Positions 1-64,000 of a stretch of 64,000 nt of DNA are shown here, piece after piece; position 1 is the stretch's first letter, and the number at the start of each line of letters is the position of its first letter. The stretch spans positions 21,821,182 to 21,885,181 of the forward strand of contig OX439037.1 of NCBI GenBank assembly GCA_949317995.1, read 5' to 3'. A program made the position numbers and the translations under genes. This stretch comes from Acholoe squamosa (lineage: Eukaryota; Annelida; Polychaeta; Phyllodocida; Polynoidae). The notes under the pieces were generated by a model. It did not search any database. It worked only from the letters and a program-made list of their open reading frames with translations, and was not told the origin of the DNA.

Positions 1-459
1 TGAAAAACACATTTGCAACCATTGTAAACAGAGGTATGTGCATCTGACTGCAGAGGAATTGTAGATAAAATGTTCTGATTCTACCCACAGGCATAAAGTC
101 TGTACTAGTGCGATCTGTCTCAACGATGATTATTATGTGCCATACTAATCAATAGAGTCAATGATGAATTAAATATTAGAATTAACTCAATATGAATATC
201 TTAACCACTTGTATTATGACCAGGTTTCCCACTGTTGGTGAAAGTTGTTGATGGTTAAATGAAAGGTTAATTGATTCATGAACAGTGTGGTTTTCCCATG
301 TTTATTCCTTTTTCATTATTCCCACTTTGAGGGATACTAGTGTAAAGATGACTAGCAGAAAATAGTCATAGACCATTTGATGGTCAATGGTGCAGAATTA
401 AAGAGTATTTGCTCAGAATGAATGCTTCTTAATCTACTTTTTCTTATATTTATTGAATA
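1..459. other. Non-coding sequence, nothing identified
   Basis: AT-rich; no ORF, splice-flanked coding stretch or inverted repeat was recognised. Confidence 0.5.
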
Positions 460-734
460 CAGGGGTGTGAAATCTCCACTAGGACCTGTGTGAATCCACC
501 GAGAAAGTGAAATACCATTTATATGGGGGGGGGGGGACTGAAACCACATGGTCTCACAATTGGTTTCTGCTACCAGCCTAATCATGCTTTTTGTCCATAA
601 AGGTGGTATAGCGTATCTAATTGGCTACTTGTACAACTTTTATTCAAACAAACAACTTTGATCCAATGTAAAACTGATTATAAATCCACACAATATACTT
701 CAGCTCAAACCGGTTTCATTATTTCACACCCCTG
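460..734. mobile_element. 275-bp inverted-repeat element with CAGGGGTGTGAAAT ends
   Basis: CAGGGGTGTGAAAT at 460-473 is mirrored by ATTTCACACCCCTG at 721-734. CAGGGGTG termini are common in hAT-type elements, but no convincing 8-bp target duplication is seen. The interior contains a G homopolymer run at about 525-537. It is non-coding. Confidence 0.6.
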
Positions 735-2228
735 TGTTTAGCAGTGTACAGTGAATTAGAAATAGGAAATAGCAGGGATGTAAGTTTCCAGAATTTTGCC
801 CGATTTCAGAATTTTCTTAATTCGACATGCGTATAGATTTTCCTTCTTTGATCAGAGTCCCTGGAATAGTTTAGCATTTGATTCAATTAAGATTCTGAAA
901 GTCCACAAATGTTGAATCCTTCCATAATGTACAACTAGAGGTCGCCACATACCTGAGTCCTCACCTCATAACTGAAGAGAAAAAGTAGTGCAATTTGAGA
1001 AGCTCTGGCATAGGAATCTTCCGGAATTTCGGATATTGAAATGTCTAATTGTTATTTATTGTGATTTACACAACCACTGAGAAAAAGGGAGGGGTTTCCT
1101 ACCTTTTTTGGTGCAACCATTCCATACAATTCACATGAAATACCACTGGGAGGAATTAAGACACCCCATCGGAAATTACTTTTAAATCTTGTCCCATGCC
1201 TGATGGCCTGAACTTAAGGCCGAGTCCGGGCACAAAGTGGCCATTTTGTGAACTACAGCTAAAATCTTGTTAAGAGGAATCTGGCCGTTTTAAAGCTCAT
1301 TCTAATCATTACTTATTACTGAAAGATTCAAGCATTTTTTTCTACAGACAAGAGATCGACCCCTTCCAGATGCTGCCCATAGACCTAATTCTTCCTACCC
1401 TATTTTCATGATTGCGTATTTTGATGGGCTTTAGGTCAAATAAAAAGTTTCTAGCATAGTTATTGAAATATGTGTCACTATTGAGGAGAGCTTCAGGTTT
1501 ATCTGATGACATCACGATTGACAATATATGTGACATGTAATGGGAATAGGAACCTTAATGTACCCTGCACTAAGGGCCCTTTTCGCAGATCCTGTCATAT
1601 ATGTGCCGTATTTAGAATAGTGAGTGGTACAGGGTTATGATACTGTACACACACCTTTTGGTGGGTTATTTATTTATATCTCTTGAGGGATATAATAAAT
1701 CATGTGAGAGATAAAGCTACAAGCAGCATCTAATTGCAACCTAATAGTGCTGTACAAGCACAACTGGGATGCATTTTGTCAATCATGACACCTTTAGATG
1801 CATCAGATCAACCTGCAGCTCTCCTCTATAGGGGCACATATTTCAATAACCATGCCAGAATCTCTTTATTGGCCATCAAAATAGGCACAGTACCTATGAG
1901 TAGTTTAAAGGAAAACCTATGAATATACCTACCATGAAGCACTAACCTTTGTTACTGCAGCGAGTAGGTATTGTTTCCTAATCCTACTTCAAAATAAAGG
2001 ATTAATAAACATTTATACCTAATGTAGTCCTTGGGTAGGCACTTACCTACCCCCAGTGCATGGTTCTGCTGCAGTGGAGGTGTGAAACTGATATAGCTGA
2101 AACTGGGGAGTGCTAAACTCTCCTTTTTTTGAAAGCTCATTGTGTAGCTATTTATTGGAGGATCTTAACAAACATGGGCTCATTTTAAAGGGATTGATTA
2201 GGGGTTTAATAAGAATCCATTTGAGAAA
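735..2228. other. Non-coding sequence, nothing identified
   Basis: Only short chance frames are present. No repeat structure was found. Confidence 0.5.
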
Positions 2229-2230
2229 TA

Positions 2231-2463
2231 CTGTAATCTCCCGCGTAGAAGACGCGCTACGCGTATAGGACGCACCCCCTTCTTGGGAGGAGCATTTTCG
2301 CATATAAGACGCACCTCTTAGGTACCAATTTTGTAAATTCAGTACATTTCTATAGTAAAATTACCCCTCGTATAAGACGCACCCCCAACTTGAAGAAATC
2401 CTATAAGACGCACAAGGCATTTGTTTGGCGTAGAGGACGCGTCTTATACGCGGGAGATTACGG
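2231..2463. mobile_element. 233-bp inverted-repeat element with GTATAAGACGCAC modules
   Basis: Its ends are CTGTAATCTCCCGCGTA and the inverted TACGCGGGAGATTACGG, with TA on both sides (2229-2230 and 2464-2465). The interior repeats variants of GTATAAGACGCACCCC about six times on both strands. TA duplications and this layout fit a Tc1/mariner-related MITE. There is no ORF. Confidence 0.8.
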
Positions 2464-3124
2464 TAATTGATTCAGATAAACATCCCATTCTCCCCAAGTG
2501 AAGTTACCCCATAACTTTGAAATCATTTTTTGGTATAAAGGCCAAATCTCACATAAAAGAGAATAGTTCCCACACTTTCTACAGAAAAAAATGGTTTAGA
2601 AACTGTCTAGGTTTTTTCATTTCATAGGGGAACAGGATGTTTGCCAGACCCCAACAAAATTTTAGCGTGCCATTCGCTATCACCCTTCCACCAGCTTCTC
2701 CATGTTAGGTCCTTGCTTGTTTGCTAGAATATCATCCTATGTATATCATTTATATAACAATGGATATAGAGCTGATAAAAATAAGTGGATTTCCTTTTTA
2801 AATGAAGTCTTTACATCAATTTAAAGGGAAATTCTGACCGATTAAAGATCTCATATCAACTCCATAATTTTGCGACAATTCTGTGAGATCACTAAACCGC
2901 AGATGATATTAGGTCAAGATAAAATCCCTTTAAATTGTTAAATTTTGATATGATACATTGATTATCAACCTTTTATGGGGAACTCGTCCATACATGAAAA
3001 GAAAATAGTCCAAAATAATGATTTAAGAGATGTAGCCACTCCTGTATCAGATATGCTTGATCACAAATCTGGGCCCTATTTAAACTCCTAACAGTGGCAG
3101 AAAATAATACCAACATAAGTCCTA

Positions 3125-3678
3125 CAGTAAAATTCCTTTATAATATTATATCGAATCCTGTTATAACGAATTGTCAGTTACAACAAACAAATCCCTTAAA
3201 ACCAATTCAATCTCATACATTTTCATAGTAAAAACATCCTCTTAGAACGAATTTTAGATGGCCCTAATTCGTTTAGAACGAATTTTCTTCAGGTGAACAA
3301 AGATTTTTTAGTCTTGGAGAACCTGAATTAAAAAGATCTGAGGGAAGTCAGGGTAGGTGTGAGTGTTTTTCTCCCCACCTCCTGCCCCCCCCCCCCCCAG
3401 TGCGACTATATAGGTGTGAGAGACCTGCCGAATAGACCCCTCAGAGCTCCCCTTCCTCCCCTGGCCCCCAGTACGGCTGTACACTTCAAAGGAATGACCT
3501 GTGTCCCAAAATATAACATATTTACTACTGCAGCGGTTTCTCTTCATGAAGTAACCATACCCTATTATATCTATGAGCCTTATGGATGCATTAAATGTCC
3601 TGTTTGGATACTACGAAATTCGTTTATAACGAACTTTTCTCTCTAAACCAAGCAGTTCGTTGTAAAGGAATTTTACTG
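3125..3678. mobile_element. 554-bp inverted-repeat element with CAGTAAAATTCCTTTA ends
   Basis: CAGTAAAATTCCTTTATAA at the left is mirrored by the inverse of CAGTAAAATTCCTTTACAA at the right, flanked by TA (3123-3124 and 3679-3680). Several internal copies of the ATAACGAA/AGAACGAATT motif occur near both ends. This end type and the TA duplication resemble pogo/Tigger-like elements. It encodes no transposase. Confidence 0.8.
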
Positions 3679-3680
3679 TA

Positions 3681-6469
3681 TATATCATTTTATTTAAAGC
3701 AGTACCTTTCCCACGTTCAATACCCCCCAAAGTCCCTAAATGAAGGAGTTTATTCCATCTGGCCCTGTGGCTGCAGGCAGTGTGATCACCCTGTGCTGCA
3801 TGGTCCACTCTGCTCAAAACAGGTGCCACTGCCCCCATAGTCTATATATAGAGCAGTGGGGACACAATATCTCTCATTTTTTTCAACTTTGAACAGCTCT
3901 CAACCATTCCCATATATCAAAGATAGCATCATTCTGATTTTTAGTTTGCATTGATACATGTCTTTTCTGTCAGATTTACTATTTGCATAACATGTGAGAT
4001 GATCGATTAACTTTTCCATGTAACACCATATTTAGGGTCCTTGGATATGTACCAATACTAAGAACATTGTCAGGTTTACTATGCAAAATAGGCACTCAAG
4101 GGTGTTTGGGTCTAGGGAAATCAACCATCAAATGATTGATTCTTTAATAGCTCTCTCTGTGTATCAGCATTGATGCTGTTCACTTGTCAATACCAGTTTA
4201 GATTCCCAGATATTAGCCTCGAACAGAAAAGATAACAACCAGTCAAAATTGTAACCAACTTTAATACTATATCCTTACTCTGACAATGCTGTACATACAC
4301 ATTTTCTTAAATCAAAAAGGATTATGCACTAAATACAGACATATGATGGCACTCGAATAATCTTGAAAATACACTCTCGGTATATATACACATTATAGAA
4401 GTACAATATACACTAGACTGTGATTGTAAAGCATCAATATCTCATGGAAGTCACAAATATCCTTACCTACCGCCTGATAGCCTATCAAGTGCACTCTGTG
4501 TACTTAAGTACCTAGACAAAACTATACTAGTAATTATCATTGAATTGCCAGTGTCCTTTTGCACTTACCCAATTCGACAATCAGAGATATTGGTTAAAAC
4601 CAGCAAAATAATTTGCTGTGGCCCTAAATTTGTGAGAGCAGTTCAGCCATGAAGACATGATTCCTGAATGTTTGATATCATAAGAATCCTGGGGCCCACT
4701 CGCGAATCAGTCGCCATGATGCAATGCGATTGCCTGTCGACTACTACCCTTGAGTAGGGTGGGATGAATTCCATGGTGTGAGTGTAGGATGTTAGATGTT
4801 AGATGTAGGGTCCATGAGGTGATGATGTTATATTCTAGCACTTTAGTATACATTATCATATTAAGGCAGGCACCCTGTATAAAGTAGAACAGGGGTTGGC
4901 GGTAACATACACGATCCCTGATAGAATAATGGCTGGTCACAAGCATAGGTTTATGATTTATTTTGGCCCTCACTGCTGATAGATCTAAACAATGTAGATC
5001 ATGGTAGTAGTGCCATACGATTATATATACTATTGTTCTTATTGTTCCCCCAACATATTTACTGTAAATGCTATAAGACAGCATCATAGATCATTCACAT
5101 CTTAGTGAATACCATGGGAATGCATGTTAAAATGTTTGCCCTAACAATAGTATTTTACCTTCTTGTATAAGTTGATTAACACTAGGTATGTGATTTTGAA
5201 TTGGGACTAAAAAGCAGTGCTTATGGATATTTGTCAAGTAGTTGATTGGTGTTATCACACATTGGCTTCTAATTGACTCATATTTGAGCTTCAATCACAC
5301 TTTTCACCCTGTGTCTTTTGCTACTGCTGATATATTGAAGTACCTGCACCCTGATACAAACCAACCATTCTGGGGGATTTCATGTGAAGAATATACCATT
5401 TGAATCCATTTAAGTTATATCCATTCGTTTAGAATATGTGATTCTCTAAATTAAGAGTGTGATTCAATAAAAAGTGACAGAATTCAAATTTTACTAAAAG
5501 CCCACAACATCCATATTCTCAACTACATTCACACAATGAGAGTTTACCTTGAAGGGTTGCAATGTACCTCTCAGCCCATCTTTAGTTGTTGCCATGCACC
5601 AATGCAGTGCTATAGAAAGCCACCATAACACTGCTGTATTGTGCTTCATGCCAACCTTTCTGGATTGTATCAACATCTTACGATTGATCAGCATGATGCA
5701 TAAATGCAGCTGTGAGCTACTTGCTGGGATCACATTCAAATGCATCCTGGCATCCAGAGGTCATCATGCATTGATGCGCTATGTGCAAGTCGAGCATAAT
5801 GCACTATGTGGTCCATAGGACGAATAGATAATATGTAATTCTCGCTCATTTAAGAGACATTAGCTGGTATATATGTGTCAATCTGATCAAAGCCTCTCTC
5901 ATCGTTCCCATCACCTACTTCCAGCTCGATATATTACCTACGTGTTTTATCAAATCCCTTTCATTTAGAGAGAAGGTACTTATTTTCGCTATGGACCTCA
6001 TTTCTAAAAGCTTCATTCTTCACTGGCTACATTCATACCAACACTTAACATCAATGCATTTAGAATATCAGGAATGTCTTAATTGTCTAAGGAACACCCA
6101 ATGGAGGAGTGAAATATTTACACAACATATAGACAACATTATTTACAAATTAGTCCAATCCTTAATAAATCAGGAACTAGTGTCATTCGTAGATTTGCGT
6201 CTTGCTGTGCCTATAATATTGATCTACCCTTATTCTTATAGCAAATGTGAATTGGTAAGGTGTATACAACCATACACATATAAATTCTGTTCTGCAAAAG
6301 TCCCATAGGACTAACATTCATCAGACGCCCATAATGTAATTATTGAAGGTGAATGGCATCCTGCAACGTGAACAGAACTGCACATACATGAGCACAGTGA
6401 AAGATGTAAATGGTTGATGAGGTGTTATGGCAGTTCTGATGACGTCAGCAGTTCTGTGTAGATAGAGAA
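3681..6469. other. 3' flank of AIF1, no gene identified
   Basis: It contains a GCATTGATGC/GCATAATGC-type degenerate module at about 5750-5815 that recurs elsewhere in the window. Otherwise nothing is supported. Confidence 0.5.
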
Positions 6470-6554
6470 TTAGGGGAGTTGGTCCAGACTCTTCTGTGGC
6501 GGAGGGCCTTTGGGTTTCTCTTTCTCCTTCGATTGCTCTTCAAACATCAGAATC
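6470..6554 (-). CDS. AIF1: AIF1 terminal coding exon
   Basis: The acceptor CTTTGCTTCAG precedes 6554. The 85 nt encode ILMFEEQSKEKEKPKGPPPQ and KSLDQLP, then the stop TAA at 6472-6470. The sequence closely follows the vertebrate AIF1 C-terminus (ILMYEEKAREKEKPTGPP...). No clear AATAAA was picked out just downstream on this strand. Confidence 0.92.
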
Positions 6555-8543
6555 CTGAAGCAAAGAAAGATACCCTCAACGATTTTGTAATTTTAACAAG
6601 TGTGTTACATCTACTTCCAATTTTTTAAGTAAACAGGGCTGACCCTAGATATCATTAGCTAATGTCTAGATAAAATTCTTTCTAAACCAATTTGCCTAGA
6701 CTGAGTTGTTTTATCGTCGACCCCTAGGTTCTTTTCCTAGCTGTGAAAAAAATGAACACCTACATCGAATCTTCAAACAATGTTACCTGAAAGACACCTT
6801 ATTTGGCCTAAATAACTCTTCATTGTCTTTTCACATTTTACCACACAGAAAGATCTTGTGGAAGGTCTGATCATTCCCTTTTTGAGGAAAAAAGCTGTGG
6901 AGCTATAATAGAAATAGAAATTGAGTTAGCCTTACATTCTGAGTACAGAGGTGCGGGTACCCAGCATCATATCTACAAAGTCTCTGTAGTTGATGGTGCC
7001 GGAGTTTGTGGTGTCCACCTGAGTAATCATCTTCATCACCTCACGGTGAGTCTTAGCTTGGCCCAGTCTCTCCAACATCCGCTTCAGGTCCATCTGGTCT
7101 GTAAAGGGTTAAATTGCTCTAAGGTTTAGGTGTATAAAATGGTTAATGAACTCATTAGAATGGTTGAATTACCTTAAGGTTTAGCCATATAAAAATTGAT
7201 TGAATTAATCTTATGATATTATAAAAAGGGAGAAATAAAATTCTCATTATCCTCACAAGCTGTACTATCTTTATGTGTGTGGATTAGTCCCCTGTATATA
7301 GTCTAGATCTAATAGCATCAGAAATCAATATTGTGCACTATCAGGTCCTTCAAGTGTTACCTATCATTAACAGCAAACTAAACATTAATTTACGCCAAAC
7401 TGTCACATATCCAAGAGGAGTTCATGATGGCCAGCTTAATCATCCTGGGGTCATGTATACATCATGTTGAGATAATCGGATGTAATAGTTGTGTGGTACA
7501 TACCTACACTGCAAAAAAGGTGTTTAAAGATACACACCAAATTTTCTCAACACCAATATTTAAACATCTAAACACTTGAAGTGTTTAGGTGTTTAGCTTT
7601 TAAACACTTATTCTCAAACACCTAAACACTGAAGTGTTTAAGTGTTTAGCATTTAAACACTTGGTTAAACACTTCCTAGTTAAACGCGTTTAAAATTAAA
7701 CGCGTTTAACACTTAAGAAGTGTTGAGAAAAGTGGGACAAATAAGTGTTTAACCAAGTGTTTAACTTCTAAACACTGGTGTTTAATCCTTAAACACTGTT
7801 TTTACAGTGTATCTTCCCTGTTTTGTTCTCGTCGATTTCGATGAATTTTACTGCAAAACAAGCAATTGAAATTTCTCACCATCCAGGGCATAAGAAGGAA
7901 CATTTGCGTGGCTGATAATTATCGATGTTTAGTGATGTCACACTAAAGCAGGTTTTTTTAAAGTATCACAGATCAATATCATCGATCAGAAAGGCATGAT
8001 CAATGAATAGTGGTTATTTTTCTAATGGGGTGTTTCAAAATACTTTATTAAAACTACAATGCACAGTACCTACCTTTAAAAGATGCAAGTTTTTCTTGTA
8101 GATTTTCTATGTCTTTAAACCGACTGTCATCTATCAGTTCCTAGTGATAAAAAAAAACAATGAGATTACATCAAGCTACAAGGAATTGATTACCACTATA
8201 ACTACATCATGTATAACAAGAAACCTTTATATAAGACGTCTTTCAACATGATTAAAACTTTACAATGTAAATGGTGTAGCCTTGTTATTCATATTAGCCG
8301 TTGCTCACAACCCGATTGCTTACCATTGTATAGTCTAATCAAAATGAGGTTTCATCTTGAACAAATATAGCTCTCATTTAGACTATCGGTCAATGCTGGA
8401 TCAGGTGACCACTGGACTCACTAAAAGGATCTCCCAAATACATGTAATATAGATCTAGTGTGGTATCCAGCCGTATCTTACCATGTTAATTTTGTCCATT
8501 TCCTCAGCCTGCTGACTCAATATCTGTCCGTAGACCTTTCCTC
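6470..8543 (-). CDS. AIF1: Allograft inflammatory factor 1 (AIF1/IBA1), five coding exons visible, first coding exon not found
   Basis: AIF1 is a small cytosolic calcium- and actin-binding EF-hand protein of phagocytes and haemocytes. Spliced from GT-AG exons at 8543-8482, 8140-8074, 7850-7806 (or 7810), 7098-6936 and 6554-6470, the reading frame stays open and follows the known AIF1 layout. It has a GGKVYGQILSQQ start region, a first EF loop beginning DENKTGKI, then the linker LKRMLERLGQAKTHREV. The second EF loop is DTTNSGTINYRD, followed by FVDMMLGTRTSVLRMILMFE and a lysine-rich tail ending LDQLP. The visible part is about 140 residues, close to the family's roughly 147. The short N-terminal exon (about 8-10 residues before the GGK motif) was not located. 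Two inverted-repeat elements lie inside the gene, one at an exon edge (7507-7809) and one upstream of exon 8543 (8811-9080). Family identity is strong; whether this allele is functional is uncertain because of the exon-edge insertion. Confidence 0.93.
6936..7098 (-). CDS. AIF1: AIF1 exon spanning the linker and EF-hand 2
   Basis: The acceptor CCCTTTACAG precedes 7098 and the donor GTAAGG follows 6936. The 163 nt encode DLKRMLERLGQAKTHREVMK, then EF loop 2 (DTTNSGTINYRD) and the FVDMMLGTRTSVLR segment. The second loop keeps acidic or hydroxyl residues at the calcium-coordinating positions. The exon ends two bases into a methionine codon that the next exon completes. Confidence 0.92.
7507..7809. 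mobile_element. 303-bp inverted-repeat element (MITE-like) at an AIF1 exon edge
   Basis: The ends are inverted copies of CACTGYAAAAA followed by GTGTTTAA, and TA dinucleotides flank it (7505-7506 and 7810-7811), as expected for a TA target-site duplication. The interior is built almost wholly of AAACACTT and AAGTGTTT modules and a pair of AAACGCGTTT blocks, so the whole element can fold back on itself. It has no coding capacity. TA duplications suggest mobilisation by a Tc1/mariner-type or similar transposase; that assignment is inference. Confidence 0.8.
7806..7850 (-). CDS. AIF1: AIF1 exon with EF-hand loop 1; its 3' edge is altered by a mobile element
   Basis: The acceptor TGTTTTGCAG precedes 7850. 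The exon encodes KFIEIDENKTGKI, the first half of EF loop 1. Host sequence ends at the TA of 7810-7811, where a 303-bp inverted-repeat element begins. Its terminal bases read CACT then GTAAAA, so a weak 5' splice site lies four bases inside the element and would end the exon at 7806. Joining there to 7098 keeps the frame but adds one residue (IHY rather than ID). The original donor GTATGT is still visible beyond the element at 7503-7498. Which site is used cannot be told from sequence. Confidence 0.8.
8074..8140 (-). CDS. AIF1: AIF1 coding exon upstream of EF-hand 1
   Basis: The acceptor is ATCACTAG before 8140 and the donor GTAGGT follows 8074. The 67 nt start in phase 0 and encode ELIDDSRFKDIENLQEKLAS and FK, ending one base into the next codon. 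This corresponds to the helix that leads into the first EF-hand of AIF1. Confidence 0.9.
8482..8543 (-). CDS. AIF1: AIF1 coding exon with the GGK motif
   Basis: The acceptor is TATCTTTCAG before 8543 and the donor GTAAGA follows 8482. The 62 nt begin with the last two bases of a codon and encode GGKVYGQILSQQAEEMDKI plus two residues. This matches the conserved start of AIF1 just after its short N-terminus. The preceding exon must end with one base of a codon; it was not found. Confidence 0.9.
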
Positions 8544-8810
8544 CTGAAAGATAGAAAAATAAGATATAAACGTTTCTATCAATTTCAATAGGACGTGTTT
8601 CTCTACTGTGAATGGAACATGTCTTCCACCAAAGCTGTTTTTTTTTCAACAGGTAATTGTTAGTGCCTGCAATCTTTCAATTTAAGAGCTATACCTGTTA
8701 ATACATAGAATACTAGACATTGTTGTGAGAGAGTGCCAATTGCTGGAGGACCTCTCTAATATAATCCCTGATAACCAGTTGTTTGAAACCATAAAAATAT
8801 TGTAGAGTGA

Positions 8811-9080
8811 GGCCACACTAAAATAAAGTCTGTTTCTGGTTGAGAAGCCGTATGAGTGTGAGAGGTGTGTATGAAAATCTTTTTTCAGGTCCAGGAAGAT
8901 TTTGTTTTATGAAAAACATTAAAATACCAACAGAAAACACAGCTTCTGGATGGAGCAGTGCTTCACTTGCACGCGCAACATGCGAGAAAATAAAAACACA
9001 AAAAAAATCCCTACCTACCTGCTCACTTTTAAACTCCTCATCCACTAAACCAGAAACGAACTTTTCTTTTTAGTGTGGCC
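8811..9080. mobile_element. 270-bp inverted-repeat element upstream of AIF1 exon 8543
   Basis: The left end GGCCACACTAAAA and the right end TTTTTAGTGTGGCC are inverted copies. Similarity extends inward through GTTTCTGGTT. The direct repeat TGA flanks it at 8808-8810 and 9081-9083. A 3-bp duplication with GGCC ends is compatible with a PIF/Harbinger-type element, but the class is uncertain. It lies on the 5' side of the first AIF1 exon found, probably in the first intron. There is no internal ORF. Confidence 0.7.
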
Positions 9081-9167
9081 TGAACGATTTGGCTAAGAAA
9101 TCAGACCACCTATTTTTCTCTTGATTTTTTCATAGATATTCAAATCACAGCAATTGCAATTATACCT

Positions 9168-9422
9168 TAGGCCTAAAAAAAGGAAGTTGTGTTCAGGTAT
9201 CCCGACCGACCCTAATTTTCTGGCCTGACCCTAATGTTTTTTTAGAAAATTTTGGTAAATATGAACAAAATTCAAGAAAAATGTAAAAAGAATGTCAATA
9301 TAAAGGCATGTTTGGTATCAAATTAACTTTAAACAAATCAAAAAAAAAAAAAAAAAAAAAAGAAGAATTCCGACCTACCTACCCTAATCTTTTGGGCTAT
9401 GTTACGTGAACACAAGAAATTT
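9168..9422. mobile_element. Copy A of a three-copy TAGGCC(T)AAAAAAA element family
   Basis: It shares with 36207-36542 and 59344-59737 the left part (TAGGCC, an A run, GTTGTG..., then CCGACCGACCCTA). It also shares the right part (an A run, CCGACCTACCTACCCTA, a TTTTGGGCTATGTTACGTG-like end). The right terminus here is less well preserved than in the other two copies. It is non-coding. Confidence 0.55.
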
Positions 9423-10867
9423 GTTATGCCTTATCTGTAAGCTACTATAGAAGATGATAATATCATAAGGACTGTATCAATATCAGCATTGTAAAAAGAA
9501 GACCCTAGGCTAGGCTGAAACCATCAGAGTACTCATGACCTGTAGTGAGAGTCAGATACACACCGGCAGTGTGCCAATGTCATCTCCCAGCTACCCATCC
9601 ATTGGCATCTAATCAACTGGATTGTACTGCCCCTGTAACCTCCCCAAGTAATAGCCTTTATGAAAGAGGTCATAGGTCCCTTTGCACATCTCTTGCCCCC
9701 TTTCTCTTCCTTCCATTTTTCTCTTCAGCCTACTCATCATGACTTTCTGAGTGGCACTTCCTAGCTGTACAATCTCTCCCAAGCAAAGCAGTTTGGGCGA
9801 TTGCTACAGTTCTTGTATTTAAAAAAAAGGTGAACCGGAAAAATGACACAAAGACACGGTTTGCTTAAATAAATGATCAAAAATAATTCTTGAACCACAT
9901 GGTTGCCTATATTCACCCTAGGCATTACGATAAGTAGAACATAATAATTATTCTCTTTGGCCTGACACATGGCCATGTACTGGCTTTGGACCATTTGCCC
10001 TATAACCATTTGCTGGCATTGTAATGGCTACCCTTTTGAAATGTCTCACAAATCGGACCCGTCCCACAGATCCCTGGTGGTGAGCGGTAAATGACCTACA
10101 GACATGGTTCTAGTACTCTTCTATATAGTCATGGTGATGAAAGGATGCGGATTGTGTGACATGACAGGTGATTTATATACCCCTTCTCTCTACACTATGA
10201 GGTGGGAGGGAAATGCCAAGTACTAAAGGATAATAATGGGGAAAGTATCTCAACTAATGAGAGAGCGCTTTTATCATATCCTGAGTCTAAGTGGGTGGCT
10301 TTAAACAAGCTGTAGCATATTAAAGATATTATGTTGCAAATTGTGATACGATAGTCTTGAAGAGCAATGATATGAAGATAATATAGTTAAGTCATTTTTG
10401 TCTACTTTCATTAAGTAAAATGGAATGGAGCACCATAACTGCTTCGCTTAGCCTATTTTACCCATGAGATAATGGGCAATTGATACATCCATTAGACCTT
10501 AAGTATAAATAAGGGGACAGATTTTACACTACAGGGAACATTAGTTAACATCAAGGCTCTAATAGGCGAATATGAAGCAGGTACATGTAGTTTTATTTGT
10601 TCGAGAATTGATTAATCTACAAAGACGACTGGGTTTCACAATGACTCTCTGCAATTCATCTTGTGGCATCTTATCAGCCATATGCCATTGACCCTGTTTA
10701 ACCTAAGCTTTACAAAGGTTGACTGCTCCTTGCCCATCCCAGGCACTAATTGCTCAGGCTCAGTGAAAATAATCCTGGACACTAAAAATCCAGTTTGTAG
10801 CTGACTAAATAGCTCCATACAGTATTATGTATGCCCATGAGGTTCGATTAGTAAAGGGAATAAATAA
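9423..10867. other. Upstream side of AIF1, gene start not identified
   Basis: The missing first AIF1 exon and promoter probably lie here or beyond, but I could not identify them. It includes the duplicated segment at 10021-10258. Confidence 0.4.
10021..10258. repeat. First copy of a diverged ~240-bp duplicated segment
   Basis: This stretch aligns with 11348-11596 through shared blocks such as GATCCCTGGTGGTGAGCGGT, AAGGATGCGGATTGTGTG, GACAGGTGATT and ATGAGGTGGGAGGG. The copies are in the same orientation about 1.3 kb apart. It is non-coding. Confidence 0.6.
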
Positions 10868-10980
10868 TAATACAAGGATAACCCAGCATGAGGGCTGTTT
10901 ATCCAAGGCTATGACACGAGGTAAAGCCGAGTGTCTGGGCCTTGGATAAACAGCTTAAGTGCTGGGTTATCCGTGTATTA
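10868..10980. repeat. 113-bp inverted repeat (fold-back)
   Basis: TAATACAAGGATAACCCAGC at the left is mirrored by GCTGGGTTATCCGTGTATTA at the right. A second matching block, GCTGTTTATCCAAGG, lies further in. The arms are about 45 bp with a short loop. It is probably a small MITE. Confidence 0.65.
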
Positions 10981-11347
10981 ATCGATTTATACCCTTGCAA
11001 TGTTACATCTAACAATCAATCCGCTATATTTCTCAGTGACAAATATGCCATTGATATTGTATACAAATGTCCACCATCTTGTGATGTCATAGGAGTGCAG
11101 TTATTCAGTTCGAAGGCACTTAATTGAGTGCCTATAAAGTGGATAACCGTGGTATGATTTATACTACTTATTAAGATGGGGACAATTGTTGGAAGGTGTC
11201 ACAAGTAATGTATACACTTGTGTGACGCCAGTGGAGCAGAGGCATATCTCTACAACGAGGTTTTATTGCAGCCCCACTGCTTTCCAACTGTCCTCACTGC
11301 CTTTGGCTCTGTGGAGTGCTCGTTATATATATATATATCCTTTGCAA

Positions 11348-11596
11348 TGGCTAACCTTTAGAAGTAGAGTGCCCCACACAGAAGACCCCTGGTGATCAGT
11401 GGTGAATGATCTATAGACAGGGCCCTATATATGCTCTTTGGTGATGGGGAAGAAAGGATGCTGATTGTGTGGCCGGCTGACAGGTGATTAATATAACCTC
11501 TTCTCTGTACCTTATGAGGTGGGAGGGGGATGTCCTGAAGTTCAGTGCAGTTCACTGGTAGGAGATCATAGTAAGGGGGGGTGTCTCAGCAAGGGT
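11348..11596. repeat. Second copy of the ~240-bp duplicated segment
   Basis: It carries the matching blocks CCCCTGGTGATCAGTGGTGA, AAGGATGCTGATTGTGTG, GACAGGTGATT and ATGAGGTGGGAGGG seen at 10021-10258. It lies immediately upstream of the NADAR retrotransposon, so it may mark the insertion flank or belong to an older element. Confidence 0.6.
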
Positions 11597-11747
11597 CATA
11601 AAGGTGTGTTTTCTATAAGGTTATGGTGTTCGGTTTAGTTTTTACATAGTAAGCAGCTAAACACAGATGCTCATGCATTGCAGATGTTTTTAAAAGAAAG
11701 AAGAAAAAGAAAGGAATTATAGTGTAGTATGGGATAGAATGAAGTGA

Positions 11748-12536
11748 ACAATCAATACCTATGACTTGAGTCCTGATGATCAGAGGAAACAAAGAGAACT
11801 ACGTGATTTAGCAAAATTCCTCAGTGACAAGGGTGTAAGAGTACAACAGAGAGGGCTTAACATTACTGTTAGTGGTACTAAATATGCCTATTCTGATGTT
11901 GAACTTCTCCCTGACGGTATGCGATTGTCTGACGCTAAATCACCACCTTGTATAGACGGAATGGGATTCCAGGGTCCGCATAGCTTCCTGTCGAACTTCT
12001 ACCCTGAGGATATTTATTACAAGGGTAATATGTATGCTACAGCCGAGGCATTATTCCAGCACGAAAAGGCAATTGTCTGTAAGCAGGATACTCTAGCTGA
12101 ACGAATTGCCAATACCATTTGCCCATACGAGGTAAAGAAACTCTCACACAAGATTATTGAGAATGCTGAGTGGGAGGAGAAACGGCTTCCCATAATGAGA
12201 AAAGTTCAACGTCTGAAGTATAGGCCTGATACATATCTCGAATACATGCTATACAACACAGATGGGCACCTGTATGAACTTGTCGCTGACAAATACTGGG
12301 GTTGTGGGCTACAATGGCATGAATATAAGCAGGTCAGACAAGCAACCATTAAGGGTGAAAACCACATGGGCAGAATTCTAGAGGAGTTGAGAGACGGGAC
12401 TCTGGAGGTTGACAGTGACTCTGATTCTGCTAGTGATAGTGACAAGGAAGAAGATATTGGTGACGATAGCTTTGATGAGAATATTAGAGCAGAGGAAGAT
12501 ATCCCTCCTCTTGAGGGCGACGATCAGCAAGCTTAG
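11748..12536 (+). CDS. NADAR-domain protein (ORF1 of the retrotransposon)
   Basis: Numbered from a TTG at 11766, the ORF is 256 residues. Residues 10-67 form an unfamiliar leader. Residues 68-209 match the NADAR/YbiA-like fold: PHSFLSNFYP (71-80), AEALFQ (93-98), W136 with KRLPIM, then NTDGHLYEL (164-172), YWGCGL (177-182) and GENHMG (197-202). Residues 215-250 are a Ser/Asp/Glu-rich acidic tail. NADAR proteins are tied to NAD/ADP-ribose metabolism, and some bacterial members remove ADP-ribose from guanine in DNA; activity here is inference. The frame is open from 11748, but its first ATG is codon 51, inside the region leading to the domain. The start is therefore unclear: non-AUG start, upstream frameshift or 5' loss. 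A retroelement ORF2 follows on the same strand. Confidence 0.85.
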   Translation, partial: TINTYDLSPDDQRKQRELRDLAKFLSDKGVRVQQRGLNITVSGTKYAYSDVELLPDGMRLSDAKSPPCIDGMGFQGPHSFLSNFYPEDIYYKGNMYATAEALFQHEKAIVCKQDTLAERIANTICPYEVKKLSHKIIENAEWEEKRLPIMRKVQRLKYRPDTYLEYMLYNTDGHLYELVADKYWGCGLQWHEYKQVRQATIKGENHMGRILEELRDGTLEVDSDSDSASDSDKEEDIGDDSFDENIRAEEDIPPLEGDDQQA

Positions 12537-12690
12537 ACATCCGAGACAAGGAAGAAGGGACGTGTATGACGAAATGTCCGACGGTATACATCCAAATCCC
12601 GAGTTACAAACCAGATGGGCACACATATTCAGCAACCACCGAGATATGCTTCAGAAGAAAATTGCTCGGTACGGTTATTTGGCGGTGTAA
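12537..12690 (+). pseudogene. Possible remnant of an SGNH-esterase C-terminus between ORF1 and ORF2
   Basis: In a frame shifted from the NADAR ORF, the segment reads RRDVYDEMSDGIHPNPELQ and then TRWAHIFSNHRDMLQKK before a stop at about 12690. DGIHPN resembles the catalytic D-x-x-H block of SGNH hydrolases, a domain known in ORF1 of several CR1-like elements. Only about 50 residues remain, so the call rests on one short motif. A simple shift near 12530 would join it to the acidic tail of the NADAR ORF. Confidence 0.35.
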
Positions 12691-13005
12691 CTTACAATTA
12701 TTACTGGTTATTGCTGTTTTGCACAATAGCAATAATAATAGTAAAAATTGATTTGATAGCAACATGTACTTGTGTGAGAGATATGACAAGTTGATAGTAT
12801 TAAATTTTTTATTGTACCTGTATGTTCTATAAAGTTAACTGTATTCACCAATCCACGCTCTAACGGTTATGATGAGCCACACATGCCATCTTAGATTACT
12901 GTTAGTTTATCTTACTAACCCTAGAATATACTTTTTTTGGTACGGGATAGGGGGGAGGGTGGGATTGACCATGAGTGAAAGAACTGGTGATGTAAATATA
13001 TTTAA

Positions 13006-15882
13006 ATGACGACAATTGATGTAAAGGACTTTGTGAGGGAGAATTCACTTAATGTAACCCATATTAATATTAGAAGTATACGGAATAAAACTGCAAGTTT
13101 TCCACTTCTTTACGAAAACACAAATATAGATTTTTTAACATGTTCTGAATCATGGTTGACCGATAGAGATTTAAGCTCTGAGTATCAATTGAGGGGTTTT
13201 AATATGTACAGGAACGATAGGACATGGTTGGAAGAAGGTAGAATTAAAAAGGCTGGTGGACTTATTACTTATGTTAAAAAAGAATTTGTGACATTGGACA
13301 ACTATTCACATTTAAATATGTCGACCAAAGATATTGAATTACTATGTACTTATGTAGCTAGGGAGAATAGGAAAAACCTATTAATATTAAACGTGTATAG
13401 ACCGCCTCAAGGGGATTTCGATGTCTTTTGGAATAGATTGCAAGCTGTTATAAGTAATATTGAGGACAGAGACAGGAAAGAAATTTTCATATTAGGCGAC
13501 ATGAATGTTGATTTTTTATTAACTGCTCATCCAAATACAATTGAATTGAAGGAGGGTATGGCGGGATATGGGCTACTGAGTTTTATACATGTTCCAACTC
13601 GATATCCTGTTAACTTCAATGATAAAATTGCCTGTCTAGATTTGATCTTTTCAAATAGTTTGTCAATTACTGATGCTGGCTGTGCAACTTGTAATTTAAG
13701 TGACCATGAAATGGTTTTTGTAGTATGTAAGCATGATAGGCCTCAAGTTGAGACAAAAGTTGATATCAAATGTCGATCTATGAAAAAATATGATAAGGAT
13801 TTATTTATTAAGTCACTTAGTGAATTCAATTGGAACAAATTTTATTTGACCAATGATGTTGATACACTATGGAGTATTATGTTAAAGAGGATAAACCATG
13901 TGTTGGATGTAATGTGTCCCTATGTAACTCACAGGGCAAATTCAAACTCGAAACCCTGGGCCACTCCTGAGTTAATTGGTCAAATTAGACATAAGGATAA
14001 TGTACTACAACGTGCTAAGAAGAGTGGTGATAGGCATAGAATTTCGGCGGCACATATAGAAAGGAATAAGGGCACTCAATTGACAGATAAAGCTAAGGGG
14101 GATTTTTTCAAACAAAAAATCTGGGAAAGTAAGGGTGATCAAAAAAACTTTTGGCGGGAAGTTAAAAAGGTATTACCACAAAAGAAAGGGGAACTACCAA
14201 TTATTAATCTTACTGATATGAGTACCGGTGACCTTATGCCTGTCCACACTGTTGCAATGTATATTAATGATTACTTTACAAATATTGGGTATAATTTGTC
14301 CAAAGATAACAACACAATATGGAGTTTCGATGGGCCTTTTGACGAAGAAGATGGTAATATAGCCATGACTACTGACAGAAATGAAGTTCTAAAATTGCTA
14401 AATAATATAGCAACACATAAAACTAGTGGGGTAGACGGTATTAAAGGGAATGTTATGAAAGACGCATTGGTTGCCCTATTGGATCAGGTCACTCATATGT
14501 TTAATGTATCACTTGAGACTGGTATTATTCCTAACAGTTGGAAGAGCGCCTGTATTGTACCGATTCCTAAAGATGGTAATCCGAATCTAGTGGAGAATTA
14601 TCGGCCAATCTCACTTCTGTGTACCCCAGCCAAGATTTTAGAAAAAATAGTTTATTCAAAACTCATGCGGCATTTAGATACATTTGAAATTTTGACTGAC
14701 AGACAGGGAGGTTATAGGAAAGGGTTTTCCACTATACAAACAGTAGGGGAATTAACTGATGACATACTAAGAGACAGAAATGTGGGTATTGAAACGGTGG
14801 CTGTGTATATAGACCTGAAAAAGGCCTTTGATACGGTTGACCACTTTATTCTTCTTAAAAAATGTGAAAAGTATGGTATTAAGGGTAAAGCTCTGTCCTG
14901 GCTCAATAATTATCTCAGTGGGAGACAACAGTGTACTTTGGCCAATAATGTCAAGTCGGATTATTTACCTATTACTTGTGGAGTGCCTCAAGGATCTACC
15001 TTAGGACCCTTATTATTTCTAATTTATGTCAATGATGTTGTACATGTCTGTGATAATAGCAAGATTCTTCTATATGCTGATGATACAGTTATTTACCATT
15101 CAGGAGGGGATAAGAAAGTTGTAACCCAACAGTTACAAAATGACCTGAATAAGTATAATGATTGGTGCTCTAAAAATAAGTTGACAATTAACATCAAAAA
15201 AACTAAATTCATGTGTTTCGGCCTCAGTCATAGATGGAAAAATTGCAAATTTAAAATTGGTGATCAGCAGATTCATGAAGTTAAGCAATATAAATATTTA
15301 GGAGTAATTCTTGATCAGGCATTAAATTATCAGAAGTTTATTGAAAATCAGTTAAGAACAGTTAATTTTCGTACCTATCAATTGACAAGAATGAATAGGT
15401 ATATAGATATAGATACTGCTGTTTTGATTTATAAGACGTTCATCTTACCCATTCTTGAATATGGTAATGTATTATTGTATGAATGTAATGTAACACATCT
15501 GGTCAGAATGCAAAGAGCACAGAATAGAGCCTTAAAAGTTGCATTAAGAAGGAATTACATGGAATCAACTAATATTATACATTTCGATGCAAATATTAAT
15601 AAGCTGGAAACTAGAATGGTTGCTCACATTCTTTTAGCAGCATACAAAAGGTCAAGACAACAAAAATATGTAGACCAAAGAAGGCTGCATACTAGAGCTT
15701 GGGATGCACCTATTCTTAAGTGTTATACTCCACACGCTAAATCATATATCAGAAGTATGGAATGGAATTTAGCTTTCCAATGGAATAATTTGGATCCTGA
15801 AGACCGAAATTCTCCTTCCTTTCAGTCCTTTAAATATGAAGTTAAAAAATTCCTACAAACAAATCTTCCGGGTAAAGACTAG
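13006..15882 (+). CDS. Retrotransposon ORF2: apurinic-like endonuclease plus reverse transcriptase, 958 aa, intact
   Basis: The protein copies element RNA into DNA at a nicked target (target-primed reverse transcription). The ATG at 13006 is preceded in frame by TAA. Residues about 16-240 form an EEP endonuclease with N21 in HINIRS, E48 in SESWL, GDMN at 164-167 and SDH at 232-234. The reverse transcriptase shows NYRPISLL (531-538), AFDTVDH (607-613), GVPQGSTLGPLLF (from 659) and YADD (690-693). The C-terminal part has the RMQRAQNRAL motif typical of CR1/Jockey-group proteins. There is no RNase H and no zinc finger. No stop or frameshift interrupts it, so the copy may be recently active. Confidence 0.95.
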   Translation: MTTIDVKDFVRENSLNVTHINIRSIRNKTASFPLLYENTNIDFLTCSESWLTDRDLSSEYQLRGFNMYRNDRTWLEEGRIKKAGGLITYVKKEFVTLDNYSHLNMSTKDIELLCTYVARENRKNLLILNVYRPPQGDFDVFWNRLQAVISNIEDRDRKEIFILGDMNVDFLLTAHPNTIELKEGMAGYGLLSFIHVPTRYPVNFNDKIACLDLIFSNSLSITDAGCATCNLSDHEMVFVVCKHDRPQVETKVDIKCRSMKKYDKDLFIKSLSEFNWNKFYLTNDVDTLWSIMLKRINHVLDVMCPYVTHRANSNSKPWATPELIGQIRHKDNVLQRAKKSGDRHRISAAHIERNKGTQLTDKAKGDFFKQKIWESKGDQKNFWREVKKVLPQKKGELPIINLTDMSTGDLMPVHTVAMYINDYFTNIGYNLSKDNNTIWSFDGPFDEEDGNIAMTTDRNEVLKLLNNIATHKTSGVDGIKGNVMKDALVALLDQVTHMFNVSLETGIIPNSWKSACIVPIPKDGNPNLVENYRPISLLCTPAKILEKIVYSKLMRHLDTFEILTDRQGGYRKGFSTIQTVGELTDDILRDRNVGIETVAVYIDLKKAFDTVDHFILLKKCEKYGIKGKALSWLNNYLSGRQQCTLANNVKSDYLPITCGVPQGSTLGPLLFLIYVNDVVHVCDNSKILLYADDTVIYHSGGDKKVVTQQLQNDLNKYNDWCSKNKLTINIKKTKFMCFGLSHRWKNCKFKIGDQQIHEVKQYKYLGVILDQALNYQKFIENQLRTVNFRTYQLTRMNRYIDIDTAVLIYKTFILPILEYGNVLLYECNVTHLVRMQRAQNRALKVALRRNYMESTNIIHFDANINKLETRMVAHILLAAYKRSRQQKYVDQRRLHTRAWDAPILKCYTPHAKSYIRSMEWNLAFQWNNLDPEDRNSPSFQSFKYEVKKFLQTNLPGKD

Positions 15883-16398
15883 TTGCTCAGTCCCACCTCT
15901 CCTCCTAAATCCCAAAAATGACTAGAAAGGTTGTTTATTGATCATCTTTATTACTAACACGGGTATGAAAATTACGGGTGTTTTGCACAATACCTGTTAA
16001 TATTAATATAAGCGATAGTGGGAAGTTTGACGTTTTGCACAATGTCATTCTTCGTAGGGTTCTTTGTGTACAACTTAGTGTTCAGTTAATAAGTTGTAAT
16101 GTTATTATATGACTACTGAAGTGATGTATGGTAGCATTCTTGATTGAATTGTTCTAAAAATACTTACTGCAGTTAAAATACTCTGATTGTTTTGTACTCA
16201 TACCACCATCTTTATAATAGTTATTTTTCCTAGGCGTTGAACATAGTAAGGGTTGCCAACTTAAATATTAGTCTTTCATAGACTAAGCGGCGACCCGTCT
16301 TTATTGTCGCTTTGGTTAATTATGGATCTGTATTTATTTTTGTACATTGTTGAACTATTGCAATAAAGACAAATTCAAATTCAAAAATTCAAATTCAC
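15883..16398 (+). other. 3' UTR, poly(A) signal and tail of the NADAR retrotransposon
   Basis: Two short stem-loops are visible: GTCTTTCATAGAC at 16271-16283, and GCGAC...GTCGC pairing 16290-16294 with 16306-16310. AATAAA lies at 16362-16367, followed by a tail of CAAATTC repeats. Such 3' structures and short-repeat tails are commonly recognised by the element's own reverse transcriptase. Confidence 0.7.
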
Positions 16399-16980
16399 AC
16401 TGTTGAATTTATCAACTCTTTTTATCGGGTGCAGGTTTTATACAACAAGGGACATTATTAGTGACATTGCTTTTAGAAAGTCATGGAACGATTTAATATC
16501 TTTGAAGAGCCATTAATCTGCACAGCTATTAATGGGAGAATTGAAGGGGATTGTAACCTCTCAACCAAAGATGAAAAATGCATGTCAAGATGGCTGTGTA
16601 CACATGGTAAAGGTTATCTGTACTGGAGGGGATAGGATGTGTCATCCTATCTAAGCCAGGTAGCCCTCCAAAAGAAAGCCCCTCTCCCATACATAATGAT
16701 CAAATGTCGTTACATATACATATATACATATTAGTGTATATTGCTTTCGAGATATTGTTGAGGTTTGTCGCCTTGGTGGAAAACACCATATAGCCAGATC
16801 CATCTAGATCCAACCCCTGTCATGTTCTCAAAATGTTAACTTGATAACGTACATGTCATATCTACAGGTGTCCGAAATGACTACAGAGGCCCTTTATTGT
16901 TATAAGTCCAGGGAACACATAGCAATGAAGAAATTTGAATATTCAGAGTGAGCATAAATGCCCTTAGCATTAGTTTGATC

Positions 16981-17393
16981 AGAACTACCACGGTTAGCTC
17001 ATTTATAGATTGACCAGAACTTCCACGGTTAGCTCATTTATAGATTGACCAGAACTACCACGGTTAGCTCATTTATAGATTGACCAGAACTACCACGGTT
17101 AGCTCATTTATAGATTGACCAGAACTACCACGGTTAGCTCATTTATAGATTGACCAGAACTACCACGGCTAGCTCATTTATAGATTGACCAGAACTACCA
17201 CGGCTAGCTCATTTATAGATTGACCAGAACTACCACGGTTAGCTCATTTATAGATTGACCAGAACTACCACGGTAAGCTCATTTATAGATTGACCAGAAC
17301 TACCACGGCTAGCTCATTTATAGATTGACCAGAACTACCACTGTTAGCTCATTTATAGATTGACCAGAACTACCACGGCTAGCTCATTGTGGG
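16981..17393. repeat. 35-bp satellite, 12 tandem copies
   Basis: The unit begins AGAACTACCACGGTTAGCTC and continues ATTTATAGATTGACC. Copies start every 35 bp from 16981 to 17366. They are nearly identical, with variants such as GGCTAG or GGTAAG for GGTTAG. The last copy is cut off where ordinary sequence resumes. Nothing coding is visible. Confidence 0.97.
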
Positions 17394-17837
17394 TTGTATT
17401 GGTGACAGGTGCCTGTCATAATGGGATATACTTGTGGCTATGTGTCATACTACATCATCCACCTAAGTCTCATATTGCTGGGTAAAGGGACATGATATGT
17501 CAGAGAAAGGAATGGTGTGGTGCAGGTAGGGTGGCAGTTATTGTCATGTTATGGGTGGAAGGGGTGGAGTATTTACAGGGATGATGAGAAATGTAGTGGG
17601 AGGTAGTAAGATTAAGGGAGATAGTTGATAAGAGGGAGTTATACGTTTAGGAGTTCTGACAGGGCAGGTTTCAAGGTAGGAGTGGAAACAGTAAGATAGG
17701 CAGCCATCCAGTAATAAAGTAAGGGATATATTTTGGAAGACCTGGAATGGTTGGAGATAAGGGGGGGGGGGCACAGAACTTGAGGTAACCATTATGGAAG
17801 AATATGCAGAGACAAATAGGGAAATACATTGATACTT

Positions 17838-18198
17838 GAGGGTGTTGCTCCTATAGTAAAAGGAAGAGCTGGCTAAAAATGCCCTTGTTTCCAGTCCTTT
17901 CTTTTCATGTAGGTATAGCTTGTCTCTTTTGTTGCTCACAAGTGGTCATTCAAGTACAGTGCTAAAAAAGCCGCCTTGGAGTAGGTACCTAGTTGGGAGA
18001 AGTCAGTCAGTATAATATACTATAGAGTTTGTGACATGAGTAGGTACCTGATAGTGCAGCTCTCTCTGTTCTAAACAAGGCAGGCGACTTCTGAGACTGA
18101 TGTGGTGAGTGCAAGTACTTTGGCAAAGCAGTGCATGACTTTGTTAGAAAAGAGGGCACATACTCACAGCTCTTTTTAACAATAGGAGCAACACCCTC
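17838..18198. mobile_element. ~360-bp inverted-repeat element
   Basis: GAGGGTGTTGCTCCTATAGT at 17838 is mirrored by ATAGGAGCAACACCCTC at 18182-18198, and matching AAGAGCT blocks lie inside both ends. The right half is related to 55215-55440. No target duplication was identified. Confidence 0.6.
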
Positions 18199-18630
18199 CA
18201 GAGGAAGTACTTGTTGAAGTGATGGAATACAGAGGAGGTTTTGTACTTATAATCCTGTAACAGTTCCTAGCTAACAGCTCTCACAAACCATTATTATGAA
18301 TGGGAAGATCAGTCTTCGACTTATCAACAAATGTGACAATCTGCGCTAGACCCTATAAAAACCAACCCCTTTAGAAGTCAGAAGATAAATACACACTTTG
18401 TTATGCACCTATTGCTTTACAGTTGGTTATATGTAGCTACTATCAATTTCCACAAATATTCTATAGAAGGCAATATGGAAAAATAAAGAAAATCATAAAT
18501 CTGGGATCTATATGGGGAACTATCTGTGGATGTGGAGGTCAACGTGTCTAGGCGTATAGGCCTACTGGGTAATAGCCCCATCCATATAATCACCAAGGTA
18601 TAATCACCAGTATGAACTAATGCTCGGGAG

Positions 18631-18880
18631 GGTCTTGCCAAAAGAAAATTGACGTGAACCACAAATGAATACGTGCACGTTTTTGTATTGCTAAAAGATT
18701 GTCTTGCTTATCGTTTTGATAAAACGTGCACGTTTTTCGACACCTCAAAATGAGTTTTTCATACATTCTGATGTAATTTTTTTGTCAATACTATGAAAAC
18801 GAGTTAGGCCATGCACATTTTCCTCATCACTCTCTGAAAGTTTTTAGAGATGTTCATCCTCGTTATCTTTTGGCAAGACC
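18631..18880. mobile_element. 250-bp inverted-repeat element with GGTCTTGCCAAAAG ends
   Basis: GGTCTTGCCAAAAG at 18631-18644 is exactly mirrored by CTTTTGGCAAGACC at 18867-18880. Inside, ACGTGCACGTTTTT occurs twice (about 18672 and 18724). No target duplication or ORF was seen. Confidence 0.6.
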
Positions 18881-21040
18881 TTCCTGCATTATACCACTTT
18901 CTGACCTGTACATAGTACCACAATTATGCATTATTGGTGTATTGACATGGATACGGGCTAAACCGACCTTGATATTATAACCCCACCAATTCTCATCAAC
19001 AGATGTGAGAATAATTTGGATCTGTTATTTGTAGGGGTATTTAATCACCCTTTATAACCCTTCCCCCCTAGTCTGGCTCGTATAGGACTTATACTTGCCA
19101 CCCCCTTTCCCCCACCTTTTTCAAAACCTCTTCTTTTCCATCCCAGCATCAGGGGTTTGTATTGTGCATCATTGAACATCATTTCCCTTCCTCCCGTGCC
19201 CATGGTTCCCCATCTTGCCGCTCCCTTCAATCTTCACAAATCTCACATTACATTGGGGGAGCTATCCTTGCTATCAATCAGGAAATCTTACTAAAATTAA
19301 GAAATTTGAGATGACAATTCCCCTTAATCTCAGCCTCAGATAACTTCCAATGAAGGGTTCTCCGGAGTATTGGCTTTTAGATCGATATTTCCCAGGGTGA
19401 CTGTCATCGATTACCTTATGGTATAAGGGGGCCTAACATGTTTACTGCAGCCCCATGGTGGCACTAACAGTGCCAGAATAGGGAGATGTAAAATTAATTA
19501 ATAATGATAGAATATCTGCAGCTTGGAGCAGAGTGCCTTCTTAAATTATTGAATTGGAATATTATCTGAGGATAGAAATCTCACTCGATGATAGTGTCCA
19601 CCACCATCTGAATATAGCAATATTGCACAATATGGGAGAGGGATTGTCGTCATATCAAGTCACCTTCCTACTCACTTGATTGACTAGCATTTTATACAAT
19701 ACACAGAAGCCATGATTTTGTTAGATTCTCAGAACCAGCTATCAGTGGCTATATCTACGGAGGACAAGATGGCGTTCTATTGAGTGTGACCTGATATGGT
19801 GTGTACAATAATTAAGGAATGGTAGTGATGAGTAGAAGAATGGCCTCTATCATATCATGGTCATTAATCCTGCTAATTGTTGGATCATCCCACAAGGCCT
19901 TGAGGTAACCACAATGTATGGATCACCCACACAGCCATATGACACAGGGATAAAGCACCAAGGACCAAGGTGGTTAATGCTGAATAGACACAAAGGATAT
20001 GTATTATTATCTAGCCCTCTCAATGAGGGCCATATGATGCCGTCATGTACATTTACCTTGATCATCATAATGCAGCAACACAGTGCTGGTGTGTTGTATT
20101 ATGCTAAGTTTATCAGCCCCGTATAGGTTCAGAATGATTCATGTATGCAGCTCTGGGAATCAGTGGGAATTGCTTGTTAAGCCTACATTCATTGCAGCAT
20201 GAGAAATTGACGTAATGCATTAAGGAGTTCTGCTGCCCTTAAAGGGTTATGGGGTCTTATCGTGCCTAGTATGTGCCTGTGTGGGTGATGTCAACATGGA
20301 TGTACACATTGAATAGGGTTTGCAATGGTACAACGATTAAGATTACAATCTGTTGGAAACAATATGACTCATTGTTTGCCATTTCCAAACAAAGGAATGA
20401 TAATGAAATTATAATTATAAGAAAGGTAATAAATGATGGGCAATGGCTTGGACTGTGGCAGGCCGGAACATAATGAAGTGCGGGGTCACGGGCCAGGAAA
20501 AACATCATAGATATCCTTATAATATAGGATATGTTATTAATATAGGATATGTTATTCTGTTGGCAACTACAAAAGGGTAGCAGGCTATGGTCAATGTTTT
20601 GGTTGGCAAGATGAGAAGGTTACTTATTCTGATAAATATCAACTGGACAAAACCCCATGTGAAAATAGGCATGTACTGTAGGGTTGAAGTGGATTAATCA
20701 CAAGCTTCATGAAGGTAGTGGCGGATCCAGGATTTGGGAAAGGAGGGGGCGCAGCCCAAAAGGAGGCGGCACACCCCCTAGTTATGAGCAAATTTTAGGG
20801 TCCGCGATAAGCAAAGGATAAAAAATGATTAGTGGACTGATCAACTGTTGAAACGCTGCTGTCTGCTGAAGGACTGGCATAATAATGTACTATAACTTTA
20901 GGTGTATATGATATGCCTTCGTACTGTGTGCCATGATTATTTGACAACCACCCAGAGGGTTACAGCAGTATTATAATTCCATATTTGAGTCTGGGTGTCA
21001 TATGGGAGCGATTTGCGTGACTGCTATTAGAGGAAGGACT
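18881..21040. other. Intergenic sequence with minor repeats
   Basis: A small tandem copy of AATATAGGATATGTTATT lies at 20521-20556. GGCGGATCCAGGATTTG at about 20708 resembles a frequent transposon terminus but has no partner. No genes. Confidence 0.4.
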
Positions 21041-21708
21041 TGTTAGATAACCATCTTGGGGTACAAGCCCGGGGGTACAAGACCCTCCACTGTTGAACAT
21101 TGCAGGTTTTGACTTAATACTCATTATACATTTCATGCAGCAGCCCTACATATTATGACATCGTTTTCTTATCCCCCCCCCCTTAGTATGGCCGACATCT
21201 ATATTTGTGATATAACAGGATATACACATGTATGTCTAGGGTTGTGAGCTACTCGTGTGATAGGGTACACATGTACACATAGGTCCGTACACATGTGACA
21301 GTCAGCATGAGTTACTCCTGTCCTACTCCACTTCTATTGACCCTTTAAGGGCAGCATTAATGCATTATGCATTTCGTGTTGTGTATAACTGCAGCCCTTC
21401 AGGGCATTTCTCAATATACTACGACTGCACTCTTCAAGTCGTAACATAAGAGGTGAAAACGTTTACATCTCAGCTTTTATTCAACCCACATAACATTTTT
21501 ATCCAACACAGTAAGGTGAATGTTCAGAATATCCCTGCAGGCACATATTATAGACCACACATGAGCCATCACGGATACACTGAAAGAATACACTCATAAC
21601 ATGTAGGGTTGCTGCATGACATGTATAACGAGTAAGTCAAAACTTGCCATGTTTAATGGTGGAGGGTCTTGTACCCCCGGGCTTGTACCCCAAGCTGGTT
21701 ATCTAACA
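21041..21708. mobile_element. 668-bp element with ~120-bp inverted arms
   Basis: The left arm (21041 to about 21163) and the right arm (about 21588-21708) are inverted copies. Both begin TGTTAGATAACCA and contain GGGGTACAAGCCCGGGGGTA followed by CAAGACCCTCCAC. They then continue through GTTTTGACTTA, TTATACAT and CATGCAGCA to CCCTACAT, with a few differences. The middle 420 bp has no ORF. No target-site duplication is obvious. Confidence 0.8.
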
Positions 21709-22496
21709 GGGCTCCCATGAAGTTATCAATATGTCCCCAATATGAAATCCTACTACAGCACCACTCCCTCCAAATGGGGCTTGGAGGGTCAACAAATTCC
21801 GCCCCGGCTTATGTACTGATCAGCCTGGTCCAAAGAGTACCAGAGCAGGACAAACCTTCAACAGGACTTAGGAGGTCCATCTTATTCATTACTTTCCCCT
21901 CTCTGTTTTATAGATCATTAACATTTATCTTGTTTCCTTCTACATGAGAAAGACAACCCTTTCACCCCTTCTTACACATACCTTTTCATCAACCAAAAAC
22001 CAAGAGTGATTCAACTCCACCGAAGGGAACCCGGACGGACAAAAATAGGTTCCTGGAAAATTCCTACTTATGCCTTTGCTAGTAGCAACAAAACAAAGTA
22101 GGCAACCTGTTTGCCATGGGTTGCGTCCTTGTAGGGTAGGATAAAGAGATCATGGAGGTTGAGGATGTAGACAACTGTCAAGGCCTAGAGCAAAAGTACA
22201 GCCTCCATGCTAACACACCTCTTCGGCTCACCTGTTCTACCTGAGACAAGGGGTTGGACCTGACCCAGTTCAACCAATCTGCCCAAGTGGGTTAATCGTG
22301 GAGGGATTATATCCCACAAGAGTATATCATTCTCAATAAACTAAGTCTGGTGCCCTGTCCTGCCCATGGCCCCTAAAGGCATCATGTAGCAACTAGGTCT
22401 GCTAGGATTTCCGCGGGACTCAGTGGCATCCCCAAATTGGGGCTCCGTGAAGTTGGTGGGTGGACCGGAGAATGATGAAACCCTTTCTAATAACAC
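21709..22496. other. Upstream of the half-LINE, probably partly its 5' UTR
   Basis: No coding frame is supported. The element's 5' end cannot be fixed from this sequence. Confidence 0.35.
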
Positions 22497-23707
22497 ATGG
22501 ATACAAACAAAAAAACCTACAAACAATTCCAGGGAGACCCTAAACAGGCCTCTTTCTTCCTCCTCTCCTCTGCGGGAGAGGAAAACATCAAGAGGGTAAA
22601 CCCCTTCGTCCTCACCAAAACCATTGAGGGACAGATAGGCACACCCAAAAAGGTGAAATGCCTCTACCAATCAGGCCAAGTCCTAATTGATGTAGCAACC
22701 AAAACGCAAGTCCCGAACTTGCTAAAACTTACAAAGATTGATGGCATGGAGGTGAAGGTTGAACCCCACCCCAGCCTTAACACTTCAAAGGGCTTTCTTT
22801 TTGACCGCCCAGGTATCCTGAGTGAGTGCTCAGAGCAAACAGTCTTAGACGGGCTGAGGGACCAAGGCGTCGTGGCCATCAGACGCCTGCACTCGAAGCG
22901 AGAACAGCGCCCACTTAACATCTATGTGTGCACCTTTGCCTCACTAGCGCGCCCTTATGTACAACAGACTCCGGGTAGAAACCTTCTACCCAAACCCCTT
23001 GGGGTGCTTCAAGTGCCAAGCATTTGGACACCACAGCGACAGATGCCGGTCGAAAGCCAGATGCCTTAATTGTGCATCGCAGGACCATGAAAAAGATAGC
23101 TGCACATCTTCCCCTTTCTGTCCCAATTGCAAAGGAGACCACACAGCGAATTCCCCAGCTTGCCCTCAGTGGCTGCTGGAGAAAAAGGCTCTGAAACTCA
23201 AAGTTGATGAAGAGATAACTATGAGAGAGGCCCGTAAAAGGGTGCAACCAGTGCAGCCCCTCTATGCAGCTGCAACAAAGGAGAAAGTGACAACTCAGTC
23301 ACTACTAGAAAAACTGAAACAAGCACCAGTGAGTGTAATGAGGGAACTCATTGTAGCCCTCATGCATCAGGTGAAAGCGGCTGAAGAAAAAGCTGCAGCA
23401 AAAAAACCAAAAACCTACACGTCCACAAAACTCTGAGGACTTGATAATCTCTGAAACATCACCTTCTCCAGCACAGTCTAAACATGACACTGGTCCTAAA
23501 GAGAAGTCATTGGCAGAACATCATCCTCAGACACAGGCTGCTGCACAGCAAGATTCCCTTTCTGCCGAGGAGAAGGAGACCCAAGAACCTTTAACGCCAG
23601 CACCAAAAAAGACCCCTAATTCGGAGAGATCACCCTCAAAGCCATCATATTCAACGGCGCTGACAGAGAAAAGCCCACTCGGCTCTCCACCAAACCAGCC
23701 TCATTGA
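22497..23707 (+). pseudogene. ORF1 (Gag-like, triple zinc knuckle) of the I-like element, two frameshifts
   Basis: The product would bind element RNA in a ribonucleoprotein. From the ATG at 22497 the first frame covers an RRM-like region. Near 22950 the coding sense moves to another frame, which carries YNPNPL-type spacing and three zinc fingers: CFKCQAFGHHSDRC (from 23005), CLNCASQDHEKDSC and CPNCKGDHTANSPAC. The third knuckle, with its short CX3H and HX6C spacing, is typical of I- and Jockey-group ORF1. A second shift lies in the A run at 23399-23406; the Pro/Ser/Lys-rich tail then continues to a stop at 23707. Both shifts could be decay or sequencing error, since one lies in a homopolymer. 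Confidence 0.85.
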
Positions 23708-23820
23708 AAGAAAAGAAAAGAGACCCAAAAACCAGAACTGGTCACCGATGCTAAAACCTCCCCATCAGGGCGAGTTAGTAAATCTAACCGCAGCCCTGTT
23801 GGCTTCCCAAGAAAATAACT

Positions 23821-24234
23821 ATGGATAAATCAGACCCCACAACAATAGTCCAATGGAACTGTAATAGTTTCAACAGCAAACCACAAGAAATAGCCCTACT
23901 GTGTCAGATCTACAACCCCATATCCATCTGCCTACAGGAAACTAAATCAGATGTCAAACTGAAAGGCTACACAGTCTACCAAAAAGAAGGAACAATAGAC
24001 CAACAAGGCAGATGCCAAGGAACCCATGGTTATAGAATTGGGAGAGAAAACCCTCCCAAGTGTGCCTGCTGTCAGAACCCCCTGACAGTAGAGCACATCC
24101 TCATCGATTGCCAACAGTGTCCCTTCAGGGCACAATACCACGCTTGTACAAGCTTGAAAGAAATATCCGAGAAACACAAACCAGAGGAAATATTGGGATA
24201 TATAAAAGCCCTTGGGCTGTACAATAACATCTAG
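23821..24234 (+). CDS. Deleted ORF2: endonuclease N-terminus joined in frame to C-terminal zinc finger, 137 aa
   Basis: The ATG at 23821 starts a 137-residue frame. Residues 9-45 are the beginning of an EEP endonuclease (IVQWNCNS with its catalytic Asn, CLQETK with its catalytic Glu). Around residues 56-66 the sequence switches to the far end of an RNase H-bearing ORF2: THGYRIGR and then the finger CACCQNPLTVEHILIDC (C-X2-C-X7-H-X4-C). A full ORF2 of this type is well over 1,000 residues, so about 3 kb is missing, including all catalytic parts. The junction is in frame with no stops, while ORF1 is broken. Whether the small fusion is translated is unknown. Confidence 0.8.
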   Translation: MDKSDPTTIVQWNCNSFNSKPQEIALLCQIYNPISICLQETKSDVKLKGYTVYQKEGTIDQQGRCQGTHGYRIGRENPPKCACCQNPLTVEHILIDCQQCPFRAQYHACTSLKEISEKHKPEEILGYIKALGLYNNI

Positions 24235-24356
24235 TTGAAACCTGATGAGTACTTCCCCCACATCGACAAATCATACCACCATTTCCGCTGATAGTGCCTA
24301 TCAACCTGTGAAGCACAGGATAGCCACTTAGTGCCGCTAAAGTGCTGTAAAACACA

Positions 24357-24374
24357 AATCAATCAATCAATCAA
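24357..24374 (+). repeat. (AATC)n tail of the I-like element
   Basis: Four to five AATC units directly follow the 3' end block of the half-LINE. They mark the 3' boundary of the insertion. Confidence 0.85.
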
Positions 24375-26549
24375 CTACTACAGCGCCATATGGTTATTAC
24401 TATTAGCCAGTGAATCTGAAAGCTTCTATCATACATAACATTATTCTTTTTAACAAGGTTCAACTTGTTTATTTTATTCAATGAAAGGATCATTGCAACC
24501 TTGCATTTTCGAGTGGTTCCCATTGCCAGCCAGCACGTGCTAAATGTCCCATTTTTTACTGCAGTGACACTCACTCACATGATTGAAACTCCGCACCACT
24601 GTCATATCTTTTAGTTTTATAACATTGGTTTTCATTGTCAACCCGTAAGATAAACATGTCAGTTGACCAGTATTAACTCATATCTTCAGCCTTGCCGATA
24701 ATACATGTACACAGCAAATATCCCTGCTGCCCTATTGTGACACAAAGGTCATTTCCTGTTCCGGGTTTTCACACTCTCCATAGAAAGGCCATTAGGTCTA
24801 CTTTCGATAGTTATTCCTGAATACATACAATATATGCTTGGAGAATTAGAAATCATCCCATGTCCAGGAAGCCTAGTTGTAACTAGGATGTGGTATGACA
24901 CCATCTATTATTATTATCCCTATAATGTAACATGACACAGAATAACCGACTCCTTCGAGATATCCTTATATACTTGATTATGAAGCCAAATATTTCTCTC
25001 AATTCGGAAATAAGCCTATACATATATCCTATAAACAGTAGCTGGACCCATGTGCATAGTGAATATTGATACAGATAGGAGAGAGCACAGGAGAGATATG
25101 GGATGACAGGGATGATATGTGAGATGCCATTTGTATCTGTCCCATTTATGGTGATGGGCCTCCTCTGTGTATTTGATATACGGATATTGGGGTGATGGGG
25201 CAAGTTCGCATAATACTTTATCTGTACTATATACAGCACCTTACGAAAGATGTGCACTTTATGTAGTATATGATGACAGAGATTGGTAGGGAGGGGTAAG
25301 CTAGTAGACTGGTTTACAACAATGTGAAAGGAGTGGGTAGAATTGTAGGATGACAGGGAGGTTGTATAAAATATAGCGGCTCTAATGCACCCCCCGCCCG
25401 CCCCCAAAAATAAACTTCACTTCCTTTGTTTGAGTAAGTTCTAGTTTCAGCAGTCTTCTTAACATATTTCAACAAGGAACAGAAAATATCCGAACTGGGT
25501 ATATTAGCTAAGTGTCAAATGAAACTGGGAAATGCTGGGCAACCGATATGAGATTTGAATATCACTATCAGCAACTGGGTGATGTACACCGACCAACCAA
25601 TTGTCAATATTGTTTCAATGTTGAACTGATTTTGTGCCCACTGCGTGGTATCTATATTTTTCATGAACACCCATCTGATTCCAGATTACTGTTATAATCA
25701 GTTCGGCTAGTTACATGACCTGTTCTTTACTATAAGGGCAAGGAGCTAACCCTGCAGTATCCTTGAGAAGTGGCCATCTTTTAATGGCGTCACGTGACAG
25801 GAGGGTTCCGTGGCTCAATACATTTCTATTGCAAAAGCCTGATGAAGGGAATCCTGGAGGGGGAGGGGAGTTCAAAACTGGCATTTGTATTGAAGAGATG
25901 CCTCAAGGAATCGAGTCTTTCTTTCTGTATTAAATGGGAAAGAGAGAGGCCCTGTCTTTGCGTTTGCAAATCTTTGATATTGTGCTCTGGGAATTATAGG
26001 CAAGGCGAGAAGCCAATTCTAAAGTGCACGAGGACTTAGTGTGTGCGTGGACATGAACAGAAGGGCATGATGGATGCAGGGAATATATCTATATAAATAT
26101 GGTAAATCATGCATACGAGAGGAGCTATACATGGGAATGTATGGAATGACACAAATGTCAGTAGTACTTCCACCATACCCGTGTTTACCTACCATGTCCC
26201 TGACATGACACTGGCCACACAACATGTGCAGGTGGTAGACAGCCGTGGGGCTCCAAGTGTCATCAAATCAGTGTATATATTATCTCTCTGTCTCCTTGCC
26301 TAAACCTTTCTCTTCTTTGATAGATCTATTCCGACCTAGCGGGATACATTATTGACCAATGAGAAAATTCCTTTCATTCAGTGCAGACTTTTCAGGGTCC
26401 ATTACATAACACCTGGTACCCATCAGCTCACTGTTATCAGTCCTTATCTCGCAAGGTATAAGCTTCAGCAGGGGTCGGCCCACTAAGGGATCCGCTAACC
26501 AGGAATACCTCTCCCTCTTTTGTTTGCTAACCCTTCCTTTCTCTTTTCT

Positions 26550-26551
<2 letters not shown>

Positions 26552-26612
<61 letters not shown>
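26552..26612. repeat. (CT)n microsatellite
   Basis: About 30 nearly uninterrupted CT units with two TTT interruptions near the end. Confidence 0.97.
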
Positions 26613-27423
26613 CCTCTTCTTTGTCCAATCTGGTTGTCCTTCTCTTATTTTGTTTGGGGATCTGTTGGATAATTATAAGTAAGGAAATTTCAGGTGCCTG
26701 AATCACCCCATTGCTTCACTATTTGCCCCAATCACAAAGAGAGAGCCCCAATAGAAACAAAGGGGGGTAATGCCTGATTATGCTGAGGTGGTGAACAATC
26801 ACCTTAAGATCTATAAAAGGAAAGGCTTAAACTAACCGGATTGGGATAAGTATAAGTAAATAAGACAAATGGTGTCATAATGATTTCCCCGGCCACAGCC
26901 TGTAAATGTCATATACCAGCTTTCATGAACAGGCTCTTAAAACCACCCTGACTCTTTGAGGCCTGACACGTGAGTGCAGTTGACTAATTATTGCATGTCC
27001 GTACACCATGAAAATTATTTTTGCCTGATACACTCCAGACGCTAAAAGGGATGTATATCACACAGTCATTTTTTTTGCCTGCACTGCATTGTCACGTTCA
27101 GGGCCCGATATGAAGGCAAATCATCATACAGGCATTATCCCATTGTTAAAATCATGATTATGAGTTAGAGTGTGAAAAGAAAAGATTCAATCACATTTGA
27201 CCATGGATGGTGACCCTGCTGAAATAGCTTACACATTAAGCGGCAAAGTGCAATATGCCCGAGGCACCCTGGAGGAAGAGTGCACGCAGGCTGCACCACA
27301 CAGTCCTCCATACGCCACCCACCTCCTCCTGCACCCCAGCACTGAGGCTGCTGCATGAGCATTAAGGGACCGACCATGTGTCATTCCACAGGGGGAGTGG
27401 TATTGGATTGGGCAGGATGCGCC

Positions 27424-27643
27424 TTAAGAGGGCTCTAGACCCCTAAAATCGACATGGCGACATGGGCATTTTTTAGCCTAGTGACATGGGACATTGGCAC
27501 TTTCTTAAAATCGACATGGGGACATAAGCTTTTCTTAAAATCGACACAGTGACATGGACACTTCTTAAAATCGACACAGTGACATGATAATTTCTTAAAA
27601 TCGACATGGGACACTGGGGACCCCCCATCAAGGGCCCCCTTAA
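27424..27643. mobile_element. TTAA-flanked 220-bp fold-back carrying a ~32-bp minisatellite
   Basis: TTAAGAGGGCTCTAGA at the left is mirrored by TCAAGGGCCCCCTTAA at the right, and TTAA stands at both outer edges. TTAA is the target duplication of piggyBac-type elements. Between the ends, units of the form TTCTTAAAATCGACAYRGKG plus ACATGG repeat about five times. There is no ORF of substance. Confidence 0.6.
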
Positions 27644-30600
27644 GACTACCCACTATAGGGTGGAAATGATACTAACATTCTAGAGTAATCTGTATAATAC
27701 AATTTGTCAATTTTCAATATTTCACTTAACCCACACTGTTAGGCTGGGTAAATGACAGGGTCGTTACAGCATGTGTGTGTGTGTGTGGAGGGGGGGATTT
27801 GTAGTATGCAATATCTCACGATGTTTACGCATACCAAAGGGGAGGGAGCGGTTAACTGGTTAATGGTGGGAAAGGGTAGCATAAAAAAGCACGTCTGCAT
27901 GGAATGTCAAATGATATACTACATGTTCCTGGAGAAATGCACCCTGCTGAATGAAGAATGACCTGTCCCTGTGGCCGCCTACACACCCACCTCGTACAGG
28001 CAGTCAGCTCTGAATGGATTACCACGTTTTTCTACTGCAATCCATTCATGGGCCTTGGTGTGAAAATCCCAAAACAGCAAATGTCTTTTAAGGACTGCAT
28101 AGTGGTTTAATGTATCATGTCCTTTTTGTTGGCAAAAGCTATGAATGCAGTGGTTTTGATTCAATCAGAAATTGATGCACTGCTGCATGGTTGACATGAT
28201 GCACCATGTATGATAAGGGCACCATGTCATCAAATCACCTTCAAAAGAAGATAAAAAATACCTAGTCTATTCCCCCGTGGTTCAGAGGGGGTTGGACTGG
28301 GAGAGGAGGACCACTTGTAATTATTAATCACGACTCATCTTTCATCGCATGGTGCCCTTAGGGCATTAGACCTTTCAGGACAACATGTCCCTTTAGGACA
28401 ATATTAATGCATAATGCTGCCCTTGAAGAGTTAACTGGTATGAGAATAGCTGCAGGGAGTCGACACACTGCCTGTGGCTGCCTCTACACTCTACTCAGTG
28501 TTTAATTTATTGGCCTTAATTCTTTATTGGCTTTCTTTTATTTTTACCTGGATACACCATCAGAAGAGATTATGAATTCCTGTACGAAGCTTACCTGCTC
28601 GTCCGCTTATACCTTAAATAGCCTGCATATCTCAGTACCTACATACCGTCAATATTCAGAATTCTTTTAATTCCGCATTTGCAATTTGAATTTCCTGTTT
28701 GAAGTTGAAGTATTGAATTGACATCTTATGCCCTGATCATTATTATTAAAGGCATCTTCTTGGCCTAAAATTCATTTTGCACATCACATCATGGACTCAA
28801 AACAGATAGGCCTAGAATCGGACAATAGGAAATCAGATGCCTCTTCCTAATGCTGTAATAGGCCTTTGTCCTCACATTACAGCATGATTAAGAATTGGGT
28901 TAAAACACCAACAATAAACGGTTTCCACCTAATTCTCATGTAGCCCTGAACGTTTGACATTTTCACTAATGACTAAGGTGGGACAGTGCTGCTGACCCCA
29001 GATTACCACTAGCGTGCTGACTGTCCTTTCGTGTCCCCTGGAGGCTATTTCTAAGGAGCCTATTAGAACAAACCTGCCATACTAGAAAGCAGCAGGTGTA
29101 TGACAATTTCCGTGTCAAAGCTATAACATTGGGGCCTAACGAGGAATAATAGAAATAGGTGGATATGTATTTGAGCCTGTCCTCTCGTAGAATCTTGAGT
29201 ATTATCCCCCTCAGGTGACCTGACCTGAGAGGAGGTGACTGCCGTCCACTGCAGCCTCCAGAGACAACTCCCTCCCCAGGGAGCATGGCTCCCTATAACC
29301 AGAGGAAATCAATTCTCAGAAACCTGTGAAAGTAAGCAGTGGTGTAATGTAAAAAGCCATGTGCCTGAGGACCCGAATCTCTGTCCCTGTTATTATTCAC
29401 ACAGTCAGACCCTAGGGAATATATATCTAAGACTAGATGTTCATACTCAGATGCTTCCAGTACTAAAAGTACTTTAGACCTCTATAGATGTATTTATTTT
29501 GACCAATTTTGATGCATGAATGATCTATTTCTATATTTTAGGGTAACCAGTGGTTACTGTCTCGCTTTTGATTCTTCCTTCTCAGTGAAGTTACTGATGT
29601 TGGCATCTATCTCAAAGCTAAAGGTAGCTCAATTTGACATACAGGATTTCGTGGCTAAACTGTACAGTGAGGTACCAATTTTGTCACATATCCCAATTTC
29701 TGAGGGGTGATTCCTCTTTAACGTCAGCTACATACTCCCAAAATGGTAATGCTTCCCCTAGGCAGAATGACGTGTCCCACATTGAAGATTAGAGACCCTC
29801 ACTATTTGTATTTGAGTTCCTTACAGTCAACCAATTTCTATTATATCACGTCCATATTGATTAGGTATGGATTGCGTCTCTAGCCTTGGGTTAACTACAT
29901 GCATTACGACTGCTGGTAGCTACTGCCCATTGACTGATTGTGAGTCTGTCTAACCCTGACCTACTCACTCTCACTGAGCAGCTCACAGACCAGCCATAGG
30001 CTCCTCCTACAGGCCTATCCCAATAGGAGATCAATGACTGAGCTGCTCCAACTGATCCTGTCTGAGAAGGCTCTATATATAACACCCTGTCAACAGGCAT
30101 CTATGTAGGGCCTTGGTGTAAGGCATGGGGGGGGGCAGGAAGAAATAGTGGGAAATCAGGTGTGAATGTATATAAACAGGGTCATGTCTTTTTATATTTT
30201 AGAATGCTGTAAGATTTCAGATAACGTAGTAGCCCATTTAAGCGCCTAGTCATAGAAACTGTTTTACATGTTTTAATGCTTAAGGCTGATTTCAATACCC
30301 CTGTATTAAGGGGCTTATTTGAAACCGAGGCGTATATATTCCAGTATATATGGTGTAACGTTGTCATGTGTTGGCTCTCGTTTACATAGGTGGGTAAGGT
30401 AGTAGTGAATGAATTATAAACGCATCTATTTATTCTTATTGTGATGAGAGTAGATACTACATGCAAAGAAGGTATAGTTAGGAACATCCTGTATACTTAG
30501 CAGCCAACAGAAAGGTGCATCTGCAAAGCCCCACATGGGAGATCCCTTCAACATGGTTTCTCGTACTTATATATTTAATGCCCCAGAGCCATACTTAGAC

Positions 30601-32654
30601 AAGGTTGAGCAGGAAGGCATAATCTAATACGTCCTCCCTCTGTGTACCCTAAATGTCCATCCGACCCTGAGTGGAGCCATGAGGGTCTATTTGTGTGAGT
30701 AGATCAGAGCACATTAGCGACCCCTGGTGTCTAGGTTATTAGCACCATGGAGCAATTGCCTCCAGCAGCTGACCCTGTAGCAGGAAATGCTGCCTATACT
30801 ATTGGCTTCCCACTGACCTCCTCCTGCAGCTCCCTCCCCTCTCACAAGGACTAATAGACAATGGGTCTTCAGGCCATTTATCAACTCGTTTGTCTGCCTC
30901 CCTATAGCTTGGGATTCGTATGGGATTTCCTTCAAGGTCCCCTTCTTTTCACTACTAAATTTTCAATTCTCCAGAACCCTCTCTCCCTATAGATCTGCTA
31001 TCTCCCCCTCCTGTTCCTGCTGGCCTCCTGAGGCTCTTTCCCACCTGCCTGCCTTAATTACCGGCACCTTGTCCTTACAGGTTTGTCCCTGTACAACCAT
31101 CCCAGCTCCTCCTCCACCCTCCCACGCATCCCCCCCCCCTAGTCACCATCCTCACCCACTATCAGTGCACTGCACAACCTACCCCTCCCCCTGCACTGCT
31201 CCTTACCAATCCAGGCTATCGTTAATTAAAGATAACCTGCTCCTTAGATAACAAACCCTAGACCTTATCCTCCATCAGAGGGTCCTTACCTTGTTTATCT
31301 GCACGATCCATGGTTGGCATTATCTTCCTCCTTTACACAGTTAAATATCCCAGGTACTACAACTACTACGACCTCACGTGGAGGAGACGTCCTTTTTCAG
31401 CCCCTGCAGTGTGGATCCTCTTGCCTCCTGCTTCAGTGTGAGGCCTACAGCCTTCCTCCAGTGTCTAGTGGTGCTGATGGTGGCGGTGGTGCTGGATAGT
31501 GGTGCTGTGGTGGTCCTGTCCCCAGCATTCAGTGCTGCACACAGCGTCTCCTCCTATCTAGGATCCCCACCTCCGGATCCCAATGTCTATATATAGTAAC
31601 ATAGACACAGGCCGCATGCGCCAGTGTTCCCCTTGGTGACGTCATGCCCGGACCTGTGATGTCACAGAAGGAAGTCCCTAGCAGATGCCCTTTAACTAAG
31701 AGAAAATTTAATGCCCTATTATGAGCCAAAATGTATTAGGGCTAAGTCAGTTGTTGCCAACAATGGGGCTTCATTGCACACCCAGGCTATCTTTGTTTTT
31801 TTTCACCCCCCACGAATAAATGTAAAAGAAATCATGACACACCCTCCCGACCCAACACAAAAGATAAGGGAAAAAATGTGTGTATGAATGTGGAAAGGTA
31901 TATTCCACAATTTGATAAATTCTGAACTACCAGAAGTTTCTTCAGATCACTTGGGATTGTATAAGTTTTCTGTGCCAGTTTCAGATTTAGTGACATCTGA
32001 AGACAGGGAATCTTTAACTATGGCCGCTTATGGGAGAAACAACATTTTTCTACATTTTTCTCAAGAATTAAAAAATTGACCGGGGATATCTTAACTAAAC
32101 TTCTCATATGCCCAGAAGACAGCACCTGTACCATGATCAAGCTATAAAAACAGACCTGTAGTCACTGGACAAACAAAAGAGCCATGTATAATTATTTAAC
32201 AGATAAAGCACAAATGAAATGATTTGAAATTTCTCACTAGAAGGAAAACAAAAGGGAAACTACCATTCAACATGTTGACATTGATGAAATAGGGCCTGCA
32301 CAAAGGGGAAATGAGCAGGAATCATAAGTTTAGGTACAATGTATTTTCAATATTTGGCCACCAGAGATGGCATAGATGGTGGGATATTTGAAAGCCCCCG
32401 CCCCCTGGCCCAATAACTATTTCTGTCTCATAGTATTGAGAATAGTTCAACATGTTTAAAAACGAACGTTATCAAGTTTAACTTGGGACTTTACAGCATT
32501 GGGATTTCCCAATTCTATGCTGATGACTCGGGAAAGTCCTTATTTCCAACACCAACTACTTATACTTGTAACTAGACTATAAACTAACAAGGTGGCCCTA
32601 TTTTATCACTGCAAGTTGCCCCAGAGGTATATAATGACTTATGTTCCTGCAGTA

Positions 32655-32655
<1 letters not shown>

Positions 32656-32719
<64 letters not shown>
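32656..32719. repeat. (TA)n microsatellite
   Basis: About 32 perfect TA units. Confidence 0.97.
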
Positions 32720-32722
<3 letters not shown>

Positions 32723-35700
32723 TCCTTCATACTTCCTGTTGGTTTTATTTCACTCTTTGTCCCATGTCCTCTCTATCCAGGCCCGTACTTGTTGAATTAT
32801 AGAACTCTTATATCTACACAGACATAAATAAAATTTATTTAAAGAAATGACTCCGACAAGATGCTATCATTGGGACGCTCTGCCCATTACTCACACTCCC
32901 AGTATAATCTCCACTACTAGGGCCTATTTAAAGTTGGTATGCATCAGAAAGTTCGTATCGAAGAGACATGCTGTCATCACTAATTCAACTCTGTATGTCG
33001 CGGCACATCATATTGGAAAATTTAACTATTTGAGAGCTATGTGGTTGTCAGCTGTATTCAAATGAGCTCCCTTCCTACACATCTTAATGGCTTTTTATGT
33101 ATCCACCCCGTGATTTAAGACATAATTTTGTGTCATTGAACGTAGATTACACTCCTACCTCATCTGATGCCGTAATGGTATGTATGACGTGAGGAGGAAA
33201 AACGACAGGGGTAATATCTTACCATGCACATCTATGTCAATATATGGTTCAACACTTTGACACCACCAATTTCTTCATCAGGAAGAAATAAATGGTCTTG
33301 CTTTTAAAAGAAGAATGTTGATTCATCAATTGATTATATCATGTAGGTGGCGAATCGTGCCATCATTATCTAAGGAATGGGTTCAATTGGACACGAATGT
33401 CGACAATGTCGTCAATGCTAAAATTTAGAATAGAATATAATTTTACATCTTTTAAATCGAATGACACATTTTTACCTTTATTTTGTGGGTTTTTTTTTCA
33501 ATTTTGATTCAGGGTCATCCTAACCTGACGAAAGGTGTGGCCTCATGTATGAGAGTAAAAATGATATCCTCATCAAAAGCATCGCTACACAATCATTCAT
33601 ACCGCAGCATCCTATTGACAGGGGAGAAATACTGGGTCAATACTGACGGACATTTTCTAAACAGTTGGGTACACGTATAGGGCATGGTTTACTTCCTTGT
33701 GACCTGTGTCAATTGCAGTATACAAACTAGACCTAGATTCTCCAATACAAGACACAAGTAGGACAGGATCCTATCGTATTTTCGACTATGCTGCCTTTGT
33801 GTGAATTAGCAGGGATCTTCTGATGAATCCCAGCAAATTGTCGTCATCTGTCGCCATGATTGGTCATCAATGGTGACTCATCTTTAGCCACTGTGTGTTA
33901 GACTCACGTGGCAAAGCAATTGCTATTCCTGGTGATCTTGTGCTATAACGAAGTCGTGTTCCATCTAGCGACATGTGTGAGCCACTTCACACAGGTTGAC
34001 GAGGACTCACGACAATTTACTGGGATATCTTTGTTACTTTTCCTTTTTATCTCTCCCTATACTGTTGATTGAGGATACAGGGATTATATATGTATTGTAT
34101 TAGGGTGTCGAGGCTGGTAACTGCATTTAATTAAACTGGATCGAATGTAGGAGTACTGATTCTTCAACACTTTGTCATAGCTTGGCAATGGCCTGCTGAA
34201 AAGTGGGTGTATATCCAAACATAAAAATAACTTGGAAATAAAGTAGAAGAAATTTTAGATACCAGACAGAAAGATAGCCAAATCTGGCTTGGTCCCTCCA
34301 TCCAGTCAATATTTTATATTGCCCCCCCCCTCCAGCCAGCCAATAATTATTTGATATTGCTTCGTATACGCTACAAACCCAGCTACAAACACTAGTGTTG
34401 AACATATATTGTATGTGTTATCTTCAAGTTCGCAGTTTGTTTCCAGTATAACTTTACACAGCAGATTTTAATACTCGTACCACTATACGGCAGGCCTGTA
34501 TGAGCAACATGCTTTACACGATAAGAACAGGAGTCAGTGGGCGGCCTCACATGCAAGGTGATCATAATACCAGCTCTCCCACGCATGGACGCTTAACAAT
34601 AGCCACAGTTGGCCCTTTGAGGACTACATTGTTTGGAAGCAATATGTGCCCCTTGGCATGATGGATGAATATAGCCCTGGTAAGTACCTCATCAGGAGGC
34701 TGTTGTGAAAAGATTGGGAATTTTATTCTCACAGTAGCTAACACATCTACCAGATCTCCCCGATTCTCCACCCGGAGAGACAAATTTCCACCTTTTACTC
34801 TAATGGAATTGACTTGTTGTGAATTAGATTGCATTGTGAAAAGTTGGGGGAACTGTTTCCAGGATTGGTTCCACTTGAATGCTCCCCATAGTAGGTAGGC
34901 CAGGGAATTGAAGGAAGGAAGTAGCTAGGAATTAGTTCCCAATTAGCAAGATACCACAGTGGCTGTTCGTCCAAATCTTTTCGCAACGGCCTCCTGGGAT
35001 ACATTCATGCTTCATGCTGATCCTGCGGCCTCTTCAAGGCAGGACTTGATCCTCTCCAATTAAAATGTGAATTAAGCAACCCCTCTACGTCTGCTTCTGA
35101 TGTACCACAATACCATTCAGCATCCTAGTTTTGCCTGTTTGAGGGGAGAGGGTTCAGAAATGTAGGTGTACATATGCATGTTGCTTTGCTGGTGGGTTGC
35201 TTAACTTGAATTGCTATATATAGCGACTTTCTTCCATAGCGACTCAGAGCTACTCGTCTGTACCTAACCAGGGGGCTCGACAGAAACTCAGACATAGTAT
35301 TTCTCTATATGTGAACATATAAGTAGTTATCATACAGAAACAGGACGGGACATCAACAGGAACCTGACACCCCCTAATACCTGATGATTGTCACTCCCTG
35401 CTGACCTATAGCAGGCGCCACCTGGTTCAGAAATACGAAACCAGGATATGAAAGTATGGCCAATCCCTATTCTGAAAAGCCAAAGCTGATAATAAATGCC
35501 TTATTTTTCAGAAAAACATGAGTATTGTAGTCCATAGATCAGATTCTCTTTCCAGATTTCATTGTACATGATTACATAATCTATCTGAGTTATAGTACAG
35601 TTGTCCTTAAACCAATGAGCAACAATAAGAAGAAACTTTACAAAATAAAAGATGGGTCAAATGATTTGAAGTATTTTATGGGTGCATTTAAGTGGCGATG

Positions 35701-38528
35701 TTGTTTTCTAAACATACAATCTTACTTCAAATTCTTTTTCTTTATTGCTCATTCTTGTAAGAATCTGTATTACAATCTAGATTTGGAAAATGGGACATAC
35801 TTATGTTGGTATGAACTCGACTGGTACTCATCTTAATGAATCCTTGATACTTACCTTTCAGGAGTTGGTAAGGCCATGTTATTATAATAACTTGGATTAC
35901 GGGATTTTTGAGCTGGAATCTTGGGCGGCCAGAGGTAAGAAAATAAAAAGAAGTTTGATTTTCAGACCAAAAAATTCCAGCGGTCAAAGGCAAAAAAAAA
36001 TGCACTTTTCTGGCTCAAAGCCGCCTCTTGGCAATAAAAAATACTTTTTGGGGAAGTAAATGTAGGGAGGGTCGAGAATTGTTGGGTGTTGGCACATTTC
36101 CATGTACATTTTTTTATACCTTTTTACCAAATAATTTTTTTTTTCTATTTTGCCAAAAATCCCAGTGGCGGGTCTGTAATCCAGGTTATTATAATTAAAA
36201 GGCCTAAGGCCTAAAAAAAGTTGTGTTTGCAGTTACCCGACCGACCCTAGGAAAACAGGCAAAAAAACACTTTTTTTTTTATTATTTGAAGAATTTTGTC
36301 TCTTTTTTTTCATATTTCAAAGAAATTTTTCATCTATGTCCCCTATACTTTTCGTATTCTTCCCTCTCTCACAGTTGTCATTTTTCCCATTCCATTATTT
36401 TACAATAAAATCAAAGAATTTGATAATCCATTGATATGTGCCCTAACATTTCCTATGTAAATGTAAAAAAAAAAATCCCGACCTACCGACCCTACCTTTT
36501 CAAGTCATGTTACTGGAAACAAACCTACATTTTTTTGGCCTAAATTGGTGAGGGCATAAGGCTGATGCCTTACCACTGGGAAATGGTAACTGACAATCTG
36601 AATGGACAAGTGACAGCTACAAATTGCAACTGGTGAACTTGATGTGCCAATTGCCAACTGCAACGAGCAACTGGTAATTGGTATTGTTTTAAAGTCGTTG
36701 TTTGCAGACCTGTTGCCACTTTGGTTTTCCAGGAGGTCATTTCTTAAGGTACTAAGACTACACTCAGCTACTATGATTTTAAAGCCTAAATTTAATGCCA
36801 GTGATCGTGGCCAACGCCCTACCACTGATTTGCACGATTAGCACTTATGCTGTAAGTGCTAATCAAAATTTAGTGGGGCAGTCGTAGTGCTGCAAGTGTA
36901 ACGTATCCCCTACCACAAGGCTATAATGTCACTAAGTTAATGGTCCCAACTACGATTTGAAGATGAGCAGGACTCCGTAGTGTATTAAGAAATGGTCTCT
37001 ATGTGCAATTTAGAATTTGTCATTTGCCACTTATGCATGGAAAGTGGGTGCAACACTTTTCCTACCCCTAGAACATTAGCAAGATACCACAGTGACTGTT
37101 CGTCCTTCCCTACATCAACCCTTTGTCACTCTGGTCTGGTGCTCCATACAATTCATATATTTGACAAACCAAGTTTGAGACAAAAAAATATAAAATCCTC
37201 ATGGCATTTGATCATAATTTTCGACGGCAGAGGCGAACCATGGTGATAGTTCCAAGTTTGCAGTTTCTCACTAGATGTCAGGTCTGCACATGTACTCCCA
37301 TGTGCCCCAGCCTCAATCTTCGAGTTCCAAATTCTGTCACAGTGGAAGGTATCATGGTAAGTTTTGGTTTTCGAGCTTCAGACAGTCTACTTGTGAATTG
37401 ATTACTCTTAACAATATAATTGAACTGTCTTTAGTAAACATGTCCTACCAATTTACCCATTTCTAACACGACCTATTTACACCTTGTGTGCACCACATAT
37501 TGCGACTTGGCAAATAAAAGAGCTGGAACTAGAATGATCTTATGATTTGGTCTATCTATTATGGATTATCCCTCAGGTAAATGAAACTGTGTCTAACTGA
37601 CGTTGGAAATATTCTAAGTTATTACATTTAAGTCGTCCATTATGCATTGATACATGGATCTTTATCTACTAGTAATCTCTGTCCTAGCCTACCACATGGA
37701 CCCCCTCTATGTTTTTAATCACTGATAGATCTCCTATACAATCCCATTACTCACCTAATGCTAGTTATCAGTGCTCCACGTGTACACAATATAGCCACAG
37801 ACTATCTACCTAGACTGGCTGCAGTCCCCTCCACCTGTGTATTAACTTCACCATAACAGGCAGGGTAGGGATACTCTTACTTCCTCATTTATTATATTAC
37901 ATCTTAATGAATTATATTTTCTGACATTATATCATAGTAATTCTAATATACAGTGATATAATCAGAGACTTAAGCAAGTCTACTATCTATACCTACAATC
38001 AGCCTTTGGTAATAAGCACACTCCACAATCCTGGCAACGGGTCCGAGGAATCCGAGACCCCAAATCCTAGTTTTCTACTTACTTACTAATAGAAACAACT
38101 AGATTTAGGGGTCCATATTGTCCCCAGGGAGGCCGCTCCATATCTTTTCTATATATAGTTTCTATATGCAAACTAATCAAAGGGCCATAACTCGATGATT
38201 TAGCACCCTTTTCGAGGGAAAAAAGCTCAATAACATACTCTAATCAAGGGAGACTCCTCAGAAACAAAGAACCCCCTAATCCTATGCCTAACACTACGGT
38301 AAGTTATATGGAGATGATAATAAATCTGCACTTCTGGACAAGACAAATTATGATCGTGAATAACAACTCAATCTTTAGTGTAAAAATCTACACCTTTCCC
38401 TTCAAAATTCCCTAAAACCGAGGGCCCTATGTCTATGGCCCAAAAACAGCCCTTTCCCTTGAAATCATGTTCCAACATGGTATCCAAAATATATATAGGA
38501 GTGCCACCCCGGGATATAACCCCTTAAT
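32720..38528. other. Intergenic, no gene identified
   Basis: It holds copy B of the TAGGCC family (36207-36542) and a 31-bp near-identical repeat at 34942-34972 and 37075-37105. No coding region is supported. Confidence 0.45.
36207..36542. mobile_element. Copy B of the TAGGCC(T)AAAAAAA element family
   Basis: The left end GGCCTAAAAAAAGTTGTG and the right end ATTTTTTTGGCCTAA are inverted relative to each other. The inner parts read ACCCGACCGACCCTAG and CCCGACCTACCGACCCTA. Poly-A/poly-T tracts separate the conserved blocks. Compare 9168-9422 and 59344-59737. Confidence 0.6.
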
Positions 38529-40000
38529 CACAGTGAGGACACGTACTAGGGTAACTGCAGTTACCTGATCCAACATGGCAGATATTTTCTGTTCTATAGT
38601 GAAATAAAAGGGGAAAATACACCACATTCATGTGGATTTGTATGTTCCAGAGTTATATATACCTCTTGCTCATAGAATTCCAGATAGTCTGAACTAATAA
38701 ATGTAGGCTGACATGGCCCTAGAACAGCAGTAAATAGTGCTGTGAGATTTGGGTGTACTAGGGTAACTAAGTTGGTCAACAATAACAAGTACTATGGTAA
38801 TTATAACAGGGGTACTAGGGTAACTTTACTCTAGTAAAAGGGATATAAACAACTCAGATCACTAAGAAAAGGGTAGTTAGGCCAAATCCATGATGTTAAT
38901 GATATATTAATAGTATCTGACAATAAGAACTACAGAATCAAAAGACAATGGCCATAAATGAGGAAAGAAGTTCATCATAGGGACCATGTGTCAGGTATTA
39001 GGGTAACTACAAAGTACTGGGATGGTGTTCCATGTACTAGGGTAACTACAACCCTCTGATATACATACATGTCACCTAGAAAGTACAAGTACCTGTAATA
39101 TAAATTATAATTGCTCTAGACCTCTAAATTCAACATGCCAGGTGACATGGCCATTTCCTAAATTCAACATGGGACACAAGCATACAAGTGACATGTGACA
39201 CAAAGTTTTCATTCTCTAGGGCGCACAATCCTAAACCACATCTTAAACTACTGGTATCCCAGCATGCCTTGTCTCTTGAAGATGGGGATAGCTACCTGTT
39301 ATAACAGTGTGAGCCTTGAAAGACAATCGGATTAGTTAGATTCAGCCCTAATATTTTTCTAGCCTAGAATTTGCAACAAAACAATCTAATAAATTATCAT
39401 CGAAAAGATGGGCTAATCTAAAATTTAGGCCACTTTCGGCAGGGGGAGGCCACACTCATGCAGAAATCCATGACCCCCACCCACCCCTCCCTCTTTATAG
39501 ATAATGACCACTCCCTTACCATGACCCCTAGTTTAAGGACAATGGTTTTCCACTGGCAGAAAATTTGTGAATGAGCTTGAATCTGTAGGAATTCTAACCC
39601 ATCAAGGGGGCATTCAAATATATCCTTCTACCCTTAGCAAATCTGTAACTGAAAAGCCTCCATGATAACTCTACATCAGGAAGGGATGTGAACACATGCA
39701 CCTTGCAGCCCCTAAGGGGAGGGGGCAAAAAACTTTTCCATGCCAACTGAATAGACAGGATAAAGAATCAGTTACCCTAGTACATTTCATAACACAGGAA
39801 ATCAGTTTCCCTAGTACTACACCATTAGTTACCCTAGTACCAAAATATCAATTGTTGGCTTGTCTCCATGGGTATCCATGCCTTAACTACCATCATGCAA
39901 TATATCATCAAATACCACAGGACAATAACAGGGTAAATAAATACAATCTGCCATGTTGGATCGGATAACTGCAGTTACCCTAGTACCTGTCCTCACGGTG
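38529..40000. mobile_element. 1.47-kb non-autonomous element with CACAGTG ends and repeated GTACTAGGGTAAC motifs
   Basis: About 55 bp at each end are inverted copies: CACAGTGAGGACA, then GTACTAGGGTAAC, CTGCAGTTA and ATCCAACATGGCAGAT. The right heptamer is CACCGTG. CTTAAT flanks both sides (38523-38528 and 40001-40006). GTACTAGGGTAAC or a one-base variant occurs at 38543, 38755, 38812, 38995 and 39034 in forward sense. In reverse sense it occurs at 39771, 39805, 39828 and 39974, so every copy points inward from the nearer end. No ORF codes for a transposase. Subterminal repeat arrays of this kind are usually transposase-binding sites. Confidence 0.85.
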
Positions 40001-40324
40001 CTTAATAGACTGATGTATGGTGACTCCAAGTCTGCATGATACACTGTAGTGCAGTGCTATCGTGCTGACGTCATTGCATTAAGCATCATATCAAACCTTC
40101 AGGACCCAACCCCGGGTCTCATCCCATAGGGCCAGTGTGATTCATGTATCTAGTCCATGCGAGTTACTCGCCAAAGAGTAAATTTATGCATAATGCTCTA
40201 TGTGATCCTTACTTAAATGGTAAATGCACACCATATTGACGTTTGTGTTGAAGTCAGACACCAATATTTCCCTACAATGAAGGCTCCTTTACACCAATCT
40301 GAGCAGGACACCATGCAGCCTTAT

Positions 40325-40817
40325 CACAGTGCAGAAGGTACTAGGGTAAATGGCAGTTACCCCATCCAACTTGAATGGTCATATGCAAACAAGTGTGGAA
40401 ATATTTCCTCATTAATGCACTAATCTACTTCATAATAATATTACAGAATCAAAGCTAGGGCATGGATAAGTGTTGAGACAAGACCAAGGCTTACTAAATT
40501 ACTTGGATTGCATAAAAATTAGCACAAACTGAAAGTTGTGTACTAGGATAACTCCTAATGACGTTACCCTAGTACTTGTTATTGTAAACAAACCGAGTCA
40601 CCCTAGTACTGACAAATCTAAAAACCTCTCTATACTACTGTTACAGACAATGTCAGGCTACAGTTATTACCGGTAGTTCAAATGATTGTGCATTTTATAC
40701 ACCACATCTGTACAACTGCACTGTGTAATCTCCCCCTTTAGTTCCCTATGCTACATTATAGGATCTGCCAAGTTGGATGTGGTAACTGCCAGTTACCCTA
40801 GTACCTTCTGCACTGTG
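40325..40817. mobile_element. 493-bp relative of the 38529-40000 element, CACAGTG ends with 5-bp duplication
   Basis: Both ends read CACAGTGCAGAAG followed by GTACTAGGGTAA and later ATCCAACTTG, in inverted orientation. The direct repeat CTTAT flanks it exactly (40320-40324 and 40818-40822). Motif copies lie at 40338 and 40540 (forward) and 40563, 40597 and 40792 (reverse). A perfect CACAGTG heptamer with a 5-bp duplication is the hallmark of Transib/RAG-like transposition. No transposase is encoded, so the class is inferred from the ends only. Confidence 0.85.
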
Positions 40818-42138
40818 CTTATTGCCTCCTTCATGGTCCAAAGGTTAAATATAATGGTCATATAATACTATTCAGTAGGCGACGTAGCTCATATTGGAGA
40901 CTCTGGAATTGATATAGCTCATAGAATAAAACAATACATTGAACATAAGCTGCGCCTTAGTATAGACTCGCTTGGCACTTGTTTGGAGTTGAATAAACCT
41001 TTGGAATGTAACTACAATGTCCGGGCTACAATGGTATTGTTGGTTGATTTATGTAGACTGTTTGATCGACTAGTTAGGTCTATGCCAAAATATGATTGAT
41101 AACTTTTCGATTTGCTCTAGGTGTGCTCTATAGATTAGTCACTGTTATGTATAATGTTGAATCACACATAGAATGGCTGGTCAGGGTAGCTAGGATAGGC
41201 CTAAGGGGATTGGTTAATGTCAGGTTTAGTGCCAATCGGGAATGATCCCTTGATAAAAGGCTGTACGACTAAAAGGCATTGTGCACATATCTTCTCAGAT
41301 TATATCAGCTGAAACCTGGGATTAACCCAGGATAGAGCGTCATGCTACTGGGTTTTGGTATGGAGGGTCAGTTGATATCAAGTTGGAAATAATCATAAGG
41401 TAAAAAAGATAGCCCAGTTTGGTCAATTTTGCAGTTATAGGCCTATTTCATCTAGATTAATAGGTTTTGAAAGGTTTAATGAGATATGAAAAAGAAATTA
41501 CATATATAGCCAGTATTGAACGAGCATGATGAGCATTTGGCATATGGCTCGAGAGCCATATGGCCTTTAATGGCTTTATAAGGCCATATGCCTCTCAAGC
41601 CATATGCCAAATACAATTCATGTGAGTTCAATACAATATTTATTACACGATCAGAAGACATTATTTTACCTATTCCACTTCATTTTGATGTCGGGCTTCC
41701 CTAGCCCACTTAAAAGGGTCTATTTCTCCTCTTTCCTATCCCCTCAGGATGTGTGTGGTGCACATATGCGCGGGCACTGACACATTCCTCTGTGAAATTG
41801 TGTAATGCAGTTCTCGCCATGAATATGACCTCAGCTGTCGAAATGGCGGTAAACATCTATTACTCACTCACTCACTCATTTTGATGTTGTAATGGCCATT
41901 TTGATCTTAAATTAGCAATATTTTTATGTTAGATCGGCAAAAATTGTTTGTTTACACCGCCATTGCCCTGTTATGTCATCAGGAACATGCTGCGTTCTGA
42001 TTGTTCAATGCAAATGGAGTGGGCATGGCCTATTCAAATTGCTGGTTTCCTATTGGATTAGAGCTCAGAAAAGCATACCAGACGATTGTTTGGTATGCTC
42101 TGGCATACCAGACGATCATACAAATAAGCTAGGGTCTA
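40818..42138. other. Intergenic, no gene identified apart from the hairpin
   Basis: The hairpin at 41513-41634 is the only structured element seen. Confidence 0.45.
41513..41634. repeat. 122-bp hairpin with GGCATATGGC arms
   Basis: GTATTGAAC opens and GTTCAATAC closes the unit. Inside, ATTTGGCATATGGCTCGAGA with GCCATATGGCC faces GGCCATATGCCTCTCAAGCC with ATATGCCAAAT. The arms leave a loop of about 15 bp. It is probably a small fold-back element. Confidence 0.7.
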
Positions 42139-42144
42139 TTTATT
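42139..42144 (-). terminator. Candidate poly(A) signal for the 568-aa ORF
   Basis: The minus strand reads AATAAA here, about 220 bp downstream of the stop codon. It is the only clear hexamer I noticed close to the stop on this strand. Confidence 0.4.
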
Positions 42145-42365
42145 CTTATATAAAAACACAGAAAAGTCGGATTTGAAGTGCTTGTGAGTGTAATAAATCT
42201 AACATATCTTCATTTATGTATTCGTTAATTATAAATTATATCCACTTCAAAATGTTTGTGATATGGACGCAATGGAAATTGATGTATGTAAAAATATATG
42301 AACTATTTCTATATAAAACCATGAACCTATAATTATATACAAAACTCAGCTAAATATGACACACT

Positions 42366-44072
42366 TCAATCAGTAGTTTTGACAGATGCGTCATCTGAGC
42401 TGGGTAACACAACTGTTATCTTCTTCGTGTTGTCTCCTTGATATCTCTGCTCTTGAGATGGTTCCTCTGCAGCATCCCCCTCTCCCTCACCCACCTCCCC
42501 ATTCCCTACGTTAGCTCCATCGTCCGGGGACACCTCGATATCAGGGACAGTCGATTCCATATTTGTCGCCAGGTTTGGTTTGACCGATTGCTTGTTCCCG
42601 GCGGCGGTCCCCTTTTGCTGGTGACCTATCTGCAGGTTGGACACGCCGGTTACAGGCCAGTCTCCTGTAGTCTTGGTCACGTGACCTGCCCAGGTACTGG
42701 GTGCGGCCCCCAACCTGTCGCCCCCCACCAATAGGTCAAAACACCCATTCTCCTTTATCGTTCTCCGTGAAGGGCCCTGTGAGCTCTGATTTGGCTGACC
42801 GTGAGAGGTTCGGTCATGTTTACTATGGTGTAAGTCTTCAAAAGAAACACTGGGCCTCATTGCAGGTCCAGCAGCCGCACCGACCCCAGCTTGTAAGACG
42901 CGACCGGAAGCGTCCATCCGCACCTCCTGGTAGTCCTCGTCCGCGGCGTCGTCGTCTTCTTCCGCTTCCGACCCAGAGCTTGGGGGCGGCGGTACATAGG
43001 TGGTGTTCTTCTGCTTGTGGCGGATGTAGTTGAGGAGCGCGGTGGTGTCGACTTCCGGTTTGGCATTGTTGCCCACGGAGGAGGTGTAGAAGGAGTCGTT
43101 AAGGTATTTGTGGAGGACAGTTGGAGTGGACAGACCTTGTGACTCGTACCAGTCGGCACCGGAAGTGGGCTGCAGGATGAACTGCTGTTCCTGACGTCGC
43201 TCTTCCCGCTGACGTCGCTCCTTCGCACCACTCCGCCGGATGTTGTTCCCTGTCGCTTTCTCACGGCCGAGCAGTGCGGAAGTGCGGGGTGAGGTGGCGC
43301 TAGCATCAGTGCCAGCCCCCTCCCCACCTACTGCCGACCCCGCCAGACGGAGCTGCGGATCCTGCCGACTGCGCATGCGACTGCGTAGTGCGTCCTGCCG
43401 GGCCGGAAGTGTTACCTCTATGGTGGAAGGGACGATACTGGCACGGCTGTCTACAGTCATCCGTGAGTACTGGTCCCGGCAGGTGTCGCCGCTGTACGAC
43501 CCATCCTCGACGTCCTGAGTGACAAATGCGCGGCTGGCGGAGAAGAATTCTGTGCACGACCTCGTCACCGCCCCTTGTCGCTGCTGCAGCGCCGCACGTC
43601 GGCGGGCTTCCCGTTTCCGGGCCATGAATTCCACCTCCCCCGGGGTGAGCACACTAGAGCGGTACACACCCTGGCTGTTCCGCGTCCGGCGCCGTGTTAA
43701 CGCCGTCGGCGGCAGACCGTCGGCGGTGTCGCCAGATCGCGAAACTGTGTTCCGGTTCCGGCTGTGCACCTTGTGGATGAGCGGCCAGGCCTGCAGGATG
43801 TGGTCGGGGATGTCGTGGTCAAAAGGACGCGCGCTGTGCGCAGGCGCCTCAGGACCAAGGTTTACAGTGGTTGCCGGGCGTGGGGTGGGGTGAGGTCCTT
43901 CCGGCATGCCGTCCGACATGGCCTTGCCGTCCTGTGACGTTGCACCACGCTGCTGAGGTCGTAGTGATGACTTTATGGCAGGTGCGTCATGTGACATAGC
44001 CATACGTTTTCTAGCACCAGGGCTGAGTGCAGACGGGGGTTTATATACCATATAGCTCGTCATGGTGAACAC
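42366..44072 (-). CDS. Unrecognised 568-aa protein, intron-less, GC-rich, mostly disordered
   Basis: I do not recognise the family. The ORF begins MFTMTSYMVYKPP at 44072 and ends VKTTD before TGA at 42366. Its DNA is clearly richer in G+C and CpG than the surroundings, and an open frame of this length is not expected by chance. The sequence is low in hydrophobic residues and has no signal peptide or membrane segment. A basic stretch, ARKREARRRAALQQRQ, lies around residues 150-165 and a charged one, AKERRQREERRQEQQ, around 282-297. A short possibly folded piece, GADWYESQGLSTPTVLHKYL, follows at about 305. A proline run and acidic block (SGSEAEEDDDAADED) sit around 362-385. The C-terminal 100 residues are Gly/Glu/Asp/Ser-rich. 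Three CRE-like sites lie 76-128 bp upstream. It may be a nuclear or cytoskeletal scaffold; function is not known. Confidence 0.75.
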   Translation of the reverse strand: MFTMTSYMVYKPPSALSPGARKRMAMSHDAPAIKSSLRPQQRGATSQDGKAMSDGMPEGPHPTPRPATTVNLGPEAPAHSARPFDHDIPDHILQAWPLIHKVHSRNRNTVSRSGDTADGLPPTALTRRRTRNSQGVYRSSVLTPGEVEFMARKREARRRAALQQRQGAVTRSCTEFFSASRAFVTQDVEDGSYSGDTCRDQYSRMTVDSRASIVPSTIEVTLPARQDALRSRMRSRQDPQLRLAGSAVGGEGAGTDASATSPRTSALLGREKATGNNIRRSGAKERRQREERRQEQQFILQPTSGADWYESQGLSTPTVLHKYLNDSFYTSSVGNNAKPEVDTTALLNYIRHKQKNTTYVPPPPSSGSEAEEDDDAADEDYQEVRMDASGRVLQAGVGAAAGPAMRPSVSFEDLHHSKHDRTSHGQPNQSSQGPSRRTIKENGCFDLLVGGDRLGAAPSTWAGHVTKTTGDWPVTGVSNLQIGHQQKGTAAGNKQSVKPNLATNMESTVPDIEVSPDDGANVGNGEVGEGEGDAAEEPSQEQRYQGDNTKKITVVLPSSDDASVKTTD

Positions 44073-44147
44073 GTTTCAATTTGGTCCAACACACATCACA
44101 AGTACACCAACTGGCAGAGTATTAATCCTTAATTGCACATTGGCACA

Positions 44148-44200
44148 TGACGTTAAAAACTCAGAGTGACGTCACAAGCCACAGTTAGGTCATGACGTAA
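44148..44200 (-). promoter_or_regulatory. Cluster of three CRE/ATF-like sites upstream of the 568-aa ORF
   Basis: TGACGTTA (44148-44155), a perfect TGACGTCA (44167-44174) and TGACGTAA (44193-44200) lie within 53 bp, starting 76 bp upstream of the ATG. CREB/ATF sites close to a start site are a common core-promoter feature. Binding is inferred from sequence only. Confidence 0.45.
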
Positions 44201-46149
44201 CGGTGTGACACATGGTCTTTAAACTTGTCAAACAGGCTGTGATTGAAGGCTAACATTTGCTGACCTGATCCTTTACAGTGATCCAAATTCCCTAGCTGGG
44301 GATCATGCCTGCTAGTCTGTCATTGACCCTACTTGTCCACACCCTACTTTGCAAATTGGTAATCCAGGAGTAATTCAACAAATGCCTGGCTGCACCAATC
44401 TCAGGGCCAATCTTTGCTTAACCTACAATATGCAATTGGAGATTTTATGACCATTAAATGGTCCATTAAATGGTCTATGAATTCTATAGACTTTGGTTTA
44501 CAGACCAACCAGTGAGCACGTCCTTAGTGATAGCTCCCAACAGGAAGTGTGTTCTTTTCCAGGTGCACTATGGGTTGAATTCCAGAGTTGGTGGGTAACG
44601 TGGTCGCCTGACATCAAACATTAAGATGGATCATTTCAAACACTCCTTCACTTCTGAGAAGCTCCAGGCCCTCCTATGAAAAACCTGTAAAAGAAAATTT
44701 AACAAGGTGTCAGGGAGTACATGTATGGATGATAACCTTTATGGTAATAAAAAGCAATATGTCTGAACATCAATCATGTCAATTATAGGCATGCTTAATA
44801 TGTCTATGATTTTGGAAACAGCGGAACTACGTGTACATACATCTGTATACTGTGCTGAAGAATTGGCACAAGATTAGCAAGGATCTTGTCATGCGATTAA
44901 TGAACCAATGGGGCTTTGCCTGTATTTGTAAGGCACGATTAGACCAGCACTAAGACTCATACACAAAAACCGATGAATCACCAGCTAATGCAATATAACT
45001 TGACAGAATCACCAGCTAATGTAATATAACTTGACAGAACACCTTTTGCTCTTTAGAGGCCACTTGGTGCCCCAAATGTATAATGATACATGTACATGGT
45101 TCTATTTATGATGCAGCAATGCAGTTCTGGAGAGTTTACTTGCCATTGCTGCATACTTGTCTCAACCTAGAATGTCTCAATCCTCATAGGGCCTGTGTGG
45201 CACATGCATACAACTGGGCATAAAAAGAACCAAAGCACCATATAATCCATAAAGCCTTAAAGGGTTAACTACTATCAGGTACCTGTGAAAAGCTGCTCCT
45301 ACAAAGAGACCCACCATTCACATGTATAGTGTGATGTTTGGTGAACCAGGGCCCCTCCAGGGGGATCACATTACCGTATTGTGGCTGAATTACCATGGAC
45401 AAAGACCACAGCACTTACAACATGGACTGCTACATGGAGAGGTGTCCATGTGTAGGGTCAATATAAGCTTATCTCCAAAGTAAATCTTGGTGCTGGTGGA
45501 GTGCATGTAGAACTCCATGCACAAAGGGATGTGGCTGTAACAGCCTGGTCAGTTCTTACAGATTAATACAGGGATCGACCTTATTCCTTTAATTAATGCT
45601 TTTCAATTTAGCCCTAATCCACCTTATTTACTATAGGTTGATTTTTCTATCAGGTGAAAGTTCCCCTTAAAATGGGGGAAAATGACCCTGGTTTTTAAGA
45701 TACCAGAATGAGATCAGGAAGTCATTTTTTAACACATTACGATCGCTAACAGCCCTACGACTTTCCAATGCTATTCCAGTGGGAACCTTGGTGCGACTTG
45801 AAGGCCGTTGTCTGTTAAGAAAAACCTCCGGTGCTATATGATACGAGTTTGATCTTGCAATACTTAGGTTTGCATTGCAGTATCTGGAAATTGAGTCCGG
45901 GGCATGTAATATACATATTATAAGAAGTAAAGGGAGGTATTGGCACCAGATCTATAACCCTATATATAGAAGAATATCCGATGACAAACAGAGGGTATGC
46001 ACACATGGATGATTGAACATGTTATATTACATTGCTATGTGTCAAAGGTTTCAAAGACGGTAGCATCAAAATGAAATAACTATAGTAAGAGAATGCTTCT
46101 ACTAAAGCACATAAATGTGCCATCAAAAATAAAACATACATTGCTTTTA
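44201..46149. other. 5' flank of the 568-aa ORF, no other gene
   Basis: ATTAAATGGTC is repeated at about 44455-44475. A direct repeat, GAATCACCAGCTAATG, lies at about 44974 and 45006. A CCTTAAAGGGTTAA module lies at about 45252. Confidence 0.45.
44684..44700 (-). other. Possible 3' splice site upstream of the 568-aa ORF
   Basis: On the minus strand AAATTTTCTTTTACAG precedes 44684, a good acceptor. It could begin an exon carrying a 5' UTR of about 600 nt. It competes with the idea that transcription starts near the CRE cluster. Confidence 0.25.
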
Positions 46150-47100
46150 CAGTTTCTTTGAAAGACATACTAAACGTTCATGGCTTCTACTCAATGATTG
46201 CTTCAACATGTCATTCCTTCCGTTTTGGTTTCAACCAAGTTATAGTCATAACCCTTCATTTGTGCCTTAGAAATAAGTTATGTCATTATTCAAGGATACA
46301 TCATACCCAGGTGAAAATTGTCCTGTCATGGAGTCAACTGTGGCTTTAACGATGGTTTCACCAAGATGCATATCATGGCTCCAAAGAGTGTTATAAGAGG
46401 AGGCACATTATAGGCTCAATGACTTTATAATATATCAATCCATGGTGTCAAGAGTGGCTTCAAAATATGTTTCAATGTTATGTTATCAATCGTGGCTTCT
46501 GAATGTGTCCCATTGTAGTCAAGTGTGAGTGGTTTCAAAATAATATCTCATCATGTGTCACTATAAAATAATGACTTCAAAATAAACTGTGTTTCATTAC
46601 ATTACTGAATTAAGAGAGATTCTACATATACTCTGCTTTCAGTGTAATTCATAGTACATTTTTATGGCTTCGACAGTGGCTTCAAATTATTTCATGATTT
46701 CAATTGGTTCAACAATGACTCAAAGACAATCATTGTGATTCTAAATTCAGAGACGGTCAAACCATGAAGTTTTACTGATGTCTGACATTAAAATCACCTC
46801 ATTCAGGATATTCTAAAGTTATCATAATGTTGGCTTCGGAAGATAGCCTACCATTACTTCAACAGTGACCTCAGAGGAGGCCGTGTTCAAGTAGGTAAAA
46901 CGTGGTCTCATAGCTATCATTTAAAAGCTGAACAGTGATTTATTAGCCATCTAGGTTAATAAATGCCCGGAGGCTCGGCAAGACGCACTGCTGCATTTTA
47001 TTCTATTAAGAGTCGACTTGCCAAAATTTTGTGCGTTAAAACGACAAAAGAACATGAACGTATGTGTTCATCAGTGGCTTCAGAAGGCATACTGTGGCTT
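46150..47100. repeat. Degenerate tandem array around a TGGCTTCAA core
   Basis: Variants of GTGGCTTCAAAATATGTTTCA recur every 30-60 bp across the stretch, for example near 46180, 46330, 46370, 46450, 46490, 46530, 46670, 46830 and 47090. Spacing and sequence are too eroded to give a unit length. This looks like an old minisatellite. Confidence 0.5.
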
Positions 47101-47103
47101 AAA

Positions 47104-47724
47104 GTGGGCAGATGAGGGAAAAGGGCCCTCCCTGTGGAATTTTTAGTACTGGATTTGGCCAATAGGCTACAAAGGCTAGGAACGTGAAAAATAGACCAAA
47201 AATAGCTTTTATGTACTTTTTTGCACAGAAAAATGTGGTTTTCTCAAAAACGTTCTATTTCCTAGAACTTCTGGTCTATGTGGAATGTTAATGGAACGTT
47301 CTGAGATCAAAAGAAGGCCTAAATAAGAGGCTTAATGTGTTGCCATGGCAACCAGAATTATATTCCAAATAGAAAAAAAAATAATGTCAACCAATAGAAG
47401 GATTCATGGTGATTTGTACACTGAAAAAAACCTAAAGATACCACTTCTAGCTCCAAATTTATGCCCAAATGTATGGAAAGGGATGGTCATTTTTTGACCG
47501 ATTATTTAAATCATTATGCTAATTAGATGCCTGATTTGATTAAAACAATGAATGATAGTGCTTATTGGCTGTATTAATAGAGTCATATCATTCTATTTTC
47601 GTGAAGCAATATCTCCAGGACTAGAAGGGCTATCTACAAGTGTTGTACCTCATTTTAAAGCTGATAACATCAATTTTAAATTTCATGTTTAACCTCGGAG
47701 GGCCCTTTCCCCTCATCTGTCCAC
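47104..47724. mobile_element. 621-bp inverted-repeat element with GTGGGCAGATGAGGG ends
   Basis: GTGGGCAGATGAGGGAAAAG plus GGCCCTCC at the left is mirrored by GGAGGGCC plus CTTTCCCCTCATCTGTCCAC at the right, over 28 bp with few mismatches. No clear target duplication and no ORF. Confidence 0.7.
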
Positions 47725-48049
47725 AGAGTCTGATGGCTTCCAAAGATGGCACAATAGGAATGCAGTTATGGACTCAAGACAGTCACTACCTCGTCTAAAA
47801 CGCATAGCATATAGTCTGACTACCGAGGGGAGAAGGCCGTCTTTGATCCTAAGCTGTAAGTTCCATGCAGACAGCATAGCCATCAGTATCATTAGATTTC
47901 TTAAACCTTACTTTTGCCTCACCAATCTGCATGGCGTATGTAAAGCCCATTAATGGTCCCATAGTTCGGTCATTCATTCACACAGAGGCCTTTCCAAGTT
48001 TTGTTCTGTATTAAACTCCCTCAGTATATATAATAAACCAGCATGATCC

Positions 48050-48250
48050 AGTTGGCCCAGGATGGCCCGATTCCTAGCTGTAGATCCAGTGGAGCGGAGG
48101 GTAGGCGGTCTGCAGGCCGGGCTGGCGGGAGGAGGGAGCCGGAGCTCGGCCAAATTGGATTAACTGGCCTCCTGGGTGGGGGTCGAGCGGTCAGACGGTG
48201 GATAAGGCTAATCCGCTAAACCAGGATTGGATCCGGGGGAAGTGAGGTGT
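48050..48250. promoter_or_regulatory. GC-rich patch with K50-homeodomain-type sites
   Basis: This 200-bp stretch is much richer in G+C than its AT-rich surroundings and has no ORF. It holds GGATTA (48157), TAATCC (48209) and GGATTG (48224), the core recognised by Otx/Gsc/Pitx-type homeodomains. It could be an enhancer, a CpG island or part of an unrecognised exon. Confidence 0.25.
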
Positions 48251-49219
48251 GATAGGGGTATAACAGGTCTAAACTGTAGCGCCATGATGGTGGCAGGGGT
48301 AATGCAGGAGATAATTAAAGGTATATGCCCATGTCACCCCCTATACACCCCCTCCCTACTTTGTATACGCATCTTTAATGATTAGTTTCACCGGATCTTG
48401 CTGATCAAGGCAGTGAGATAGAGGGTCTAAGAACATTCTAAGATGTCAAAGGGACAATATGAAAGATTACAGAAGATGCTTAGTTATATCTCTACACAAG
48501 GCAAGGTGCTGGTATCCAGTGAAGCCACTATACTGGTGAATACAAGTAGCATGTGGTATTGTATAGTCATAATATAGAGACCATAAGCCTACATACATAT
48601 AGGATTTAATCTTTTAGGGATAAGTGTTAGGTCCTGTTTGGGTGCAATCGTATTATGAACACAGCTTGGATATATAAGTCCTGTTGGGCATAAGCATTCG
48701 GATAGTACATGCTATAGAGTCAGTCCTTACCTAGATATATGACTTCCACATACAGGAGAGATAAGAAGAACAGTAGGCATATCCATCTCAATGGGTACAC
48801 CATACAGAAATCAGTTCAAAACAGGGACCGGGATGTCTTGCCAAATCTCGATACTAGGAAGTCACAATGTCCCTTTGTCAGTTCTAAGAATTACATGTGT
48901 CTCATGTCACTTTAGCCCCAAAAATACCCATGTCGATTTGCTTGGTCTGAGGCAATTTAAAAGAATCAACATTGGCAACTGGCTGGTGCTGTGCAATGTT
49001 TATTGTCTATTGAACTGATTAAATTGGGTACAAGTTACTCCCCAGCTAGCACAACCCGTGCACTTTACATCATTCTTACGTGAAAACTTATGTGATTTAC
49101 GTAAAAAAGACATAATTTGGATTAGTTGTGCTAGCAGGGTCTAAACAGTCACTTCAATATCTCTGTCAAATGGTCAAATGAAATCAGATCTCGATTTAGA
49201 AAGCCATTCTTATTGGTGC

Positions 49220-49740
49220 CTTGAATCAGGGGTGGGCATATCGCAAAGCGCTGGAGCAAACATAAATCGTTGTAGCAATGCATTTTCAATGGGATTGGTG
49301 GGCAAATCGCTCAAATTTGCAGCTTCTACTTGTCAAAATTGGTGTATTTTGGGGGTTTGGGGAGGCAAATTCCCCAGCACCCCCTCAACCCCCAACAAAA
49401 AAAAAGTTTTGTGTTTTACCTCTAAAGGTTATGTTCTATAGGATTTAAGGGGCAAGTTACTTTGAGGAAATTTTCAGATTCAACCTCAAACCATTAGTGC
49501 GGTTTTGGGGGTTTGGGTGGCAAATTGCTGCAAGAAAATTTTCAAATTTAATCTTATCACAATCCACCCCCCCCCCAGATACCTATAGATATCACAATCC
49601 ATCCCCCCTCCCAGAAATAGGTGTGTTATGGGAGATTTAGGGACAAATTGCTCTTGGAAATTTTTCAGAGTCTCTGTTCTAAATTGAGGTATTGTAGGGG
49701 ATAGGGAGGAGGCACTGCACCAAAACATTTTAGGCTCTAC
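49220..49740. repeat. Degenerate tandem repeat with GGGGGTTTGGG...GGCAAATT units
   Basis: Blocks of the form TTTTGGGGGTTTGGGGAGG, GCAAATT and GAAAATTTTCAGATT recur three to four times with heavy divergence. Within it ATCACAATCCACCC (about 49556) is repeated as ATCACAATCCATCC at about 49590. Confidence 0.5.
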
Positions 49741-52700
49741 CTCTACGGGAATATGCACCAGGAAAATTGTTGAATGTTTGATCTTCTTTATGCTATCAGG
49801 AGGAGGGTCTAAAATAGACAATAACGCTTGGCAGTTAAATAGCACCATGAGATCATATTATACATAAACCCCATGCATCATAGCGCACATCGCCCATAAC
49901 TAACATGTCTATGGATAAGTCGTGAACGAGTAACGCAGTGGCTAGAGATCACACAATAGCCTCTCTACGTAAGCTGAGAAAAGCCTAACGTGGCACTACT
50001 AGACCATTACTGTACCACTAGTACACCTCAAAGTAGTCCTCCCTGACAAACAGTTCTCCAGACCTACCTTAGTTCCTGTTAACTTTAGTCCCTTGTATTA
50101 AGGCTGTATGTGCTCTCCAGCACCCATTAAGTACATCCAAGTCCTCCTCCTGTGTGGGCTGTGTGGAGGTGTACAGGTGGTTACAGGCTGCAGGTGGGTG
50201 CTGGCACAGGTCTGGTACCGGGGGGGGGGGGTTACTCACCACATTCTACCTAAACATGTGAATACAGTTCCAATTCCAGATGTGGTTTAGACCCTAAATA
50301 ATAATGATTATCTGAAAATACTAAATGGTGTTATTAGGTCTAGTTTGTGAGGAACGTGGTATAATCAGGGCCCACATTGGCTTTATGTGTATATTCTACT
50401 TCCATGGAATTTCTCGATAAAGTATTATTCCTATTTTGTCCCCAATGGAAGGATATATACCCATGAATAACTTCTGATAATTATAAGGCCACCACTTTCC
50501 CCACTCTTCCCTGTTATCATTTGCTTTCAATTTTCCTTGATGCTGGTACATGTATTGTTCTTGGGTTTTTTTACGCTTAATCAGGGTGATGAATTCGAGG
50601 TGTGTTCAGACACGCTTACGACAGAAAATTTAGAGAGACCCCCCTCCATGGTCGATCTGGAGGAGGTCTATACTCCAGTGTATACTCATGGTTTCCTCCT
50701 CATGTAGACGGCGTAGGCCTATGTCTGTAAGCCACACTGGGGTTCAGTTATGGCATGCCGTTTTGTACTTTATATTGGTAATTAGGCCTATATTTTGTTT
50801 GTCTGATGAGGCAGTGTTAAGTAGGGCCATATATTGTGTTGTTTGATTGTAGGTTTAAAGTACGATGGTATGGTATAGAACGCTCTCAAGTGCCAGACAG
50901 CACGTGTGTCTATATGTGCTCTGCACAGTGCTGGTTATTGGTCCAATGTTTTATGCCTTTAGTTTTTCAAGTAAAATTGGTATACACTTCTAGTATGTGA
51001 ATATTGATTCATGGATTTGAAGAAACAGTGACATGCAATGGAGTTCATGTATAGGAGCAATGCTGAAAGCACCCTGAAGACCCTTGAAATATGCCAGTAG
51101 TCAACTATTATACTATGCATTACAATTTGAATGGGCAAGAGTAGATGGAAATTATTTGAAAACTAATATGGGCATAGTCAATGCCTTTAAGGTCAAATAA
51201 TGTATTGGATGTATGAATATACTTGTAACACATAATAATCGGGTCTGGAGGTGCCTTGTGGGTTCTGGCCGTTTAACTCTACACTTTACAATTCACTGCT
51301 GTATTGAAAAGTTAACTTCCACTGGCCAGAAGCCAATGCAATATTAATAAAGCACAATGGTCGTATTCAGCATAACCACTTGGCTTACTCTATACAAGTA
51401 CATATGAAGTACCCTGGTATAAACATTGTATATGGACTTAATTGAATAGGTCTTCATAGACCATTTTATAAGATCAGCGAAACGTTCTATAGCTCCATCA
51501 AAACATAAGACTGATAGATGTATGCCAACCATTTTGTCCGAGTCACACCGAAGAATTCATGATTTCATCTGGAGTTGGAACCAAACAGAATTATTCAGAT
51601 AGTAAACAACGATGTTTGAATTCCATTTATACATTGTAACACCCATATTGTATTCTTCTAGCGTCACCTGCATCTACCAACATGTTCAATCTAACTGGTA
51701 ATTCCGAAGACCTCACCAAGGGGCTGGAGGTAGATTAAGAAAAAAAATGCATTATAAGAGACTTAATTCTTGGAGGGAAAGTTAAGTGTAAAACCCTTGT
51801 CCATTGTCTTAATATGTGTACACACTGGAGGCGGCTGTAGGTGTGTGGGAGGCCACCTTTAATAAACCTCTTAGGGCTGCACAGTGTTTTAGTACACATC
51901 ATTTTGTACTCATGATACATGAAGGCTGCCACGGTGAGTTACTCGCCACACTTATAAATTCATTTATCATGTCAGAATATATACGACAAACCCCTTCTAT
52001 AAATGACAGGACTATCATCAGTGTGCCCTTGTTGAGGTGCCCTGTAAGGTTTTGATTAACTCTTTCATCATCAATAAATGCTGGTGGGTCTACTCGTATT
52101 GGTGCATTATGTTGGGCCTTTGGGGCCATATAGAGTGAGCATAATCCATCAACTTAGCCATTCTGTGCTGCATTCATGAACCCTCATGCATATAGGCATC
52201 ATGTGCAGCACTGAGACCATACGACCCTTAAAGGGTTAATGAATCCAGGGGGCACTGTCTACATGATGACCGTGTAGTGAGTGTGGGCTGTAGCGCTAAG
52301 GTATTTTGGTGGATACACTTGTATAGAAGCTAGCTGCAAGGACCCTGATCCATGCTTCAATAGCACTATAGCCGTTAACAAGTGATCTACCCATAGTACC
52401 CTTATATCAACAATTCTACAGCCTGCAGGGAACACGTAGAGCTGTTATTGGTCATTGTGTAATGGCACCTATTTTGTCCCCATTTGACTCAACTTGCTCC
52501 ACAGGGCCGTAGGCGTAGGATGCTCATACAAGACTGTTGCTTATTTGCGACCCTTGTAATTGCAGACCAATTCGCTTTTGCATCGAGGCAATCTATGATT
52601 CCTTATGGTGAATGCCTTTGTTGACATATCGCTGAAATCAATTACTTCCCTATAAGTTATACTAAGCACTACAACTTGCAGAGAGCCATTCGCCCAGCGT

Positions 52701-53857
52701 GTTTTCTGCCTGAGGGTCTAACACAAAATATCAACATGCACCAAAGCTAGCCGCCAAAGTATGTACACATGAAGGGAATAGGCAGCTTTAATCCTGTAAG
52801 GGCTTTAAGGTGCATTAACGCATTATACATCCACAATATGCATGAGTGACTCAACAGGGCTGCATTTATGCATTTTGCTGATCCTTCAAGGTTCATGTAT
52901 TCTACCAATGTTTGTGGCCCATACAAGATAATAACTCATTCTGAATCAGCTAATGCAGCAAGACGTCAAAGGGACATGAATCTTCAGGCATCATGTGGGT
53001 CTTAAAGGTGTACATATAAGCATAATCCATGGAAGCATCATGTCGACCCTACAGGGTTAAGATCTCATGAATGGTTAGTGTGATGTACTGGTCGGAGCAG
53101 CGCTTGAGATCATTACGTGTATACTCGTCAGTACTGCCTTTGTGCAATAGGACAAAAAAGAGAAAAGGTACGTAAATCTAGAGGTCTTGTATGACCCTTA
53201 AAACTGTGATTCATTTCTAACTGGTTCGGTTCATGTGCCTTTTGAAGCATGTGGCTATAGTCAGTTGATCAGTGAGGTGATTGACATGGTTTATTTAATA
53301 CTGATTGTGATCAAAGCTGTAGATCCGATTATTCTCCTCTAAAAGGTTCAATGCCCTATAACAGTAGAGTATATAGGTCTATATTCATTTTGCCTTCATG
53401 GCGGAAAGACATTCCACAATTATATTGAGTACAATTGTTTCAAAAAGCAGGAAGGACATGTATCTGTTCTGGAAGGAGTAATCTGTTGGTCAGGCCAAGT
53501 ATGTCGGACTATCCGCTTATGCATGTTTAGAATGTTGCCAAGTAAGAATATCCCATGGCAAGTATGGAGATCATACTTGTGGCTATCAAGTATGATCTGC
53601 CACAATGCAGTATGGTTAGGTAACAAACGATGTGTTCCTCTTGAATGCATGGTGTGCAGATCTAAACTAGACTAGTCAAATTCTACCTTTTTCGCCTTCC
53701 TAGCCAGGCCTCTGAATTAACCAGAAATCAGTGCAAACCCACAAGCCATGGGAGCATCTCATGGGAGACCTGATTGGAAAATTGGCCCAAAATAGCAAAG
53801 AACAGCCCCATAAAGATTAATACTTTTTTCCTTTCAAAAATTAACAAAGATTCTAGA

Positions 53858-53925
53858 ATAGGCCCTGTTTCCTAGGTAGGGTCGGGTAACCTGACACATA
53901 ATATTTCTTTGCCTTGTTATGGCCA
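53858..53925. mobile_element. Probable end fragment of the TAGGCC element family
   Basis: The segment holds GGTAGGGTCGGGTAACCTG and then a T-rich stretch ending in TTTCTTTGCC. On the opposite strand this resembles the ACCCGACCGACCCTA end block of the three longer copies. Only one end is present. Confidence 0.35.
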
Positions 53926-55214
53926 TTATATTTACTGACATAATCTTTCCTGGTTCGCGTGACCCTAGAGCAGACTTTGGCGTTGATTATGGTATGATGA
54001 TGTTGTAATCATGGTCAATATTATTGATAAAGGGCCATATTGTTACAGACTAAGTCGATGTTATATAGCAGGTATTCAGTGGTATAATAAGGTACGGTGT
54101 CCCGTATAGCCGATTCGGATTGTTGGTCAATATGCTCAAAACCAAATGATCTGTGTGGTGGTTTATTGTTGGTGCATTAACCCCCCCCCCATATTTGATA
54201 GGATGTTTAAGTATAGCGTCATTAACAGTTCATCACTGTTTATCGGGATATTAACATCCTGGTTGAAGCTTTTATCTTTTGGCAACAAGACTGATTAAGG
54301 TTTCATCTTCTTGGGTCAACATAATACCCCAAGGAAGGGCCACCCACACTATTTTGTTCTTTTCTGTAGGTTCAGCATATAATATCATATTGTTAAGGAA
54401 GTTCCCAATTCTACGAGAGGCACTCAGCAGTCACTCAGCACTATGGCATGAGCGTGTTATGGCGAACATGTGACTGTAATTATTTGTTTGCTTTTTTTGT
54501 TTATTTTTTTTATCATTATTGTATTACAGTTCTCCAACTACTAAATGAATGTATTCTGTCACATTAAGGTATAATTAATCAAAGAAACATTGAAAAACAA
54601 TATAATAAATCCGTGGTTTATTTATCTTTTAATAGCCTTAAAATAATTCATCAATAGTCTATTGAATATGGTGGGAAAGCATACACAATATGTACATCTA
54701 CATGTGTTGGTAAGATCATTGCGAGAAAATAGTAATCAAATCGACATCAATCTGCGTATTGTAAATGTTTTTTCCACATGTGTTGCTCAATGTGTAGGCA
54801 TGTTTGTTATTCCCACAGGTGACGGTATGCACTGTATGACTGAAACCTGTAAAGAAAGGGTTGGGAATAGCGTAGTTAGTCCGTTTGCTTACATGGCTAT
54901 TGTGAGTACTGGAGGGTGTTGCACATAGAGGAAAAAGTAGTTTTGCCTAAGAAGTGCCTCACCTTCAGCTGTCACTTTCTTTTCAATCCTGACTTTTTTT
55001 CATGTTGCACAGAAGTGCCCATGTCAGTCAGTAGAAGAACATTTCAAGAGAGATGACAGCTACTTAAAAGGGCCAATACATAAAGTATGTCACACTGGAG
55101 GGAGTGGGGGGCATCCATGGCTCCTATACATTTCTATAGTAAAAGTGTGACAAAGGGGTGGGGGGGTCCAAAAAAGCCTAAGAAAGAGTGACATAATTTA
55201 TGGATCCGCCCAAA

Positions 55215-55440
55215 GAAGAGCACTATAAAAAGAGTCATACAGCAAGGTACTGGCTTGTGCAATACACACTCTTTCTGAACAAGGCAGGTGGCTTTTCAGT
55301 CTAATGTGGTGAGTACAAGTTGAATAGTGAAGCAGCATGACTTTTAATTTTAACATAAGAGGGTACCTACTTAGTGCTCTCTTCAGCTTATGTGCAACAG
55401 CCTCCTGAGCTGTTTTAAGAATCACGTTATTTCGAGGTGA
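55215..55440. mobile_element. Single-end relative of the 17838-18198 element
   Basis: It shares with 18060-18200 the blocks ACAAGGCAGGTGGCTTTT, AATGTGGTGAGTACAAGT, GCAGCATGACTTT, AAGAGGG and GCAACAGCCTCC, in the same order and orientation. The copies are clearly diverged. It is non-coding. Confidence 0.5.
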
Positions 55441-56427
55441 ATTGTGATATTAGCCTATGTATACTGCTAGATGTTGCGGCTCACCAGAGAAAGAAATAAG
55501 AGATTGTATCCATTAGTGCCGTCAAAAGTAGATGTAAATTAAATAGGAGACTTCTATCACACTCAACAAGGGTGGGTATGAAAGAAAAGGAATCTCCAAA
55601 TCTATCTCTACCTGAAATGCATTATTCTAATTGATACTCTAAACTATGTATTATTGAAATATGCACTTTCGATCGTTCCTGGGTTAGCAACTACTGTTCA
55701 GCATTAATGAGTTAATATCCAAATTATATAAACCTACCTACCATTGATAGCATTTTGCGCTATTCCTTATTAGTCCAAGCCCTTCACAAGGTTGAACTGA
55801 CTCTGGGAGCATTCCAGGTATAACGTGTGTTAACTCCATTGGCATGGAGCTTCTTCCAGGTGAATAGGCCTCAAAATGAGAGCTTTTATCAGCACACCTG
55901 TACTCCACCTGTTTATATATATTTGGACATAGAGGGGCCCAAGCCTTTTTGACCAAACTACTTCACCTGCACCTTTCCAATACAAACCACTTAGGCTGAA
56001 GAAATAGGTGCTTTGTAACCAAAGTGGACCGGAAGGGTAAGCCAGTGGCACATATATAGGCTAAATGTATGGGTCATTCTCAGCGATAATTGTAAGTTTA
56101 TTATGAACCACTAGCCTACTTCCACGTGGCCAGCCCATCTATATTACTAGGTATTGATGGCAGTATTAAAGTACATTATACCCTGATCGATGATAAGAGA
56201 GTTATTGTGATCTGCTTACACATAACTCCATCTTACTTCTTATGTTGTGGGGCAAGTGAATGCAATATGAGAGGTTCTGAACGTGCCACTGCCTATTTGT
56301 AACATCTAACCTTGATGCAATGTAGCCTACGATTGAAATATTCATGATTTGATAGTATATATCTACCTTGTCACAAAGGCCAAACCAGAGGAGCAATTAA
56401 TTTTTGAAAAGTAAAAACTATATATAA

Positions 56428-57581
56428 TAATTCCGTCCCAACCGGGGTACTGCGTCAATGTGCTCAAAGACATGTATATATATCGGGATGAAGGTCACGT
56501 GACCACAGCCTATTTTATAGACTTTACAAAGGCATTTGACTGTGTCTATCATGTAATTCTACTAAATAAGTTAAACCTCCTAAACATACCGAGATATTAC
56601 AAGAAATGGTTGAAGGGTTACCTGAGTAACAGATCACGTGTAACGATTGCTAATGGATCGCGGTCAACAGCAGATAGTGTCCGTTTTGGAGTCCCACAGG
56701 GCTCCATCTTGGGCCCGTTGCTTTTTGTCCTCTTTATTAACGACCTCCCGGATGTCCTAATTCACTCCAAATGCATAATGCATGCAGATGACGTACTTTT
56801 ATATTGTTCACATGAAAATCATATGGAAGCAAACAGACTGCTCCAAGCTGACCTGCAGAATGTCCATAACTGGTGCTGTCGTAATTTCATGACCGTGAAC
56901 ACAAAGAAAAGCATGGTGATGTATTTCAGTGCTGGTAATAGAATCGATAGACTAGCTGGACCCAACCTCTTTTTGGGTGGTAAACAGCTCCCAATTTTTA
57001 AGTCATACTGTTACTTGTGCGTCGAATTGGATTGTAAACTAAGTGTTGCAAGCCAAATAACCAAAATCAAAAAAGGGCTAGGTAACAAAATGTACAAACT
57101 AAACAAGCTGCGAAAATTTATACCAGGCGACCACTGTATTACAATTTACAAGAGAACAATTGTTCCTACACTAGAGTATTGCTCATTCTACACAGGTAGT
57201 GGGCACAAGTCTGAACTTGACAAATTACAGCACTTGCAAAATCGGGCACTCAGAATATGCCTAAGGCTGCAGGTATGAGATGTATCAATCCATGAGCTGC
57301 ACTCTCGGTGTGATGTAGACCTGTTGCATACACGTCGTCAGGTTCAACTCCTGTTGACTATGTGGAAACTAAGTCAATCAGGTCAGGGAATAATAATTGA
57401 AAATATAAGAACTCGTGGTGACAGGAAGATAAAATTTACTCGGAGATGTGCACGAACAACCTTTTACTAAAGGTGTCCGTACTACCGGGGTGGTAGCCTA
57501 TGGAACAAATTGACCTATCAACAACAACATGTGAATAGTAAACTAAAATTCAGAGCAATCGCAAATCCACACTGTGCCTAA
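56428..57581 (+). pseudogene. Reverse transcriptase fragment with frameshift and stop codons
   Basis: It opens in one frame with FRPNRGT, then shifts near 56470 into the main frame (to 57278). That frame shows FIDFTKAFDCVYH, FGVPQGSILGPLLF and MHADDVLLY, where the usual YADD is HADD. The family's C-terminal QHLQNRALRICLRL follows. A stop at 57277-57279 and another at about 57468 interrupt the C-terminal region, which continues recognisably (VSIHELHSRCDVDLLHTRR) to about 57581. The endonuclease half is absent. The protein cannot be functional. Confidence 0.88.
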
Positions 57582-57723
57582 ATTAGTACCCATCGTTCAA
57601 ATTGTTTTCTCAATCCATATTGCCTAGTTTAATTATTGTATGTATTCAATTTATTGTATGTACTTAATCTATATTTATGTACCACTAGCAGATAAATGTA
57701 ACGCTGACGGTACCCAAAAAAAA

Positions 57724-57739
57724 CGTTCTTCTGAGAACG
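57724..57739 (+). other. 3'-terminal stem-loop of the truncated retrotransposon
   Basis: CGTTCT pairs with AGAACG across a TCTG loop, 10 bp before AATAAA. LINE reverse transcriptases often recognise such 3' hairpins. Confidence 0.5.
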
Positions 57740-57766
57740 AAAAGTACCCAATAAATTCAATTAAAT

Positions 57767-58435
57767 GGTGGTGTTCCCTTCTCTCTCTCGGAGCATAAAT
57801 TTGCATCTTTAAATGTCATTTATAAACTCACGTAACTCAAATTCCTAATGCTCAACCCCAAAGCTATTACATACGTTTCATAGTACAATGTAGTATCTAT
57901 CGTTTAAGCCTTGATTAACATTTTAACTGATTTATCGTTAAATCACTATTTCTTCTGTGGTATGGAATTTATCACCATTGAGGAGTAGCAATGGTGGATG
58001 ATACTTTCCATATGTTATGCATATCTAGTAAAGGGGCCAAAGCCATGATAACCCAATCAAGAGGCTCCAGAGAGAATCTGAAACCCGTGTGCCATCTGTA
58101 GGAATGAGGACGAACTATGTTAGGGACCATAGCGGTGATTGTAAAGTACCAAGTACATGTATAATTATAGTTGTCAAATCAATTTCTTTTTGTGCATAAC
58201 TTGAACCGAAAAGAGGAAGGTACTTTCTGGCAGCATTATGGAATGTGTAAACCACGCAAGAAAGACATTTGTTGTCCCTGCTTATTGTAGATTGTTTTAG
58301 ACACTCAATGTCTGTTGGTTATTTCATATTATATCATGGTTATCGAGTTTCAGAACGATTTTGGGTGCCCAAACTGGATAATATGGACCCATCTATAGTG
58401 AGATAGAGGCATTGTAAGACCTGTCATGCCATCTG
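57767..58435. other. Intergenic, nothing identified
   Basis: No ORF or inverted repeat was recognised. Confidence 0.45.
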
Positions 58436-58739
58436 CACTGAAAACATGGAAGATCTGAAACTAGTCAGCCATGACCACTTTAGGTCCTCAAGTTGACAAT
58501 ACCTAAAACTACAACTTTAGGTAGTCAAAATGACAACTTTAGGTCGTCATTCTGACAACCTGAGTCATCAACATGATGACTCTGTACTGTCAGTATTGTC
58601 ATCCTGACAACTCAGGTCATCATGATGATGACCTAAAGTCATAATTTTGACTACCTAAAGTTGTAGTTTTAGGTATCGTCAACTTGAGGACCTAAAGTGG
58701 TCACCGCTGACTAGTTTCGGATCTTCCATGTTTTCAGTG
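58436..58739. mobile_element. 304-bp near-complete palindrome (fold-back element)
   Basis: It begins CACTGAAAACATGGAAGATC and ends with the inverse. Matching continues inward through ACTAGTCAG, GACCACTTTAGGTCCTCAAG, TTGACRATACCTAAAACTAC and AACTTTAGGTAGTCAAAAT to near the centre. Almost the whole length can form one hairpin. There is no ORF. Confidence 0.85.
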
Positions 58740-58777
58740 TGGTGTGTAGTGAATGGACTCCACTATGATATAAATGC

Positions 58778-58897
58778 AATATGTGATGAATAGACTTGAA
58801 CAAATGCCTTTCAGGGGCTTGATAGAGGCACTCCGCTTCGCACCGTGCCTCTATCATCCCCTTAAGGGCATTCGTTCAAATCTATTCATCATATATT
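58778..58897. repeat. 120-bp hairpin beside the 304-bp palindrome
   Basis: AATATGTGATGAATAGACTT, AATGCCTTTCAGGGG and TGATAGAGGCAC on the left face their inverse on the right, ending ATTCATCATATATT. The loop is CTCCGCTTCGCAC-like. An A run (58906-58926) and (TA)n follow directly. Confidence 0.8.
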
Positions 58898-58905
58898 ACA
58901 TTCCT

Positions 58906-58926
58906 AAAAAAAAAAAAAAAAAAAAA
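58906..58926. repeat. Poly-A run
   Basis: Twenty-one A residues immediately after the hairpin. Confidence 0.9.
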
Positions 58927-58944
58927 CCTGTGGGCGTGCACGTG

Positions 58945-58946
<2 letters not shown>

Positions 58947-58997
<51 letters not shown>
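58947..58997. repeat. (TA)n microsatellite
   Basis: About 25 perfect TA units. Confidence 0.97.
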
Positions 58998-59000
<3 letters not shown>

Positions 59001-59343
59001 TGCTCATTTTTTTGTTGTTAAGGTGTCCCTTTTTAGGAAGGACGGGCATCACTCTGTCACCTTTACTGTATGAATCAGTGTACTGGGAATTTTTGAAACT
59101 GTCTCCACCTTTCAATTTAAAAGAGTCAACTGCATTGCCAGTGTCAATTTTAAAACACACGCGTTAGAGCATTATGTTTTACCCATGTCTATGCAAGTGC
59201 AATCAATCATAAAGAAATACCTCTCAATAGCAGTATCTTATAAGCGTATAGTTTATTCAATATTCATCTTACTAGGCAATAAAGTTAACATTTGACAGCC
59301 AACATATGAAGTATAAGCCACTATACCCTAGCCATAGCTTTGA

Positions 59344-59737
59344 CTAGGCCAAAAAAAAAGTTTGGTTTCCGGTCACCCGACCTACCTCAGCTTAACAGGG
59401 CCGACCTCAGATTTTTTGAGGAAAATTTTTATATTATTTTCATAGTTTTTCATATTAATTTCATAATTTTTCATATGTTTTTCATATTTCTAATATTTTG
59501 AAATGTGGTTGGGTTCAAACATAGAGTTTGAGCCTTTCAGCCCAAGATCCAACGTTTTGGCTGGTGCTAGAGATGAAATCGATCATCTGTGGGTCAATTA
59601 TCAATGATAAACAATTTAATATATGGGCCAAAGTATGCTTCAGTAAAAAAAAATAATTAAAAAAAAAATCCGACCTACCTACCTCAACTTTTTGGACCAT
59701 GTTACCGGAAACTTACAATATTTTTTTTTGGCCCTAC
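59344..59737. mobile_element. Copy C of the TAGGCC(T)AAAAAAA element family
   Basis: The left end TAGGCCAAAAAAAAAGTTT with GGTTTCCGGTCACCCGACC mirrors the right end, which ends GTTACCGGAAAC...TTTTTGGCCCTA. This is the best preserved pair of inverted ends in the family. It has no ORF. Confidence 0.65.
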
Positions 59738-60356
59738 TAATGTACATAGAAAAAAAATCAGATGACCAAAGGGCATTTCATTGCCAAACACGACTGAAAG
59801 ACCTTATTTCGTATCACCATTGTGAACATTAACCTTAAGAATCTTAGGCATACAGGCACATTGAAAAAAAAACACGTAAGAAATAATCAGTGGATGCAAC
59901 GGCTGAACATTGAAACGTGGAATGTTTTTGGTTTACATGTAACCAACTCACTTCAAAGCTACCCCTCTTGTGTAGCAGAGGCATAGGAAATGATTTATGC
60001 AGAGGCATGAGAAATAATTTCTTGATTTGAGGAACCCTTAGGTTCTCTGTTGCGGAGGTACTTTTCCTACATCAGCAATAATATATATTCTTCAGGAGTT
60101 CGATCGCTGTCAAAGCTCGTGTGGTGCACATGATACTAAGATCGTAATGCAAAAATACAATATCCCCCAGTGGAGTGTATACTGCTGGGCAGAGGTATCT
60201 TATATATCATTGTACTTAATTTACTTAGTATCTGAAGTCAATTTTTGTGCTGTTAAGATAGTTATGGTGAACGATATAATAACACTGAAATCTTACATCA
60301 GTTACAATAATTATATCAAGCACCCGAAATTGTTCCAGAAATTAGGTCCGAGTCCT

Positions 60357-60454
60357 TTACAGACTCCAAGGCCGCACGTCAGCGTTGAAGGCCGTCAGGG
60401 CCATGGCCTGTAACTGTCTCTCCTTCTTCTCTTTTTCATCCCTCTTCAGTTCAG
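60357..60454 (-). CDS. Candidate terminal exon of an unidentified gene
   Basis: The minus strand has the acceptor CTTCTGTTTTGCAAG before 60454, then 98 nt that begin with two bases of a split codon. It reads ELKRDEKEKKERQLQAMALT followed by AFNADVRPWSL and TAA. The charged helix and well-formed codons look like real coding sequence. I do not recognise the protein. No upstream exon was found in this window. Confidence 0.45.
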
Positions 60455-62280
60455 CTTGCAAAACAGAAGAAAATGAGTAGAGGTAAATAAGTGTAATGTC
60501 CTGGAGGAAGATTCATAAAAAGTAACGATATCAAACAGGGAAGACGACCAGAGAATTATGAAATTCGTCAACACTGATACTTTATGGAAATAATAGAATT
60601 ACAGCCCTTTGAATATGATATTTCATCCACAATAATCATTATTTTAATCAATACCTTTAGGGTTTGAAATGTTAACAATTATGTGAATACTCAGCACATA
60701 AATCCAGAAATATCTTTCTACAATGATCGCTAATAAATTCATCATTTGATTAAAGATGGGTCGTCAGTTTTTATGAATCTCCCTACATATCAAACACATT
60801 TGTGGGGCACTCACTGTTGGCAGGGGGTGGGGTACATATCAACACTGGCTCTTAAATGGATAGGAATTTGTAATAGCTTCACCTAGATTAATTTTTGATT
60901 TACATGAAAATAAAAAGAACTAGGCCTAAATGAATTGAAAGAGAGATAACATTTTGATTTTGTATTTTTAATGCATGAATGCCTAAATTAACCGGATTGG
61001 AACAACTAAGGTATTACTTAGTACTGCTTTTTTTCTATATTAGATTGCATCTCCTTAGACCTTTAGAAAAAAAATGACATTTTTGGTCAAAATGAAGTCA
61101 AGATCATTGATGGCAAAGAGGGGTGATAACAAAACTATGATAACAGACAATTTAATGTTAGTAGAGGAAAGATAAAACATTATTGAGATTTGCCATAAGA
61201 TCATAATGCACTGCACACACTGGAAGGCAAAACAGGTACCACACAAAATGTGCCACACAAGGGTGATATGATTTATATGAAATATTTTGATTATTAGTTC
61301 CAAGGCTCATGGAGGATGTGTATAACTGTAGGATGGTGGCACTTGGTGATATAAGAGACATGTGATATACTGTGTGGTGTTGGTAGAATTCGTTGGATTC
61401 ATCCGTCCTTGCTGGGGTATGTATAGGTCTATGACCCCTGGAAATGAACTAGGAATGTCCAAATACAAAGATTGCCAAAGACACTGAAAGAATGCAGTTG
61501 ACTGTGACAATGAGGTATCCCTGCTAGCACAACTCTTTGCCTCAGTGCAACAAGATTCTATAGATCTAGGTCAATATGGTAGAAGGGTTTGCGTGAGGGC
61601 CCCCATACAGGCACCTTTTATCTTGTTGACCCATATGCAGTTACAACCTTGTTGCATTGAGGCTATGAACTCATCTTTATCACATATCTTAGACGTAAAA
61701 CTGACGGATTTTCAAATAGAAATACACGAGTTGTGTAAGCAGGGTATCAAGCTGAATATTGAGGTAATACTGTACGTTTTTAACGTTCGGCTCCCCCCAT
61801 TATGTGAAAAAAACTAGACAACTGTGTAGTGTGGAATAATATTGATATGGTGGACACACACGGTATGACTATAGGCACAAGACGCTCACAAACACAGAAC
61901 AGCAGCCAGGATCACATCTCTGAACCAGTTACATGAAAAAAAATAGTTTAAGAATTCACCATTTAAAGCATTTCGCTATGGTATGTCTGAAGAGACAAAA
62001 GAAATCCTGCTACCCTGATGAGCAGAACACAACGTGCATTATTATCAGTTTTTCACTCTTCTGAATAATAAATGCATATGCTGCTCAGGGTGACCATCAA
62101 ATACTTTTATTATAATTTCCAGATCTATAACAACCTTCTCTCCCATTCTCTGGATTTTGATGTGATCTCTAGCTGCGTAAGTGGACTTGCAATTCACCAC
62201 AAACAAGACAGGTCAAACATGAAATTGCAGACATATAACATGACACTTTACAGGCTCAGACCACTAGGCTCACCAATCCG
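60455..62280. other. Sequence between two candidate terminal exons
   Basis: AT-rich, with intron-like composition. No further exon was recognised. Confidence 0.4.
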
Positions 62281-62351
62281 TTAAAAGGCCACATAGCCTT
62301 TTGTCTCGGCTTTAGGTAAACCAAGTTTCTTTTGCATTTTACGGTAATCCA
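62281..62351 (-). CDS. Candidate terminal exon of an unidentified gene, same phase as 60357-60454
   Basis: The acceptor TTACTTTTCCAG precedes 62351. The 71 nt begin with two bases of a split codon and encode DYRKMQKKLGLPKAETKG plus YVAF before TAA. The phase equals that of the exon at 60454, so both could be alternative 3' ends of one gene. The family is not recognised. Confidence 0.4.
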
Positions 62352-62755
62352 CTGGAAAAGTAAGCACATGGAATCTCTGTTGTCAAACATAATTCTACAT
62401 CTATATGCATGCAGGCGAAATAAAGTTCAGATTCTTAGTATCAAAACCTGAAATTATCACAACACTGTCATCAAAAGCATTTCATCAGTTGACATGAATG
62501 CAAATTGAACCAGCATCTTTATGTAAGAGAAAATATAAGCATACTAATTACTAGTCTAGTACAGCTATCTAAATATGCCTTGACCACCATGACAATTAAT
62601 ATTAAGGAACCCTGTATTAATTTTTCTCAAATGGCATAATGTTATAGCGGATCATCACATAAGGATATCATTCGTAAATTATAAAATCATATTCTATGCA
62701 AAGTACTTCATCAACAGCTAGCTTTGATGGCTCAAACATGACTCAGGATCAGCTC

Positions 62756-62911
62756 TCTGTCTGTCTGTCTGTCTCTCTCTCTGTCTCTCCCTCTGTCTCT
62801 CTCTCTGTCTCTCTGCCTCTGTCTGTCTGTATGTCTGTCTCTGTCTGTCTCTGTCTGTCTCTGTCTGTCTCTGTCTCTGTCTCCCTCTCTGTCTGTCTGT
62901 CTGTCTCTGTC

Positions 62912-62998
<87 letters not shown>
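62756..62998. repeat. Compound (CTGT)n/(CT)n microsatellite
   Basis: About 240 bp of CTGT and CT units in mixed blocks, ending in a pure CT run. Long open frames on both strands are by-products of the repeat. Confidence 0.97.
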
Positions 62999-63000
<2 letters not shown>

Positions 63001-64000
63001 ACATGTTGATTCAACGTTCTGTCCCCATTGCATGAAGACAATTAGGGAAATATATCAATGCACCATGTGAGCCTTAGATGGTTAAAATGTGTGAGACTGC
63101 TATGGCTGGCCACTTCACCCCCTGCTACCCCAAACACTCCCGTCCCATTTACATTATAAGGACCCTGACATGGCCACTTCATAGCGCTAACAGTTACCAT
63201 GGCAACATGGTCAAACAAACGGCTCCACTCCCAAACTGAGCACACTATTATAACATTTGTCACACCGTCACTGGATCACCTCTCTTATTTTTCATTCTTT
63301 TCATTTTAATCCATATGTGTATGGATCATGCATTTAGATATTTTGTTGAAATTGACCTGTAATCAGATCAAATAGGCCTGCAAGATTTGAGCAAGATATT
63401 CAATGCTAAACAAAGGAACAGAATGGCGTAAAAATAGAAAATAATTGACAGTCACTGCTCTGTTATGGATTACTCTGTGTATTGAGTGGCAGTGGAATGT
63501 TTGGCATCAGATCGATGAACACCCCCCCCCTGGTCATACTGTGGGGATGGGGTGGAGGGTAGGCAGTCTGGTGGAACGGTGGCACAGGCCGTGTGCTGGG
63601 GTACATTTCTGATAGCGGGGGCATTAGCATAGGTCTCCAACAATGTCCATCCAAGAGCCTAACTTTATCACAGCAAATGAAAAGGAAACGAAAAAAAATA
63701 GCTTGTTTTAAGGTGATCTCTGCAATGATATAATCAAAATTGCAGACTTTGATATGACATTGTAGTGATAAAATAGGATATTACTACTGGCTAATGCTTT
63801 CCAGCTTTTGTTTATCGAAATCTGACTGGTGATAACTGAATTTGATAATTTTCGACATTATTCATGTATGACATTAGCTCTAATGGTTATGGCAACATAG
63901 AATCTTATTTATGTGATCGGAATCCAGCAATAGAATCAATAATGGTAATTCCCCCAACATGATGGATTATAGAAACCTATAGCCTTCAGCCAGACTGCCT
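62999..64000. other. Window end, no firm gene
   Basis: It holds the proline-rich open stretch at 63463-63660. Nothing else is supported. Confidence 0.4.
63463..63660 (-). other. Proline-rich open stretch, possible exon
   Basis: The minus-strand frame reads PPLSEMYPSTRPVPPFHQTA and YPPPHPHSM, then GVFIDLMPNIPLPLNTQSNP before a stop. The composition is more protein-like than that of other short frames here. The presumed acceptor is weak, however, and a G9-10 run lies inside. It could belong to the gene of the two terminal-exon candidates. Confidence 0.2.

Follow-up and report, generated by a model that had tools for sequence, protein, structure and literature searches.

The DNA analysed here (the window) is a stretch of 64,000 nucleotides from the polychaete Acholoe squamosa. 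On its forward strand, which carries all features described below, lies a 5'-truncated and internally deleted transposable element copy (11761..16393). Judged by its sequence this is a non-LTR retrotransposon: an AP-type endonuclease (EN) and a reverse transcriptase (RT) share one ORF, and there are many dispersed copies. Long matches to other family copies in the 1.48-Gb genome are mostly 97-99% identical, and the family appears recently active. It is presumably CR1/Jockey-like, a label that comes from sequence motifs and not from a tree with reference clades.

A preliminary description had the element start at 11640. Homology to other copies begins only at 11761 and ends around 16393; positions 1-121 of the query (from 11640) have no counterpart among the copies listed. 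The same description placed a NADAR ORF upstream of an intact 958-aa endonuclease/RT on the same strand, and this is what is found, at 11766-12536 and 13006-15882, with a gap of 469 bp.

The copy is defective in two ways, by the truncation at 11761 and by the loss of about 635 bp between the ORFs. What remains of ORF1 (11761..12536) is an open frame with the end of an L1-ORF1p-like region, the NADAR domain, an acidic tail and a stop codon. The junction of the internal deletion lies at 12535..12538, and its flanks map to reference positions 5120 and 5756 in copy C11. A spliced intron was considered as the source of the gap and ruled out, because the ends lack GT...AG. Most of an SGNH/GDSL-like ORF went with the deletion; its 3' remnant (12539..12690) is collinear with the end of L018:759-1472. 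Next comes a stretch of about 130 bp (12712..12840) that is missing in most copies listed and present, at least partly, in L010 and L014, which makes it a length difference between copies.

ORF2 (13006..15882) is intact. Its RT matches RVT_1 over residues 520-769 (E=1.1e-39), and compared with L1 ORF2p the match is confined to the RT part. The N-terminal AP-like endonuclease match is weak: the profile stays under its cut-off in the ORF2s of the window and L018, and exceeds it in those of L050 and L056. The 3' UTR (15883..16393) carries short caaattc-type tail repeats, as described earlier, and its 3' end is common to the copies. The search for a target-site duplication at the window copy gave 5-bp matches only; many CR1-type elements have no such duplication.

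NADAR as the C-terminal domain of ORF1p

Full-length copies are about 5.95 kb long and contain ORF1, an SGNH/GDSL-like ORF and ORF2. In these copies the NADAR frame extends upstream to an ATG, as one open frame of 486 aa, unbroken from the coiled-coil and L1-like part. ORF1 itself has 470 aa, consisting of a coiled coil, a weakly L1-ORF1p-like part, NADAR and an acidic tail. In copy C11 it occupies reference positions 3706-5118, with the ATG about 640 bp further upstream than the window remnant; the TTG start listed for the window ORF is merely the first candidate past a stop codon. NADAR is thus the C-terminal domain of ORF1p, and not an ORF1 by itself as initially proposed.

In the window the domain lies at 11976..12395. 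It matches PF08719 with E=3.3e-24 and 86.4 bits, against a curated cut-off of 35.1, and was aligned with 8bau and YbiA. The translation then continues into a C-terminal tail rich in Ser, Asp and Glu (12396..12533). The likeness of the middle part of ORF1 to L1 ORF1p is weak. An 8-row profile searched against the PDB found the L1 ORF1p coiled coil at E=0.035 and its RRM/CTD at E=0.25, with unrelated coiled coils scoring alike, and L039 has no Pfam match to Transposase_22.

The SGNH/GDSL-like ORF has 237 aa in full-length copies and stands between ORF1 and ORF2. That of L018 matches PF13472 at E=4.3e-4 and 21.3 bits, under the cut-off of 32.9, while that of L050 has no Pfam match. GDS- and DGxHP-like motifs are found in L018 and are mostly gone from the other rows. 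An SGNH profile searched against the PDB gave no significant match.

Known NADAR site residues have counterparts in the window: E94 corresponds to E43, K101 to K50, W136 to W89, R140 to R93, E171 to E125, D175 to D130 and W178 to W133. The window family as such keeps E43, K50 and E125. Among 12 transposable element (TE) families with NADAR, E43 and W89 are found in all, K or R at K50 in 10 and E at E125 also in 10; W133 is replaced in five. The site table and the NADAR tree leave out L003 and L005, where the NADAR frame is broken, and L055 and L056, near-copies of L054 and L052. The exception to this conservation is R79, which is H128 in the window. It is absent in 12/12 TE NADARs and present in 18 of 19 bacterial rows (picked for spread from 65 loci), both stand-alone rows and one of three phage rows. 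Since R79 contacts the pyrophosphate, ligand and specificity of the TE NADARs may differ.

The L044/L048 lineage has lost both K50 and E125 and retains the domain. Its dN/dS is around 0.14, with dS near saturation. Because the domain looks constrained despite these losses, it probably serves a non-catalytic function, in this lineage at any rate.

NADAR in ORF1p recurs in several RT lineages

Besides the window element, 17 copies have an ORF2 match over residues 1-958. The NADAR stretch lies upstream in 10 of them, in nine with the whole window ORF and in one from residue 47. The other seven (L010, L012, L015, L021, L025, L027 and L028) show staggered 5' truncation downstream of NADAR, so the association is not a matter of chance. 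More generally, copies form nested 5' truncations with a common 3' end, their breakpoints scattered through ORF1, NADAR and ORF2.

Three family searches extend this, resting on 150 scored NADARs out of 3224 candidates in the genome. A NADAR was found at most 7 kb upstream of EN/RT in 63/103, 22/44 and 18/47 ORF2s with a preserved 5' end. Conversely, 103 of the 150 scored places (22+63+18) have an EN/RT ORF downstream. In these searches no opposite-strand NADAR was found within 7 kb upstream of the ORF2s. In family L007, whose EN is L1-type (best PDB match LINE-1 ORF2p), NADAR lies upstream at a median distance of 500 bp. NADAR in ORF1p recurs in several RT lineages.

The domain is also maintained. 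Among 12 copies of the window family, NADAR has 3 nonsynonymous and 12 synonymous variants, a ratio of about 0.06 (binomial p=1e-6 against an N-site fraction of 0.80). This is not the neutral decay that the preliminary description had named as evidence against its reading, and it supports NADAR as a coding part of the element under strong purifying selection. Over matched sets of 11-12 copies the ratio is 0.06 for NADAR versus 0.15-0.24 for SGNH, EN and RT; this stronger constraint on NADAR falls short of significance (p=0.09, or 0.11 without the window copy). Compared with the ORF2 RT in an unmatched copy set, the constraint on NADAR is stronger with p=0.006.

All this bears on whether the NADAR ORF might be an unrelated neighbour or passenger gene beside a LINE. 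Solely the separation of the two ORFs in the window speaks for that. Genome-wide co-linearity and staggered truncations reject a chance neighbour, and the unbroken frame that it shares with the other parts of ORF1 and the purifying selection also count against a passenger. The preliminary description had also named related copies without NADAR as counter-evidence, but those examined are either truncated at the 5' end or show no recognisable ORF1 over the 3.2 kb upstream. We regard this possibility as refuted.

Where the domain came from is less clear. The idea that retroelement NADARs form one clade is neither established nor clearly rejected: a single origin of all 12 TE rows has AU p=0.053, rising to 0.167 without L007. 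A clade of nine rows (without L007, L051 and L052, which are long branches in the NADAR tree) is rejected at p=0.010, which leaves the inner branching unsure. In the tree the window NADAR and that of L007, itself on a long branch, do not come together. For six families, the NADAR and ORF2 trees both pair the window with L053 and L006 with L054, the latter pair weakly supported in the NADAR tree. The stand-alone NADAR genes of this genome were rejected as the source of the window NADAR (clade of window with L001/L002, AU p=3e-5). Phages offer no clear donor, with identities to the window NADAR of at most about 33% among the 20 matches listed of 494 records. The single scan of viral contigs, which used peptide patterns from the L052 NADAR, turned up no relative.

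Possible function of the ORF1p NADAR

As a working model, ORF1p would coat the element RNA as a ribonucleoprotein (RNP). Its NADAR domain would act on that RNP as an ADP-ribosyl hydrolase or N-glycosidase, and would remove ADP-ribose, most likely from guanine, in the element RNA, in the cDNA made from it or in the nicked target. From sequence comparison we give this model about an even chance; its RNP location, the substrate, which host transferase (if any) is involved and what the element gains are all things that we infer. A eukaryotic NADAR, that of P. nicotianae, reverses guanine ADP-ribosylation (PMC11543638). For the E. coli C7 NADAR, Schuller et al. report an essential K50 equivalent, at which R is accepted in vitro, and a loss of efficient activity on substitution at the E125 position (PMC11543638). 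A PF22596 profile for Scabin-like (pierisin/CARP-type) ADP-ribosyltransferases had no match over the genome, but as the controls were equally silent this result says nothing either way. The hemocyanin-domain profile PF14830 likewise gave no match, and its controls were silent too.

The domain could instead be a binding or structural module, such as a reader of ADP-ribose or nucleic acid or a packaging domain, with hydrolase activity weak or irrelevant. The loss of R79 in all 12 families, the replacement of W133 in 5/12 and the constrained domain of L044/L048 without K50 and E125 all fit this. Against it, 10/12 divergent families keep K/R at K50 and E at E125, all twelve keep E43 and W89, and the window family shows few amino-acid changes; we consider such a module possible but rather unlikely. 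Less probable again, and in our view quite unlikely, is that NADAR targets soluble NAD-, ADP-ribose- or riboflavin-type metabolites or immune signals, and not nucleic acid. For E. coli YbiA the described reaction is cleavage of an N-glycosidic bond in riboflavin intermediates (PMC11543638), for viral NADARs a preference for soluble ADP-ribose derivatives has been proposed (PMC9503650), and a changed R79 site could fit another ligand. The fusion with a coiled-coil, weakly L1-like ORF1 protein argues for action on the RNP instead, and macromolecular targets have been proposed for the NADARs of animal RNA viruses (PMC9503650).

The eraser model can be taken further. The LINE ORF1 NADAR of this genome may be an active eraser of ADP-ribose on guanine (or nucleic-acid ends) that serves as counter-defence, captured or swapped by several lineages, one of which turned it into a non-catalytic reader. 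This is tentative, and on the present comparisons somewhat improbable. It would imply a defence of invertebrate hosts in which retrotransposons are held in check by ADP-ribosylation of their RNA or cDNA.

LINE ORF1 proteins are mostly regarded as RNA chaperones. A constrained ADP-ribose-processing domain in the ORF1p of several RT lineages would suggest that ADP-ribosylation of nucleic acids puts pressure on retrotransposons, and that elements carrying it may need to resist host ADP-ribosylation. Lineages with intact and degraded active sites provide natural contrasts. The fusion also bears on the role of eukaryotic NADARs.

Comparison with known systems

The preliminary description was not aware of any account of NADAR and LINE as a functional system. 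The pairing itself has a precedent: a 2025 paper notes a YbiA-type NADAR in the ORF1 protein of Tx1 LINEs of the oyster Crassostrea gigas (PMC12477816). A. squamosa also has a family, L007, with an L1-type EN and an upstream NADAR. The window family differs in its distinct ORF2 (958 aa, GVPQGSTLGPLLF RT) and in having a separate SGNH-like ORF. A retroelement with a captured NADAR is also known from Ectocarpus, but there it is an LTR element, Gypsy, with NADAR in Pol (PMC12477816).

CR1/L2 LINEs have type II ORF1s (coiled coil, RRM, CTD), which resemble the coiled-coil, weakly L1-ORF1p-like N-terminal part, and type IV esterase ORF1s (PMC4120745; ZfL2-1 esterase, PMC3905857), which resemble the SGNH/GDSL-like product encoded upstream of EN-RT. 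The window family instead fuses NADAR after the type II-like part and keeps the SGNH-like protein as a separate ORF. The paper on these ORF1 types (PMC4120745) mentions neither NADAR nor 'mollus'.

With P. nicotianae NADAR (8bau), E. coli YbiA (2b3w) and DarT1-associated NADARs, the window copy shares E43, K50, W89, R93, E125, D130 and W133, but it has H at R79 and sits in a retrotransposon protein. By its last-strand Glu (E125; neither Asp nor His) it is of the YbiA subfamily type. The DarT1-NADAR antitoxin (BC4488 type) has Asp at E125, where the window has E171, and a neighbouring DarT; the ORFs read beside window-family NADARs are LINE ORFs, with no ADP-ribosyltransferase.

Polyproteins of animal RNA viruses similarly encode NADAR alongside the polymerase that replicates an RNA-based parasite, in a viral polyprotein as opposed to a retrotransposon (PMC9503650). 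As far as the literature was searched, what is new here is the CR1/Jockey-like NADAR fusion, its spread, the evidence for selection and the lineage with a degraded site.

Anatomy of the element and its copy in the window

Read from single genomic copies on contigs C11, C4, C7 and C14, the full-length element is about 5.95 kb long. Its ORF1 has 470 aa from the ATG and consists, in this order, of a low-complexity start, a coiled coil, an L1 ORF1p-like part, the NADAR domain and an acidic tail. The L1 likeness is weak: in profile comparisons with the PDB, the L1 ORF1p coiled coil scores E=0.035 and the RRM/CTD part E=0.25, with unrelated coiled coils intermixed. Next come an SGNH/GDSL-like ORF of 237 aa (PF13472 at E=4.3e-4, under the cut-off) and, 3' of it, an ORF2 of 958 aa. 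The preliminary description took NADAR to be the ORF1 itself; it does lie in the element, but in full-length copies it is only one domain of the 470-aa ORF1.

The window (C3:21821182-21885181 of the 1.48-Gb genome) carries a NADAR ORF at 11766-12536 (PF08719, E=3.3e-24) and an endonuclease/reverse transcriptase ORF at 13006-15882 (RVT_1 E=1.1e-39; endonuclease match under the cut-off). A DNA search of the genome, with 36 of 675 candidates scored, gave long copy matches of 97-99% identity. Query positions 1-121 (11640-11760) match no copy among the matches listed, so the window copy starts at 11761. The element had been placed at 11640..16398; the copy is present, but its 5' start moves accordingly. 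5' truncation has cost this copy nearly half of ORF1, and a deletion of some 635 bp has removed the greater part of the SGNH-like ORF. Splicing was rejected as the cause of this gap, splice signals being absent.

At 12971-13009, a 12-codon ORF ends in an ATGA that overlaps the ORF2 start codon. It is found at the same place in the L018 copy, and is possibly a reinitiation signal. Just downstream of the element, at 16971-17388, a 35-bp unit is repeated in tandem 11.9 times with 96% matches. By eye, a pair of overlapping ORFs at 22497-23436, which has a CCHC-knuckle region, resembles ORF1 of a different LINE type, and 56460-57278 is a reverse transcriptase fragment (FGVPQGSILGPLLF) from another LINE. 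A 568-aa ORF of uneven composition lies on the minus strand at 42366-44072.

Association of NADAR with ORF2

The NADAR ORF could in principle belong to a neighbour of the element. In the numbering of the full-length C11 copy, however, copies are 5' truncated at 4343, 4987, 5006, 5212, 5523, 5942, 6005, 6313 and 6858, among others; these points are scattered across ORF1, the downstream edge of NADAR, the SGNH-like ORF and ORF2. Such staggering through all ORFs is as expected if all were reverse-transcribed from one RNA. Apart from the window copy, 11 of those listed match the complete window ORF. In ten of them an open frame of 486-492 aa runs over the ORF1-NADAR border (with an internal TGA in one of these); in the last it measures 387 aa. 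ORF2 is matched over its full span in 17 other copies; NADAR is present in 10 of these, and in the remaining 7 the truncation point lies downstream of it. This means that NADAR is part of the element, as had been proposed, and lies at the same place in other copies.

The upstream region was also fetched for seven distant ORF2 relatives (38-54% identical). Three (L044, L048, L049) have an ORF1 with NADAR and then an SGNH-like ORF, with the EN start also visible in L048 and L049; the other four (L043, L045, L046, L047) have no recognisable ORF1 within 3.2 kb upstream of ORF2. For two more distant ORF2s, C9:17893772 and C15:28623133, comparison by eye finds a NADAR listed upstream.

Three other ORF2 families, queried with loci L050, L007 and L056, were compared by coordinates with 150 scored NADARs (of 3224 candidates). 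The 5' end of ORF2 counted as preserved if the match started by residue 15 (L050) or 20 (L007, L056). A listed NADAR precedes ORF2 by at most 7 kb, in the same orientation, in 22 of 44 such cases with L050, 63 of 103 with L007 and 18 of 47 with L056; unmatched ORF2s are little informative because only 150 of 3224 candidates were scored. In these sets, none of the 150 lies within this distance in the opposite orientation. The chance rate per ORF2 is about 0.0004 for the listed NADARs and would rise to 0.008 if all 3224 first-look candidates were counted. The three sets share no members (by eye), so an ORF of this kind follows at least 103 of the 150. All 18 pairs of the L056 family are spaced 597-610 bp apart, a near-constant distance from NADAR to EN. 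Family L053 has further pairs outside this count, for example C1:122489362 with NADAR C1:122488574.

On C17, one NADAR LINE (L006:2440-3237, L050:86-817) apparently has a tandem pair of SGNH-like ORFs separating ORF1 from ORF2. A third RT lineage (L052:657-2702, L056:1-1185) has NADAR and an SGNH-like stretch, with a weak SASA match, in one ORF1.

Active site and selection

Residue numbers and roles follow PMC11543638. Over 12 families of retrotransposon (TE) NADARs, E43 and W89 are in all 12, D130 in 11 and W133 in 7. The K50 position holds K in 8, R in 2 and Q in 2 (L044, L048); E125 is kept in 10, with Y or F in L044 and L048. According to the same paper, changes at the K50 or E125 position abolished or impaired activity of the E. 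coli C7 NADAR. Thus 10 of the 12, including the window's, keep K/R and E at both activity-critical positions. R79, the pyrophosphate contact, is in none of the 12 (D in 6, K in 4, H in 2); elsewhere it is in 18 of 19 bacterial, 2 of 2 stand-alone and 1 of 3 phage rows. Judged by these residues, the pyrophosphate pocket is changed in all 12.

Neutral decay would be the other outcome. The NADAR variants found across 12 copies speak against it: 3 are nonsynonymous and 12 synonymous, which at an N-site fraction of 0.80 gives a ratio of 0.06 (p=1e-6). On 11-12 matched copies the ratios are 0.24 for SGNH, 0.15 for EN and 0.23 for RT plus C-terminus; on these, NADAR does not differ significantly from the rest of the element (p=0.09; 0.11 without the window). 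Between window and L049 NADARs, synonymous sites are saturated.

One LINE lineage (L044:1993-3201 and L048:1897-3201, minus strand) lacks K50 and E125. Its NADAR looks catalytically dead, yet still constrained (L044 versus L048 dN/dS about 0.14, dS near saturation). This is a natural contrast between catalytic and structural NADAR roles.

Lineages, proposed mechanism and known NADAR retroelements

The top two Pfam hits for NADAR, L001 and L002, look like stand-alone genes, judged within 1.5-kb flanks. L001 shares 59-60% identity with Paenibacillus proteins and is far nearer to bacteria than most TE NADARs. A 36-row NADAR tree splits bacteria and stand-alone genes from the other TE rows (branch support 97/98), with L007 among the bacteria on a long branch. 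One clade (98/90) unites the window NADAR with those of L049, L044 and L048; L053 attaches to it next (94/79), and three phage rows adjoin this group (96/86). Neither a single nor a repeated capture of NADAR is provable.

ORF2 pieces of the window, L050, L051, L053 and L055 match each other by BLAST at 25-39% identity, and we take this group to be CR1/Jockey-like from its RT motifs. L052/L056 are distant from it (21-26%); the piece from L007, which covers only the endonuclease, gives no BLAST hit to the other families' pieces. In small trees built from NADAR and from ORF2, two family pairs recur (NADAR-tree support 93/89 and 50/29), and the attachment of L051 and L052 differs. Co-inheritance of NADAR and ORF2 would therefore fit for the closer splits only.

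Most likely, ORF1p brings NADAR into the RNP, where it would strip ADP-ribose from element nucleic acid or the nicked target. The NADAR fusion, its recurrence, the selection and the residues are observed; RNP location, substrate, host enzyme and benefit we infer. PMC11209040 describes a guanine-N2 DNA ADP-ribosylating activity (CARP-1) in six edible clams; such a modification would give sense to a guanine eraser. A genome search with PF22596 (Scabin-like) gave no hit, with controls equally silent.

The preliminary description was aware of no account of this pairing as a functional system; NADAR in a retroelement has in fact been noted before. PMC12477816 notes the domain both in the Pol of an Ectocarpus Gypsy element and in several C. 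gigas Tx1 LINEs, where it is part of ORF1, and proposes RNA processing as its role. Among the papers listed by searches of the accessible literature for NADAR or YbiA with retroelements, this one alone treats the subject, and a CR1/Jockey-type fusion, copy-level selection and a degraded-site lineage did not turn up there. The L1-type endonuclease of L007 (best PDB match LINE-1 ORF2p, 7.7e-25) is in keeping with the Tx1 LINEs of PMC12477816.
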